This document shows positions 1 through 64,000 of a DNA stretch of 64,000 nt, piece after piece. Origin of the DNA: Sclerotinia nivalis (lineage: Eukaryota; Ascomycota; Leotiomycetes; Helotiales; Sclerotiniaceae); the NCBI GenBank assembly GCA_029531795.1, contig JAPEIS010000007.1, positions 62,001 through 126,000 on the forward strand. The letters run 5' to 3'. A program made the position numbers and the translations under genes. The notes beneath the pieces were generated by a model. That model worked only from the letters and a program-made list of their open reading frames with translations, searched no databases and was not told the origin of the DNA. Position 1 is the first letter of the stretch. Each line of letters opens with the position of its first letter.

Positions 1-3000
1 GGAGGCAGTCTATCTGTTATATCATCTCGATCATCTTTAACTCGTAAGATTTTATGGGTTGACATGAGACATGATCTTTGAAGTATAGCATTGACCTGCC
101 GCTTCGTCAAGTGGCTATATTTCATGAAGCATAGCCTATAAAATATACAAATCCCAACTATTGAGAACCAAACCCTCCGCGGACCTGAATATATAACTAT
201 CGATGCGATATTCTCGAGTTCCAGAACTATTCAAATGTAGTAAGAGCAAAATGATCAAGCACCGGGTTCACCGGCTCCTAGATTGTGCAGTACGTTGACT
301 GGCTTGAGGTTACTTTTTTCCGCCACAGATACCCCTGAAATTGCAGAAAGTCATCACCAAGAAAGGGTTGTACCGAGTAGATCCAGGTCTCTCACTGCTA
401 CTATGAAAATCCCAGTCCTTTCAATTTGGCCAATGGCCAAAAACCCTCTGATGCAACTACAACCCTGAGAGTTGATGTCCATCCTAAAATTGACTGAATG
501 TCAAGCGCCAAGTTCCAGGACGATTTTCATTCAATTGAGCAATGATCGTTTTCAATGGCCAGACTGCAACAGGGGTGTTAGTCGCGGATCCAACTTTTGT
601 AAATAATTCAATATCCAAATTCAAACTGCTACATCAAGTCTCACTCCACATCACCCCACTCTATTTCAATTCCTTAATCTATCATCTCTTGATTGCTTCT
701 CCATTGTTCTGTGACAACAACCCTTTTACCCCAATCCTTCAGACGCAATTGTTCCCAATAAGACCCCCGAAATGGTGCCACGCAAGCATTCTCCATGATC
801 TTTAAGCAAAATGATCGCTTATCCACATATAGGACTGATGTCGCTTGCTTAGTACGTACTAATTCTTAAGATATGCTAAAATTGAAGCTGAATTCGGGTT
901 GCTGAACATCTTCTTGTCTATCCGTTCCCGCCACAATGTTTTCAAATTAAACAACCGTCCGTGCCGAGGAGCCCGCTTCAACACCTTCATCACTGAGAAC
1001 ACCTTTATTCACTCGCCGCCACGAGGCTAAAAGATGAAATCTTGTTAGATCAGCAGGTGGATCTTTCTTTCTATCTTCAATTGCACATCGGTATTTTCAC
1101 TCGAAATGTTCTGTCAATAATGCGTGCCAGAAACGGTTGTTGCTCTCGTTCTCCATTATCATAGATTGATAGCTAGAATATCTGTGTTTCATTAGTTTAG
1201 GCTCTTTTTGATCAACTAGTAAGAACTAACGAGCCATGTCCACTATCTACCTGGTCAAATGAATCCCATTTTACCTATTCTTCATGAACTAATCCACTAG
1301 TGCAATCAGAGAAGTGCACAAATACAGACACGCTAGCACGCTAGCACGCTACCTATAATGGCAATCTGCTCCGTACATGGGGAATACCTTTGTGTTTTAG
1401 CGTCTGGATTCATGTACGCGGAGTACATTCTGGTCCACAAGTATCGTGGGGGTCAAACCATCTCCGATCGGCCTTTCACATTGGACTCTCGGGCCGCTCT
1501 CTGAACATTCCTCTGAAACTTTACGTGAACTTACCTAGTGCTTACCGAATATGCTAAATATATATACCCGCGTATACACTACCTACGATACTGCACCGCA
1601 CCCGCGGCAACGAGGGTAAACTACGGCTATGGATATTCCGAGGCACAGATTAGTTACCGCGGGTGAAGCGATGAATAAATAAATGAGTGGACTTGTACCT
1701 GTGACATCCAATGCAATGTATGCACGGACTCAGCAACCTATTCTGATTTTCAGAGGCAGTAATCAGACAGGCATGTTCTCCACACAGTACTCCAGAGAGA
1801 GGCACAGATTCCCACAACCCCATGTTTCATCGACCACTCTGCCCCAGGATACCCCCAATATCATGGAATCAGTAAGCAACAATTAGGGTATACATATCGA
1901 CCGCAGGGTGATTTCTCTGCGATAACCATATGTCAGCAGCCAAGACTATGTGTTGTGACTCTCACCAACGATGGATGAACATGTGTCTTCATCTTGCGTT
2001 TCCCCGCGACGGTTATGCTGTGATTCACGAGGAGGGATCGCATCGTATATGCAATGCTCGATACTTGGGGAAATGTCATTCAGTATCGGTTCAGTATATC
2101 ATAATTTGCTGGGCGATGGGTTACTCTTCTACGGCTGGATAATGGTAAGGCTTGTGCGGCTCTTACCGGCTGTGGATCTGTGCCTCTATCTTGCATATCT
2201 TTATCTTATGCCGACTTGAGACATGCTACTGTGTGGTGTTTCTGGGGTTGGGGATGAAGGATAGATTATAGAAATGGGGGAAACTCAGTACCAAGCGGTA
2301 AAAATTCTACTGATTTTCAAAACTCTGATTTCACATTTATGCAAATGGCATTAAGTTTGTGTTTTTATCAATGCCTATATAACTTTCACAAATCAATCTA
2401 CACCGCTTTCTGTTTGAGTTTGATTTTGAGTTGACCGAGTGGTGTGATCCCAATCTATACTTTGTCGTTTTGAGGAGAAGCATACATTCCAACATACTCG
2501 CGAAACCGTTATTTACAAATCCCATGCATATATTATATATGGCTAGTTAATAACTAGCACAAATAACATCAAATGTTATCCCCTTCATGAACTCTAGCCT
2601 CATTCCTAGTGAATGATTTAGATCAATACCGTTATTAAAATTAGAATACCTGTAGTCACATGTCGACGTGATGGAATGATCTATGCCGCATCCAAAAAAT
2701 CACACTGCATCTAATCTACTAGTATCCATTTCTACCTTTACATGAAGTTTCATAAAATCTATATCATTCGCCACTCCAGGATTCATTCTCCTTCCTCCTC
2801 TTTACCGAGGTCGAGATTCAGCCCAAACAAACCATTGTGAAGAGCTATAACCAGGCCAGTGAAGTAATGTTCAGTGTCTGAAAATACAACTCTACAAATT
2901 TATACAAGTCATTGATTCGAGATCACCTCTACAAATTTTCAAACAGATTATCCTTCCTACCAACGCGCACTGTAGCTCTAACGCCTGTTCCAGCCGGACA

Positions 3001-3305
3001 GGCTCCACGATATTTCAGAGAGGAGCTTGGCAAAGATTTAGCGAGGTCTGTATGATTATTTCGTCTGTATTATATTTGCATTAAATCTATAAATCCCCAT
3101 ATGCTAGGATTCTGAGAAATGATTTAGGCTCTTGGAGTATTTCAGTCAGTAGTTCCATTACTCTGATTTTAATCCTGAATACCTTTCACCGTGAAAGGTA
3201 TATTTAGTTATATCATGTAGTCTTAAAGACAACACATACCCCCAAGAACCCAAAACCCAACCAAAGACCTTCAGACTTCCCATCTCATCCCAATCGCCAC
3301 CTCTA
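1..3305. other. No gene seen; left flank of the OPT gene
   Basis: Only short ORFs (under 90 aa) without recognisable motifs occur on either strand, and I could not build a spliced model. A small 9-bp direct repeat (acgctagc unit, three copies) lies near 1329-1352, and a TACGCGGAGTAC-like motif near 1415. The right end should hold the 3' UTR of the OPT transporter, which ends at 3306. Confidence 0.5.
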
Positions 3306-6043
3306 TCAAAACTGACCCGGACTTTTCCCAAAGTGCTCACCAGCAGCAACTTTCAAATACGGCACAGAATTAGCATCATCGGTATTAGAACCAACGGTGT
3401 TTCCCCACCAGCTAAGTGTTATATTATTGTATGTGAGCGCGAAGAATATTATGACGGTTGCAAGTGCCGTTCCGGTGTCCATCGCTGCTTGGAGGAGATC
3501 TAGATGGGAAGAGGTGTTAGATGTGAATAATTTAAGTTGGCTGTGAGGAATGAGGAATCAGGAATCCAATGTACATACAATTATAGCGTTTCCACCACGC
3601 AAAAGCGCGTTTCCTGATCAAAAAATTGAACAAAAATCCAAATATAAACCATAGCGAATACTGTGTAGTATTTGCCGGAGGAATATTCCCAGCCGCATTG
3701 AAAAAGACGGGGACATTGATATACCGAACCCAACTATTCGGATACTTGCGATAGATGTAGTAAACAAGGAGCGTAATAATCGGACCAATGAGGAAGAAAT
3801 ACATAATGCTATTGTATGTCTGTCCAGCCTGGAACATCCTCTGAGGTCCGATAGCCCCCCAAATAAGCGAAGCATTATAGACCACCTTACTGGATGCACA
3901 GGTAAATCTTTGTGTATTTTCCGGACTGCACAGATTCGGTATATGTCCCAACATCCATCTCAATACACCCGTCTGCGTCGCTGTGGCTAGCACAGAAGCA
4001 TAGATTTGTCCGACGAAAAGAACTCTAGGGGGAATTTTCATGTATTGACCTAATTTGAGGTCTTGGGCGAAATCCATACCGTGTTTTACGGAATTGTATC
4101 CGTAGCATTTGACCATCATGTTCGCGATGGGTTTGCCAGGCCATGCATACCCGGCTATTAGCTCGGCGATGATGTTGAGGAACACGCGTTGGTTTGTTGT
4201 ACCTTCGAGAATTCCCTCAGGAATGATAAGAGTGACACCCATACCGCAACACACGATAATGAAACCCCAGACTGGCAGACCGGATTCCCAGTATTGGACT
4301 GTGAAGATACCGAGGCCGATTACGACGAGACTGAGGACGCCGTACCACCAATCGGGCACTTCTTTGTAGCTTTTCATGAGCCGTTTGTGGATATCCTCAC
4401 CGCCCGATCGGGAATTTTTGAACTTGGCCCAAATTTCTGAACCGTTGTAAAGGTAGGTGTGGAATATTATTGCAGTGACGGCAGCGAAGGATAGGGCGTA
4501 GGACAAGCTGTAGGACATGGAGATGTACATTGGTGAGTATTCTTCATATTTGCTCAGAACGAAGTCAAGATTTTTATCCATGACGCGGGAGATGTTGTAG
4601 GCCCTACCGGTGTTGTCGAATGTGCCTGAGGATAGTAGTGGGAGACTATTTTTGTTAATTGTGGGTTAAGCGGGAATATGTGACATGAACTTACTATCCG
4701 CTATTCCAGACATTGCTATAATATAGAATAGGCGATAGAAATAGATAGAAAATTACAACAACAGCGAATGCGTTGCAAGTAATGTAAAAAGGTGTTGTCA
4801 GAGGAATACCAGCATATGTAATCTGCGTCCAATCGAAACTAATTGGTAGTAGCCCGAGACCCGAATTCATACCAAAAATGGTATTAATAACTTGATCCTT
4901 GGGAACTATCCAAGTAATAAAAGCGAATGTACTCAAACTAGTCCACAGATAATCCGGAAACCAAAAAATAACAAAGGCTAAGATGGTAAAGTAGGAGAAA
5001 AATCGATATCGAGACATAGTCCAACCGTTGGCTGAGAAGTGCTCCTGCGGTTCATGTAAAGTTCGGAAAAGAACAGTCGATGCTAATGAGGAAGGCCAGA
5101 TGAGAGCTGCTGGGTAGACGAGCCATCTGCGGGCAAGACCTGCAAGACCGAATCCGAGCATTTGGGTTGTTAAGAGGAATAAGAAGGAGAAACCTGCGCC
5201 ACTGTCATGCTTCCAGTACACAGGACTGATTATTGCTACGAGGGCGCTGCTGGCATAAGCAGCGCTTGCACTAATGTTTACGCACTTTATGATTGTTAGT
5301 TTCCTGTTGAAGAAAAGGCAGACTAGAAACATGATATCCAGAAGACTTACAATGACAATTAAGGCGTGCTCTTTTATGGAAAATGGTCCGGGATTAATGT
5401 CGAAGGATAGTGCACCGAATGGCAGTCTCCATCGAGGTAACTTTTCCCAGCCTCGTCCGATAGGGAATACTAACAATTGCGCCACGACATATCCAATAGT
5501 TAGAGAGGGCTATAAAAAGTAAGTATGGGGTGAAGTATATGATAAGTAGAGAAAGATTGACATACGTAACGCAAGGCAAAAAACTGATTAGCACCAGCGA
5601 AGACGATGACAAAAACGGTAGTGAGAAGCCAAGCACGAAAAGCTAACACAGTTAGGATAACGAGGAACAAACATTGTAGGGCAGCGCAACTTCAACTTAC
5701 TACTACAAGGGATACTCGGATCATCTGTATTCGGGACACAGGCAGCGACCTCAGGAACTAAATTATTCAAGTCAGTAGACTATTAGCCACATATTATAGC
5801 CATAAAGAACTCACAAGGTGATTGATCACCATCGACATTCCATCGAAAAGCTTCGGTGGGAATAAGTTCAACAGCCTCGACTTGCTCCTGAAGTCTCCGT
5901 TTTTCACCTTCAATTCCTTCTCCCTCGAGATTAGCTATGTAGGGGTCAATTGTGTCATTTATTCCTCTTTTCATTTCTGAGGTTTGAACGACATTCTCAT
6001 TACTTGAATTGTCGAATGGAACACCCAATATCTGGGCAGACAT
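3306..6043 (-). CDS. OPT-family oligopeptide transporter
   Basis: Proton-coupled transporter of small peptides, expected in the plasma membrane. Model (minus strand): 6043-5815, 5757-5701, 5642-5566, 5509-5351, 5284-4695, 4645-3579, 3499-3306; 2373 nt, 790 aa, usual for fungal OPTs. Family motifs visible: [20 protein letters not shown] near the N-terminus, [10 protein letters not shown] after the second hydrophobic segment, [13 protein letters not shown] before the central loop, EGTTNQ and the AYAWPGKP-type block, WWKRYNYLLQAAMD near the C-terminus. Many hydrophobic segments follow. Several exon joins restore these motifs across introns of 49-79 bp. The 66-bp intron 5350-5285 is a multiple of three without stops, so retention would insert 22 residues. 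The start is uncertain: the frame stays open for 16 codons upstream and reads YWNLQQAIAT, so a further 5' exon is possible. Family call is firm; substrate is unknown. Confidence 0.93.
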
Positions 6044-8361
6044 CGTAGCGATAGCCTGCTGGAGATTCCAGTACCTCGAGATAGTATCACGTTAGCGCTG
6101 AGAAGAGAATGAATGAGGAGCCATTTTTAGGATACAGAGCTAGGTATATAAATCACCATTCTACGAAGATACAAACCATTTTACAGATCCACTCTCTGCC
6201 GTTGGCAATTGCCATCAGCCAAAGAAGTTGCGTGATATCCTCAAGAGAGGGGCAATGGAGTGTTTTGGGAAGTATTTACACCTATTTGGTAGAGATGCTC
6301 ATAACTTATGGGGTAGATAAGACATGCAATCTTATCTTTTCCCATGTTGAGATCGAAAGTGGTGGGTCTCGATGCTCTTTATAGTTGTATCTTCCAACAA
6401 GTATCAATTGACATCCTAAGAGTATGTCGTACTCATGAGCTGATTATAATTACGATACACATAAACTCCACACAATTACCGTGAGAAGATGGAAATTGCG
6501 TGCTCTTAGTGGATTATACTACGAATAAAGTGACATCCATTGCTCAAATGAGGAAAGCGTTCCCAAATATATGATTTGTTCATAGGTTTGCCGACGCAGT
6601 ACCGGTTCAATCACGTCCGTGGCCCCTGGAATGGCGTATCTAGAAGCGGGGTTCTTCAAAATCTAAAGATCTCGTTGATCACCACTATTAAATTTACTGT
6701 CTCTATAGTTGAACTCAAAAAAAAATTGTAGAAACTCTAAATTGATTTCAATTTCTTCGTTTCATTATATCTTTACTATTTCTAGATATATGGATTGATT
6801 TTCGATACTGAATAAAGTCATTAAATTATTAAAGAAATAATCTCTTGTACATAATAACTACATCGACACAGTAGACAGGAATCACCATTGACGTCATTAG
6901 CTGAAGTATATATATAGAAGCTACCGATATTCAGATTATTATAAATTAACTAAAGAGAAAGATGCAAAATAGATAGCTCTGATATGAAATTAGAGTTCTA
7001 CTATCATCAAATAGAACTAGCTCTCTCTATCTTCCAACTCAAGTTATTCACATTATAGATACTATTCCATATTTAAACGAAATCTACATCACATCACGAC
7101 AACTACAACATCAAATCAAAATAAACCTTCAAAAATAAAATCATTAATCATCTAAAGTCAAACAACAACTCAAAACAAAAGTACATCTCCACAAATCTAC
7201 GAAGTTTAATAAAATAACCATTACATTATAACCACCACAGCATAAACCCACAAGACAAGACCAAACAAACAAACCAAACCAACCGGAATCAAACCAAACA
7301 AATTCAACCCAATGCACTTCACTTCAATCTCAACCCCAAGAAACCTCGACATCACACCCCTCCCCTTCTCCATTCCCCTCTCCATCCGCCATTCATCATC
7401 CACCATCCATCCACCCACCTCAAAATCATTACCAGCCTCTGCACTCAAATGATAAATAATGAGATGAGGAAGTTTATAATCTCTAACCAGATCTAGAATC
7501 CGAATCTCACTGAGATACTGTATCTAGTCGTACTCGTACTCATATGTACAGGTATAAATAAATATATATAATCGCTAAACTACCATGTACTCTGTACAAC
7601 TTAGCTATTAACCTTATATACTATTACTACATAAACCGTACATGAAGTGGGTTCCTTGTGATTTCTCCAAACTTGGTGATGTTATTAATATGTACTTTAT
7701 AGAAAGATAGAATGTGGAATATAGTAAGATGAGACAACGACTAATTATAGAGCTATGAACTGTCGAACTATCGACTACGCATCACGTACGTACGTACCAT
7801 ATGAATGAATTTAACCGAAAATAGTATAGTACAGGTAGAATAGGTAATAACTTCGTAACCTAATTGATTGAAAATGAAGAATCCATACCCAGCCCGATGT
7901 TCAAACTCCCAAGCTATGCATTGAGTAGGTAGTGGAGCCAGACACCCCAGAAAACATGGACTATATGCATGCATAGACAGGTAAATGTGACCCCCACGAA
8001 AAAACTCCTTGCCCAGTCCCAGCCACCCCAAATCAAACTCAAGTTGGTATCAAATCAAAAAGTTCAATCAAGGATATGCTACCCCGCCCCGCCAAACTGT
8101 TGACTTCCCACTAGCTTATCATTCCCCAGATCCCATGAGCATCACGTTTCCATACTGCTTAACAATCCTTCCCAAATCTTTATTCAAGGTGTATTTTGCT
8201 GTCAGAGCAACCATCACTACGGCAGTACTATATGCCTCCGCAGTATCCGTAACATTCGCGGCTGATGATGATCGAATCGTGAAGTGCTGTGTAACCAGTC
8301 GTATCGATGACCAGGTAGGCTGTTTCCCATACAATTACCCCTTTCCTTCCTCCATTCATAT
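6044..8361. other. AT-rich intergenic stretch, no gene seen
   Basis: Contains the OPT promoter on the left and the Exo70 3' flank on the right. It is AT-rich, especially 6.7-7.2 kb and 7.5-7.8 kb, with no ORF that looks coding. A 118-aa plus-strand ORF at 8009-8365 runs into the 3' end of Exo70 and shows no motif, so I do not call it. Confidence 0.5.
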
Positions 8362-10378
8362 TTAAGCCAAGCTAACAAAAATGGCATTGATAGCAGCTTT
8401 ATCCCACTTAACATACTTCCCCTTTCCTTTGTCAATCTCATAATATTTATCATAAAATCGATCATATAATGGCTTTATCAAACTCGACACCTGTCTTGCC
8501 AAAACTTCTCTAACTTCTCTCTCCATCATTAATGACTTATGCCTCTGTACCAATTCATCAAAAGATTGATTAAACATCTTGAATTTCTCCTTGATCTGAT
8601 CCTTCTCTTTGGAGCCAAGAGCTTTAACAACAGCTGCACTATCGATACCAGTAGTGCCAGAACCGGATTGTGGGCGTGCGTTACCGCGGTTTGTGTATTG
8701 GACGTCAAGAAGGTAGCCAGATGGTTCACGCCATGCAGCCGTGTAAAGGGTTGTACCACTTTTGACCCATTTCTCTACCTCTCCAATCCTTGGTGCAAGT
8801 AATCCTTTTAACTCACTTCCCTCAATCATGCGCATCACAATTGTTGCATTGTTCGCAAGGAAAACTCCTAAAGAAGGCTTACCACCTTTGAGTAATACTT
8901 TAGCTTTTTGTTCCAGACTTGAAAGAAGAGCTTCAATTGTGTCAATGCAGTAATTTGCAAATATTTGTTTCCCATCTGCATTAAGGTCGAAAGATTTAAG
9001 ACTGGGAATTTGGTCGGTTGAACCTTGAGGGGTAGCACTAGATTTCCAGCCACCATCACCAATGGAGATCATGATGCTGGAAATAGGTCGAAGAAACTCA
9101 ACCATAGTTTGTAATCGCATCATGGTTTCAGTGGTCATGGGTACTGTAGCGGCATCAGTGGGTAATACTTGTAGCAGGTTTATTTTTCGTCGAGTATCAT
9201 CCAGGAGTTCGGCCAATGAACTTTTGCCAGTTTCTCGTATGGGTTTAAGAGCTGCAGCGAAGGAGGGTTTCAATTCTCCTGTCCTACTTTCCAAGTTTGA
9301 AGAGAGATTTGAAATGATTTCAACAATCTCATAGGCAAGATAACAATCAGTTGTTAAGTTTGACTTGATATGGTTATTCAATTCTCGAAGGGTTCGTGAT
9401 AATTCCGCTATGGCTCCTTGACAAGTCAAATTGAAGACTTTACCCCATTCATCGCGAGTGAAAAGAGCGCATATATTGTCGTACTCGGCCAAGAAAGCTC
9501 CCTCCATACCCATCGCATATGTTCCAATTCCATTGGTTCCTTGTCGATACACGGCGTCCGGTGTCTTCTTCTTTGCGGTATTCATTGATGCTGAGGCTAA
9601 ATTTTGTAATGTAGTTTTCAAAAATGGACCCCGAACATTTGCATATGATTGCATAACTGGCGATTCCGTAACAAATCCAGATTGTCTAACAACTGACCCA
9701 ATATAATTCGTGATCAGGCCCAATCTTGTAGTTTTGTCCTGAGATAATAGAGGAAATGGCTGATTCTTCGTGATATAATGTAAAGGTTCGAGTGGTTGTG
9801 AATCTTCCTGAAGGAGTCCTTGGAAATACGATTCCAATTGAGTGTTTCCCGATTTCGATAACTTGCTAAGCTCAACCATGGCTTGTTGATTCGATCGCAA
9901 GTTCGTCCGTTTCATATCTGCGAGAGCTTTATTGACACGTTTGACAGAACTGAGGAATACCGCCAATCCGACCGCTTCCGGGCTATGATGTGTTAGTGAT
10001 GGCTAGAAGTTGTTGATGGTTGTGCGACATACCCTTTCCTAATAATATCCTCCTCATTGCTCTTGATGTCTGATGGTTGTCGTACTTTATCGATCGCTGC
10101 AATAACTCCATCGATATCTGCGGATATGTGTGAGAGAAAGTCAGGTATTTTGGGTTTGGTTGATACTTACTCTGACCTAAAATTTGAAGCTTTTGAGTAT
10201 TTCCATAAATGGGACCAATAGCTTCCTGTACCCCCTTTCCCGTCGCATCCAATCTTCCTAAACTTGCTTGAATCTTTTTTGTCAATTGACTCGTTTTCTC
10301 TAATCGACTTTTCAATACATCGACTTCAGCTCTCGCTTCCTCGTCGGCAGCTTGCCGTCCTCCTAAGCCGACAGCCAT
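8362..10378 (-). CDS. EXO70: Exocyst complex subunit Exo70
   Basis: Subunit of the octameric exocyst that tethers secretory vesicles to the plasma membrane; Exo70 binds PI(4,5)P2 and Rho GTPases at growth sites such as hyphal tips. Model (minus): 10378-10171, 10117-10033, 9982-8362; 1914 nt, 637 aa, normal for fungal Exo70. The N-terminus has the conserved AADEEARAEVDVL, LEKTSQLTKKIQASLGRL and QEAIGPIYGNTQKLQ blocks; the splices restore IDGVIAAIDKVRQPSDIKSN and IIRKGPEAVGL, followed by SVKRVNKALADMK. The basic C-terminal domain includes FNQSFDELVQRH and ends YVKWDKAAINAIF, typical of Exo70. I chose the ATG giving MAVGLGG, as the family begins there; an in-frame ATG at 10429 would add 17 residues but lies in a palindromic GTACGGAGTAC motif that looks regulatory. 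It diverges from the phospholipase gene to its right. Confidence 0.96.
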
Positions 10379-11324
10379 GTTTGATGATGCAAGAGACCAC
10401 CCTTTTCTACCAACAGGTACGGAGTACATATTGCATTTGTGGGGGGGTGAACGCTAAACTTGATTTAATTAATTAAGGCGGTGGAACATGGCAGGTTCTA
10501 CTTCTGATTGTGGAGTTGAAGAACAACAAATAGATATAGATTGAGTGAAGTTTAGGAAGTAATATGTGCGTTGACTTATTATACTATGCGGATGAAGCTG
10601 TAGATTGTTGAAGAAGAAGAGGCGTATGAAGAGAAGGCACGAAAGCACGAAAGTAGAGGTAGAGGTAGAGGCAGAGGTACCTTGACTTCATTTCCGAGAT
10701 GAGTGAATTGGAATATTTTAATGCTAGTACAGGAAGGAATTAAAGTAAAGCTATTGAAAAATGACTTGACCAAATTATAATCGCTGTGACAATTTTTGAT
10801 CGGTTGGTCCCACGCTAGTATTATACCTATTCTCCGTATAACAATGGAAGATCTTTGGTTTCTATCTCATCTCACCTCCCTCACATCCCTCACCAAAAAC
10901 ATGTTGTCGCGGAGATTATATCCTCATTTTCGGGTACAAAAACCATTACATACAGTACCCCCAGGTAGATACCTTTTCTAATGGCTTCCACAATTCTTCA
11001 AGCAAAATTCAATCTGTGGCGTCATTGATAAGAGTGATAGGTACGGAATACAACGGATCAGAACACAACAGAACAAAGCACAGCCACATCACATATCTCA
11101 TCACATACCTCATCACATATCTCCATGATCTCCAACTTCCCAGGTATGGGAAATTGAAATTGAAATTTATCACTAGAACTATCAACTTTTGGCTTGATCC
11201 CATTGTTCTTTTCTTTTTCCCACTTTCTACACTTTTCACCCCACTGCATGAACATGGTTCTCAATACTAAATCCATGCTATTCGTTCGAATCGCGAACCG
11301 CATTCGATCCATTTTCTTTTCCTC
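10379..11324. promoter_or_regulatory. Divergent intergenic region, Exo70 / phospholipase
   Basis: About 950 bp between the starts of two divergent genes, so it should hold both promoters. The palindrome GTACGGAGTAC lies at 10417-10427, about 40 bp upstream of the Exo70 start; an imperfect version (GTACGGAATAC) lies near 11041. A short tandem run of CATCACATAYCT units occurs near 11088-11124. Short overlapping ORFs here have no motifs. Confidence 0.5.
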
Positions 11325-13895
11325 ATGTTGACGGCAAAAGTTTCTCGTCGTTTGTTGCGACTTGAACAATCACATTCATCAAATCCTACCTCATTATGTC
11401 GGCCATTAAGTTCTACAAAATTAATCAATAGCCATCTTACATCTCACAACATCAGATCACAAACGAGAAGTATTTTCGGATCATCTAAAAAGGAATCACA
11501 ATCCAACATGTCTTCGCATTCTCAACATTCAAGACCTTTGGTGGGGGTGACATCCACGATAATGGTTCTAGGCCTTTTTTATATTCTCTACCAGAATGAT
11601 TATCTTTTCATACAACCTTTACCTGCTACACGACTACGCCCAAAAAGACCACCAACAAAAGAAGAAGAGGCAGAAGCTCGCGCCGAGAAAGAAGCTATCA
11701 AAAATGCGAAAGAACTTTCAGCATTACCATTTCAAGACGATGCCGCAGCAGGAGATGGTTCGGCATGGGGAAGCTTTATTGGCAGATTCAACAATTTCTC
11801 TATAATGTCTAATGGAAAATGGAAAAATATCTCAGAAACGGTCGCGGGGTATTCCGAATTTATAATGCCGGAATGGGCCAAAGTTTTACCTGGATATATT
11901 GAGAAATTGAGAAGAGAATTAAACATGGCACCCGGTTCTTTGGCAGATGAGATATGGAAAGAAGCTCAAGATCCAGATATCAATCCTGAAATCGAATATT
12001 CTGCTTCAGTACGAGTTTCGGACGATATTTGTGATGAAGAAAAGATGTTTTTACAAAAGAGAAAACATGCGACGAGGATAGCTCTGGCGAGATATCTTGG
12101 ACTTCCCGAAGAATCTATCCATCCAGATGATGTTCCATGTATTGCTATGGTAGGGTCTGGAGGTGGTTTACGAGCTTTGGTGGCTGGTACAGGTTCGATG
12201 TTGGCAGCTGGTGAAGATGGTCTTTTTGATTGTGTGACTTATACCGCAGGTGTTAGCGGTAGTTGTTGGCTACAATCTTTATTTTATTCGTCCCTCAGCG
12301 AACGACGCCTTGATAAACTGGTCGACCATCTGAAAGCTCGAATCGGTGTTCATATCGCCTATCCTGTCGATGCATTATCCGCTCTCAACTCTGCGCCCAC
12401 CAACAAGTTTCTCCTGGGTGGATTCGTTGAAAAGCTCAAAGGAGATCGTAACGCTGATTTTGGTTTGGTGGATGTGTATGGATTACTACTAGCCGCGAGA
12501 TTACTTGTACCAAAAGGCGAGCTCGGTGTTAATGATCGAGATCTCAAGATATCGAATCAACGAGATTATATCAAAAATGGCGAGAATCCAATGCCTATAT
12601 ATACAGCAGTACGTCATGAGATACCCATAATGGAGGAGTTGAGTGAGGAAGAGAGACAGACGGGAACAGCGACCGAGGCCACGAAAGAGAAAGCGATCAA
12701 AGAAGCATGGTTTGAATGGTTTGAGATAACTCCTTATGAAATGTTTTGTGAAGAACTTGGGGCGGGAATTCCCACCTGGGCTCTCGGTCGAAAATTCGAA
12801 GGTGGAAAAGATATTCCTCATGAGGAAACAGGATTGCGGACTCCAGAACTTCGATTGCCACTGCTTCTTGGAATCTTTGGTAGTGCTTTCTGCGCTACTT
12901 TGAGCCACTACTACAGAGAGGTCCGACCTTTGATGAAGGGTTTGATGGGATTTGGAAGTATTGATGATATGATTGAGGGACGAAATGAAGATTTAAGCAA
13001 AGTTCATCCGATCGATCCAGCTAGTATTCCCAACTTCGCATACAAAATGGAAGGACAACTCGCGGATACTGCCCCAGAAAGTATTTACCAAAGTACGCAT
13101 CTTAAGTTAATGGATGCGGGCATGTCTAATAATCTACCCATCTATCCACTACTTCGACCAGGAAGAGAAGTCGACGTGTTGATTGCATTTGATGCTAGTG
13201 CGGATGTCAAAACCGATAATTGGTTATCAGTGGTCGATGGATATGCAAGACAGCGTGGCATAAAAGGCTGGCCGATTGGCGTGGGCTGGCCAAAATCAAG
13301 CGACACAGCAGAGAAAACAGAGCAACAATTAGAAGAAGCGCAAGCCAGTACCGCCGCAGAAGCAGAAGCCAAACTCGAAGAGGCACAAGAGGAACAAATC
13401 ACACATTTGGAAAATATGGCTTCAAGCGAGCAAAATTCAAGGAGCACAGATGTAGAAGAAAGTGGTGATTTGGGCTATTGTACAGTTTGGGTGGGTACCA
13501 CCGAAGAACGTAAAGAAACAGATGAACCACCGTTATCTAAAGCGGTGAAGGAAGATTGGCAATTGATGGAACCGGATGCAGGTATTGCAGTAGTTTATTT
13601 ACCATTTCTTGCAAACCCAAAAGTCGAGGGTGTTGATCCGGCCGTTAGCGAGTATATGAGTACGTGGAATTTTGTATATACTCCGGATGATATAGATAAT
13701 GTAGTGAGATTGGCGAAAGCGAATTTTGAGGAGGGAAAAGAACAGGTTAGAGGGACGGTAAGGGCGGTTTATGAGAGAAAGAAGAGGATTAGAGAGGAAA
13801 GGGAGGCGAGGGAGAGAGAAGAGAGATTTAGGAGGAAAGTGAGATTAGGGACTGTTGGGAAGAAAGGGGAAGGAGATCATTTTCATTTGACTTGA
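11325..13895 (+). CDS. Cytosolic phospholipase A2-type (PLA2c) lipase, probably mitochondrial
   Basis: Single exon, 856 aa. The lipase core has the oxyanion glycine run GSGGGLRAL (about residues 277-285), the nucleophile elbow GVSGS with Ser at about 311, and the DAG motif (LMDAGMSNN) with the catalytic Asp at about 597. This Ser-Asp dyad is the mark of the cPLA2/lysophospholipase superfamily. Residues 1-60 are rich in Arg, Ser and Thr and nearly lack acidic residues (MLTAKVSRRLLRLEQS), like a mitochondrial presequence, and a hydrophobic segment (about 74-90) follows, so a membrane-anchored mitochondrial enzyme is likely. Expected reaction: hydrolysis of glycerophospholipid acyl esters. A low-complexity Ala/Glu coiled-coil insert lies at about 664-700 and the C-terminus is highly charged (KKRIREEREAREREERFRRK). 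Substrate is not shown by sequence. Confidence 0.9.
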   Translation: MLTAKVSRRLLRLEQSHSSNPTSLCRPLSSTKLINSHLTSHNIRSQTRSIFGSSKKESQSNMSSHSQHSRPLVGVTSTIMVLGLFYILYQNDYLFIQPLPATRLRPKRPPTKEEEAEARAEKEAIKNAKELSALPFQDDAAAGDGSAWGSFIGRFNNFSIMSNGKWKNISETVAGYSEFIMPEWAKVLPGYIEKLRRELNMAPGSLADEIWKEAQDPDINPEIEYSASVRVSDDICDEEKMFLQKRKHATRIALARYLGLPEESIHPDDVPCIAMVGSGGGLRALVAGTGSMLAAGEDGLFDCVTYTAGVSGSCWLQSLFYSSLSERRLDKLVDHLKARIGVHIAYPVDALSALNSAPTNKFLLGGFVEKLKGDRNADFGLVDVYGLLLAARLLVPKGELGVNDRDLKISNQRDYIKNGENPMPIYTAVRHEIPIMEELSEEERQTGTATEATKEKAIKEAWFEWFEITPYEMFCEELGAGIPTWALGRKFEGGKDIPHEETGLRTPELRLPLLLGIFGSAFCATLSHYYREVRPLMKGLMGFGSIDDMIEGRNEDLSKVHPIDPASIPNFAYKMEGQLADTAPESIYQSTHLKLMDAGMSNNLPIYPLLRPGREVDVLIAFDASADVKTDNWLSVVDGYARQRGIKGWPIGVGWPKSSDTAEKTEQQLEEAQASTAAEAEAKLEEAQEEQITHLENMASSEQNSRSTDVEESGDLGYCTVWVGTTEERKETDEPPLSKAVKEDWQLMEPDAGIAVVYLPFLANPKVEGVDPAVSEYMSTWNFVYTPDDIDNVVRLAKANFEEGKEQVRGTVRAVYERKKRIREEREAREREERFRRKVRLGTVGKKGEGDHFHLT

Positions 13896-16046
13896 GAGAG
13901 GCAAACTAAGATTGGGATATATGTAGATAAGATAGGTATGTAAAATAGAATAGACAATGTCTTGAAGTATATCTCATTCATCATTACAATAACATCCATC
14001 GTCACGGATATCTAGATCCAAGACATACACAACATAACGTAACAATATAACTAAAGCCGGTAAACCACTATAGGCTTAGTTAATTAGCTAATTAGGTACA
14101 GTACAGTCCATCCAAGATTCCAAACCACGAAAAACTTGGGTTCATTTGTGTCAATCAATCAATAGGTATTCAATAGTGCGGGTTTGGAAGAGGGAGCACG
14201 GTGTTCGCCGATTGGTGGCTGGGTGGATGATGAATGATGCGATGTGAGGTTGCGAGGCGGTAAGTGAATGGATGTACTCTGCGTGATTGTGAGGACCCGA
14301 AAGATTAGATGGGAGGAGTATAGTGTAGTAAGAGCCGCGATGATAGTTACGGAGTACACAGTACATAACCCCCTCATGAAATAGATCGACAATCTGATTT
14401 TCCTCTTTGGGTAATCTGCATCTCCGTATACAGAGTATGAATTACACGCTATAAAATTGTGGATTGTGGATTGTGGATTTGAGGCATCACCGAGTAAAGG
14501 GTAAAGGAAAGGTGCCGCGTCGTCATTAGATACCGGTAGATGATTTTACTCGGTAGATTTTATCACCCCATTTTATCAAGAGAGAATTACTGTGTACTAG
14601 GTGGATGGGGATGGGATGGGATGGGATGGATGAATGGATTTGTCTAACTTGATTTTATTGGGATGGGATGGTAAGCGAGGATGATGTGGGATGGCTTGGA
14701 TGGGGGGAGGGGGGAGGAGGATGAGAGGAGGAGAGGAAGGGAAAGAAGAGAGGGGAATGTGTAGATATATGTCGATGCAGATAAATGGCTTTTTCGGAAA
14801 TATTCACATATGAGAATTGATGTTTGATGTTTTGTAAGATCTTACCAATTTTTCGCTCGGATCATTATGATTTAGAGTGAAGGATTGACCATCTCTGTAG
14901 TAAGACTACAAACTAGACTTAATATCCTTTCATTTCATTTTATCTAGAAATATAATATATACTACTCGAGTACAATCATTATCTAATACCTTATAGTAAT
15001 ATTCATCACCAATTAAAAAGAAGAAGTATAACAAACAAACTAAAACAGAATATACAAATCTCTTATTTAATAGTAAGTATCAAAATCAATAACCAACTAT
15101 AACCTGACCACCCATCACATCGGGTTAAAAGATCAGCACTGAGGAGAACCCTGAAAATATGAATACGACCCTGCACAGCCACTCACGGCCTGAAATAATT
15201 GGAGTTTTTTCTTGAGGTTCCCTGAGGTTCCGTGCGGTTCCTGGCTAATGATGATGTATGGGTTGATGTTGTGCTGATCTTTTTCAGAAATGACGGATGG
15301 GAATTGAGCACGCGAGCAGTTGAATTGGATAAATACTAAATACTAGAGGAAGAAAGTTATTCTATAAATGCATCTGCAGAATATAGAGTGCCTGATTATG
15401 GGATAGCATTAGATAATGACGATAAAAAATCGAATCATTTTATGTGCTATTTACGATATGATATGATGTAATATATACTCCGTACCGAATACGATAATAT
15501 CATGCACGATACATTTGGTACGAGGACCCTAGTTACTTCTTGCATGAAACGTTAGGACGGTGAAGGAGGAGTGGATGGATACTATATTATGGATGGGCCA
15601 GCGAGCTTGGTGGAATTGGCACGTAGCTGGTAACTACCTAGCTTGAGAAAAGTCGTACCAAGGAGAGGGGTTGATGGAGGTTGTAATACCGTGTTAGTGG
15701 CCGTTCTGTATGAGGAATTATGGAAATTTGGGTTGGGTTGGGTGGAAGGTTGGGTGGAAGGAAGGGTGGCTCGGTGGTACGAGGTGTGGTGGGGGAGAGC
15801 TGAGGATTAGGATATGCAGATATGCAGATATGCAGTTGGATGGGATGTGCAGATGGGATGGACAGGTGGATATTGAAATCGATTGTTTGGATGAATGTAA
15901 TGTAATGTAATGTACCTATCATTGATGTTATATGAACTTACGAGATGTGGAGGAAGATCGCGTGATGAGCCTTATGGAAAGACCGAAGTATTCTATGATG
16001 TGGAAGGTTGGCGAGAATGAAGGGGGGGTTGATGATATTTTCTTTG

Positions 16047-16073
16047 GAGAGAGAGAGAGAGAGAGAGAGAGAG
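16047..16073. repeat. (GA)n microsatellite
   Basis: Uninterrupted GA dinucleotide run of about 27 bp, roughly 0.95 kb upstream of the cyclin start. Confidence 0.95.
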
Positions 16074-16238
16074 GTCTTTAGAATTGTTATCTACCAGTAT
16101 ATTCGTTCCTCAGTCAATTCCAAGGGTTGATACGGATCACTACCAAAAAATTCAGATTTAGACGGGAATATATCCTCAAAAGAAAACATATAAAAATCAA
16201 GTAAAAGGTTTGTCCTTGGATTTGTCTCAGATTTAGCC

Positions 16239-16260
16239 AAAAAAAAAAAAAAAAAAAAAA
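16239..16260. repeat. Poly(A) tract
   Basis: Run of 22 consecutive A bases. No retroelement structure or target-site duplication was found around it. Confidence 0.95.
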
Positions 16261-16606
16261 TCGAACTCATTTGGTCCACCTTCACTACCATAACCACACA
16301 TTAAACATTAATCCCGTTTTCTCGTTTTCGCATCCTGACGTCCACCATTTACCATAAGAATAAATTCCCCATAAATGATAATCCATCCACATTTTTTATA
16401 ATGTACTCCGTTCACCGATTTCAACTTGAGTTCCTGCATTAACAATGAAATATATAGAGGTCTGATAATCCCGCTCGTTTTTATATTTTAATCTTGATCA
16501 AATGTAAGTTTTCATCATTCAAGTACAAAATAATTAAACTTCTTTTTTGGTTGTTTATTTCAATTGATTGTTCTTGTTTCTTGTTTTCTTCTAATTCACT
16601 CGTTTC

Positions 16607-16641
16607 GTCACTGTCACCGTCACTGTCACCGTCACTGTCAC
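16607..16641. repeat. 12-bp tandem repeat (CACTGTCACCGT)
   Basis: Nearly three copies of a 12-bp unit alternating CACTGT and CACCGT, about 370 bp upstream of the cyclin start and probably within its leader or promoter. Confidence 0.9.
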
Positions 16642-17013
16642 ATTCACAAAGGATCTTGACTTGGCAAGACTCAATATCGAATCAATCAGCAAGCCAATTG
16701 ATGATATTAATCACCTAAGAAAGAACTATCAATCTCGCATTATATGGAGGAAGGAAAGAAATAAGAAATCGAAGAACCCATTCAAATACTGGAAGTGGAA
16801 ATCGAATTGAAATCACATCATCACAAGGCTTCATATATCCCTCCATGAGACTTTCTTTCAGTTCCTACAATATTACAACTTTATACATTCCACAATCTCG
16901 ATTTCAACGCATGCCAACGTCTGTCACTTCCAACTACGTAACCAACCTCTCGTTTATTCACAGCTACTACATACAATACATCAATCTCTAAGTTCCCGCC
17001 GACGTCTTCAATC

Positions 17014-18161
17014 ATGAATCCAACAATGTCACCACCACTCTCAATGTCTTCACGAAAAAGATCCTCCTCAATATCCTCAATTGAATCTTTTGATTCGGAT
17101 TTCTTCGAACAAACTTATGTACCACTATCGAATTTGCCAACTCCACCTCTATCCTCACATTCATACGATAATACAGCTGCACATTCACCAATATCTCTTT
17201 TCAGCTCAGATGAAATCCTTGACTCGGAATTTCTAGGTGTGTAACCTTCCCAATGCATTCAGCCCATCCTGCACTCATCAGCTCTTTTCTGCAGAACACT
17301 CAGGCTAATTTATTCCGTGAAACTCTAGGTCCAGCAATTCATCTCACAAACCTAATACCTTCCTCAACTTCTCTAACTTCCCCCTCAACCCCTCTCGTCC
17401 ACGCTTTGCTAAGTCGCGCCGACCTTCCTATTGAAATTCTCGCCCTTGCAGTTTGCATTCTCGATTCCCTCAATTCTCGTTTTGCTCGGTCGTGGCGTCA
17501 ATCATACCCTCTCGAATCATTCGAAGATCAATTACTCGAACAATATAATTTTCCCAGTCTACAAGCTAGGGAAGAACAACATATTGATAGCACACATCCT
17601 GAAGTAATAATTCTCGCAGCCTTAATACTAGCTACGAAATTCTTAGATGATCAACAAGGAACTACACTCTATTATGCGCAGAAATGGGCAAAAGGTTTAT
17701 GGAGCTGTGATCAAATAAATTTTACGCAGAGGTGTATAATGGAAAATTTGGGATATAGATTATTACCACTTTGGTCGGAAGATATTATTGAAGAAGCGAA
17801 GAATGACATGGCGAGGGCAGCGAAGAGACAATCGTCTGCGTCGTATTGTATGCAAGATTGGTCGGCTTCGATGAAGAATTGTGGTATGAGTGAAATTGGT
17901 AGTCGGCCAATGAGTTCGGGAAAAGCATGCATGGGTATTGAAGGGGAAAATACGCCACAACCTACACCGGTTGAAAAATCGATGATTGAGAATTGGACGG
18001 CAGTGAATGAGAGGCCATTGGGCGGTACGTCGATGTTGAGTAGGGAGACTAAGAGGGCTTTTGGAGGAATACTGAGAGGAGAGTGTGAAGATGTGGAGGT
18101 GGAAAGGTTTCCATCATACGTGGATCCTATGATCGCTTATGAAAATAAGGCCTTTCTTTGA
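17014..18161 (+). CDS. PCL/Pho80-type cyclin
   Basis: Regulatory subunit for a cyclin-dependent kinase, probably of the Pho85 type. Preferred model: 17014-17238 joined to 17295-18161; 1092 nt, 363 aa. Residues 1-75 are Ser/Pro-rich (RKRSSSISSIESFDSDFF), as in Pcl5/Pas1-like cyclins. The cyclin box follows: LADLP-like SRADLPIEILALAVCILDSL, then HPEVIILAALILATKFLDD with the conserved Lys and the helix-3 pattern, then INFTQRCIMENLGYRLLPL. The intron is the least sure part: donor GTGTAA at 17239 and acceptor TTTTCTGCAG at 17294 give a normal 56-bp intron in frame, while GTAACC at 17241 with an acceptor at 17281 gives a 41-bp alternative. Both keep the cyclin frame. The C-terminal third is not recognised. 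I cannot assign the exact orthologue; Pcl5/Pas1-like is my best guess. Confidence 0.82.
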
Positions 18162-21100
18162 GCAAGCTGGAGTATTGTGTTATGTTATATTATCATGACG
18201 TTATGAGTCAATTGGAAGCCCTAAGTCAAAGCCAAGGATCGCCTAAAGCATTTCTACGAGCATTCCATCACAGGACACACGGCACGTTTATATTATGGAG
18301 TTATGCTTACTGGAAGCGACTTGGCATCGGTTGGATGAAAAAAGGCATGGCATGGAAAAGGCGCTTTATACCTAGGAAGGCGAAGACTAAGGACTTGGTT
18401 TTCTTGCTTTGCTTGCTTACTTTGTTTTGCTTGTTTTACTTGTTTTGTTGGTTGGGACAATGCAAATAAGATAAGGTTACCTAAATACCTGGCTACATAA
18501 TAATAGTATTAGTATTAGTATTAATTATAAAAGTTAATATCAATTCATGCTCTTGTTTTTATGTCTTCTGATGTTTTTGCTGTTTTTTTTATTCTTTTGA
18601 TTTGGTTTGGTTTGGTTTGGGGTTCGGAGTTGTAATTACTTGGCTTCTCTGACGGATTAAATATAAGGACGTATTTTCATCCGGATTCGATGGATTCTAC
18701 TAGTATTTCTCCGGGTACAATAAACCTGGGGTTACACTGTTATCTACTATGGTGGTATTGTGGTATGTAGTATGTAGTATGTATGCGGACCAAAATTGGC
18801 TCTAGAGATTCTTGGGTGGTAGGGTAGGGTAGGGTAGGCTAGCTGGGGAAATGGATGATTGGATTATGGTATGGTGTGTGGTGTGTGGTGTATGGGATTC
18901 TCACTATGTTATACGTATGTTACAGAGTGGTAACCTGATTCGCGTAGATGCGAATATATCTTTGTTGGATATGCTGTGTGGTGCTGGTCTAACTAATAAA
19001 TTGAATTTGCACCGTGGAAATCGCGCGTGCGTGCGTATATTTCTGGAATTACAATGATCATGATACAGATACAGATTGATGGACTGTTTGATGGATACTT
19101 CATAGTGCGACGGTAGTACTGGATGATACTGGAGTGTGGGAGGGAGGGTAAAGTATCCAAGTGGATGGAATGGGAAAGCGACGTGCATATGGAGTATGTG
19201 GGGAGGGTTTTGAGAGTGGGTTTTGGGGAGCTGAGTTTGCGGTTTGGGGTTTGGTAGGCTAAATTGAGGGGGAGGGGGAGGAGGAGGGGGTCCGATTTGA
19301 TCTTGCTTAGCTGCTTACTTGCTTAGCTGCTTGCGTGCTCGCGTTTGCGCGCTGGGATAGAAGTACAGGGAATATATTTATATTTATATTTATATCTCGC
19401 ACGATATGCTTACCGATCTGATAAAATATTAGCAAGGTTTTGATTGGAAATTGAATGATTGATTGAAGGCGGCTAACCTGAATGGGAGTTGGAAAATTTT
19501 ATGATTAGATGGTGAGTTGAGTCTTGTGATGTTGAATGGCTATCTAGTTAGTTGAGTTGTAATTTGACTGTCTGATTTCATTGGTGGATACGAGTAGTAG
19601 GTAGTTTATTCTTTATTAGCTCTTTCTAGATGCCTTTTTCGTTTTTATTTTTTTTTATTTTTTGGGTTTTTGAGTTTTGGTTTTTGGTTTTTTTTGACTT
19701 ATGCACGAAATAGTTGTTTCGTGATTGTTATAATATATATGATTTCTACTCTCATTTCCATCATTATGCCCTTCGCTATGTACCATTTAGCAATGTGCAG
19801 AGCGTGAGGTATATAGGGACATTAGTTACACCATTATATTATAAAGTCTAGAGTCTACATTCAGACTCAGCTCAATAAGTGCACATCATCTCATCGAGAT
19901 TTGCTCGAGACATTCTATTTCTATGTTTTTTGATACGCCACATCATATTCGACTTAATACTGTCGTCCAACTCATCCCTCGCATCCCACTTGTCCCAGTC
20001 CGCTGGTCTTTGCATCTTATTTCTCGCCACAGTATAGAAAAAGCCCACCTTCCTATTCATATTTTTTTTGTTTTTTTTTTTTGCTTTGCTCAGATTAGAC
20101 GAAAGAAATCACTCGAGGAGAGAGTATAGAAGGATTGCAGTAAATACATGGAGCGGAGTGAAAATGGCTATCTGTTATGATCAAGTGTGTCTAGCAAGGG
20201 AAGGATTGTGAGTGAAGATTTGACGTTTGGCGTTTGTTGATGATGAAAAATGTTTAACGGTTGAGAACTTCTGTAACGTGTAAGTGTCTCGACGGTATTG
20301 GGTTTGATATTCACTTCCGCCAATAATGTGTATTATTGATTGATAGCGGTAGTATCTATCCTGGTTGGAGAGGTGGGAGGGAGTTGTTGATTGAAAGGAG
20401 TACAATGCAGTGCTTAGGAAGTGAAGTCCCTGGATACTACAAAAAAAGGACTAAATTCCCACTCAAAGTATTGTACAGATTTCTGTAATGCGCTATGTTC
20501 TCTTGTTGTTGTTTTGATTGAAAATTTCCTTGTGGAAGGGGTGTTTTTATAATACAACTAGTAGTTGAAATAGAACCATTCAAAATTTATTGGTAGATGC
20601 ATCTGGGTTACTGTCTATGATAGGGGATTGAAAGGGAATAAGTGGATATTATTCCGATCACGCTTCGTGTGGCTACATTTATCCTACTGTATTGTGATGG
20701 GTACTTACATCACAGCTTCCCCTTGCCCACTGAATTTCGCCCTATCCATACGTTCATTTGATTCCATACTTTCGGACCGGGTATAAATGACCCTCACCTC
20801 TCCACATATTTTCTTACGAAACAGGATGTATCGAATTTCTATACAGTTGATGGGGTGGCGTGTCGAAGAGTGACGATACTTTATGTTGAAGTTCTTCTTA
20901 TTTCGAGGGACTGCGGATATGACTTGATAGGGTATTGGGTGGTTTGATCGGAGATGAGGGGAGGAATGGAGTTGCTTCGATAGTGGTGGTGAAGGGGTTG
21001 GTCATTAGTGGATGGATAGATAGATGTGATGGCGGAGTTTATTGTTATTGTTGAGTGTATTGGCAATGACAACTATAATGGCAACAATAGCGTTTAACCC

Positions 21101-22000
21101 CTCACTCTCAGTCTTTACTCCTATATCTATTCCCACTGAATATCTCATAATCTTCCTCTTTCAATATTACTTCAGTTTGAAACACAGAACCGAACAAAGT
21201 CTGACAAGGACTCCGACTCCATGCCCAAACAAGTCTTCTTCTGGTATGTATTGTTTGGAGGATTCATGATAGGATGGAATTTCTGCTGATTTTATAGGTA
21301 TGCGTGGAGATGGTTGTTTTGGGAATTAGAGGTGGGTAGATTGTCTGGAGGATAGGCGATGGAAGGGATAAGGATATAAAAACAAAATGCATCATAACAA
21401 ATCATAATAAATCACTTCCTCAAACTTGCTAAATCCTAGAGGTAAGTGTTTTATTTGTCTATATTTGGGAATAAACGGCCCTCCCTTCTCGGTATTTGCA
21501 AACCCGAATAAATTTCAATCATAATGGCTGCATAGTCCAGTGCTATTCAACAGGCAAGTGTACTTAGACTTTACTGTTTCGTTCATTTCAAAGAGCCGTT
21601 AAATGTATTAGAATATCTGTCCAAAGACTAAGAATATATATTATATGTTACAACCGACAGCATAATCTTGGGTTTGCTGATGAGCAAATCCTATCATCGC
21701 GGTCATTTCTTTTGCTAGTGGCAACACTCAACCAAGTTCATTCCGCAGCATTTAGTAGCACAAATTGAAGAGATGGCGGAATACCAGCTGGTGATATAAG
21801 TCCTTAGGCCTTCTTGATTCTTACTTTATTGTAGTATCCATGAAACACGTTGCTCGCCTTCACCAGTTGGTTTATCAGGGTTTTATTCCTTGATGGAAAT
21901 ATCTGAATCATAAATGTTGGCAGCTTATGCGGCGGGGACATGAATGATATATGGCCAGAGATAGAAAATGGTGGAGCTGATGCGGAGAAGTATGAAGGCT
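18162..22000. other. Gene desert, first part: repeats and no gene seen
   Basis: Begins with the cyclin 3' flank. Contains simple-sequence tracts such as AGTATT near 18505-18522, TTTGG near 18600-18620, GTATGTA near 18765-18785 and T-rich runs near 19640-19700 and 20060-20085. All ORFs are under 100 aa with no recognisable motif. A TTG-started frame at 18158-18469 overlaps the cyclin stop and ends in a low-complexity Leu/Phe/Cys run, so it is not called. Confidence 0.5.
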
Positions 22001-23360
22001 AAGGCATGGATGAACGGTGCTCGTGTGAGGTATACTATCCTTACGTGAATATTATCATATTGTAACTCTCGGTGCAGTTAGCAGGCAGAACTATCATATT
22101 TAATGCTTAGATATAAATGACCTCTGATCTATCAATCTAAAGCAAAAAAAACGTGGGTATGCAAGGCCTCCCAGAATATCAGACTATTCTTTTCACTCTC
22201 GGGAAGTTTTAAAGGATTTTAGTATCGAGGTGCTGTGGATAAATCTGGGATTCTATCACTTTTTTTTCTATTTTTCGGAGTTTAGGTTCAACTTTTGATA
22301 GTAAAAGAAAAGTTTTGATAGCTACAATCCGTATAATGATGATGAAATCTTGGTATTGGCAGCCATGGCTTTTTAAGAAGAGTATTTGATATGTTTGATA
22401 TAGGTCTTTGTCAGCGAGCATGGGATAACCTTCATTTTCCCATTCGCGGAAAACTGAGTTTGCAAATGGTGCGGACTTTGCAACCTCGGCGGGCGGACAT
22501 CTTTCTTCTATGGAATTCGTTAGGAGGAATTATCTTGGGTTGTGAGGATGCATTTATAATACGACGGAGAAAAGCAAGTATGAGGAATTATTTGATAGCT
22601 GATGGTGATGAAGGTCTATCTGGATAGAGTTCTAGTTCTCCTAGGTCTAATGAATCTAGTCATCCATAGGATAATTATCACTCTTTGAAATCATTCAAAT
22701 ATAAACACATCGTCGATTCTCAAGCCGTTGAAGCCGTGTTAAAATAATACACGGCGGCTGCTTTCTCCAGGGCTCCTGTCAACAAAGTAGTTAGAGATTA
22801 TTCCCATGAATTCCAGCCCGACTAACTTCTGGCAAGGAAGATATGGTTTGCTTTTTTAATCATTTATACAAAACATTAACAAGCTGAAAAGGGAGTTTGA
22901 TAATAAAAGCTGTGAAGTCATTTTCACAGGCAGGTGATGGTAAGTAATCCTTGACTTTGATGGTCAGATTTACTAGTATTGTTATCGTTTATGGCTTTGC
23001 ATCCACTGTCAGTGCTTGAGGGAAATATAATTGAAGTCCGTTATTGATCGATGATAGGAATGAAATATTGTGAGCAGGACAGTATTACTGTCTGGTAGTG
23101 GTTCGTTAGTCCTTGATTCTGTAATTAAGTAGTGCTGTTGGATTATTGGAAAGAGGAAGGTAGATGGACTTGAAATGCATGCTATACTTGATCATAGGGT
23201 TCGATTGCGGAAAATTAAGTGAGGAGTATGCATCTCATAAGCCTAAATTTCAGAGTGCTATATTCTGCCTCTTGAACTTTAGACCTGTGATTTTGTGTCG
23301 GTATTCTCGAGGCAGTCTGAGCTAAATTTAAAATTCTAGGTATAAAAGCTCATCTAGATT

Positions 23361-24445
23361 GATTGATTGATTGATTGATTTAACGTCCACACTGAGTCTA
23401 AGACTATCTAGGACGGCTAGGGGCTCTATGAGCTCCTAGTTGATACTATAAGGAGTTGTATACTAACTAACATACAGTTTGTATAGTTTGGATTTCTTTT
23501 CAACCTTTGAAATGTTGATTGAAAACAAGTGAAAACTAATACTGGAGAACAAAGCCCGATATCTTCATCTTCTAAGACCTTTCCTTCCTCGCTTTTTTCC
23601 TATTCTTTGTTAATTAAAGCATCCCATTGATATAATCTTTTTCTTCGATTCAATCTGCTATTCCGATACCCACTTCCCACAAAGGTCAAGAGTTATCTCT
23701 ATCAAGATTACCTTCAGCACAGCAAAAGGGTCTTCATACTAATGAAAAGCAATTGGGAGACATCACTCTTTTCAGTTCGAATTCATTCATTAGTTTCTTT
23801 GTATACCTTCTTAAGTATAATAATCTCTAGCTTTATTTGAATATAAATAATCGAAATTACCAAATAAAATATCAATCGTTTGAATATAATAATAATAGGG
23901 TGTAGCCTTAACCCTATCCATATACATACAAAAAATATTTTCGTAAAATCGAAGAAAAGATGTAATATCGTATCGATACCTAGAGTATAACATTAATTGA
24001 TAGATAATGGTATTCTTTGTTTCGTGATAATCGTAATATTAAAATGAATATATTTTCGATAATCGATTATCGAAAAAAGGTATAAAATACAAATAAAACA
24101 ATAACAAATTCCATATCGAAAAGATCCTTCTGAAATAGAAAGGACTTATTAGATATATTATACCTTATATTGAGATAATAATCGATAACAGATGTTGAAT
24201 CTAACCAGGGCTTCTGTAACCATCATCCGTATTTTGAGTTGATATTCGTTCATCCTTTCGAAGATATTGATGCTATAAAATCGTAATAACCCCTTCATCG
24301 TGAATATCATAATCGGGAAACCCTCTCTCTCTCTTCCAATATATCCGATTCCATCAAATGACTCAATCTTAGCTCTGCAGACTCTCAATAGAGAGCTGGA
24401 GGTTCGTAGAGGGCACCACGTACAGGTGTTGAGTCTTCGCCCTCC
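23361..24445 (-). mobile_element. Non-LTR retroelement copy A, short and non-autonomous
   Basis: About 1085 bp, sense on the minus strand. It is flanked by a perfect 14-bp direct repeat, AGCTCATCTAGATT, at 23347-23360 and 24446-24459, read as a target-site duplication. The 3' end (left) is an (AATC)n tail in sense orientation, overlapping the duplication. The 5' end (24445) begins with an HDV-like ribozyme, listed separately. It shares about 130-150 bp at the 5' end and about 170 bp at the 3' end with copy B, while the interiors differ. No reverse transcriptase or endonuclease frame is visible; the only ORF is a 76-aa frame (24388-24158) covering the 5' shared part. Terminal tail, variable-length duplication and 5' ribozyme point to LINE machinery, as in trypanosomatid SIDER-type derivatives. 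Confidence 0.82.
24360..24445 (-). ncRNA. HDV-like self-cleaving ribozyme, copy A (apparently intact)
   Basis: The first 86 nt of retroelement copy A fold into the nested double pseudoknot of hepatitis delta-like ribozymes. P1 pairs GGAGGGC (24445-24439) with GCCCUCU (24414-24408), a 7-bp helix with the family's G-U first pair. P2 pairs GACUCAA (24435-24429) with UUGAGUC (24366-24360), 7 bp. P3 pairs ACC (24427-24425) with GGU (24417-24415) around the 7-nt loop UGUACGU, and P3 abuts P1 as required. P1.1 can form from the AC after P1 and the GU at loop positions 2-3. P4 is a hairpin of CUC-CAG-CUCUC closed by a UAUU loop. J4/2 is CUAAGA, putting C at 24372 in the place of the catalytic cytosine. 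Predicted cleavage is exactly at the element's 5' end. Structure was drawn by hand. Confidence 0.82.
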
Positions 24446-26303
24446 AGCTCATCTAGATTCTGCTACTATCTTTATAGCAAAAAAGTCATTTGTCAAAAGA
24501 CAATTGATGCGAGCACTAATGCCTAGTATTTCGTAGCTCAAGATCCCACTCGTCTGAATGTAAGAGAATTTTGGAGCATGTAACCTTGAATTTACGCTCA
24601 TAGAGATAATGAAGATTGAGGTTTGACTGGAGTAGCAAAATATCGGCAAAGAGGAAGTATCTATGGCAGAGTAGGTATCTCGAGCTCATGATAATCATTT
24701 TATCGTGCTTGACCTACGCGACGTATCGGGTAGCCTAATTCTGGAAAACAGTTTACCTCATAAAGTGTGGCAGCTGAATAGAGTCTTTTAAATTATACCC
24801 TTGAGCGATGGAATGCACTATTGATATGGATAACAGTTCTTACTCTACTTGCATCTCACACATTTCACTTCACTCCACCATGCCTTGATGCAAACGTCAA
24901 ATCAGGGTATACTCTTTTTCCTAGAAGAATTGCTTGAGGTGAGGATTGGCTCATTTTATATCGGTTTAAGGATTTCTATACACGCCACAGCATTCTAAAT
25001 GTTACTTCGAAAGCTCATGAGCTATTTTACGGATGCAGGCTCTTCACAGATTACATCTTAAGGTATAAATATCATCCATAGTAGAGGAATTCATACGACA
25101 TGGTGATAATTTAGTAAGGTGCGTCGCTTACTCAGGAGGTGTATTCCTTAAATGACTTCGGTTACGAGCTAAGGGCGTGTAACCACATTGCAAATTACAC
25201 AGCCGTACAAGTTCTCACTGCCATATGGCATGACACTCTTGTATTGGATCGTGTTAGTAGATAGATTCATGGCAATAAGCAAGAGAGAAGACATATATAA
25301 TAAAAGAGAAGATACTGATGATGACAGTTCAATTTCTCGCTGCCGCATTCGGCATGAATTTCAAGCACTTAAGCTCCTGATAATCGGCGTAGTGTGTCTG
25401 TCACTGTGTCTTTAGTGTGCCAAAAAATAGTTGACAACAACAATAAACGCGGTTATAATAATTCAAATCAACAGTAAAGCTTACTAGATACCAATATCCA
25501 CAGCTCAAGTAACTTTATCCCCTACTTTCATAAAGAAAGCACTCACAATCCCATGACTTCCAAATCAAAACTATCAATGATTCGCGTAAAAAGCGAAGAA
25601 GAAAACCCTGCTTTGGAATTTGTTGGTGCAATTTTAGATCTATGATGATATCTCAAACGTGGGGTTTGAAAGAGATTTACATGGAGGCGTTGGAGAAGTC
25701 GACAGGTTCAAAAATTGCGGGGACTGGTGACATGAAAGAGGAGTTATTCGGGACAGCTTTGGATAGCTAGTGGAATTCCACTGAGCTCAAAAGAGTTGGG
25801 GGTGATACAAGTGGATTGACTTGGCCCATGAAAGTCAAGTTTTTTGATATATAATCACTCGCTCTTGGTTCCATTTTAGAAAATATCTCTTGCATTTCCT
25901 CTGTAATATAGTTTTCAGGGAAATCTTCCATGTCGTGGAAAACCTTAGACTGGATATAAACTCCGGTAGCACTCTGTTCTTGGGGAAGCATTGGGATCTC
26001 GGGGATGGGGGGTATTCAAACGTTTAAATCAGAAAATATTTGACAAAGAGTGTATTATAATATCGAAAACAATAATCTATCACTGGTACTGGCAATGAAA
26101 TGAAGGGAAATTTTTGGTCGATCGGACTAAAGATCTTTCGGAAAGGAACTGGATATGTGGACTCGGATAAAAAAGTCCTGTTGTTTTTTGTCATTTTATT
26201 ATTTTGAGGTATGTTCAGTTAGCCTGTTCTTTAGTATATTTATACTCCGAGATCGAAGGCTTGAACACCTCTTAGTAAATGCGGCAGAGTACTAATCATA
26301 TTC

Positions 26304-26396
26304 GGAGGACAAGACTCAACACCTGTACGCGGTGTCCTCTATGAATTTCCAGTTCTTTTATTTAATTATTAGAGTCTGTAGAGTTAAGTTTGAATC
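26304..26396 (+). ncRNA. HDV-like ribozyme, copy B (decayed, probably inactive)
   Basis: Same architecture as in copy A. P1 is GGAGGAC (26304-26310) with GUCCUCU (26334-26340): a G-C pair of copy A has become A-U by two changes, so all seven pairs persist. P3 (ACC/GGU at 26321-26323 and 26331-26333) is intact. The base replacing the catalytic C is U at 26384, P2' (26390-26396) now has one mismatch, and P1.1 has a G-U pair in place of C-G. Loss of the catalytic C predicts no self-cleavage. One base is missing in J1/2 relative to copy A. Confidence 0.7.
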
Positions 26397-27165
26397 ATTT
26401 GATGGAGTCGTGGTGATTGGAAAAGGAAGAGGTATTCGATCGCGATGTTTTTTGCCTTTGAGTTGGTTGATGGCAAAGGTCAGATCTTGGTTTTTTGATA
26501 GTTGTATTATCGGATTGTGCTTTCTACAATACTACTTTTATTATGAAATAGAGGACAATATTATTATCTATGATAATATATTATAAAATCATCTTCAAGA
26601 TTCCTTTGGGGTATCAAATACGATTTATCAAATTCGGTTTTAAGGTTCAGGCTTTACCTTTTTCGATTTGAATCAAAACAACAACAATTTATATACTTGG
26701 AGGAGCTGCGTGGAACGATTCGAGCTAATGATGTATCTGCTATAGAATTCGGTGGAGGATATATTATATATAGGATTGGGGTACTTTGTAGGATCAATAT
26801 CCCTATAGTTTGAAGAGTTCTATGAAGTCGATATTAGGCAAGGCATAATCGCTGGGAAGTTACGAATAGGACAAAGAGTTGATATGAAGGAAGGTTGTTT
26901 GGATTTGATTGATAGAGGGATCGGATTTGGAAAATTATAAGTGTAATACTTTGATTGGTATTTTTATCTTTATATGCGATGCTGTATAAAGGTCGGGCTT
27001 TGCTCTTCAGTATTAGTTTTCATTTCCTTTATCAAAAATATATACAAACTTGTATACTATTTAGATAGCACTACTCATAGCTATCTGTTAAGAACTCGAT
27101 TGGGCTCTTAACCGTCCTAGATAGTCTTTGATTCAGTGTGGACGTTAATTAAATCAATCAATCAA
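26304..27165 (+). mobile_element. Non-LTR retroelement copy B, short and non-autonomous
   Basis: About 862 bp, sense on the plus strand and so inverted relative to copy A. It is flanked by a perfect 14-bp direct repeat, TACTAATCATATTC, at 26290-26303 and 27166-27179, different from that of copy A, so it is an independent insertion. It starts with the same ribozyme-type sequence and ends in the same 3' region, with CAGTGTGGACGTTAATTAAA followed by (TCAA)n. The shared 3' block begins at about 26995 with TCGGGCTTTGCTCTTCAGTA. No long ORF remains. Differences from copy A in shared parts are mostly C/T and G/A transitions. Confidence 0.82.
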
Positions 27166-30100
27166 TACTAATCATATTCACCATTTTTGGTCGTGTACAG
27201 CTCCCCAATAGATCATCATGATATATTATATAAAAAGAGACTATTTATAGTTTAAAGTATTATCTCATTGAAATGGTATGCAAGCCACTGCTCTAAAAAA
27301 GACTGCTGAGTGATAGAGGTTTCTTTGAGGGTAATAAAGGGCGCTTGAGAAGGTGGGAATTCGACTAGATAATATACAAGCATCTATTCACAGGATTTCT
27401 TTCACCGAAGCAGGGAACAAAACTGATGCAGATAAGGGGATTAACAATAGCATCTCAGAGACACGGTAATAAGCGTTAGAGATCTGGAAAGCTTAGAGCT
27501 TTCGCTGAGCGTTGTCGGGGCATCGGCGCAAAACTTGTCACGACAAATTGACTCGGAGAAGTGTAGCTAGAGACTTGAAAGCCCGGATCTTCAAAAGTCT
27601 TAGTAGTCGGTGTTGAAACCTCTAGATACTTTCATTCTAGAAAAAGATATGTTTTCCAAATCAAAATTGACGGGTAAGCATCAAGGAATGACATTCGCGT
27701 TATGATGTATTAAAAATCCATTCTTCTGAGAATTTCAGATCCAAAACACGAAATTTTTAACATAAATTTGCTGAAGTTTCTACCTTTAATCATCAGAAAT
27801 TAACATGCGAAATAATTACAAGAAATAGGTCGCTCTGGAAATCACGCAATCCATTTTTTTGTGCTATGAGATTGGAAAATTCTCGGACCTTGACGGTTTT
27901 GTGGTGACCATTTAGAGCTCTACACTTGATATAATTACGATATGGTGACAGCGCTCATAGGATATTAGTGGATGCTGATGCATGAACTTACTGTCAGGTA
28001 TGATCATAAATAGAAATGACAGCAGTTAGTCAAAACGTAGAGTTACAAACGTACCCAATATTTCCGTTCCTCAATTCTTGAATTTACCCGGAAATTTGAG
28101 TTGACTAGGAGTACTGGACTTCTCACAACCCTCCATAATTAAGCAATATTTTGGTCTTGTACTTCCATTTTTATTGACTAATCTCAATCACACATAACGC
28201 TTATTTATATACTTAATATCTAGACTATAATAGCTATAGAATTGACGTAGGAATACGTCACGCTTTACGTCATGGATTTGGGATCATCCACCCCTCAACT
28301 CACTATCTTCGTAGCCTTTTAGAATGGATCACAAATTATAGTTCAGATTCCAAAGATTGGAAGATAAATGCTGGGCAATGAGAGGAATTGGTGATGAAAA
28401 CGGTACAGTAGAATGTGAACTTCTATCTTGATTGGAAATGGTGGAAGCGACAACGACAATAAGAATGATAAAAACCCTCAATTCTTCCTAGCAGACACAA
28501 ACTAACTCGTCTGACTTGCGCATGTAAGTATTTGATTGCATCTTAGAAAGATAACTTCAGTCCTGACGTACGTGTTGCATTTGACTAAGATGGTGGGTGG
28601 CCTTCCATATATACTCTCGGACCCGCTAGCGTAGAAATGACGAACTATCTTCCTCTGACATATAAAAAGTAAGATCTGACGAGATCGAGAGATTAGATAA
28701 TTATTTTTTGTAAATATATGTGATAGGTAAAAATATCTGCTTCGAATTATTGCAAGGTACGAAAAATTGTAATGTTTGTAGTTTTTTTCGATTGTATATA
28801 AAAATCTATGTCTGGTTCATATTTTGTAACATTGAATGTGTAGCATATATTTGACAGCAGAGAATCAAAATTTGTCAGTAAGAATTAATAGGAATCAAGA
28901 GTGATAATGAAAGTAGTGAATAATGTTTGCAATATCCTCCGGGAGTAAACCACAAGTAAATCAATAACTCTAAGAACAACTTGACAATCCTGGAAAGCAG
29001 CTGCTGACGGATCACCTCATACTTGATAGGGAGATTTTCATCTTGTACAATATGAAGTCTGACTCAAAGTATCATCAGCTATTTTATACTTCATTGGCTA
29101 TGGGATTCTCTTGGATTACGGAGGAAACACTAGCCGTGGATAATGCTCCGCTTCTGGTTTGCACTTGAACCAAACACTGCACGTACTACCAGATGAAAAT
29201 CAGAATATATAAGAGAATTTTTATGTTCCATAAGGCCAAGCGCTGATAAAGTGCCGAAGAAATACTGGTACATGGGAATCAGATTACACAAGTTCTGCAT
29301 TGTATGGTAAAGTAAAAGTTATGACTAGGCTCTTGCTTCAAGTTGTAGACAGAATGAAGCCTCCTGAGCTGCAAATGCCACTGCTATTTGACAACAACGA
29401 GAGAAAAATGTAGCTTAAAGTTACGACAACAACTTTTAACATATGACGATAACTTCATGATGACAATGGACTATTAATGAGGTCTCACACTCTGTCTGTG
29501 TCATTTAAACGAGCAAAGAAAAGCAGGGAAGAAGGAAGAGATATCGAAATTCCGAGCACATTCAATTGACTAAATTTTGTGATCCTGAAACGCGAAGGAG
29601 TACGTAGAGGAGGTACTCTTCATCGCAAATTCTGCAGTAACTCAATCATTATGGGTTAAAATGGATACTTTTTTATCCGTTTCTCAATTCTTTGTGTACC
29701 TGGCTATATAAGACTACAAAGAATCTAACGGCTAGATAGCCGAGGTGATCCTCAAAAATAAGCGAGGGATCTTCACAATTAGCACCTTCGCATGCTTTGA
29801 AGATTTTGCTGCTAGTATAAAAGAATTTATAGTCCACCATCTCAAATGTTCGAGCCATAAGACACACGGCGCTCTTCCGCTACTAGGGGGGATATTTGCT
29901 TTGTATATAGAAGCCATGGATACATATTTGATCCTTCAATGTCGAATAGGCAAGCCTTTTCATCACTGATTCTGAGAGAAAGGATGTGCAACGGTAACAA
30001 ATCTTCCTCAGGAAATAGCGTATATCGACAGCAAAAAAGAAATATCAACAATTACTTTTGGTTAAGGATGTGAAATGCCACTCGAAGAAAGCCGTGCAGG

Positions 30101-33100
30101 TATCTCATGAGTTTGAAGACATGAACTTGCAGCAATTGGGTTGGTCGTATTCGACTCCTCGTCGCCTCACCTTGTTTTGTTCAAAATGATATTGAGTTAA
30201 GTTCACATTTCTTACGCACTTTTATACTATAGATACGAAGTCACAGTCTAAAATTTAGGACAGGCTAGAAAATAATGCTGCCGTAGCCTCCAAATTAGCT
30301 ACAGAAGCATTTCACTCGACAGCTTCTGGCTTGTGAAAATCACCATTACTGCGTCGAATTACTATAAAAGCAAGAACATCAACCACCGAAGAGGTCATAA
30401 CAACGAATACAAATGCTACCTTCGCAACCTGCATGAAATAGTGCGAAGAGACTAGCATTATTTTTCTGATTTTCCAGGCATTATAAGCTTTGTGATCCGT
30501 AAAGGATGTTTATCTCCAAGTCTGCATGCTCAAGGCCATGTGGTATGAAGAACTATCTACTGACAAATCTTCTCAACAGCAAACAGTACAACAATACAAA
30601 CTTTGGCAGTATAATAAATAATTGACGACGGGAAACAAAATCATGTGAAGATCAGACTGGAATTGTGACCAGAATCCGTAAGTAGAAAAAACCATAAAAG
30701 GCATACCCAGACATCAGAGGAAAGATTGTAAAACCATGCCCTATTGTTGGCTGGAAATACATTCTAGTTTCATCAAGGATTGTATCAAGGCTGGGTGAGC
30801 TATTTTTATACTCCCTTTTCTAAATCCGTCCTTCATACTTTGAACTTACCATTCCAGCGTCTTGGTTATGGATAGACTCACGATTAACATAATATTGTGG
30901 TATACAAGAAGGATCCCAAGGTGTCTAGAATCTCCAAATCCACCGTGAATTAGTAAATCCCCTTGGAAAGGAAATATTTAGTTCTCTGTTTGCTAGTACA
31001 TGTGTCAAATAGAGAGCCTCTGATATACCCTGATATTCCGATATCTAGATCTCGAGATTGGAGTGTGGATAGCCGTTAACCTCATCCTGGGCAATGATGA
31101 AAATGATGTCAACGACAAATCGAAGAGTAATAGTAATTAACAAGAAAGAAATAGACGGCTTGACAGCGAAGGAAGATATCATAATGTGATGACAAAAGTA
31201 GTGAAGTGACGCACCTCGCTGTGTGACCCTACCTTAATCACCGTGATGATGACTATTAATTACTGAATTCTTCTCAAGACGATTGCATTGCATCCTAGGG
31301 TCCTTGTACTTCTGTGGAGGCAGTATCAGTGCAAGATTATTCTTTGATGATTGAGCTGAAGTGGTCTTTCCTCCTTATTTTATATTTGATTTTGACAACT
31401 TCGTAAATTTGAAGAGGACACATGGAATCGACATCTCAAACTTCCCTGCGACTTGATAATGTAACCAAGAATCAATAACTATATAATCCTGACAAAGTAC
31501 GATGTCAATCAAAGAGGGTCGGCGGCGCCCTTGAGTTTTATGGAAGGAATGTATTCTGCGGCTTATCATCCCATTCTCTGTTCGAGAATAACACCAAACT
31601 ATTAGAGCTATTCCATAATCAACACTATTCTTACTGAACATAAATGATCGACAAGAAAATCCCGATAATATGGCAAAAGTTAAAAGTACTGACAGTAATA
31701 ATGGAATACTGTTGATAATTTTGCCAAGTTAAGTTTCGCGGACTGCATGTCGCAATCATGCCGGGGGTTAGTTTTAAGGATAAAAGTCTATAGATCAACG
31801 CGCTGAACTTGTACCCACTTGCAAAGCTGTATTGTGAGTCGTAGCAGGCTGTAGAAGCCCCAACTAATGAGTCTTCTTATAAACTCTCCTCAACTATATC
31901 CTAGAATGCTAGAAAAATAAATCTGACACATACTGGTAAGTACTACGTAATGAGAGGACATGTAAGATTTCGGTGGTGCTAATGGCATAAGGAGTACACA
32001 CATTCTTCGATCCTTAGAACTCACAACAACAGTAGTCAACTAATGAGAGAGTTCCAGGTGGTTTGGTGTCTTGTCCAAGAAAATGGAGGAGGCTCAAAAT
32101 CGTCTTAGTGTATGGAAACTTCATTAATTTCCATTTATTTGGGAGAGATTATAACATCCTACTTTATCCCCATGTTGCGATCCGACGCCAATACCTCGAA
32201 ACCAGTAGCAAGAAGTTGTCTTTTCTTCAAGCTTAGGAATTGGTAGCGCGAACAAAGGTAGCGCCAACAACAGCAACCTCGGATTGAAGGTAGACGATTT
32301 CAACAACAACAACAACAACTAATGCTTTACCTCAAATTTGCAGCAAGAAAATCAGGTGACGACCTGGTAAGCACACTCAATTGTGAATCAATTGATTGCA
32401 GCTATCCCTGCGCAAAGCTCCGAAGCCTTGAAATCAGATTGCTCGCATGGAATATGTATTGTACCGGCCTTCAAAAACAAAGATATTAAGAACAAGTTAT
32501 TTAGACTACTAGGCTCCTTTTATATGGAGACGTTTCTCTCGATTTTTCTTGTGCTTTAGTGGCACTCCGACGATTTTAGGGTATACCTGAATTCTAGTTT
32601 TATTAAATGCAGGTGAGATGATCAATGACAGACCGACCAGTCTTATAAATACCCTTTCCCTTAATGATCGGCCACTTTTTCTTGTGCCAATGGACATTGA
32701 GCATTAAGCATTGGGCCATGAAAGAATGACTGAGAAAGTGAAGAGAATATAGGCATACAAATACCGCCGTGTCTTCCTAATCTATTTGAGAGAGCTGAGA
32801 ATTCGACAAGCAATGAACAAATCACGCTGACTAGTTTTGACAGTGATTGAACGTGAGAGGAGTGGACTGAGGAGCGTCTACACGGTAGCTCATGACTATT
32901 AGTACACAGCTACGCATGTTTACTTGCGACTACCACATTGATGAAAATGTGACGGTGGAAATTGTCAGTAACAATGGCAGCGCGGCGACGAAAATTGTCG
33001 AAAACGATTCTTTTCGCCTCGATGGCGGAGCTTTGCTAATAGTAAGTTGGACTTTCTAAACACATGGCATGAAAAGGCAGATATAATACACACTTGAATA

Positions 33101-34625
33101 TGTGTGATTAGAATTGAAATTGGAGAGGATCTTCCGTGCGGCGCTTTTCATGAAAATGCCCTGATTTTGTCCCTTCGAAAGGTTACTCCATAACAAACAC
33201 AATTCCCGCTGTCTCGAAATATTTTGCCATCGTGCGCTGGCGCAGTGGGTGTGGAGTCGCCGGGTGGACCTCCACAATCTCGAAATACGAATCTGCACTG
33301 TGAATGCACAGGTTCAGTAGATAGCCATGATTTTTGCTCATCGGCGAACTGGCCTATTTGGGTAATGAGCTTGTGAGAACCAAGACACAAGCGTTTTTAT
33401 ACTCCTCTTTGGGCTGGAGAGGAATGTACTCCAAAAAAAAGTCAAGGACTTAATGGGTAAACGGCACAGAAAACTCAATTCGGAATCAGATAGTTTAAAT
33501 GTAAGTCCAACCATACGATCGAATAAATTTCTTTCTTCAGACCGTATTGGCGATTGAGATTTTCGAGCTACCTTCGCTGCATCAAAAGAGACAAAGCAGA
33601 GTTGACGGGCATTAAATCTGCTTCCTGGGTATCACTTGATATCGAGAGGCACGAGAGCCATGAGAACCATGAGGGCCATCTGGATATGAACCGCTGCTGA
33701 CAAGAATCAGGGGGATGAACAATCGAAGCAGAGTAAGAATTAGCCATGCTATATTTCTGTTGCCCGAGCAAACCACGCTGCTACTGTTTTTTTTTTGGAT
33801 GGTGTGCGAGTGAGTATACCTTCCGATATTGTGGTGATTTCGAACTAAACATATTTCAATACAAAGATCAGATCTTTTCTTGAAAAGGGAAGGAAGAGGA
33901 TAGATAGTTTAAATCTCGTTAATAGGAAGTTCATGGACGTTGATGGTGTTATCGTACTCCGGATCTTTTGATAAGAAGCTGACGCCGGCCGGCACTCAGG
34001 ATATGGATCTGAAACGGATCACATGTCAATTCAAAATCCGAAGTCTTTACATATGCTTTTTTGGTGGTCACAGCTGGGGAAATATATCCATCCGATAATA
34101 GGCGCAACATTCATGACCATAACATGGTTGATATCTGTTTCCTTTGAGGTCAAATGATGTCTTTTCATGAATCCAACGTTTCTGTCCCGGATGACCGAGG
34201 ATATACGGAGTACGTGGACGTCAACCCCTTTATTAGTAAATACATACATACCTCTAGCCGCATCAACCAAGATCTTCGAAGACGGATATTTGTGGAAATC
34301 TGTGGGGTTGTTTGTGGTCTTCTTGTATATTGAAGGGGGTTAACATTGTAACATTGTGGGGTTGTCAGAGCTTCATCTTCATTCATTTATTTTTTTTGCC
34401 TCGGTACTCGCTTCATGTTCATGTTTCAATGAAAAAGATCCCGAAGTGACCAAGGCCCAAGTCTACTTGTTTATGTATGTAATTAGCAACCAACCAGAAC
34501 TCTACTCTATCTAAAAGAAGACATAATCCACCAAGTCCCTGCTACTTTCACAAGCAGAGTTTCCCTTTAATTTCCTCTTCAATAAAACTCTCTACTCTCT
34601 CCTGTTTCGAGGAAACGTCGTTGGT

Positions 34626-36796
34626 ATGTTGAAGTTGTTGGCAAAAGGTCGTACTCAGTCTCCGGTGCTCAGAAATAGTTTTACGTCTGCGAGAGTTTCA
34701 AGAGTATGTTTGTATGATCTTTTCTGATCTTTTCGAAAGCTTACAAGATTTCGCAGACTCTAGGTATGGCACCAGCAAATGCGCGGAGCAATAGCTCTCT
34801 TCCAGCAGGTATGAACACATACATTTCTTTTCACACCCCGCTACAAAGGACGTCATGGTTGACAATGTTGCATGGCAGGTTATAAGGAAGACTCATCTAA
34901 AGGTCCCATGCTACGATTTGAGGAATCACTCCCAAAACTTCCACTTCCTACGTTAGAAGAGACAGCTGTTCGATATCTCAAATCAGTACATCCCTTGATT
35001 ACTTCAGCCGAGTTACAAACCACCACAAAAGCTGTTCAAGAATTCATAAAGCCAGGTGGAATTGGTAGCAAACTTCAAGAGAAGTTGATTGCTCGTCGAG
35101 AAGATCCTAAACACAAGAATTGGTTATATGAGTGGTGGAATGACGCAGCATATTTGAGCTACAGAGATCCAGTCGTTCCATATGTCAGCTACTTTTATTC
35201 CCACCGAGATGATAGAAGGCGGCGCGATCCATCAAAGAGAGCTGCTGCCATCAGTACTGCAGTCTTGGAATTCAAGAAACAAGTGGATGGTGGAACTTTG
35301 GAACCTGAATACATGAAGAAACTTCCAATTTCCATGGAAAGTTACCAGTGGATGTTCAACGCCAGTCGAGTTCCCGCGAAGCCAGCAGATCATCCAATTA
35401 AATACCCTGCGGAGGAGAACAAACATATTTTGGTCATTCGCAAGAATCAATTCTTTAAGGTTATGCATGAAGTTGATGGACAACAATTGAATACCTCTGA
35501 GTTGGAACAACAATTCAAGCGCATTTACGACAAGGCCGAAAGTACACCAGCAGTCGGAATTCTTACATCTGAGAACCGCGATATTTGGACAGATGCTCGT
35601 GAAGTTCTTCTCAAGGCAAACCCAACAAACGCAAAAATTCTTAGAGACATCGAATCTGCTTCATTTGTTGTTTGCTTAGATGATGCTGCTCCAGTTACCC
35701 TCGAAGAGCGAGCCCATCAATACTGGCACGGTGATGGCGCAAACCGTTGGTTTGACAAACCCCTCCAATTTATCATCAACAACAATGGTACATCCGGTTT
35801 CATGGGTGAGCACTCTATGATGGACGGAACGCCTACACATCGTTTGAATGACTACGTAAATGAAGTAATCTTCAACAACAAACTCGATTTCTCCAACCCA
35901 TCCGTCCGTTCCAATCTTCCCGAACCAACACCCCTCAAATTCCACATCACAAAAGAGGTCCAATCAGAAATCGAGCGCGCAACAAAAGATTTCACCGAAG
36001 TAATCGCTGCTCACGAACTTCGTGTTCAGGCTTACCAAGGTTACGGTAAAGGACTCATCAAGAAATTCAAATGTTCACCTGATGCTTATGTACAAATGAT
36101 TATCCAACTTGCCTATTTCAAAATGTACGGTAAGAACAGACCTACATACGAAAGTGCCGCAACCCGTCGTTTCCAACAAGGACGTACTGAAACATGTCGT
36201 TCCGTCTCTGACGACTCGGTCGCTTTCTGTAAAGCTATTTCCGATCATACAGTCGAACCATCTAAAGCTATTGCTGCATTCCGCGCAGCTATTAACTCCC
36301 ATGTTGAATATATTACAGCAGCCAGTGATGGAAAGGGTGTAGATCGTCATTTATTCGGATTAAAAAAATTATTGGAACCAGGAGAAGAGGTTCCTGCGAT
36401 TTTCAAAGATCCTACTTATGGTTATAGTAGTAAATGGTTTATTTCGAGTAGTCAGTTGAGCTCGGAATATTTTAATGGATATGGATGGAGTCAGGTGGTT
36501 GATGATGGGTGGGGAATTGCTTATATGATTAATGAGAATAGGTATGTTTTTTTTGCGATGCTCTGGTCATCCCTTTTCCCTTTTCTTTGCCCCTTATTTT
36601 TCTTCGAATTTCCCTTTCTTCATGTATGAAGATGGATTTAAGAGAGAAACAAAACTAACGATGGAATAGCATCCAATTCAACGTCGTATCAAAGGGTCTC
36701 GGTTCAGAAAGAATGAGCTTCTATCTTAATGAGGCAGCGGGAGATATTAGAGATCTTTTGATTCCTACGTTAGAACCAGCTAAAGCTAAGTTGTAG
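34626..36796 (+). CDS. CAT2: Carnitine O-acetyltransferase, dual mitochondrial/peroxisomal
   Basis: Transfers acetyl groups between CoA and carnitine, moving acetyl units from peroxisomes to mitochondria during growth on fatty acids or acetate. Model: 34626-34703, 34757-34808, 34879-36541, 36670-36796; 1920 nt, 639 aa. Choline/carnitine acyltransferase features: LPKLPLPTLEETAVRYL at the start of the fold, WWNDAAYLSYRDPVVPYVSY, YWHGDGANRWFDKPLQF, and the catalytic GEHSMMDGTP with His at about 355. Exon 1 encodes a short basic presequence (MLKLLAKGRTQSPVLRNSF), and the last residues are AKL, a PTS1 peroxisomal signal. A second in-frame ATG in exon 2 (MAPANARSNSSLPAG) would give a form without the presequence. 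The yeast CAT2 gene is known to produce both forms in this way. Last exon: SIQFNVVSKGLGSERMSFYL. Strong match; related to Magnaporthe PTH2. Confidence 0.96.
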
Positions 36797-37637
36797 ATTG
36801 GCTGGGAGCGGGGCTGGGGGAGTTAGCTAGATGAGTGAGATTAGAGGAGAGGGAAGAGCAGAAAGAGTTGAGTAGAAGGAATAGATACGATACGAAGGGG
36901 TCTGGTAATCGCGTGTAGATATAAGATATATTTCAATAGATTCCTAGTCTCTAAATTTAGATAGAAAGGTGAAAAGAGAGATCGAGAAGTTTAGCTATCT
37001 CACTGGCTAGCTATATGAAATGAAAAAAATTATTCCTAGATAAAGTATCCGTTTCTTCGTGCTGCGTCGTTTTCTGTAGAATTTTCTTTGGAATGAAATG
37101 ATTTGTCTATTATTTATTTTTATTAAATGTATATTTAGTTTCTAGATATCAATTGAGATGTAGAATATAAATAGCTGATAGGAAGGTAGGAAGGTAGATT
37201 TATCGGGTGTGTGTTAGGGTTAGAATGAATAAATGAAGAATGGGAAGAGGAGGGAAGGGAAGGGAAGGGAAAGAAGATGATTGATTTGTTAAGAAGTAGA
37301 GTAGAGTAGAGTAGAGTAGAGTAGAGTAGAGTAGAGTAGAGTAGAGTAGAGTAGAGTAGAGACTTTAATGATGGGGAGATGTTATTATAGGAATATATGA
37401 TAATGATTTGAGAGTGTATTTTGCATCTACAATCATCCATTTTATTTATGCATAGGTATACTGATCTTATCTTATTCCATCTAGGCTTTAGGATGTATAA
37501 TACAGAGTCTTTATACATGTCACACATCGGATCATGGACTTTGTTCTCCCATCTGCTCACCTTCTTCACTTCTTCTAAACCCTTCACTATCCGCTTTCAA
37601 TACGTTCCGTGCACTTCTCATCTACATATGTGTCACT
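36797..37637. other. Convergent 3' intergenic region with simple repeats
   Basis: Lies between the 3' ends of CAT2 and the uS4m gene and should hold both 3' UTRs. Contains a GGGAA run (about 37253-37272) and a long GTAGA array (listed separately). A 150-aa minus-strand ORF at 37135-37587 reads through these repeats as Ser-Thr-Leu-Leu-Tyr units and is an artefact. Confidence 0.7.
37296..37360. repeat. (GTAGA)13 pentanucleotide microsatellite
   Basis: Thirteen uninterrupted copies of a 5-bp unit, 65 bp in all, between convergent genes. The purity suggests a length-polymorphic locus. Confidence 0.97.
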
Positions 37638-39074
37638 CTACCTCCTTCTCAAATACCAATTATGCGCCAACTGCAAGACCTCCATCGAAAATGGACTAGG
37701 AACTTCACTCAACCCGGGTCTCGCCACCGGATGTCTAAGATAAACCGCACTACAAATCTTCTGATTAACCTCTAGGTACCTAGGAATAAATGCAAAAGCA
37801 CTCATGTAAGGTCTTGGTTGCCAAGGCGTCATATAAGGTTTCGATTCATCGATTGGGTTTTCCCTCGCGCGTTGAATTGCCAATTTTAATTTTTGTTGGT
37901 AATCAGGTGCTTCTTCTGCATTGATGACTGCTGGAGCTTCTGCAGCTAGTGTTTCTAAATCTTCGGATTTGGCGAGTTTGGTGGTGTAGGAGTTGAGGAT
38001 CGAGGTTAGGTCGGCAACGGATTTGCGTTTTAGTTGTGAGAGGGTGGCACGAATTTCACGCTTGAGTTTGCGTAGGGCGATCTTGCGTTTGCCGGAGGGG
38101 GCATTTTTGCTATCGGTTAGGAGAACATCGGCGTGTTCTTGGAGAGTTCGAAATTCCATGCGGAGTCTGTCCTTTTCGTCCTTTTCTTTGGATTCAGGGG
38201 TTTCTTTAGGAGTTGTGGTTTCTCCTCCTTCCTCTGTTACAGCCGCCGCTGCAGCCTCTTTTTCTTTTTTGGCGGCGGCATTTTTGGTCTTTTGATCGTT
38301 CATTGCGCGGAGGGACCTTCTGAGACCTCGGCCACTTTTGATCTGGTCTGCGGTTTTTGGAGCACCGGTTGCGAAAAGTACTCTATCAATGTCTACTTGA
38401 AACATATCTCCTGGGTTTAGAAGGTATCCTGGATATGGCATCTGATATTGTGTGAGTAAATATTAAAGCCTAGCCTCAAATACAACTGATTCCATACCTT
38501 CTTCCCATTGACCTTAACCTTTCCATGCACCACAAATTGTCTTGCTTGTCTCGTACTACTTGCAAATAACGCTCTGAATATGGCTGTGTCCAATCGTCTT
38601 TCAATAGGTGCGTAAACCATGGACATATAAGGTATTTGATTCTTGTTGAATTGTGCAGCACTCCCGGTACTTTTTGGTCTCTCTAATCCAGATCCTCGTC
38701 CAGCAGCCAATTCTGAACCATCATGCTCAGCTAAATATTTATGATCCATAGGGATGACCGCTTTCGCTCTCGGTCTAAACATTCTAGTCCATTGCCCCTC
38801 TCGAATTTGTTCTCCATGATATGCTCGACTTAACGACTTTGCTTTCCATTTTTGTTGAAAGAAGGTGTTACCCTCCGGCCTGGGCTTGTATCTTGAAAGA
38901 TTGTATAGATTGATTTTATTCCATGTTTGACGGATTTTCTATGAGAACAATTAAGTATTAGCCCATCATGTCCCTTGGATCGTTCGGAGTGCATTGCTGG
39001 GCGGGGAAAGACAGTTTTCAAGCCATAGATTTCTTACATACCACTTTCTTCAACTGATGAAATCTTGACCTCAT
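37638..39074 (-). CDS. NAM9: Mitochondrial small-subunit ribosomal protein uS4m
   Basis: Core rRNA-binding protein of the mitoribosome small subunit. Model (minus): 39074-39042, 38938-38498, 38441-37638; 1278 nt, 425 aa. The short first exon encodes [11 protein letters not shown] and splices to [19 protein letters not shown], the conserved N-terminus. The S4 RNA-binding domain spans [20 protein letters not shown], then [11 protein letters not shown] joined across the intron to [18 protein letters not shown] charged Ala/Lys/Glu insert follows (about residues 195-300), usual in fungal homologues. The conserved end includes [20 protein letters not shown]. It diverges from the La gene, whose start lies about 0.6 kb to the right. 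Confidence 0.93.
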
Positions 39075-39667
39075 GATTAAAGGTATATGAGGTGGTCGTC
39101 GCTCAAGATATAAGCTTCAAGAATGATTCAATAGTGACGATGATGTTCAAATTCACATACATAACACAACAAACCTCAAAATAAAAAACTACGCTAATCT
39201 CACTAGCGTAGGCTTTTAGTTTTCCACCCGCCAAAAAAAAATTGACCATACAATTTTTAGTTTTTGTAGCTTCTCCCACAAAACCAAACCTTAAGCTCTT
39301 CGAACAAAACCAACCCAGGATTTTCTATAATTTCTACAACTACCTACATTTCATAAGTTTTTCTCTACAATCAAATCTTCTATTTCAGATTCAAAGTAAA
39401 TACCATTAACTTGGTTGATATTTTTTCTTAAAAGATCTGCCAGCCTCCTTCAAGGGTCGCGCATCAATTTTTTTTTTATCTGACTCTTCACCCCGCCTTG
39501 TTCGCCTTATCGAGTCACTAAAGAAGGATTTCATCCATTCAGATAATCAAATTCCTTTTTACAGTATGTGTTAATTGATAAGTCATTGTCGCAATCACTT
39601 ATTCGATTTCTTTAGCTACATTTTCATTGAAAAATCTATCAGTCGCACAATCTATCGCAAAACAATC
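39075..39667. promoter_or_regulatory. Divergent intergenic region, uS4m / La protein
   Basis: About 590 bp between divergent starts, so it should contain both promoters and leaders. T- and A-rich tracts are present (for example 39466-39477). An in-frame ATG at 39575 would extend La by 31 residues, but that segment is not La-like and I treat it as leader. Confidence 0.5.
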
Positions 39668-41230
39668 ATGTCCGATATTAAGATGGAAGGCCAAGAGCCA
39701 GTCGCTGCAGCTCCAGCTATTTCCAACGAGCAAGTGAAGATCGAACCCGAAATCGCCGCAGCAGCACCAATTGAGTCGGAAACTTTATCAGCTACCGAGC
39801 CAGAAGTGAAGGAAGAGAAGATGGAGGATGCTGAGATTAAAACTGAAGTCAAGGAAGAGAAGATGGAGGACGCCGAGGTTAAAACCAAAGTCAAGGAAGA
39901 GAAAACCGATTCCGAAATCAAACCAGAAATTAAGGAAGAGAAAGTAGAGGTTACCAATGGTGATGTCAAGAAGGAGGAAAAGGATGAGAAGAAGAAGTTC
40001 AACTACGACGAGCCAAGATTTTACGACAACGGGGTTTTGAAAACAAATGCCAATGAGATCTATGGAAAGAACAATAGCAGATACGATGCTTCAGTCCTCC
40101 CTCCTTCTGAGGATGGAGGATTGATTCGCCGACAGGTATGAAAATTACTTCGATGTCCATAAAACTTTTACTAACTTTTTGTGTGAAGGTCGAGTTTTAC
40201 TTTGGTGATTCTAACTTGCCAACCGATACTTTCTTAATGAAGGAAACTGGAGGCGCAGAGAACAAGCCTGTCTTAATCGCAACTATTCACGCCTTCAAAC
40301 GTATGCAGAGATTCCAGCCATACTCCTTGGTCGTCAATGCGCTCAAGGAGAGCAAATTCCTTATTGTAGAAGGAGAGGAGGGAAAAGAGACTGTTAAGCG
40401 CAAGAAGGCTTTCGACCCATCCGCAAAATCACCAAAACGCGACGCACGATCAGTCTACATCAAGGGGTTCGGAGATGAAGAGCCAAGCTCTCAATTCGAT
40501 ATCGAAGCTTTTGTTGCCCCATACGGTGAGGTCAACTCCGTTCGCCTTCGTCGTACGGAGGAGAAGCTCTTCAAGGGATCCGCTTTTATCGAATTTGGGG
40601 ATGAAGAAACTGCTCAAAAATTTCTCGCTCTTGACCCAAAACCACAATGGAAGGGAAAGCACACCTTGGAAATCAAATCCAAGACTCAATACATAGAAGA
40701 AAAGAACGAAGAAATTCGAAATGGTACTTTAGTTCCAGCCCAGCATAGAGGACGTAACGGGTTCAGAGGCCGTGGCCGTGGTGGTCGTGGAGGTAAAGAT
40801 TTCGTCAAGAGAGAGCGTGATGGAGATCGTGATGGAGACCGTGATCCAAATGACTGGAAGAAGAGACGTGAAAACGACAGAGAGAATGGTTTCCGAGGTG
40901 GTCGTAATCAGCGTGGCGGAAGAGGAAATGGCAGACACAATGATAAGAAGGGTGGTCGCAATGATCGTGGTCCAAGAACCAACGATCGCAACAAGGAGCG
41001 CGATGAGAAGAACGGGTAGGTTATACTCCTTTCCATTTCCATCCTATATAATATACTAACAAATAATCAGTGATGACAAGGAAAAAGAAGTCAAATTGGA
41101 AAAATCTACAGAATCTGCCGTTGAGCCATTAACAAACGATAAGAAGAGAGCAAGAGAAGATGACGGAGGAAACGAGGAACACCAAAATAAGAAGGTTAAT
41201 ACTAAATCTGAAGTTACAGCTGAAGCTTAA
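39668..41230 (+). CDS. LHP1: La protein (RNA 3'-oligoU-binding chaperone)
   Basis: Nuclear RNA-binding protein that protects UUU-OH 3' ends of RNA polymerase III transcripts and aids tRNA maturation. Model: 39668-40135, 40189-41015, 41071-41230; 1455 nt, 484 aa. Residues 1-110 are acidic with a VKEEKMEDAEIKTE-type repeat. The La motif (about 140-230) includes LIRRQ spliced to VEFYFGDSNLPTDTFL, then FKRMQRF. An RRM follows (about 240-320) with SVYIKGFG and KGSAFIEFGDEETAQKFL. Next is an Arg/Gly-rich region (RGRNGFRGRGRGGRGG, then Asp/Arg-rich repeats), unusually long for a yeast-type La and probably for extra RNA contact. Intron 1 has a clear CTAAC branch site. The frame before the first splice reads GLIRRQ. 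The name follows yeast LHP1. Confidence 0.93.
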
Positions 41231-42247
41231 ATAATACTCGGTCCGACATTAATCTCTCCAATCGTTTCGGCATTGTTATAACGAGGGTTCTTTTCTTTAA
41301 GGGCGTTTTGAGAGTTTATTCAATTTATTCTTTTCGGTGGGGAAGGAGGCACTATGGATTTGACTTGTCTTGTGGCCATTGCATACAGGAACACGAGTGG
41401 TGATTTTTTTGAGACCTGTAGAAAATGGGGATTTCATTTATTTCATTTGGAGGGGAAACACAAAATTGTTCATGGTTTAAGGGGGTTTAGCGATCGCGGC
41501 TCAAGGATTGAGTGTTGAGGGTTGAAAAAAGGGGAAGCGGATGAGTGGGTGATTGGGTGGTATAAGGAGAGAGGGTCTGTAAATAGGAAGAGGACGAGGA
41601 AGAGGAAGGGGAAGAGATGAAGGGAGACTTTTAGTGAGGGCGAAGAAATTTTGCTATAGGGCTTGAGAAATTGAGGAAAAATATATTGCACAAATCGCTT
41701 ATTATATTTCGAGTTGTGAAATGGTGAAATGGTGAAATAGTGAGCCAGCGTATATTGTGCATGTGTGGGGAGGGAAAATGGTGGTTGATTTGAATTTCTC
41801 CTATATCGTAAAATGCTATTGCCATACCTAGTAGGCACAAATTATCCAGACTCAATATTAGGAGACAAGAAGTGGATTGTTTGGTTCTTTATTTGATTTC
41901 TTTTCTTTTCTTTCCTTATTTTTATATTCTACAGGTATCAACACATCCATCCATTCCTTTTCGAATCCCTCACTCTAGGGCTAATGGTGGATATTCTGGG
42001 GCTCCTCTATCGAAGTGAACCATCCTTCACATCGGCCTATCCCGCCGCCCTCTCCCAAAAGCCTCGTATATGCAATTTGCATAGTAATACACGACTGATC
42101 AATCCATTGATCATAATTTTCTCATCTCTGTGACTTTTGAAATGGAAAATGTAAAGAATTTCGTGTTTTCTTCCAACGTCGTTCTTTACTCATCTTGTCA
42201 TATCTCTTCACATCTTGTGCACACCCAACATCATAAAATTTGAAGCA
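41231..42247. other. Convergent 3' intergenic region, no gene seen
   Basis: About 1 kb between the La stop and the mL44 stop, holding both 3' UTRs. The 122-aa minus-strand ORF at 41470-41838 is Ser/Pro/Leu low-complexity with no motif and is not called. Confidence 0.5.
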
Positions 42248-43450
42248 CTACGCAACAATTTCCCCCATGTCCACATGTACAGGCTCCCACTTCTTTTCCC
42301 CTTCCTTCCCCCCACTGGTAACCTCCATATCGCTCGGCAACGCCTTCTGTCCCGGACTATAAAGATACCAGGCCTTCAAACCGGCAACACTAGCTCTGAT
42401 CCTCGCCTCATTCAAACTCGCACCCGGTGCCTCCCCTAACTTGTCTCTTCCACTGAATATTCCAACTACGAAGACTGGGCTCCTACTAAGTCGACCTGTT
42501 TCACTTAGGATTCTGGCAACGGGGGTTTCGAAATCTTCTCGTGCGCATAAACGGGCGAGGTCGCGCACCGGTTGTGAAAATTGGAAGAGCTTGGAGATGT
42601 CGAGGTGGCGGGAGAGGATATGTTGTTGAATAAATGTTTTTGCTGCGGCGCGACCAGCGTGGAGATAGACGGCGCCAATGAGCGATTTAACGAAAGAAGC
42701 GTATGCATGGTTCATTGGTTGAGGATCAGTGACTTGATTTGATTTCCTAACTGTGTCTCCGAATTCATCATCATAAACGACTCTACTAGCCATTCCCCTT
42801 CTGAAATATGGTGCTTCTTTTCTTGTGGTTTTGCCGCTTGAAGTGGGAGCTGCATTCGCATCCAAATGTTTATATTGAAGCAATCCCACATCAACTTCAT
42901 CTCCGGGAGCAAAAGCCGGTTGGACACCCCAATCCCGGCCTACAAGATGTAAAGTATCGGGACCACTGTATGCGAATACACTTGCGTAAAGCACAGCCAT
43001 GGGCAAGCGGGGGTAGGTACAAATGAGAAATTCGGAGACGTGGTAATGTAATAAATCGCCTCCAATTCTCGCCATTCCTGCATTGTTAAAAGCAGGATTT
43101 GAGTTTGCGGACGGCGTAACGAGGGTTCGAGCGAGTGTTTGGAGGGGTAATTTGGAGGGGAGAGAAAGACGGGCGTGAAGGGCTGCGACTTTGGGAGAGG
43201 GAGGTGGGAGGGGTTTTCGGGTCATTGGTGGTGGTTCGAGAGGTGGTTCACCATCTTCGTTGATTAATTCTTCTGGTTTTGAGGCAAGTGCAGATGTGGA
43301 CTGCATACGCACACAAGCAGGTATCAAAATTGACGTCGTAGTCCTTGGAAGGAGATTTTGAATATGCCGCCTCGAATAAGTAGAATAAGATCTAGATTTT
43401 GGGAAAAGCAATTGGGCGCTCCATCTTTCCAAATGTAACCTCTTCATCAT
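42248..43450 (-). CDS. MRPL3: Mitochondrial large-subunit ribosomal protein mL44 (RNase III fold)
   Basis: Structural mitoribosome protein derived from an RNase III. Single exon, 400 aa. The N-terminus is an Arg/Ser-rich presequence (MMKRLHLERWSAQLL, SRSYSTYSRRHIQNL). The RNase III-like domain has NPAFNNAGMARIGGDLLHYH and the C-terminal helix YASFVKSLIGAVYLHAGRAA; the usual catalytic acidic residues of RNase III are not preserved, as expected for mL44. A degenerate double-stranded RNA-binding domain follows (PVFVVGIFSGRDKLGEAPG, ARIRASVAGLKAWYLY). It diverges from the 96-aa mitochondrial protein gene, with 283 bp between starts. Confidence 0.9.
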   Translation of the reverse strand: MMKRLHLERWSAQLLFPKSRSYSTYSRRHIQNLLPRTTTSILIPACVRMQSTSALASKPEELINEDGEPPLEPPPMTRKPLPPPSPKVAALHARLSLPSKLPLQTLARTLVTPSANSNPAFNNAGMARIGGDLLHYHVSEFLICTYPRLPMAVLYASVFAYSGPDTLHLVGRDWGVQPAFAPGDEVDVGLLQYKHLDANAAPTSSGKTTRKEAPYFRRGMASRVVYDDEFGDTVRKSNQVTDPQPMNHAYASFVKSLIGAVYLHAGRAAAKTFIQQHILSRHLDISKLFQFSQPVRDLARLCAREDFETPVARILSETGRLSRSPVFVVGIFSGRDKLGEAPGASLNEARIRASVAGLKAWYLYSPGQKALPSDMEVTSGGKEGEKKWEPVHVDMGEIVA

Positions 43451-43733
43451 TTCCTATATTCCCCTTGCCAACGCTTCCAATTCGAGTGTAGGATTCAAAG
43501 TGATCAAGGGATTTGGCGGATGGATTAACTCTGCGAAATTCGTCGAGAAAATCCAGTCCCGTACAACAAATTTCAAAATTTCTCGCCCAAGCTCGTGGGA
43601 CTGCGGTGTTTATTGCGTTAGTCCGTTTATGGTTAGTGTATCTTGATATCTCATGGAAGGAGGAACGACATCTTGACAATTGACCAGAATCAATAACCTC
43701 AAGAAATTCATCGCACATTTCGCAATTGTAAAA
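43451..43733. promoter_or_regulatory. Bidirectional promoter region, mL44 / small mitochondrial protein
   Basis: Only 283 bp separate the two divergent start codons, so both promoters and leaders must share or abut here. The 108-aa minus-strand ORF crossing it (43392-43718) is a shadow. Both products look mitochondrial, which suggests joint control; no named site was recognised. Confidence 0.6.
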
Positions 43734-44305
43734 ATGGTATGTACTTTTTTTGGCTCAGTCCCATTCTCATTTCATCAGAAACTAAACTAACAAAACCTCA
43801 GGGCGGCGGCGGCAAAATTCCGTAAGTTCTCTACACAAATTCTCGAGCTTCAACTGGCAATCCCAAAAAACAATTCTTACAATCATATGCCAGATATCCC
43901 AAACACGTCTGGTCTCCAGCCGGAGGATGGTACTCGCAACCCGGCAATTGGAAGGCGAATACGGCGATCATGATGACGGTCATTGTGGGTATTACAGCTG
44001 GCATGTGGAAATTAAGCGCGGAGAGGGAATATAGAACAAAGTTTCCGGAGGAGGGGAGGTTTTTTCCTAGTCGATAGTGAGTATGGCTTTGTTCTTAGTT
44101 GAGGGATAGGGTTGAAATTGCGAGGAAGGAGGGGGAGTGAAGAGGAGAAAGAAGAGGATGAGAGAATATGAAAGAGGATGAGAGAATATGAAAGAGGAGA
44201 ATAGACTAACGAAATTGTAGCTGGAGTAAACAAATCAAAGAGCACGAAGCAGAGAAGAAGAAGAGCATTACTGATCGTGTGATTGACAAGGTTGCTGGAA
44301 ACTGA
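43734..44305 (+). CDS. Small mitochondrial inner-membrane protein, likely complex I accessory subunit
   Basis: Four-exon gene too fragmented to show as an ORF: 43734-43736, 43802-43821, 43894-44076, 44221-44305; 291 nt, 96 aa. The protein starts MGGGGKIPYPKHVWSPAGGW, continues YSQPGNWKANTAI, has one transmembrane segment (about residues 34-50, IMMTVIVGITAGMW), then a charged tail with EGRFFPSRYWSKQI. I recall this PYPKHVWSPAGGWY pattern from fungal NADH:ubiquinone oxidoreductase accessory subunits, but am not sure which one. The first coding exon is only the ATG. Every splice restores frame, with clear donors (GTATGT, GTAAGT, GTGAGT) and acceptors. Intron 3 (144 bp) carries two copies of a 20-bp unit GAGGATGAGAGAATATGAAA at about 44154-44193. 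Confidence 0.8.
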
Positions 44306-45226
44306 TTGGAGGATGGGAGAGGAATTGTACATATTTTGGGTCATCATAAAATGAATGGGCAACTTCGAGAACACCGACTGCAGTCTCAACATGGTGATGG
44401 AAGCATGATGTTTTCTTTGATATGCAGGGAAATATGGAAGGAATCGCAGTGCGTGCTTAGATCGGGCCGCATGTAGTACTCGTGCTGATATCATGATATT
44501 GCCTTGCCTGTATCAATATTGACCGGCGAAGTGATTATTGCAGCAGTTAGCACTCAAGGCAGTACATATCGAGAGCATTCCACTTGGCACCATATCATTT
44601 CGTTGCACCTCAAGGTTATACAACACAGCCCATAAAAGAACCCTTCAACCAGTCTCTCCTTAGGATTTGAGAGCATGTATCCATGATATTCCCTACTTTT
44701 CTGCTTTTACTAGATCCACACAATCAAAAATTACTTCCTCAGTCCACACAAATTCTGGTCTAGTGATAGTTGATAGGTCACTACTTATCAACAGTACAGG
44801 ATCTTCTTGGGAAAACTAGTACAAACATTCCTCCGCATATAGTATGGTTTGGATCTAATTACTTTCTTTGTATATTTTGCTTGTTCAATTTGATTGTCCT
44901 TGTATTTGACAAAGATAATCATCATGATAGATTTCCTCCGGATGTAGTATGGTTTGGATCTAATTACTTTCCTTGTGTATTTTGCTTGTTCAATTTGATT
45001 GTCCTTATATTTGATAAAGATAATCATCATGATAGATTTCCTCCAGATGTAGCATAGTTTTTAAAGAGGATGATGCAAAGCCCTTTTCCATTATCTAGCT
45101 TCATTTTCTTTATTCTCGATAACCTATTTACATAACTCATTCTTCTGTCAAATCCAGCATCCAAATAATCAATCTCAAAACATCGACTTCTCTCATCTCT
45201 GAATCTTCAAACCTATCGAAGCAACA
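44306..45226. other. Intergenic region with 105-bp tandem duplication
   Basis: About 0.9 kb between the small mitochondrial gene and the APH-like gene. Its second half is the tandem repeat listed separately; the remainder should hold the 3' UTR of the left gene and the promoter of the right one. No gene is called. Confidence 0.5.
44830..45056 (+). repeat. 105-bp tandem repeat, about 2.2 copies
   Basis: Units begin CCTCCG at 44830 and 44935 and CCTCCA at 45040. The two full copies differ at only a few positions, mostly transitions. The period equals 35 codons, and the frame is open through both units (44770-45057, 95 aa), giving a hydrophobic repeat (GSNYFPCVFCLFNLIVLIFD) with DKDNHHDRFPP. 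I have no evidence that it is translated. It ends about 170 bp before the APH-like start codon. Confidence 0.92.
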
Positions 45227-46396
45227 ATGACATTATACAAACCATTTGGCGGGGGTAGAGAAAAAGAATTTGAGGCGCATGTTCCCAAAGAAGAAGATTT
45301 CTTACTATGTCACAATTGTGGATGGAATGCAAGCTCTCAGCAACATACTGCTTATATTAGTCATGTTAAATGTAAGCCCAGCTCCAGTAGAGGTTTATGG
45401 TTCATCGGCGATAAGTATGTTTTGAAAGAAAGAAGTCTTTACCATTGGGGACAGGAAGACTATGTGGGTGCTGAATACTCAATAACCAAATTTTTGAGCG
45501 AGAATACGACTATACCTGTGCCCAAAGTCATAAGTTACTGGAAGGATAGTACAAGTCATTTTATTTTGATGGAAAAGATGCCAGGTGAAACTCTAGCGGT
45601 AGCTTTAGCTAAGGGTCACATTAAGGGTAGTCAGCTTAGGACCATCATGAAAGAAGTGGTCGAATATCTTGTGCAATTACGCAAATTTACTTCGACGAGA
45701 ATTGAAGATCCAGATGGTTTACCTATAAGAGACATTCATTTAGGCTCTCCCTGTAACAAAGTACTCTTCGTTACGGAAGATGTTGACGAATGGTGGGCTC
45801 GTACTGAACCTCGATTAAAATACAATCCATCGGAAGAATGGAAGAAGGATTTTAAGGAGCAATATCCTGTGAAAGGGGGACCCTACGTACTCACGCATGG
45901 CGACTTGGATCCGACTAATATTATGGTCAAAGATGGACATGTTTCCGGTCTCATCGATTGGGAACGTGGTGGTTATCTTCCTGAATGGTGGGAGGCCATG
46001 GCAACTGACCATATACCTAACCCGGCCCACGATAGGCTGCTTCGCGAGATGGTAAAACAAATTGGGCCATTTCCAGACGAAATAGAAAAGTATGACGAAA
46101 TAAAAAAGTTTTTTGGAAAGTATGAAAGCTGGGTTACGGATTACCCTCCGGTGCAAGTTATACCTAGGCCTGACTGGGATCCATGGCGTTATATGGTATG
46201 TACCAACTATCGTCGATATCACGAAGAATTCACAGCCGGGTATAGGAGGACCGTTAATAAACTAGATAAGCTTAAGCAAGAGGCAAAACAAGCGGCCAAA
46301 CAAGCGGCCAAACAAGAGGCTGAGGAAGATGCGGCTTTCAAGGCTTTCAAAGCTCTAAGTTTGGAGGAAAGGGAAAAGTTAAAGAACAAGGATTAG
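45227..46396 (+). CDS. APH-family (aminoglycoside phosphotransferase-fold) kinase-like protein
   Basis: Single exon, 389 aa. Has the bi-lobed phosphotransferase fold: N-lobe VPKVISYW and HFILMEKMPGETL, a Brenner-type catalytic loop HGDLDPTNIMV at about residues 224-234 (Asp in HGD as base, Asn binding metal), and IDWERGGYLPEWWE at about 243-256 as the metal-binding Asp region. The YLPEWWE block is typical of the large fungal APH families, whose substrates are mostly unknown. The C-terminus has an Ala/Lys repeat (KQAAKQAAKQEAEED) that may form a helix. The N-terminus carries a CHNCG pair but no complete zinc site. It converges on the zinc-ribbon gene. Confidence 0.88.
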   Translation: MTLYKPFGGGREKEFEAHVPKEEDFLLCHNCGWNASSQQHTAYISHVKCKPSSSRGLWFIGDKYVLKERSLYHWGQEDYVGAEYSITKFLSENTTIPVPKVISYWKDSTSHFILMEKMPGETLAVALAKGHIKGSQLRTIMKEVVEYLVQLRKFTSTRIEDPDGLPIRDIHLGSPCNKVLFVTEDVDEWWARTEPRLKYNPSEEWKKDFKEQYPVKGGPYVLTHGDLDPTNIMVKDGHVSGLIDWERGGYLPEWWEAMATDHIPNPAHDRLLREMVKQIGPFPDEIEKYDEIKKFFGKYESWVTDYPPVQVIPRPDWDPWRYMVCTNYRRYHEEFTAGYRRTVNKLDKLKQEAKQAAKQAAKQEAEEDAAFKAFKALSLEEREKLKNKD

Positions 46397-46758
46397 ATTG
46401 ATTCCTACATATGTTGAATAGTGTATGGTTAACCAATACCATTCATCCGTCTTTTTATCATATTGCGAATTTCCCAAAACAAAAAACTCCCGTCTCCACA
46501 TCATATTATACTCTTACATTGGCTCCCAAATATCCCTCCCATCTCTTCTCATGCCCCTACAAAGGTAATTCGAGTTTAGCAGACTTGACACTATCCTGCG
46601 GGTTCGAGGATACGATATTGCGCGCAGCGGAAACCCTGACGTTGTCTTTGCCATTCTCCTTACCAAGCACAATCAAACATTTGATACCATAGAACTCAAT
46701 CTGCACCACCATACACGAAAGCTTCTTATCCTGCTTCTCCTTATCCTGCTTCTTCTTA
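46397..46758. other. Short convergent gap, may hold the end of the zinc-ribbon gene
   Basis: About 360 bp between the APH-like stop and the annotated stop of the minus-strand zinc-ribbon gene. A minus-strand frame continues here to 46557 and may be the true C-terminal part of that gene after a one-base shift. Confidence 0.5.
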
Positions 46759-47040
46759 TCATGTTTCTTCCCACCCCGTTTCCCCCTTATCCTGTTTCTT
46801 TTTATCTCCTTTCTTTTTATCTTGATCCTCATCATCCTCATCATCCTCATCAGTTGTTTCCAGAAGATCATCAAACATCTTCACACGCCCTTCATGAACT
46901 AAACTCGCGATTTTCCAATTATCGTCGCCATGGTGGACAGTGATGCGTTCGATGTCTTGTTCGCCTGGTAGGACAGCCTTACAGCGATCACAGATCTTCA
47001 TTTCTGAGATGTTGGTGTAGGAACAGAAGTAACAGGACAT
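46759..47040 (-). CDS. Small zinc-ribbon-like protein, possibly frameshifted
   Basis: As read, 93 aa. The N-terminus MSCYFCSYTNISEMKICDRC has two CxxC pairs spaced like a RanBP2-type or rubredoxin-like zinc knuckle. The middle part reads ITVHHGDDNWKIASLVHEG, then an acidic run (TDEDDEDDEDQD) and a KKKGDKKKQDK run. The frame then ends after a run of five C on the plus strand (46782-46786). In the neighbouring frame (stop at 46557) the same lysine pattern resumes as KKHDKKKQDKEKQDKK and continues for about 50 residues. A one-base slip in the run would join them. Function is not recognised. Confidence 0.6.
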   Translation of the reverse strand: MSCYFCSYTNISEMKICDRCKAVLPGEQDIERITVHHGDDNWKIASLVHEGRVKMFDDLLETTDEDDEDDEDQDKKKGDKKKQDKGETGWEET

Positions 47041-50000
47041 TTTTAGTGATTATTGTGTATCAAGATCTGATGTTTAAGTCGTTCGCCGCGAGAGGTGGAC
47101 TGTGGTGAGGATGTGGGAATCTGTGGATCGCGAGCTAATTGGAAGTTAGCGGGACGAAGGGCAGGAATTTATGAAGAAGATAAACGATAGGAGACGGGTA
47201 CTTACGTAGATTGGCTTTTTGTCCCTTGTGTAAAACAAGCAAGTGATATGATGGAGTTGTATATCGCTCCGGACGGGGATTTACTTTTGAAATGCTCGTG
47301 AAATTTGTTCTTGATCGATTTGATTTTTCCAATTTCCCGTGTCGAGAATGTACTGATGAATGTTGCCCCTTCCAGCTGTTGGTTATTTTCCGAATGAAGG
47401 GCGAATCTTGAATGATATATATATTCGAAGAGGGAGGCTTCAAGTATCGGGATTTAGCGGGCAAAATTTTTGAAAGCCCGTCTATTTTGTTTCGAAACGT
47501 TGATACGATGGCAGATGAACGAAGTTATTGATTGGTAAAGACCATAAAACAGGAGTTTAATTGATCTGATACTCTCTCCCCTGTGAAATGCACTCATATC
47601 GGAGTCCCAACAGAGATTATGGCAACTCGAATGTAAAATTCGGAGAGCTGCCAAGAAAAAGAATATTCCAGATGAATGATAGTATAACGGAACAACGAGA
47701 CATTTGAGTAAGCTATGATTCAAACTTTTGAAAGCTTAAAGGGGTGGAAACGGAAGGCTGAAGCCTTTCGTTAACGATTTATTAATAGCCGTTCATTGTC
47801 AGACATCTTCTCATGGTGATTCATAACCTTCATATGATTTAGCTACTTTCATCAAGGTTCACTGTTCACCTCTTCCCCTGTTTCTTGTAATCCTTGAGTT
47901 CGAGATACCAATCAAAAGCGCACGAGAATAAATGTGCCCAATACAGCTTTGCAGACCTCAAAGGAAGAGTGAGATATTGTGTCTACTAAACACGTACATT
48001 GCACAATCCTGTTCAAAGCCACATCTTCAAAATACAACATGTGATGTCCCGCGATGTATACTAATTCTATGGCATCCAGGATCACTTCGAACCGACTCTC
48101 TACTTTTTGTTAACATGCTCTACATCCAATAAAAGAAATCCATTCATCAGTGTAAACTTACAATATTCTTTGAACACTACAATAAACTGTGCTAGATGTC
48201 ACATATCACGGAAGATATCCAACACCGCAGAAGATATTTGTATAGACTTATTTTTCAGCAAGAACATTCAATTGGGTAAGAGCATACATATCCGAAGTGA
48301 ACCATATGGGAGATGTTGACGAAAAGGGCCCACTTAACATCGCAACCATCGAAAGCAACCATCGAAATGTGAACTCATGTAATAGTCGGCGCTCTATGAC
48401 TCAGCCTCCTCAGCCTGCTACTGTCGCAGTCGAGTAAAGCGAGTTGTCCTCCATTAATTTTGATGCTGTCAAGGAGAATGCCATGATCTCCGATGATCTA
48501 CAGGCTACGAAAAACGTCTTCTTTGTGTAGAATCTTATCGATCTCATATTCGATGAGAAAATACTATTCTTATCTTAGTTTTCCGATGTTTAATATTCTC
48601 TTAGTCAAAACAGGGGATTTCAGATAGTATAGGAAATATAAGCGAGATGACAGGGTTTATCTAAGTATCTTTCTTTTTCTTAAACAGAAAGATAATTTTG
48701 ATAGTGAAAGATTCTATCACGAATTTGAATAATATCCGATGAGTCCGGTCCAGAACTCTTACATATTTCTACATGATTTCGAGAGTCCTTTTTGGTAACA
48801 ATTTCAGGCTTTTCTATGATCAAATTAATCGTAAGTATAAGCAAGCAAAATCCGTATATCATGACTAGATTTTGGCCATGATAAAAAGGGCACGAAAATA
48901 CCTTAGGGCTCCTCGAATGAATCAGATCTCGGAATTATCTTCAAAAAACCATGCGACATGGAATGTCACCCATCAAGTCGTTCAGAAACACGGGTCTTGG
49001 TGTATTGCGGGAACTCACAGATGCGAATCGCGTGGATCATTCTTGGAATGTTCTTTCAAGACAAACGACCAAAAAGCTGGTGCAGATATCCAATGATGGT
49101 ATTTGTCTGAGAAGGTGGTGGTAGAGGCAGAGGCGTCGGGTAGCTGAGATCGATACATTGTTGTTGTCGGCTATGACCGTCAAACATGCTTGGGTGGGAA
49201 GCGGTATGCTGTAATGTGAAACTTCTAGTTCAATTCCGTTGAAGAGAAAACCGTCCGGGTTTAACATTTGGCAGGTTTCGGTATCGTATGATTGATAATA
49301 AATGGAAAGATAGATGTAGTGGATGTATACGTGCTAATCGCGCTTGATATTTATTTGATGCGATGACCTTGAGAGACTAGTAATAATTATATTTGTTTAG
49401 AGATGAAAAAAGCACGGATTTATATCTCTTCCCCAACATTAAAGGCCTCTCATGCTCTCATTCGACTTTCAAATTCCATTCAAATACATCTGAGCCGAAT
49501 CATAAATCCTCCGATCCAAATCGTCTATTTTGACCAACCCATCAGATGCTATTTTCAGTATATTCCCATCAACAGTGTCAAAGCATGCGAATCAAAAATT
49601 TCTCGCCAAGGTGCACCCACTTCGTCGTTAATATTGCCATAAGGAAAGGTCTTGGATTTTTGAAAAAGCTACGCTGGGAATGTTAGTCCTTCAATGTTTT
49701 ATTTCTAAAAAATTTAGTAGATCCATTGGTTAGTTATTGGGTCAAATGGTTCACGGAGATAAGTTTTTGGGTGGTGTTGAATGAGATGACTTTACGCTGC
49801 TCAAGTTCTCCTAGTTTGTCTAGAATTGAGGTAAGGGGTTCGATCTGCGGTAGAAATTTTGTGTCGTTGATGGAGGCTCACTCTACGGAGGCGGGGGCTG
49901 CGGAGGTGGTTTGTATGGAGGTGATTGGTACGGTGGTTGTTGATGCGGAGGTGGCTGGTACCGAATTATTGTTCTCAGACATGATTTCTGAATTTTGGAG

Positions 50001-51206
50001 ATTTATGTATGTGTATTGGGAAGTGGAGTGAGATGATATGAAAGAATATGAAGCTTCGGTTTCGATCTCAAAGAGTGCGCAGGTTCAGAAAGTAGACTGG
50101 TTCGCGATATGTGAGGTACGTTGAATGGCTGATGAATGGATAGAAAGATTTGGTTGAGGCACTTTTCGGCCTTAATGGGAGGTTTCCGGGTTTAGGCTTC
50201 CGTAGGAAGAATGGAAGGCTGTTTCTGTGGGTGTTGATATCTTGTACGAAAGTAAAACAGAAAAGTGAAGCATACCTAAATCAAATCATTCATAGTAAAG
50301 GTGTTTGTGCCATCATCACAAAAACAAGCCACTGATGGAGCCATATATTTCTCAACCAGAGATATCATATTCGGAGTCATCATGTGGTAAAGATATCTGA
50401 GTCTAGGAAGCTCTGAACACTGCGTATCGTATAAACAACGAAAATTATACAATCATTTATAAATAAAGGAAAGAAGAAACCTTTATTACTCAATAAAATG
50501 GACACGATGCATTTGAACGCGATACATTTGAACGCGATACATTTGAACGCGATACATGCGAACACGATATTTGTGAATACAACAAATGAATGCAAAAGAA
50601 CAAGTGAATGTTATAGAAAGAAAGGGAAGAATATACGAAAACATAATCTCGATAAATCAAGCTTGAGGTCAACAAAGCAAGAAAAAGAAGGGAAGTAAGG
50701 ATGAAGGGGGGTTGAGTGGATGAAGAAATTGCAATGCAAGCAGAATTTCGGAAAATATCGAAGTCTATATCACATATCCAAATGATCAATAGAAATTACG
50801 AAACTCTCTCCAAATGCGAGAACAGTCGCGCGTATATTCATAGGAACGCACTGTTTTTGAATCAGAACTCTCCTATAACCCAAATAATTTGAAGACATAA
50901 GACTCACTCGAGTCAAAATCATCGCTCAATTTCCGACCAAAAGAAACTTCTTCCAGCAGATCCTTCATGCATTATGCAGCCCCATGATTGGCCAAATGGA
51001 AGGTTGACACAATTAACTCATTCTGTAAACTAATTTTGATATCACCAGAGCCTCTGAACTCCTCGCGTACATGCATACATTCATCGTTCGTCCCTCTATT
51101 CATCCATCTTGCTCTGCCATAAATCAACACGTGATCAGTACACCCAAGATCTTGTATTCTGCGTTGTCCCCCCCCACTCCCTAAAACCTATTGAATTTCC
51201 TCAAAT
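47041..51206. other. Long intergenic region, no gene supported
   Basis: About 4.2 kb. All ORFs are 110 aa or less and unrecognised. A short minus-strand frame near 49980-49880 starts MSENNNSVPATSA, and another frame of the same DNA reads YQPPPHQQPPYQSPPYKPPP, a proline/tyrosine-rich pattern that could be the relic or exon of a small PPPY-rich protein. A stop lies just upstream in that frame and no splice model fits well, so I leave it uncalled. The right part holds the MCM3 3' UTR. Confidence 0.45.
50504..50568. repeat. 15-bp tandem repeat, about four copies
   Basis: Unit CGATACATTTGAACG repeated about four times with decay at the right end. The period is five codons, so both strands show repeating short ORFs (HLNAI units); these are not called as genes. 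Confidence 0.92.
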
Positions 51207-53962
<2,756 letters not shown>

Positions 53963-55398
53963 TGTAAAGAACAGATCTGGTTATCCTCAGGTGTGGTGTT
54001 AAGATCAAACCTAAAGCTGTGGTGGTTTGTTGTTGAAGTTAAAGAGGGGCGACGATAATGGGTTGCTGTGGTGTTGACAATCGCGAAATTTCAATTCAAA
54101 AGGAGAAATCGCGTGGAAACGCGTGTTGGGCGCGTAAAGTGGTTTTCATGACCCCGTGATTGAACCATCTTTATTCAATGATTCATGATATCAACATCAC
54201 GTGCACCACACAACCATCATCCGTACTTGAATCGAATTCCCCATTACATACAGTTCTTCTCAACGAAATTTAGGACTCCACAGAACTATGCGAATTCCTG
54301 CAAATTGTCTGATATCGATATACGCCATGAAGTACTCCAGCCATTAAAATCAACTCAACAAATCTACAAGACTCAACCCTCTTCATCAAGTTCGCAACAA
54401 AGCTACTGTATATTCTACTCTTGTCTCTACTCTTGTATCCCCTTGACTCGACCTAGGCTTTTATCTGGAGATTCCTTCGTTGTAAGACTTACTTTCATGA
54501 TAATGGTGTATATACATATAGTCAATTCGGTAGGTACTATATATCTTTCTCTTAAGCCTCCATTTCATTTGAATCGATTCGATTTTCCAGATCTCAGAAG
54601 TCAATTCGGCCCATTCCAACTATACCCGCTATTTTCGCTCCTGAAGTACTCCATATTAGATATTAGACAAGATCAAACTGAAAGTTTGAATTGACTCTCT
54701 GTCAGTGAACTACCAATCTCTGTTCTTTGAATATTTAAGTTCTTACTCAGACTCAGTGTTCGTTTCTGAAATATATAATATAAAGTCTGTTTGCATATGA
54801 ATTCTCTTTTGCTCTCAGGAATAGTGAGAAAGTATCAATCTTATATTCCTTCAATATAGTAATTTTATCTCCATGATGATTTAAGATTAGAGCAAGATCA
54901 AATGAACTATTCGAGATTCAAAAACTTTTTTGATCACACACCAAATAGTATCCATATACTTCACTCTTTCTTTTCCATCAAACTGATTGATTGATTGATT
55001 GATTAAATTAACGTCTACACTGAGTCTAAGACTATCTAAGACGGTTAGAGGCTCTTTATGCCCAGTATAATAGTAAATGGCAGAACATTTCTTAAACAAG
55101 GAACCTTCCTATCACCCATACTAGATTCGTATTTCTATCACCTATAGCTTCACTCAAGCCCCTGATGAATCCCAGCGCAATTTAATCTTCATGTATGGAT
55201 GTGTCTATATGGGGTCATTTGTTTGACCTACTTTGCATCCCTTTCCATCAGTCTGAAAAACAGTCAATTGTCATGACATCAATTATATAATCTAATCAAT
55301 CGTCTATCTGGAGCCCCTTGTTATCATCTACTTCTCCCCCATTCCATTAATTGAGATAGATCCCCCTCTAAACAATCCAACAATCCCACACACAATAT
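53963..55398. other. Intergenic region with retroelement fragment
   Basis: About 1.4 kb between the MCM3 start and the MAK32-like stop. The left part should hold the MCM3 promoter. A 169-aa plus-strand ORF at 54185-54694 has no recognisable motif and biased composition; I do not call it. A truncated retroelement copy lies at 54984-55062. Confidence 0.5.
54984..55062 (-). mobile_element. Truncated 3' end of the same non-LTR retroelement (copy C)
   Basis: An (ATTG)n tract (about 54984-55004 on the plus strand) runs into AACGTCTACACTGAGTCTAA and GACTATCTAAGACGGTTAGA, matching the 3' end of copy A with a few C-to-T type changes (for example GGACGGCTAG has become AGACGGTTAG). Homology fades after GGCTCTTTATG, so only about the last 80 bp are present, as expected for a 5'-truncated insertion. 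No convincing target-site duplication was found. Confidence 0.78.
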
Positions 55399-57257
55399 CT
55401 ACCTAGAAGGCGGCTCTGAAGGGTTTATGTTCACTCTCCCCATAAACTCCCTCAATCTCTCTTCAACCACGACTCCATTCCACGTTTCCTCTTTTTCCTC
55501 CGCTTCTCCTTCCTCTACCCCCTCCCCATAATCCCTAATTCCCAATTCCGGTACACCCACCTGCTCAATTGCAAAACTAGCCGCTACAGCTCCCCAACAA
55601 CTAGCCTCTATGATACCTTTTCCCCTCGCCAACGCAATTGCCAGACCACCTAAAAATGTATTCCCGCCTCCCGTCGGATCTACGACTTTACTTTTCTCCT
55701 CCTCTTCACCCCCTCCCTCTCCACCACCCTGATGAAAAGCCGGAATCCACTTCTCAATCCCCGGATCCACAGGAGTATAATTATTCCTTTCGAATTCTAT
55801 TTCCCCACTATCACTCAATAATCCCGCGAATAAATCTTCCATATTCATATCTAGGGTTAATCCACCTCTAGATCTATTTGCTGGACGTTTTCTCCGACTT
55901 TTACTAACGCGTCTACTTCTTCCTCCATTTTTGGCAACATAACATCCTAGTGCTCCGCAACGAACAACGATGGAATAGGATTGGAGGGGCATGGATGCGA
56001 GTAATTGTTCGCATGAGCGCTCTACGGCTTCTGTGGAGATTTCTCCTGAGGGAGTAAGGCCTAGGTCTTGATCACCCATGAATCCGGCTAATTCGGAGTG
56101 ATTGGGTGAGAGGACGTCGATGTATGGGAGGACGTTGGTACAGTTTAGGAGTTCATCTGGTGTACAGAGATCTGGGACTGGTTCCCAAATAAAAAGAGGT
56201 TTTGGATGATCTGGAGAATGAGATTTGCGGAGTGATAGGATGCGTGTTATGAGATCTATGCAACGATTTGGAGAACAAATGAGATGAAAGGATTTTGAGA
56301 ATAAAAGTGGTGAATGGGATGATAAGGATGTTTCGTCGAGTCGGAGTTTCGGGGTAGTGTATTTGAAAGATCGGACTTCGTTACTGTCGTAACCATTCCA
56401 GCCCCGGGTTGTGAGACGGGTGAGATCGGTACGTATTAGACATGATGTTTGCCATTGGGCTATTTGGTCGGATATTGATGGGGGAAAATCGGATCCTTTG
56501 TCGACTATCCAGGAAATTGTTTTGGAGAGGGGTGGTGGGGAGAAGAGTCGGGCTCCTAAGGCGGAATAGGAACCGGCGCCACCGAGGATATCGTATACTG
56601 ATGGATTTGGTGGGAGGTAGTGTATTTCATCTAGATGGAATGTTAATATGGGAATCAAGATTAAATGTGGTCATATCATGTTATCACCATGAGAAATGAA
56701 GTATGAATTATGGTCATTTCATTAGATATCTCATCCTTGATCATGGAGGGTAAAATACCGGATAAAACCGGATAAAAAAGTATAATCCCCATTCTCGCAA
56801 ACAATAAGATTTTAAAGAAACGTATCATTTCAAGAGAGATTTCACGACTTCATGATATACTCCCAAACTCATATGTCGTGTTGTTCATGCATGAGGTACA
56901 TTGATTGGATTTGGTCTCACCAATTTTAAGGGTTCAACCATAAACATCTCAACCGTTTCACGAATATGGCCAACAGTTATGATCTCAAGTAGAAAATTTG
57001 TATGAAATCAACTTAGATATCACTAGATATAAGATAATATGAATTTGAAGCTTCGTGACGTGAATATATCGGTAGACTTTGACATATCTTTCCACAAGTC
57101 TCAAGATGATCAATTCTCTGAGACTTCTCAGGTGCTTTTTATGCATCTCAATTTAACCTAACTAACTGTAAAGTAAGAAACACATACCAATTATAAACAT
57201 TCCAAGAGTACAAAAATCAATCTCTTGATCAGAAGGTATTTGATCATCCTTATCCAT
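55399..57257 (-). CDS. MAK32-like PfkB-family protein
   Basis: PfkB/ribokinase-fold protein related to yeast Mak32; the substrate is unknown. Model (minus): 57257-57188 joined to 56630-55399; 1302 nt, 433 aa. Exon 1 encodes MDKDDQIPSDQEIDFCTLGMFII, and the splice gives DEIHYLPPNPSVYDILGGAGSYSALGARL; the first PfkB signature (YDILGGAGSY) and the continuous TLGMFIIDEIH block support the join. The C-terminal signature reads VVDPTGGGNTFLGG where active PfkB kinases have DTxGAGD, so the usual catalytic Asp is Asn. I recall the same in fungal Mak32 homologues, so it may not be a normal kinase. A lysine/arginine-rich insert (SRRVSKSRRKRPANRS) sits at about residues 270-290. The 557-bp intron is about ten times the local norm. 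Confidence 0.87.
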
Positions 57258-57980
57258 ATTTAAGAAGGTATACCGGGTATTAAAGAAGTTATGAATTGTA
57301 TAGGTCAAGTTTGTTGACGAGGTTGAGAATTTAATGAGTGTAAGTAGTAAAGTTAAGTAAATATAAGGTGTCACAATTCAAAGGGTTAGCGGCAGCCTTG
57401 TAATACGGGATCGTGAATTATGTAATCCACTGTGACCGAATTACCGAAAAGAAGTTGTACTTCCGTATTATCTATATCTAGATAGGTAAAGGTCCGGGTA
57501 ATAGGTAAGTTGGCAGGTAGTTGATTAGTTGGTAGGTAATTGGTAGGTAATTGGTAGGTAATTGGTAAGTAACCATAAGTGGATAAATAAATCATTCATA
57601 TTTACCTTGCACACCTTAGGTTACTTACACCTTGCGTCCACATAAACATAAACATCTGTTCTTCCTCTTACTCTCAATCACCCCTCTCTAACTCTCTATT
57701 TATTTGCTTAATTGTATTATATGAGCTTCATATTGTTGCTCAATATACATATATACCTTTGCAAATTAATAGAGAGTCTTCCCTTGTCCTCTTCATAAAT
57801 TCTTCATCCTTGGTTTCATGTTAATCGGATTTATTCAAATTATTGGAAACAATTTACCCTCCCTTCTCCTTCCCCTTGCATTAGAACAAGAACAGCAAAC
57901 AAACCACCTCTCCACACCTTCTCAACAGGAATCTGGAACGAAAAAGACTTTAGCTACGAAAGGGGTCCCTGCAGTTCAAT
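57258..57980. promoter_or_regulatory. Divergent intergenic region, MAK32-like / CAP
   Basis: About 720 bp between divergent starts, expected to hold both promoters. Carries a short tandem repeat of TAGGTAATTGG (about 57530-57570, three copies plus related flanks). CT-rich stretches near 57656-57700 and 57850-57930 look like a fungal core promoter and leader for CAP. Confidence 0.5.
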
Positions 57981-60200
57981 ATGGCTACAAATAATATGCA
58001 TAATTTGACTACGCTCATAAAACGGTAATAATACTTCCTTCATATCTTCTGTCCTCTTTATTCAATCATTCAACAACCTCGACTCCATTCTCGCACTCCA
58101 AATTCCAAAAATCACACACACATCACCATACACCATTTCTCATCCATAGAACCAACAATGTCATCAATCGACCCTCGAATAACCAGCAACGAACTAACCT
58201 TCATAATCTCCAGACTCGAAGCCGCAACCTCACGCTTAGAAGATATAGCCTCATCCACTATTCCCCCACCCGGTACTCCCAAAACAAATGGAACAACCAG
58301 CGTCGCATCTCCTACCATACAAGCCGCTACTCCTCCTCCTACAGTTGTAGCTCCGACTATTAAAACCATTGTCGAAGATCCGGTTCCTGAATCAGTCAGC
58401 GAATTCGATACTTTCATTCAGGGGTCTGTGAAGAAATATGTTAATCTTAGTGATGAGATTGGTGGGGTCGTTGCGGAACAGGTAGGTTTTTGGATGTTTA
58501 TTTTTTCCTTCAGATAACCTGCTTGTGCGGCAGTGGGCTAGGTGGAGGATGGGGGGGCATCGATACTGGAGAGTCAGCGAAGCGCCATATCATTTGGGAT
58601 TAAATATTTGATTGATAAAGGGTATTATCATGGGGGCAAGCCCCCAAACCCCCATAGCTCGCTGTGCTCGAATCTTTTCAATCTAATTAGTCTGCATCCA
58701 CGACAGTGGCCCCCGGAGGGTCAGCGAAGCGTCATTCAATTGAGGGGATTTAGAAATATATGCTAACATTTACTGAACAGGCATCCGGTGTATTGAAAGC
58801 ATTTGTCGGACAGCGAAGATATATTTTAATTACTACGAAGGCGAAGAAACCTGGTATGCAAGATGAACCATTTAAAAACCTCATCAAACCTCTTCAAGAT
58901 TCATTTACTGCCGTTGATGATGTTCGAAAGTCCAATCGTGGATCACCATATTTCAATAATCTCAGTGCTGTTTCGGAAAGTATTGGTGTACTTGCTTGGG
59001 TCACAATGGATAATAAACCATATAAACATGTTGATGAATCATTGGGATCGGCGCAATACTATGGAAATAGAGTATTGAAGGAATTCAAGGAGACGTAGGT
59101 TAATTCTATTAAAATATTATCGGCTGGCCCCACTAATTTCTCTTCACAGAGACGCGAAACAAGTCGAATGGATTCAAGCCTTTTATCAAATCTTCAAAGA
59201 TCTTAGCGAATATGCCAAGAATAATTTCCCAAATGGTATCCCATGGAATCCAAAGGGAGCAGATTTAGAAGATGCTATCAACGAAGTAGATTCGAACGCT
59301 CCAGCCCCTCCTGCTCCTCATCCAAAAGCTGCCACTGGTGGAGCTGCTGCACCACCACCACCTCCGCCACCTCCTCCACCACCAGTTTTCGACGACATTC
59401 CAACAAAATCTGCACCAAAGCAGGGAGATGCAAGTGCTGGATTAGGAGCTGTTTTCTCTGAATTGAATAAGGGAGCAGATGTTACAAAGGGATTACGCAA
59501 AGTTAATGCTGAACAAATGACACATAAGAATCCTTCCTTAAGAGCAGGTGCTACCGTTCCTACTAGAAGTGATAGTCAATCTAGTATTAGTTCGAACCGT
59601 GGAAAGAGTCCTGCTCCTGGTAAGAAACCTAAGCCAGAGAGTATGAGAACTAAGAAACCTCCTGTTAAGAAGTTGGAGGGTAATAAGTGGTTTATTGTAA
59701 GTTGTTTTGCCATTGAGTAAAGCTATGGAGTTACTAATATTTGTTAAAAGGAAAACTACGAAAATGAATCCTCTTCAATTGAAATCGAAGCTTCAATTTC
59801 GCATTCGATTCTCATTTCCCGTTGCTCAAAAACTACAATCATAATTAAAGGAAAAGCAAACGCCATTTCCATTGATAATTCCCCTCGTCTTTCCCTAATA
59901 ATCGAGAGTCTCGTTTCATCAATCGATGTTATTAAAGCACAAAATTTCGAACTTCAGGTATTGGGGACATTACCAACAATTCTGATGGATCAGGTTGATG
60001 GGGCGCAAATTTATTTGGGCAAGGAAAGTTTGACCACGGAGGTTTTCACCAGTAAATGTAGTAGTGTTAATGTACTATTACCGGATTTGGAAAGTGAAGA
60101 AGGTAAGGGTGATTATAAGGAGGTACCGCTGCCGGAACAATTGAGGACTTGGATTGAAGATGGGAAGGTTAGAAGTGAGATTGTGGAACATGCTGGTTAG
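57981..60200 (+). CDS. SRV2: Adenylyl cyclase-associated protein (CAP/Srv2)
   Basis: Binds adenylyl cyclase with its N-terminus and recycles actin monomers with its C-terminus. Model: 57981-58024, 58214-58481, 58781-59094, 59150-59696, 59751-60200; 1623 nt, 540 aa, usual for the family. Exon 1 (MATNNMHNLTTLIKR) joins to LEAATSRLEDIAS, the conserved cyclase-binding helix. The longer ATG at 58158 (MSSIDPRITS) lies inside intron 1 and is rejected because it breaks this motif. Next come the helical domain (FDTFIQGSVKKYVNLSDEIG, spliced after VVAEQ), VEWIQAFYQIFKDL, a proline run with eleven prolines (about residues 270-280), a WH2-like stretch (GLRKVNAEQMTHKNPSLRAG), and the C-terminal beta-helix CARP domain (NKWFIENYENES, CSKTTIIIKGKANAISIDN). 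Intron 2 (299 bp) has an odd GC-rich insert. Confidence 0.95.
58482..58780 (+). repeat. GC-rich repeat-bearing sequence inside CAP intron 2
   Basis: The 299-bp intron contains a G-rich block, two 21-bp direct repeats (58568-58588 and 58715-58735, two mismatches, core GTCAGCGAAGCG), and a hairpin TGGGGGCAAGCCCCCA at 58631-58646 followed by another CCCCC run. Composition is unlike the AT-rich introns and flanks. It looks like a small inserted element, but its edges and type are not clear. Confidence 0.65.
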
Positions 60201-63200
60201 ACATATGGACGGGGTGTTTATCTTTGTGCGCATTGGGAGGGTGGCTGTTGGGTGGGGGGATTGAGGAGATTGAGAGATGGGAGATGGGAGGATTTGTCGG
60301 AAGGGAGAAAGTAATGTGGGATGGTTGATGATTGAACGAGAGAAATGTTATATTTTCGTATATTAGTTGCAATGTCGGATGGTATTAAAATTGTACTGTA
60401 CATTGCTATGTATGCATGTACACTTGACACCGTCTGACTGGCTGACTGATATATTTTAAAACGAGAATTTAAATACATTGTACGAGGTGTTTTGTGTATT
60501 CTATGAGATGTGTGTTTTTGTTTGCGTGTTTGTGCGGTTCATTCTAAGGAGATGGAGACTGGGAAATGGCTATAGAATCTACGATTCGCTGAGAGGAGGT
60601 ATTTATGTATAGAGTGATTTTAATTTGAAATATTGTAAATGATTTTACAAGGAGGGAAGGAGGGGAGTAGAATTAGTTGAATAGTTGATTGATTTGTTCT
60701 GCTATTCATCGATTTTTAACGGGAAATGAGGGAGCGGGTATCGGATGGAGATAGATAGTATGTGTAGATCGTATTAATACTATCTAGTAGGTGGAAATAG
60801 GATTGGAAAATGAAATTGTTGGTATATCATGTGACCAACCTCACAAGGGACTCGGAGCCGTACCACGAGCGAACTCTAGCCCCTTCCCCTTCAATATAAA
60901 TAGCCCCTTCTTTTCATAGTGTAGTAATCAAGAATCAATAATACATTACTATAATAGTACTATGTGAATAGTATCACCGGAGTGATACCAACAGAAATAG
61001 TATGGGTATAAAATCGCTTCATTGGTGTCTGGGTTCTTTATGTTTTGGGTATACGTATATAGAATCGGAATTCTCGTTATATATATGAGTTAGATTGGAG
61101 ATTGTGAATGGATGGGTAGATGGATGAATAAATGACTGTATAGATAGAGTTATAGATTATGTATTATTACAGAGACAATGAGACATTAATTGATTGAGAA
61201 AAGTTATTGGGAAAAAATTTCGATAGTAATAAGATGTGTAATGGTTGTTATTATTGGAAGAATACCATGTGATGAGTCTTAATGATGATTATTTTTGATA
61301 ATCAGATTCTGCAACAAATAGTAAGAGGAAATTGCTAGTTATATTGAGGATTATAAATAAGCTTGATAAGATAGTGAGGTTGAGATGGGGTTTGAGTGTA
61401 TATATAAGTATAAGTATAAGTGTGAGTGTGAGTGTGAGTAGGTTACGATAATGGCTGCAAATATGAAATATGGATTTGATTGATTTCATTATGTTTAAAG
61501 TATAATTGAAGAAAGAGAGAAGATAAGTGTTTTATAGTTTGTTTTGGGTTGGTGTAGAAGGTTTGCTATTGGAGGGGAACAAATACATAAAATAAGCGAG
61601 AATGAAGGATGGGGTTTTAGTAAGCGAGGAAATCTAGAGCGTAAATATTTAGAACTATTGATTTATTATTATATATAGAGATGCTTGGAGGTTGTAGTTT
61701 AGTGGGAGTAAACACTCGTAAAGTGTGGAAATTAGAGGAGCTGGAGAAGTATAAATAATATATATATTCATTGGGTATCTTATACTGTAATATATTTTAA
61801 AGTAGTGTTTTTGTAGAGGATTGATAGTTTTTAGATAGATGCAAGCGAATGTGGGTATTTTAACGGTGCGCAGATAATTACTCTAGATAGATATCGCAAT
61901 AAGAAGGAAGTTCAGAGGCATTGACCGGTTTTTGGTAGTAGGGTGAGTCAAGTGACAGATATTAGTTCCTTGGCATGGTAATAATGTTCTTTGCATATAG
62001 CAGCAAATGGTACGGAGAACTTTCGTCTGATAAGGGGTATTGAAAGATCTTGTTTAGAAGATATTTTTGAGAGTTAGTTGTACATGCACACGCAGGTCAC
62101 AAAAACCATTTGTGGTTCTTCATTTTGATATTGGATATTCCCTAATCATTAGACGGAAAGAGGGTGAGGGTTTATATAGCTTTGAGTTGGGTGTTTTGTG
62201 GTAATTTGAGTTTGGTGGGCTGGGAGATTTATAGAAGGGCAGAATGAGGAAGGAATGAGGAAGAAAAGCTGAGGAAAGTATTAGGAGAGTGAAGATTTGA
62301 TATAATCAGACGGATGGTTAGATGGGAGGCTGTAATTATACTCAATATGGTTAACCTATTCTTCCCCCAGACCTAGAGTTGAAAGGCGTATCTGTATCGT
62401 GAGGTTCGGTGATATCATTAACGAAACTTTGTTTGCCAGATGGATCAATTATGAGTTTGAGTATTGAAGCTACTATGCTTGAATGGTATAGAGATTTGTG
62501 GAGTGGGTTTAGAGACTGGACGAGTATAATGGATTTAAAGATAGAAGAATAATGGATAATAAGGGATGATGATGACAATTATTGAATAGTATAAGTTGAG
62601 TTGATAAATAAGTGTCGTATAATCGATAACGAGAATCACTGTTCTCTCATTGATGTAAATAGTTTACATTGTCTATCAATATATGAGCATCTAGATACAG
62701 ATTGTCATCAATTAAGTAATTAATCATAATTTTTCATTATGAGAAATAATCCTTAATTTACTCACAGCTCCCTTTGTTGTGCATGAAGTTTGATGATGAA
62801 CATTGTGTGGACCTCGAGCAGAACAGAGGTATTTATATAGATGGTGAGAAGGGGGATGAGATTGGGGGTGGGGTTGGGGGATGAGACAAACACACATTTG
62901 GATATGGTTGGATTTGATATTAAGTTTGGTGGTCCAAACTACATTACTGTCCGATGTAGATTGAGAAGTTTTGGTTTTGCTAGATTATGATGTGAAAAGA
63001 GAGACTAGTCGAGGAAGTGAAGATTATGTTGTGAAAAAATCCTTCAGATTTCCTAGTTCTTTTCATCATTTAATGATTAATAATCTTTCAAAAGATACTG
63101 CGAGGCTTTGCGCTTGGAAATTGGAGTGCTTCGCCAGATGTGACGGAAATTCGTGATTCCGGGGTCGTGGGATTAGTTGGAAGTTGGTTTACAGCAGAAA

Positions 63201-64000
63201 GCGAAGTAGCGATGGAAATAGGAGAGTCACGGTAGAAATCACTATTTTCGAGGGAAGTGTGTTTACCGACACTAGTTAACCATCATCACCGTCAATTCTT
63301 AGACGATACACGGTTCTGTGTATACAGATTTGGAATCTATTTTTGTGTGACTCGGAAGGGAGACTGAAGTGTAATTGTGTTAGAAGTCATGTATAGTATC
63401 GTACTTCTTAATCGGATGGAGTGCTTTGAAATTTCTGATAAGTGTAAAGGCATTCAAATTTGAGTGCAATAGGTTTATATACTAATGGGAATGAGAATTC
63501 AGGTCACGGTCGGATAAGATGGAACGTTTGAGGATTTTGGATTCAGTTGAGATATAAAAGTCTTCTATGCGTTTGGATTTGTTTCCTTTTTGTATGGATA
63601 TTTTCTTGTACATGAGGTACCAAATTATGGGGTCTGAGTTGAGTTTGGGACTGGATTTTCTGATTGGATTTGAGATTTGAAGTACTTTGTGAGATACAAT
63701 CAAAATGCTTTGGGAAGAGGTAGTGGAATGATGATGGGCAATAAAATTGTTAGTCTGAAAAGAATGATATAAAAGAGCAACTACGATAGCAACAGAATAG
63801 TGGTGACAGATATTCTTCCATTAGCAGAAAGAATATCCGGCCATTAGCGAGAAGTCGACAGCAAGAATCCAACTTGCAACATCTGGATTTATGGATATCT
63901 CATGAGTAAACACCAAGAGCAAATATAGGCAAATAAATATTAAGGAGAAATTACTTCTGACGTAAAAGTTCAGGGGGCGACACCACAGCTTCAGAGACCA
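60201..64000. other. Right-end intergenic region, no gene seen
   Basis: About 3.8 kb after CAP. Starts with the CAP 3' UTR. All ORFs are under 90 aa and unrecognised. Contains short GT/AG-rich runs (for example GTGAGTGTGAGTGTGAGT near 61418-61437) and AT-rich stretches. It may include the upstream region of a gene beyond the window. Confidence 0.5.

Follow-up and report, generated by a model that had tools for sequence, protein, structure and literature searches.

The minus strand of the window (the whole 64,000-nucleotide stretch of Sclerotinia nivalis DNA analysed here) carries, at 24445-24360, the fold of an HDV-like (delta) ribozyme. We read this segment, with a probability of about 0.86, as a ribozyme that is predicted to cleave itself and in doing so to make the exact 5' end of a non-autonomous, SIDE-like retroelement. 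Sequence comparison within the window and across the genome supports this interpretation, which a sequence-only reading of the same stretch had put forward.

An HDV-like fold at the 5' junction of elements A and B

The claim was that all pairings of the delta fold lie within 86 nt here, with a C in the catalytic place; these pairings can be read off the sequence directly, and every pair is a standard one. The ribozyme of element A spans 24360-24445 (minus strand; ribozyme position n is 24446-n), with cleavage predicted between 24446 and 24445. P1 has 7 bp, the first being G-U, between GGAGGGC (24439-24445) and GCCCTCT (24408-24414). J1/2 is GAA. P2, also of 7 bp, joins GACTCAA (24429-24435) to TTGAGTC (24360-24366). 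P3, with 3 bp, abuts P1 and forms the hairpin ACC-TGTACGT-GGT (24415-24427), in which L3 is TGTACGT. Positions 2-3 of L3 (GU, 24422-24423) pair as P1.1 with the AC right after P1 (24406-24407). The P4 hairpin lies at 24373-24401 and J4/2, CTAAGA, at 24367-24372. Its first base, C74 at 24372, is the predicted catalytic C by analogy with the family, C75 being listed for HDV. The nested double pseudoknot of P1, P2, P3, P1.1 and P4 was found in five head families (A, B, D, E and F), in all of which C starts J4/2.

Element A (23361-24445, minus strand) is a 1,085-bp retroelement without a long open reading frame; the longest stop-to-stop sense frame in a little-mutated copy, L042, has 96 aa. Its 3' module (23361-23559, minus strand) is common to LINE families C and E and ends in an (AATC)n tail at about 23361-23381. 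A 14-nt target-site duplication, AATCTAGATGAGCT, lies at 24446-24459 on the 5' side and at 23347-23360 on the 3' side (both minus strand). G1 (24445) directly follows it, and the predicted cleavage site is indeed, as had been proposed, the first base after the duplication. The element is non-autonomous and not a full LINE. With a 5' ribozyme, a LINE 3' end, duplications and no long reading frame, A has the composition of a SIDE.

The second family, element B, is represented in the window by an 862-bp non-autonomous copy at 26304-27165 (plus strand), flanked by 14-nt duplications (26290-26303 and 27166-27179). While the body is its own, the 5' ribozyme, the 3' module and the (AATC)n-type tail are of the kind found in A. 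The two elements correspond at the 5' end over about 145 nt, at the 3' end over 200 nt and internally over a stretch of about 80 nt. The ribozyme of the window B copy (26304-26396, plus strand) is decayed by C>T/G>A changes and reads T at the catalytic position, at which most other B copies read have kept the C. A lone 3' module with tail, 91% identical to A, lies at 54989-55055 (minus strand) and is the remnant of a 5'-truncated element.

The junction was analysed in 42 copies, namely the two of the window and 20 fetched copies of each family, picked by 5' identity from 40 listed. All 40 fetched copies align over the whole or nearly the whole element. Duplications of 11-16 nt, searched with boundaries within 4 nt of G1, flank 39 of the 42 copies and are lacking in three. 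They end exactly before G1 in 23 cases and leave one extra base in six; the remaining ten run 1-3 bases into G1-G2-A3 and are ambiguous, the downstream copy repeating G, GG or GGA. To within one base, a junction at G1 is compatible with all 39. The predicted cleavage site is therefore the 5' junction of A and B, as it also is in families D and E.

The structure-aware check suggested earlier gave a complete alignment but a low score. RF02682 (HDV-F-prausnitzii) is matched over its whole length, its position 1 falling on G1 (24445). The 22.6 bits reached (E 0.021 when 201 bases were searched) compare with a gathering score of 44. The module D head, described below, also aligns from position 1 at G1, with 22.2 bits. 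L3, P3 and J4/2 of A are much like those of RF02682, whereas P4 is longer. At the gathering score, of which A and D reach about half, the window contains no match to HDV-like families. Neither the scan of the whole window by E-value, in which the ribozyme site is not listed, nor that of seven loci (nothing up to 0.5) retrieved it. RF02682 found nothing at E 0.001 in the host genome and likewise nothing in control genomes, so that this search is uninformative. A model of our own, R2, was built from A and D, whose scores with it hold by construction. It assigns 70 bits (E 6e-13) to the window B copy and 28.9 bits (E 4e-4) to the E family, the E-values being rough. As a negative control, 80 of 102 viral stretches with the sequence pattern were searched; model R2 gave no match at the pattern sites and at best 18.7 bits elsewhere. 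Candidate ribozymes from pattern scans of viral and prokaryote contigs (for prokaryotes, among the matches listed) were discarded, as they look like chance by the estimated pattern frequency.

Covariation and genomic copies of the ribozyme heads

The five head families differ in the sequences of P1, P2, P3 and P4, and in a hand alignment all helices are present and all pairs standard in each of them. P1 is GGAGGGC/GCCCTCT in family A and GGAGGAC/GTCCTCT in family B. Family D (L082 and others) has GGGATGC/GCATCCT in P1 and GATTCAA/TTGAATC in P2, while family F, a single copy (L109), combines the P1 of D with a P2 of GACTCT/AGAGTC. Family E (L085, L108) has GGCCAGC/GCTGGCC, AATCTCA/TGAGATT and GCC/GGC as P1, P2 and P3. 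P1.1 is GU/AC in all five families and, being invariant, shows no covariation.

Alignment A4 (16 rows, 12 of them distinct) was fitted by a model to P1/P3 and part of P4 and leans to structure. In its distinct rows 93.5% of the cells pair, compared with 79.3% in 500 shuffles and 32-39% with slid partners. Eleven pairs changed on both sides, a number reached by three of the 500 shuffles, and the covariation score was 0.501 versus 0.197. The count of further pair types was not above that of the shuffles, 330 of 500 reaching the observed value. P2 is the weakest helix in A4 (core 78% paired), the E rows and the row of a decayed head, L102, being misaligned or broken; family E, with its shorter J4/2, pairs fully only in the hand alignment. 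Young copies that break P1 or P2 without compensation had been named as evidence against the ribozyme. The opposite was seen, related families keeping both helices through paired changes.

L3 and the stretch ACGAACCT after P1 are kept across families, and these were exactly the target of a core-pattern search of the genome (50.3 Mb, 31 contigs). The pattern CCTGTACG-N7-16-ACGAACCT occurs at 137 places and its reversed control at none. Among the 100 places listed, 48 are A-like, 38 B-like, 12 D- or F-like and two E-like.

A strict descriptor (P1 7, P3 3, P1.1 2, P2 6 or 7, a 5-bp P4 and C-N-R-A before the 3' strand of P2), applied to both strands of the window, matched at 24445(-) only. In 60 dinucleotide shuffles it found 0.27 sites per window. 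The fold alone is thus expected about once in four 64-kb windows and is not decisive; what gives it weight is that it coincides with the element boundary, together with the core matches and the covariation. This background rate is what a chance fold at a repeat boundary has in its favour. We regard such an origin as extremely improbable, since it is contradicted by the covariation of five families, by the start at G1 in the four families whose boundary was examined (A, B, D and E, not F), and by 137 core matches against none.

The conserved 80-90 nt might also act mainly at the DNA level, as an internal promoter with its start at G1, the fold being secondary. The retention of L3 and ACGAACCT would fit a promoter, and in trypanosome L1Tc the 77-nt Pr77 serves as promoter and as HDV-like ribozyme at once (PMC4035085), showing that both roles can share one stretch. 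With promoter function alone, however, pairing in P1, P2, P3 and P4 would not survive two-sided changes. Within the mismatches allowed, no A-box/B-box pair was found near the 5' end of A, and B has weak boxes only, at 100 and 341/362. Rfam at the gathering score detected no tRNA family in the window. We consider a primarily promoter-like signal quite unlikely and retain the ribozyme as the main function of the head.

The ribozyme could, alternatively, be a relic that once processed these elements and no longer cuts in present copies. The bodies of many copies are heavily mutated. With tail columns counted, C>T and G>A account for 929 of the 1,074 differences between copies in A and for 544 of the 773 in B; they mildly favour CpA, which we take to be the pattern expected of repeat-induced point mutation. 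The loss of the catalytic C in the window B copy would also suit a relic, as would a strong competing helix in the window A copy. There, and in this copy only, a chance flank, GAGCT, extends GGAGG/CCUCC, a helix that competes with P1, to 10 bp (24441-24450 with 24393-24402). With 20 nt of flank the predicted minimum free energy, from folding that ignores pseudoknots, is -39.6 kcal/mol with the competing hairpin, compared with -25.9 to -31.7 in four other copies; of these, L042 and L050 keep P1/P3, whereas in L048 and L054 the competitor appears with its core of 5 bp. A transcript of 24460-24350, as proposed for an assay by the sequence-only reading, could give a false negative because it contains the GAGCT flank and with it the long competing helix.

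Against a relic stands the state of the heads themselves. Among the best 40 of 171 genome matches to the A ribozyme, 34 are identical over all 86 bases, and six match over 85 bases or at 99%. A further sample, the best 40 of 462 candidates for the last 120 nt of A, was chosen independently of the head. In 31 of the 40 the core pattern or a near-perfect head lies at the expected distance. In three more (L111, L113, L116) the head starts at G1 and differs by one or two C>T/G>A changes over 60 nt, so that 34 keep the head at the expected place. Five (L110, L112, L114, L115, L117) have none there and are truncated or other elements with an A 3' end; one lies at a contig end. Furthermore, ten of the 40 fetched copies (L042, L048, L050, L054, L065, L066, L070, L071, L072, L077) are changed at less than 2% of their C>T/G>A body sites. 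That the present copies have lost cleavage appears very unlikely, and we keep to the predicted self-cleaving ribozyme.

In the window A copy, C>T/G>A changes affect 109 of 413 G/C sites of the body and none of 46 in the ribozyme. Both ends of A and B are low in such changes, although the 5' part is biased by the choice of matches and the 3' part is not. An edge effect, match choice and selection are candidate causes of this sparing. We do not claim that mobilization after C>T mutation cleaned the ends: in most pairs of heavily mutated copies the number of shared sites is about double that given by uniform chance, and shared sites fit hot spots as well as common descent.

LINE partners and the chimeras of module D

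LINE C (L081) encodes an ORF2 of 1,319 aa with endonuclease, reverse transcriptase and RNase H domains (Pfam). It carries the 3' module and tail of A and B, with 84% identity to A over 95 nt. Comparison with L084, L087 and L092 located its 5' end, at which no ribozyme was found. LINE E (L085 and L093, read as two separate stretches) combines a C-type 3' end with a ribozyme head, and both E copies continue past the same point into LINE sequence. The two copies of the E head share sequence from G1 on and not before. A 5' end 188 nt upstream, at a 30-nt repeat, was ruled out, the second copy (L108) being homologous from G1; nor is the 30-mer a boundary repeat, as it lies in a repeat that also adjoins L108. 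The A head resembles the module D head more than the head of LINE E, from which it is far removed, and among the LINEs read none has the A-like head expected of an autonomous parent that gave rise to A by internal deletion. As they join a ribozyme head to a 3' end that a LINE would recognize, A and B resemble the hybrid SIDEs of Drosophila.

The ribozyme-free 5' ends of LINEs C and D (L081 5' end and L088:1276) both contain the motifs AATTT and TTCGAA in roughly the first 40 nt. Another, third type of LINE, with an equally scoring reverse transcriptase and 1,265-aa reading frames, occurs in the genome (G000) on contigs C19-C22 and C26, and also on C9 and C16, several of its copies lying on short contigs; L083 is the copy that was looked at, and the type may be linked to chromosome ends or rDNA.

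The D ribozyme heads a module of 1,207 nt. Its 343-nt head has 39 genome matches, several of which are partial or are heads of family A. Each of the 12 module D loci read, whose flanks are unrelated, aligns from G1 on, except L102, which differs in its first two bases and aligns from base 3. The end of the module was read in 18 copies, the 12 loci, which include L082, and six others. In 16 of the 18 it runs on, in sense, into the coding part of a LINE; the implied LINE position differs in all 16 and is approximate in distantly related LINEs. The junctions lie within about 10 nt of the same module end, and the partners are C-type, D-type or related LINEs. Of the two other copies, L099 is interrupted by another insertion and L120 did not align at the module end. 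L082 (5.9 kb), the one chimera followed as far as its 3' end, has the 13-nt duplication TGAAAACTGGCTC on either side of the whole unit, directly before G1 at the 5' end. L082 is a chimera of module and LINE and not an ordinary D-family LINE; the 5' end of other D LINE copies is unrelated to its own.

Module D therefore shows the anatomy of a MINE, a 5' module fused in sense to 5'-truncated LINEs with a variable truncation point. Template jumps during LINE reverse transcription would account for this. DNA recombination or nested insertion could produce junctions as well, repeats being dense, L099 being interrupted by another insertion and the duplication being verified for one chimera, the sole one read to its 3' end. 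Such events would hardly join the same module end, within 10 nt and in sense, to 16 different LINE positions in 16 of 18 copies, or leave L082 flanked as one unit. Variable truncation point, same orientation and flanking repeats are, moreover, among the listed features of template-switch chimeras (PMC2104539). We judge recombination or nesting unlikely and favour template jumps. The common module end in 16 copies is at most suggestive of a 5' part that is a full-length copy of a cellular transcript. The arrangement suggests that a non-coding ribozyme RNA may spread by hitching onto larger jumping genes.

About 100 nt from a D copy and in opposite orientation, L102:1944-2032 holds a decayed sixth ribozyme-like head (26.2 bits with model R2).

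A proposed route of spread and its relation to known systems

An element copy would be transcribed by read-through inside a host transcript. Judging from fold and family, the RNA would form the nested double pseudoknot and cut before G1, leaving an RNA with a 5'-OH; most likely, host co-transcripts are trimmed by the ribozyme to the exact 5' end in this way. The 3' module and (AATC)n tail of the freed RNA, which LINEs C and E have as well, would then be recognized by a LINE reverse transcriptase, although which LINE mobilizes A and B is itself an inference, their uptake being deduced from the shared LINE-like 3' end. The enzyme would copy the RNA directly for A, B and E. Module D, which is without that 3' module, would ride by a template jump in LINE reverse transcription, as its junctions indicate. 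The new copy is inserted with an 11-16 nt duplication and again starts at G1.

Much of this has precedent. Ribozymes of the HDV type at the 5' ends of LINEs are known already, as are SIDEs and MINE, and fungi as hosts are not new. The LINEs R2, R4, Dong, baggins and L1Tc carry HDV-like ribozymes that cleave at the element 5' junction (PMC3774820). The fold is the same here, but the host is a fungus, no single insertion site is fixed, Rfam scores are low, and the ribozyme heads two SIDE-like families, the LINE lineage E and the template-jump module D. The R2 SIDE and R2/R1 hybrid SIDE of Drosophila are non-autonomous, with a 5' HDV-like ribozyme and a LINE 3' end; the hybrids join the ribozyme of one element to the 3' end of another and have 14-bp duplications (PMC3414825). 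In contrast to these, A and B are dispersed and not in rDNA, measure 0.86-1.09 kb and have at least 40 copies of each head. Trypanosome NARTc and RIME are short LINE derivatives that keep the 5' ribozyme hallmark shared with their LINE (PMC4035085), whereas LINE C shares its 3' module with A yet begins without a ribozyme.

The closest counterpart of module D is the Magnaporthe MINE, where template switching has fused WEIRD, a full-length RNA of 1.1 kb, to MGL LINEs truncated at the 5' end (PMC2104539). Both have a non-coding 5' part of about 1.1-1.2 kb joined in sense to 5'-truncated LINEs at many points. Module D differs in beginning with a predicted ribozyme and is known from DNA alone; it is likened to WEIRD by anatomy, not by sequence. 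A count of the word ribozyme in the MINE paper gives 0 (PMC2104539).

The sequence-only reading knew of no described case in this fungal lineage. A fungal HDV-like ribozyme is already in print (PMC3774820, citing Webb and Luptak 2011), but our literature search, whose coverage left out most subscription papers, came upon no account of HDV-like ribozymes in LINEs, SINEs or MINE of fungi, nor of a multi-family fungal ribozyme system or its tie to template-jump chimeras. We tentatively propose, as an idea that may well prove wrong, that ribozyme-headed non-coding RNAs form a fungal class of LINE parasites of their own. Their exact, self-made 5' end could permit repeated end-to-end capture by template jumps even of an RNA that has no LINE 3' end, as in module D; capture near a LINE 3' end might yield the self-spreading A and B or LINE E; and WEIRD could be a member. 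If this link is true, the nature of WEIRD is directly testable and template jumping would be a regular route of spread for a self-trimming RNA. The findings indicate that a fungal genome contains an HDV-like ribozyme system, high in copy number and intact in appearance, in LINEs as well as non-autonomous elements, with natural compensatory variants at hand for assay. They also connect two literatures that our search did not find linked, on LINE 5'-end ribozymes and on template-switch chimeras of the MINE/WEIRD type.

Elsewhere in the window, nine of ten reading frames matched Pfam, among them an OPT transporter, Exo70, PLA2_B, carnitine acyltransferase, La/RRM, MCM3-like and PfkB domains, in keeping with a fungal nuclear genome. 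Two overlapping 128-bp direct repeats, offset by 105 bp and 93% identical, lie at 44828-45060.
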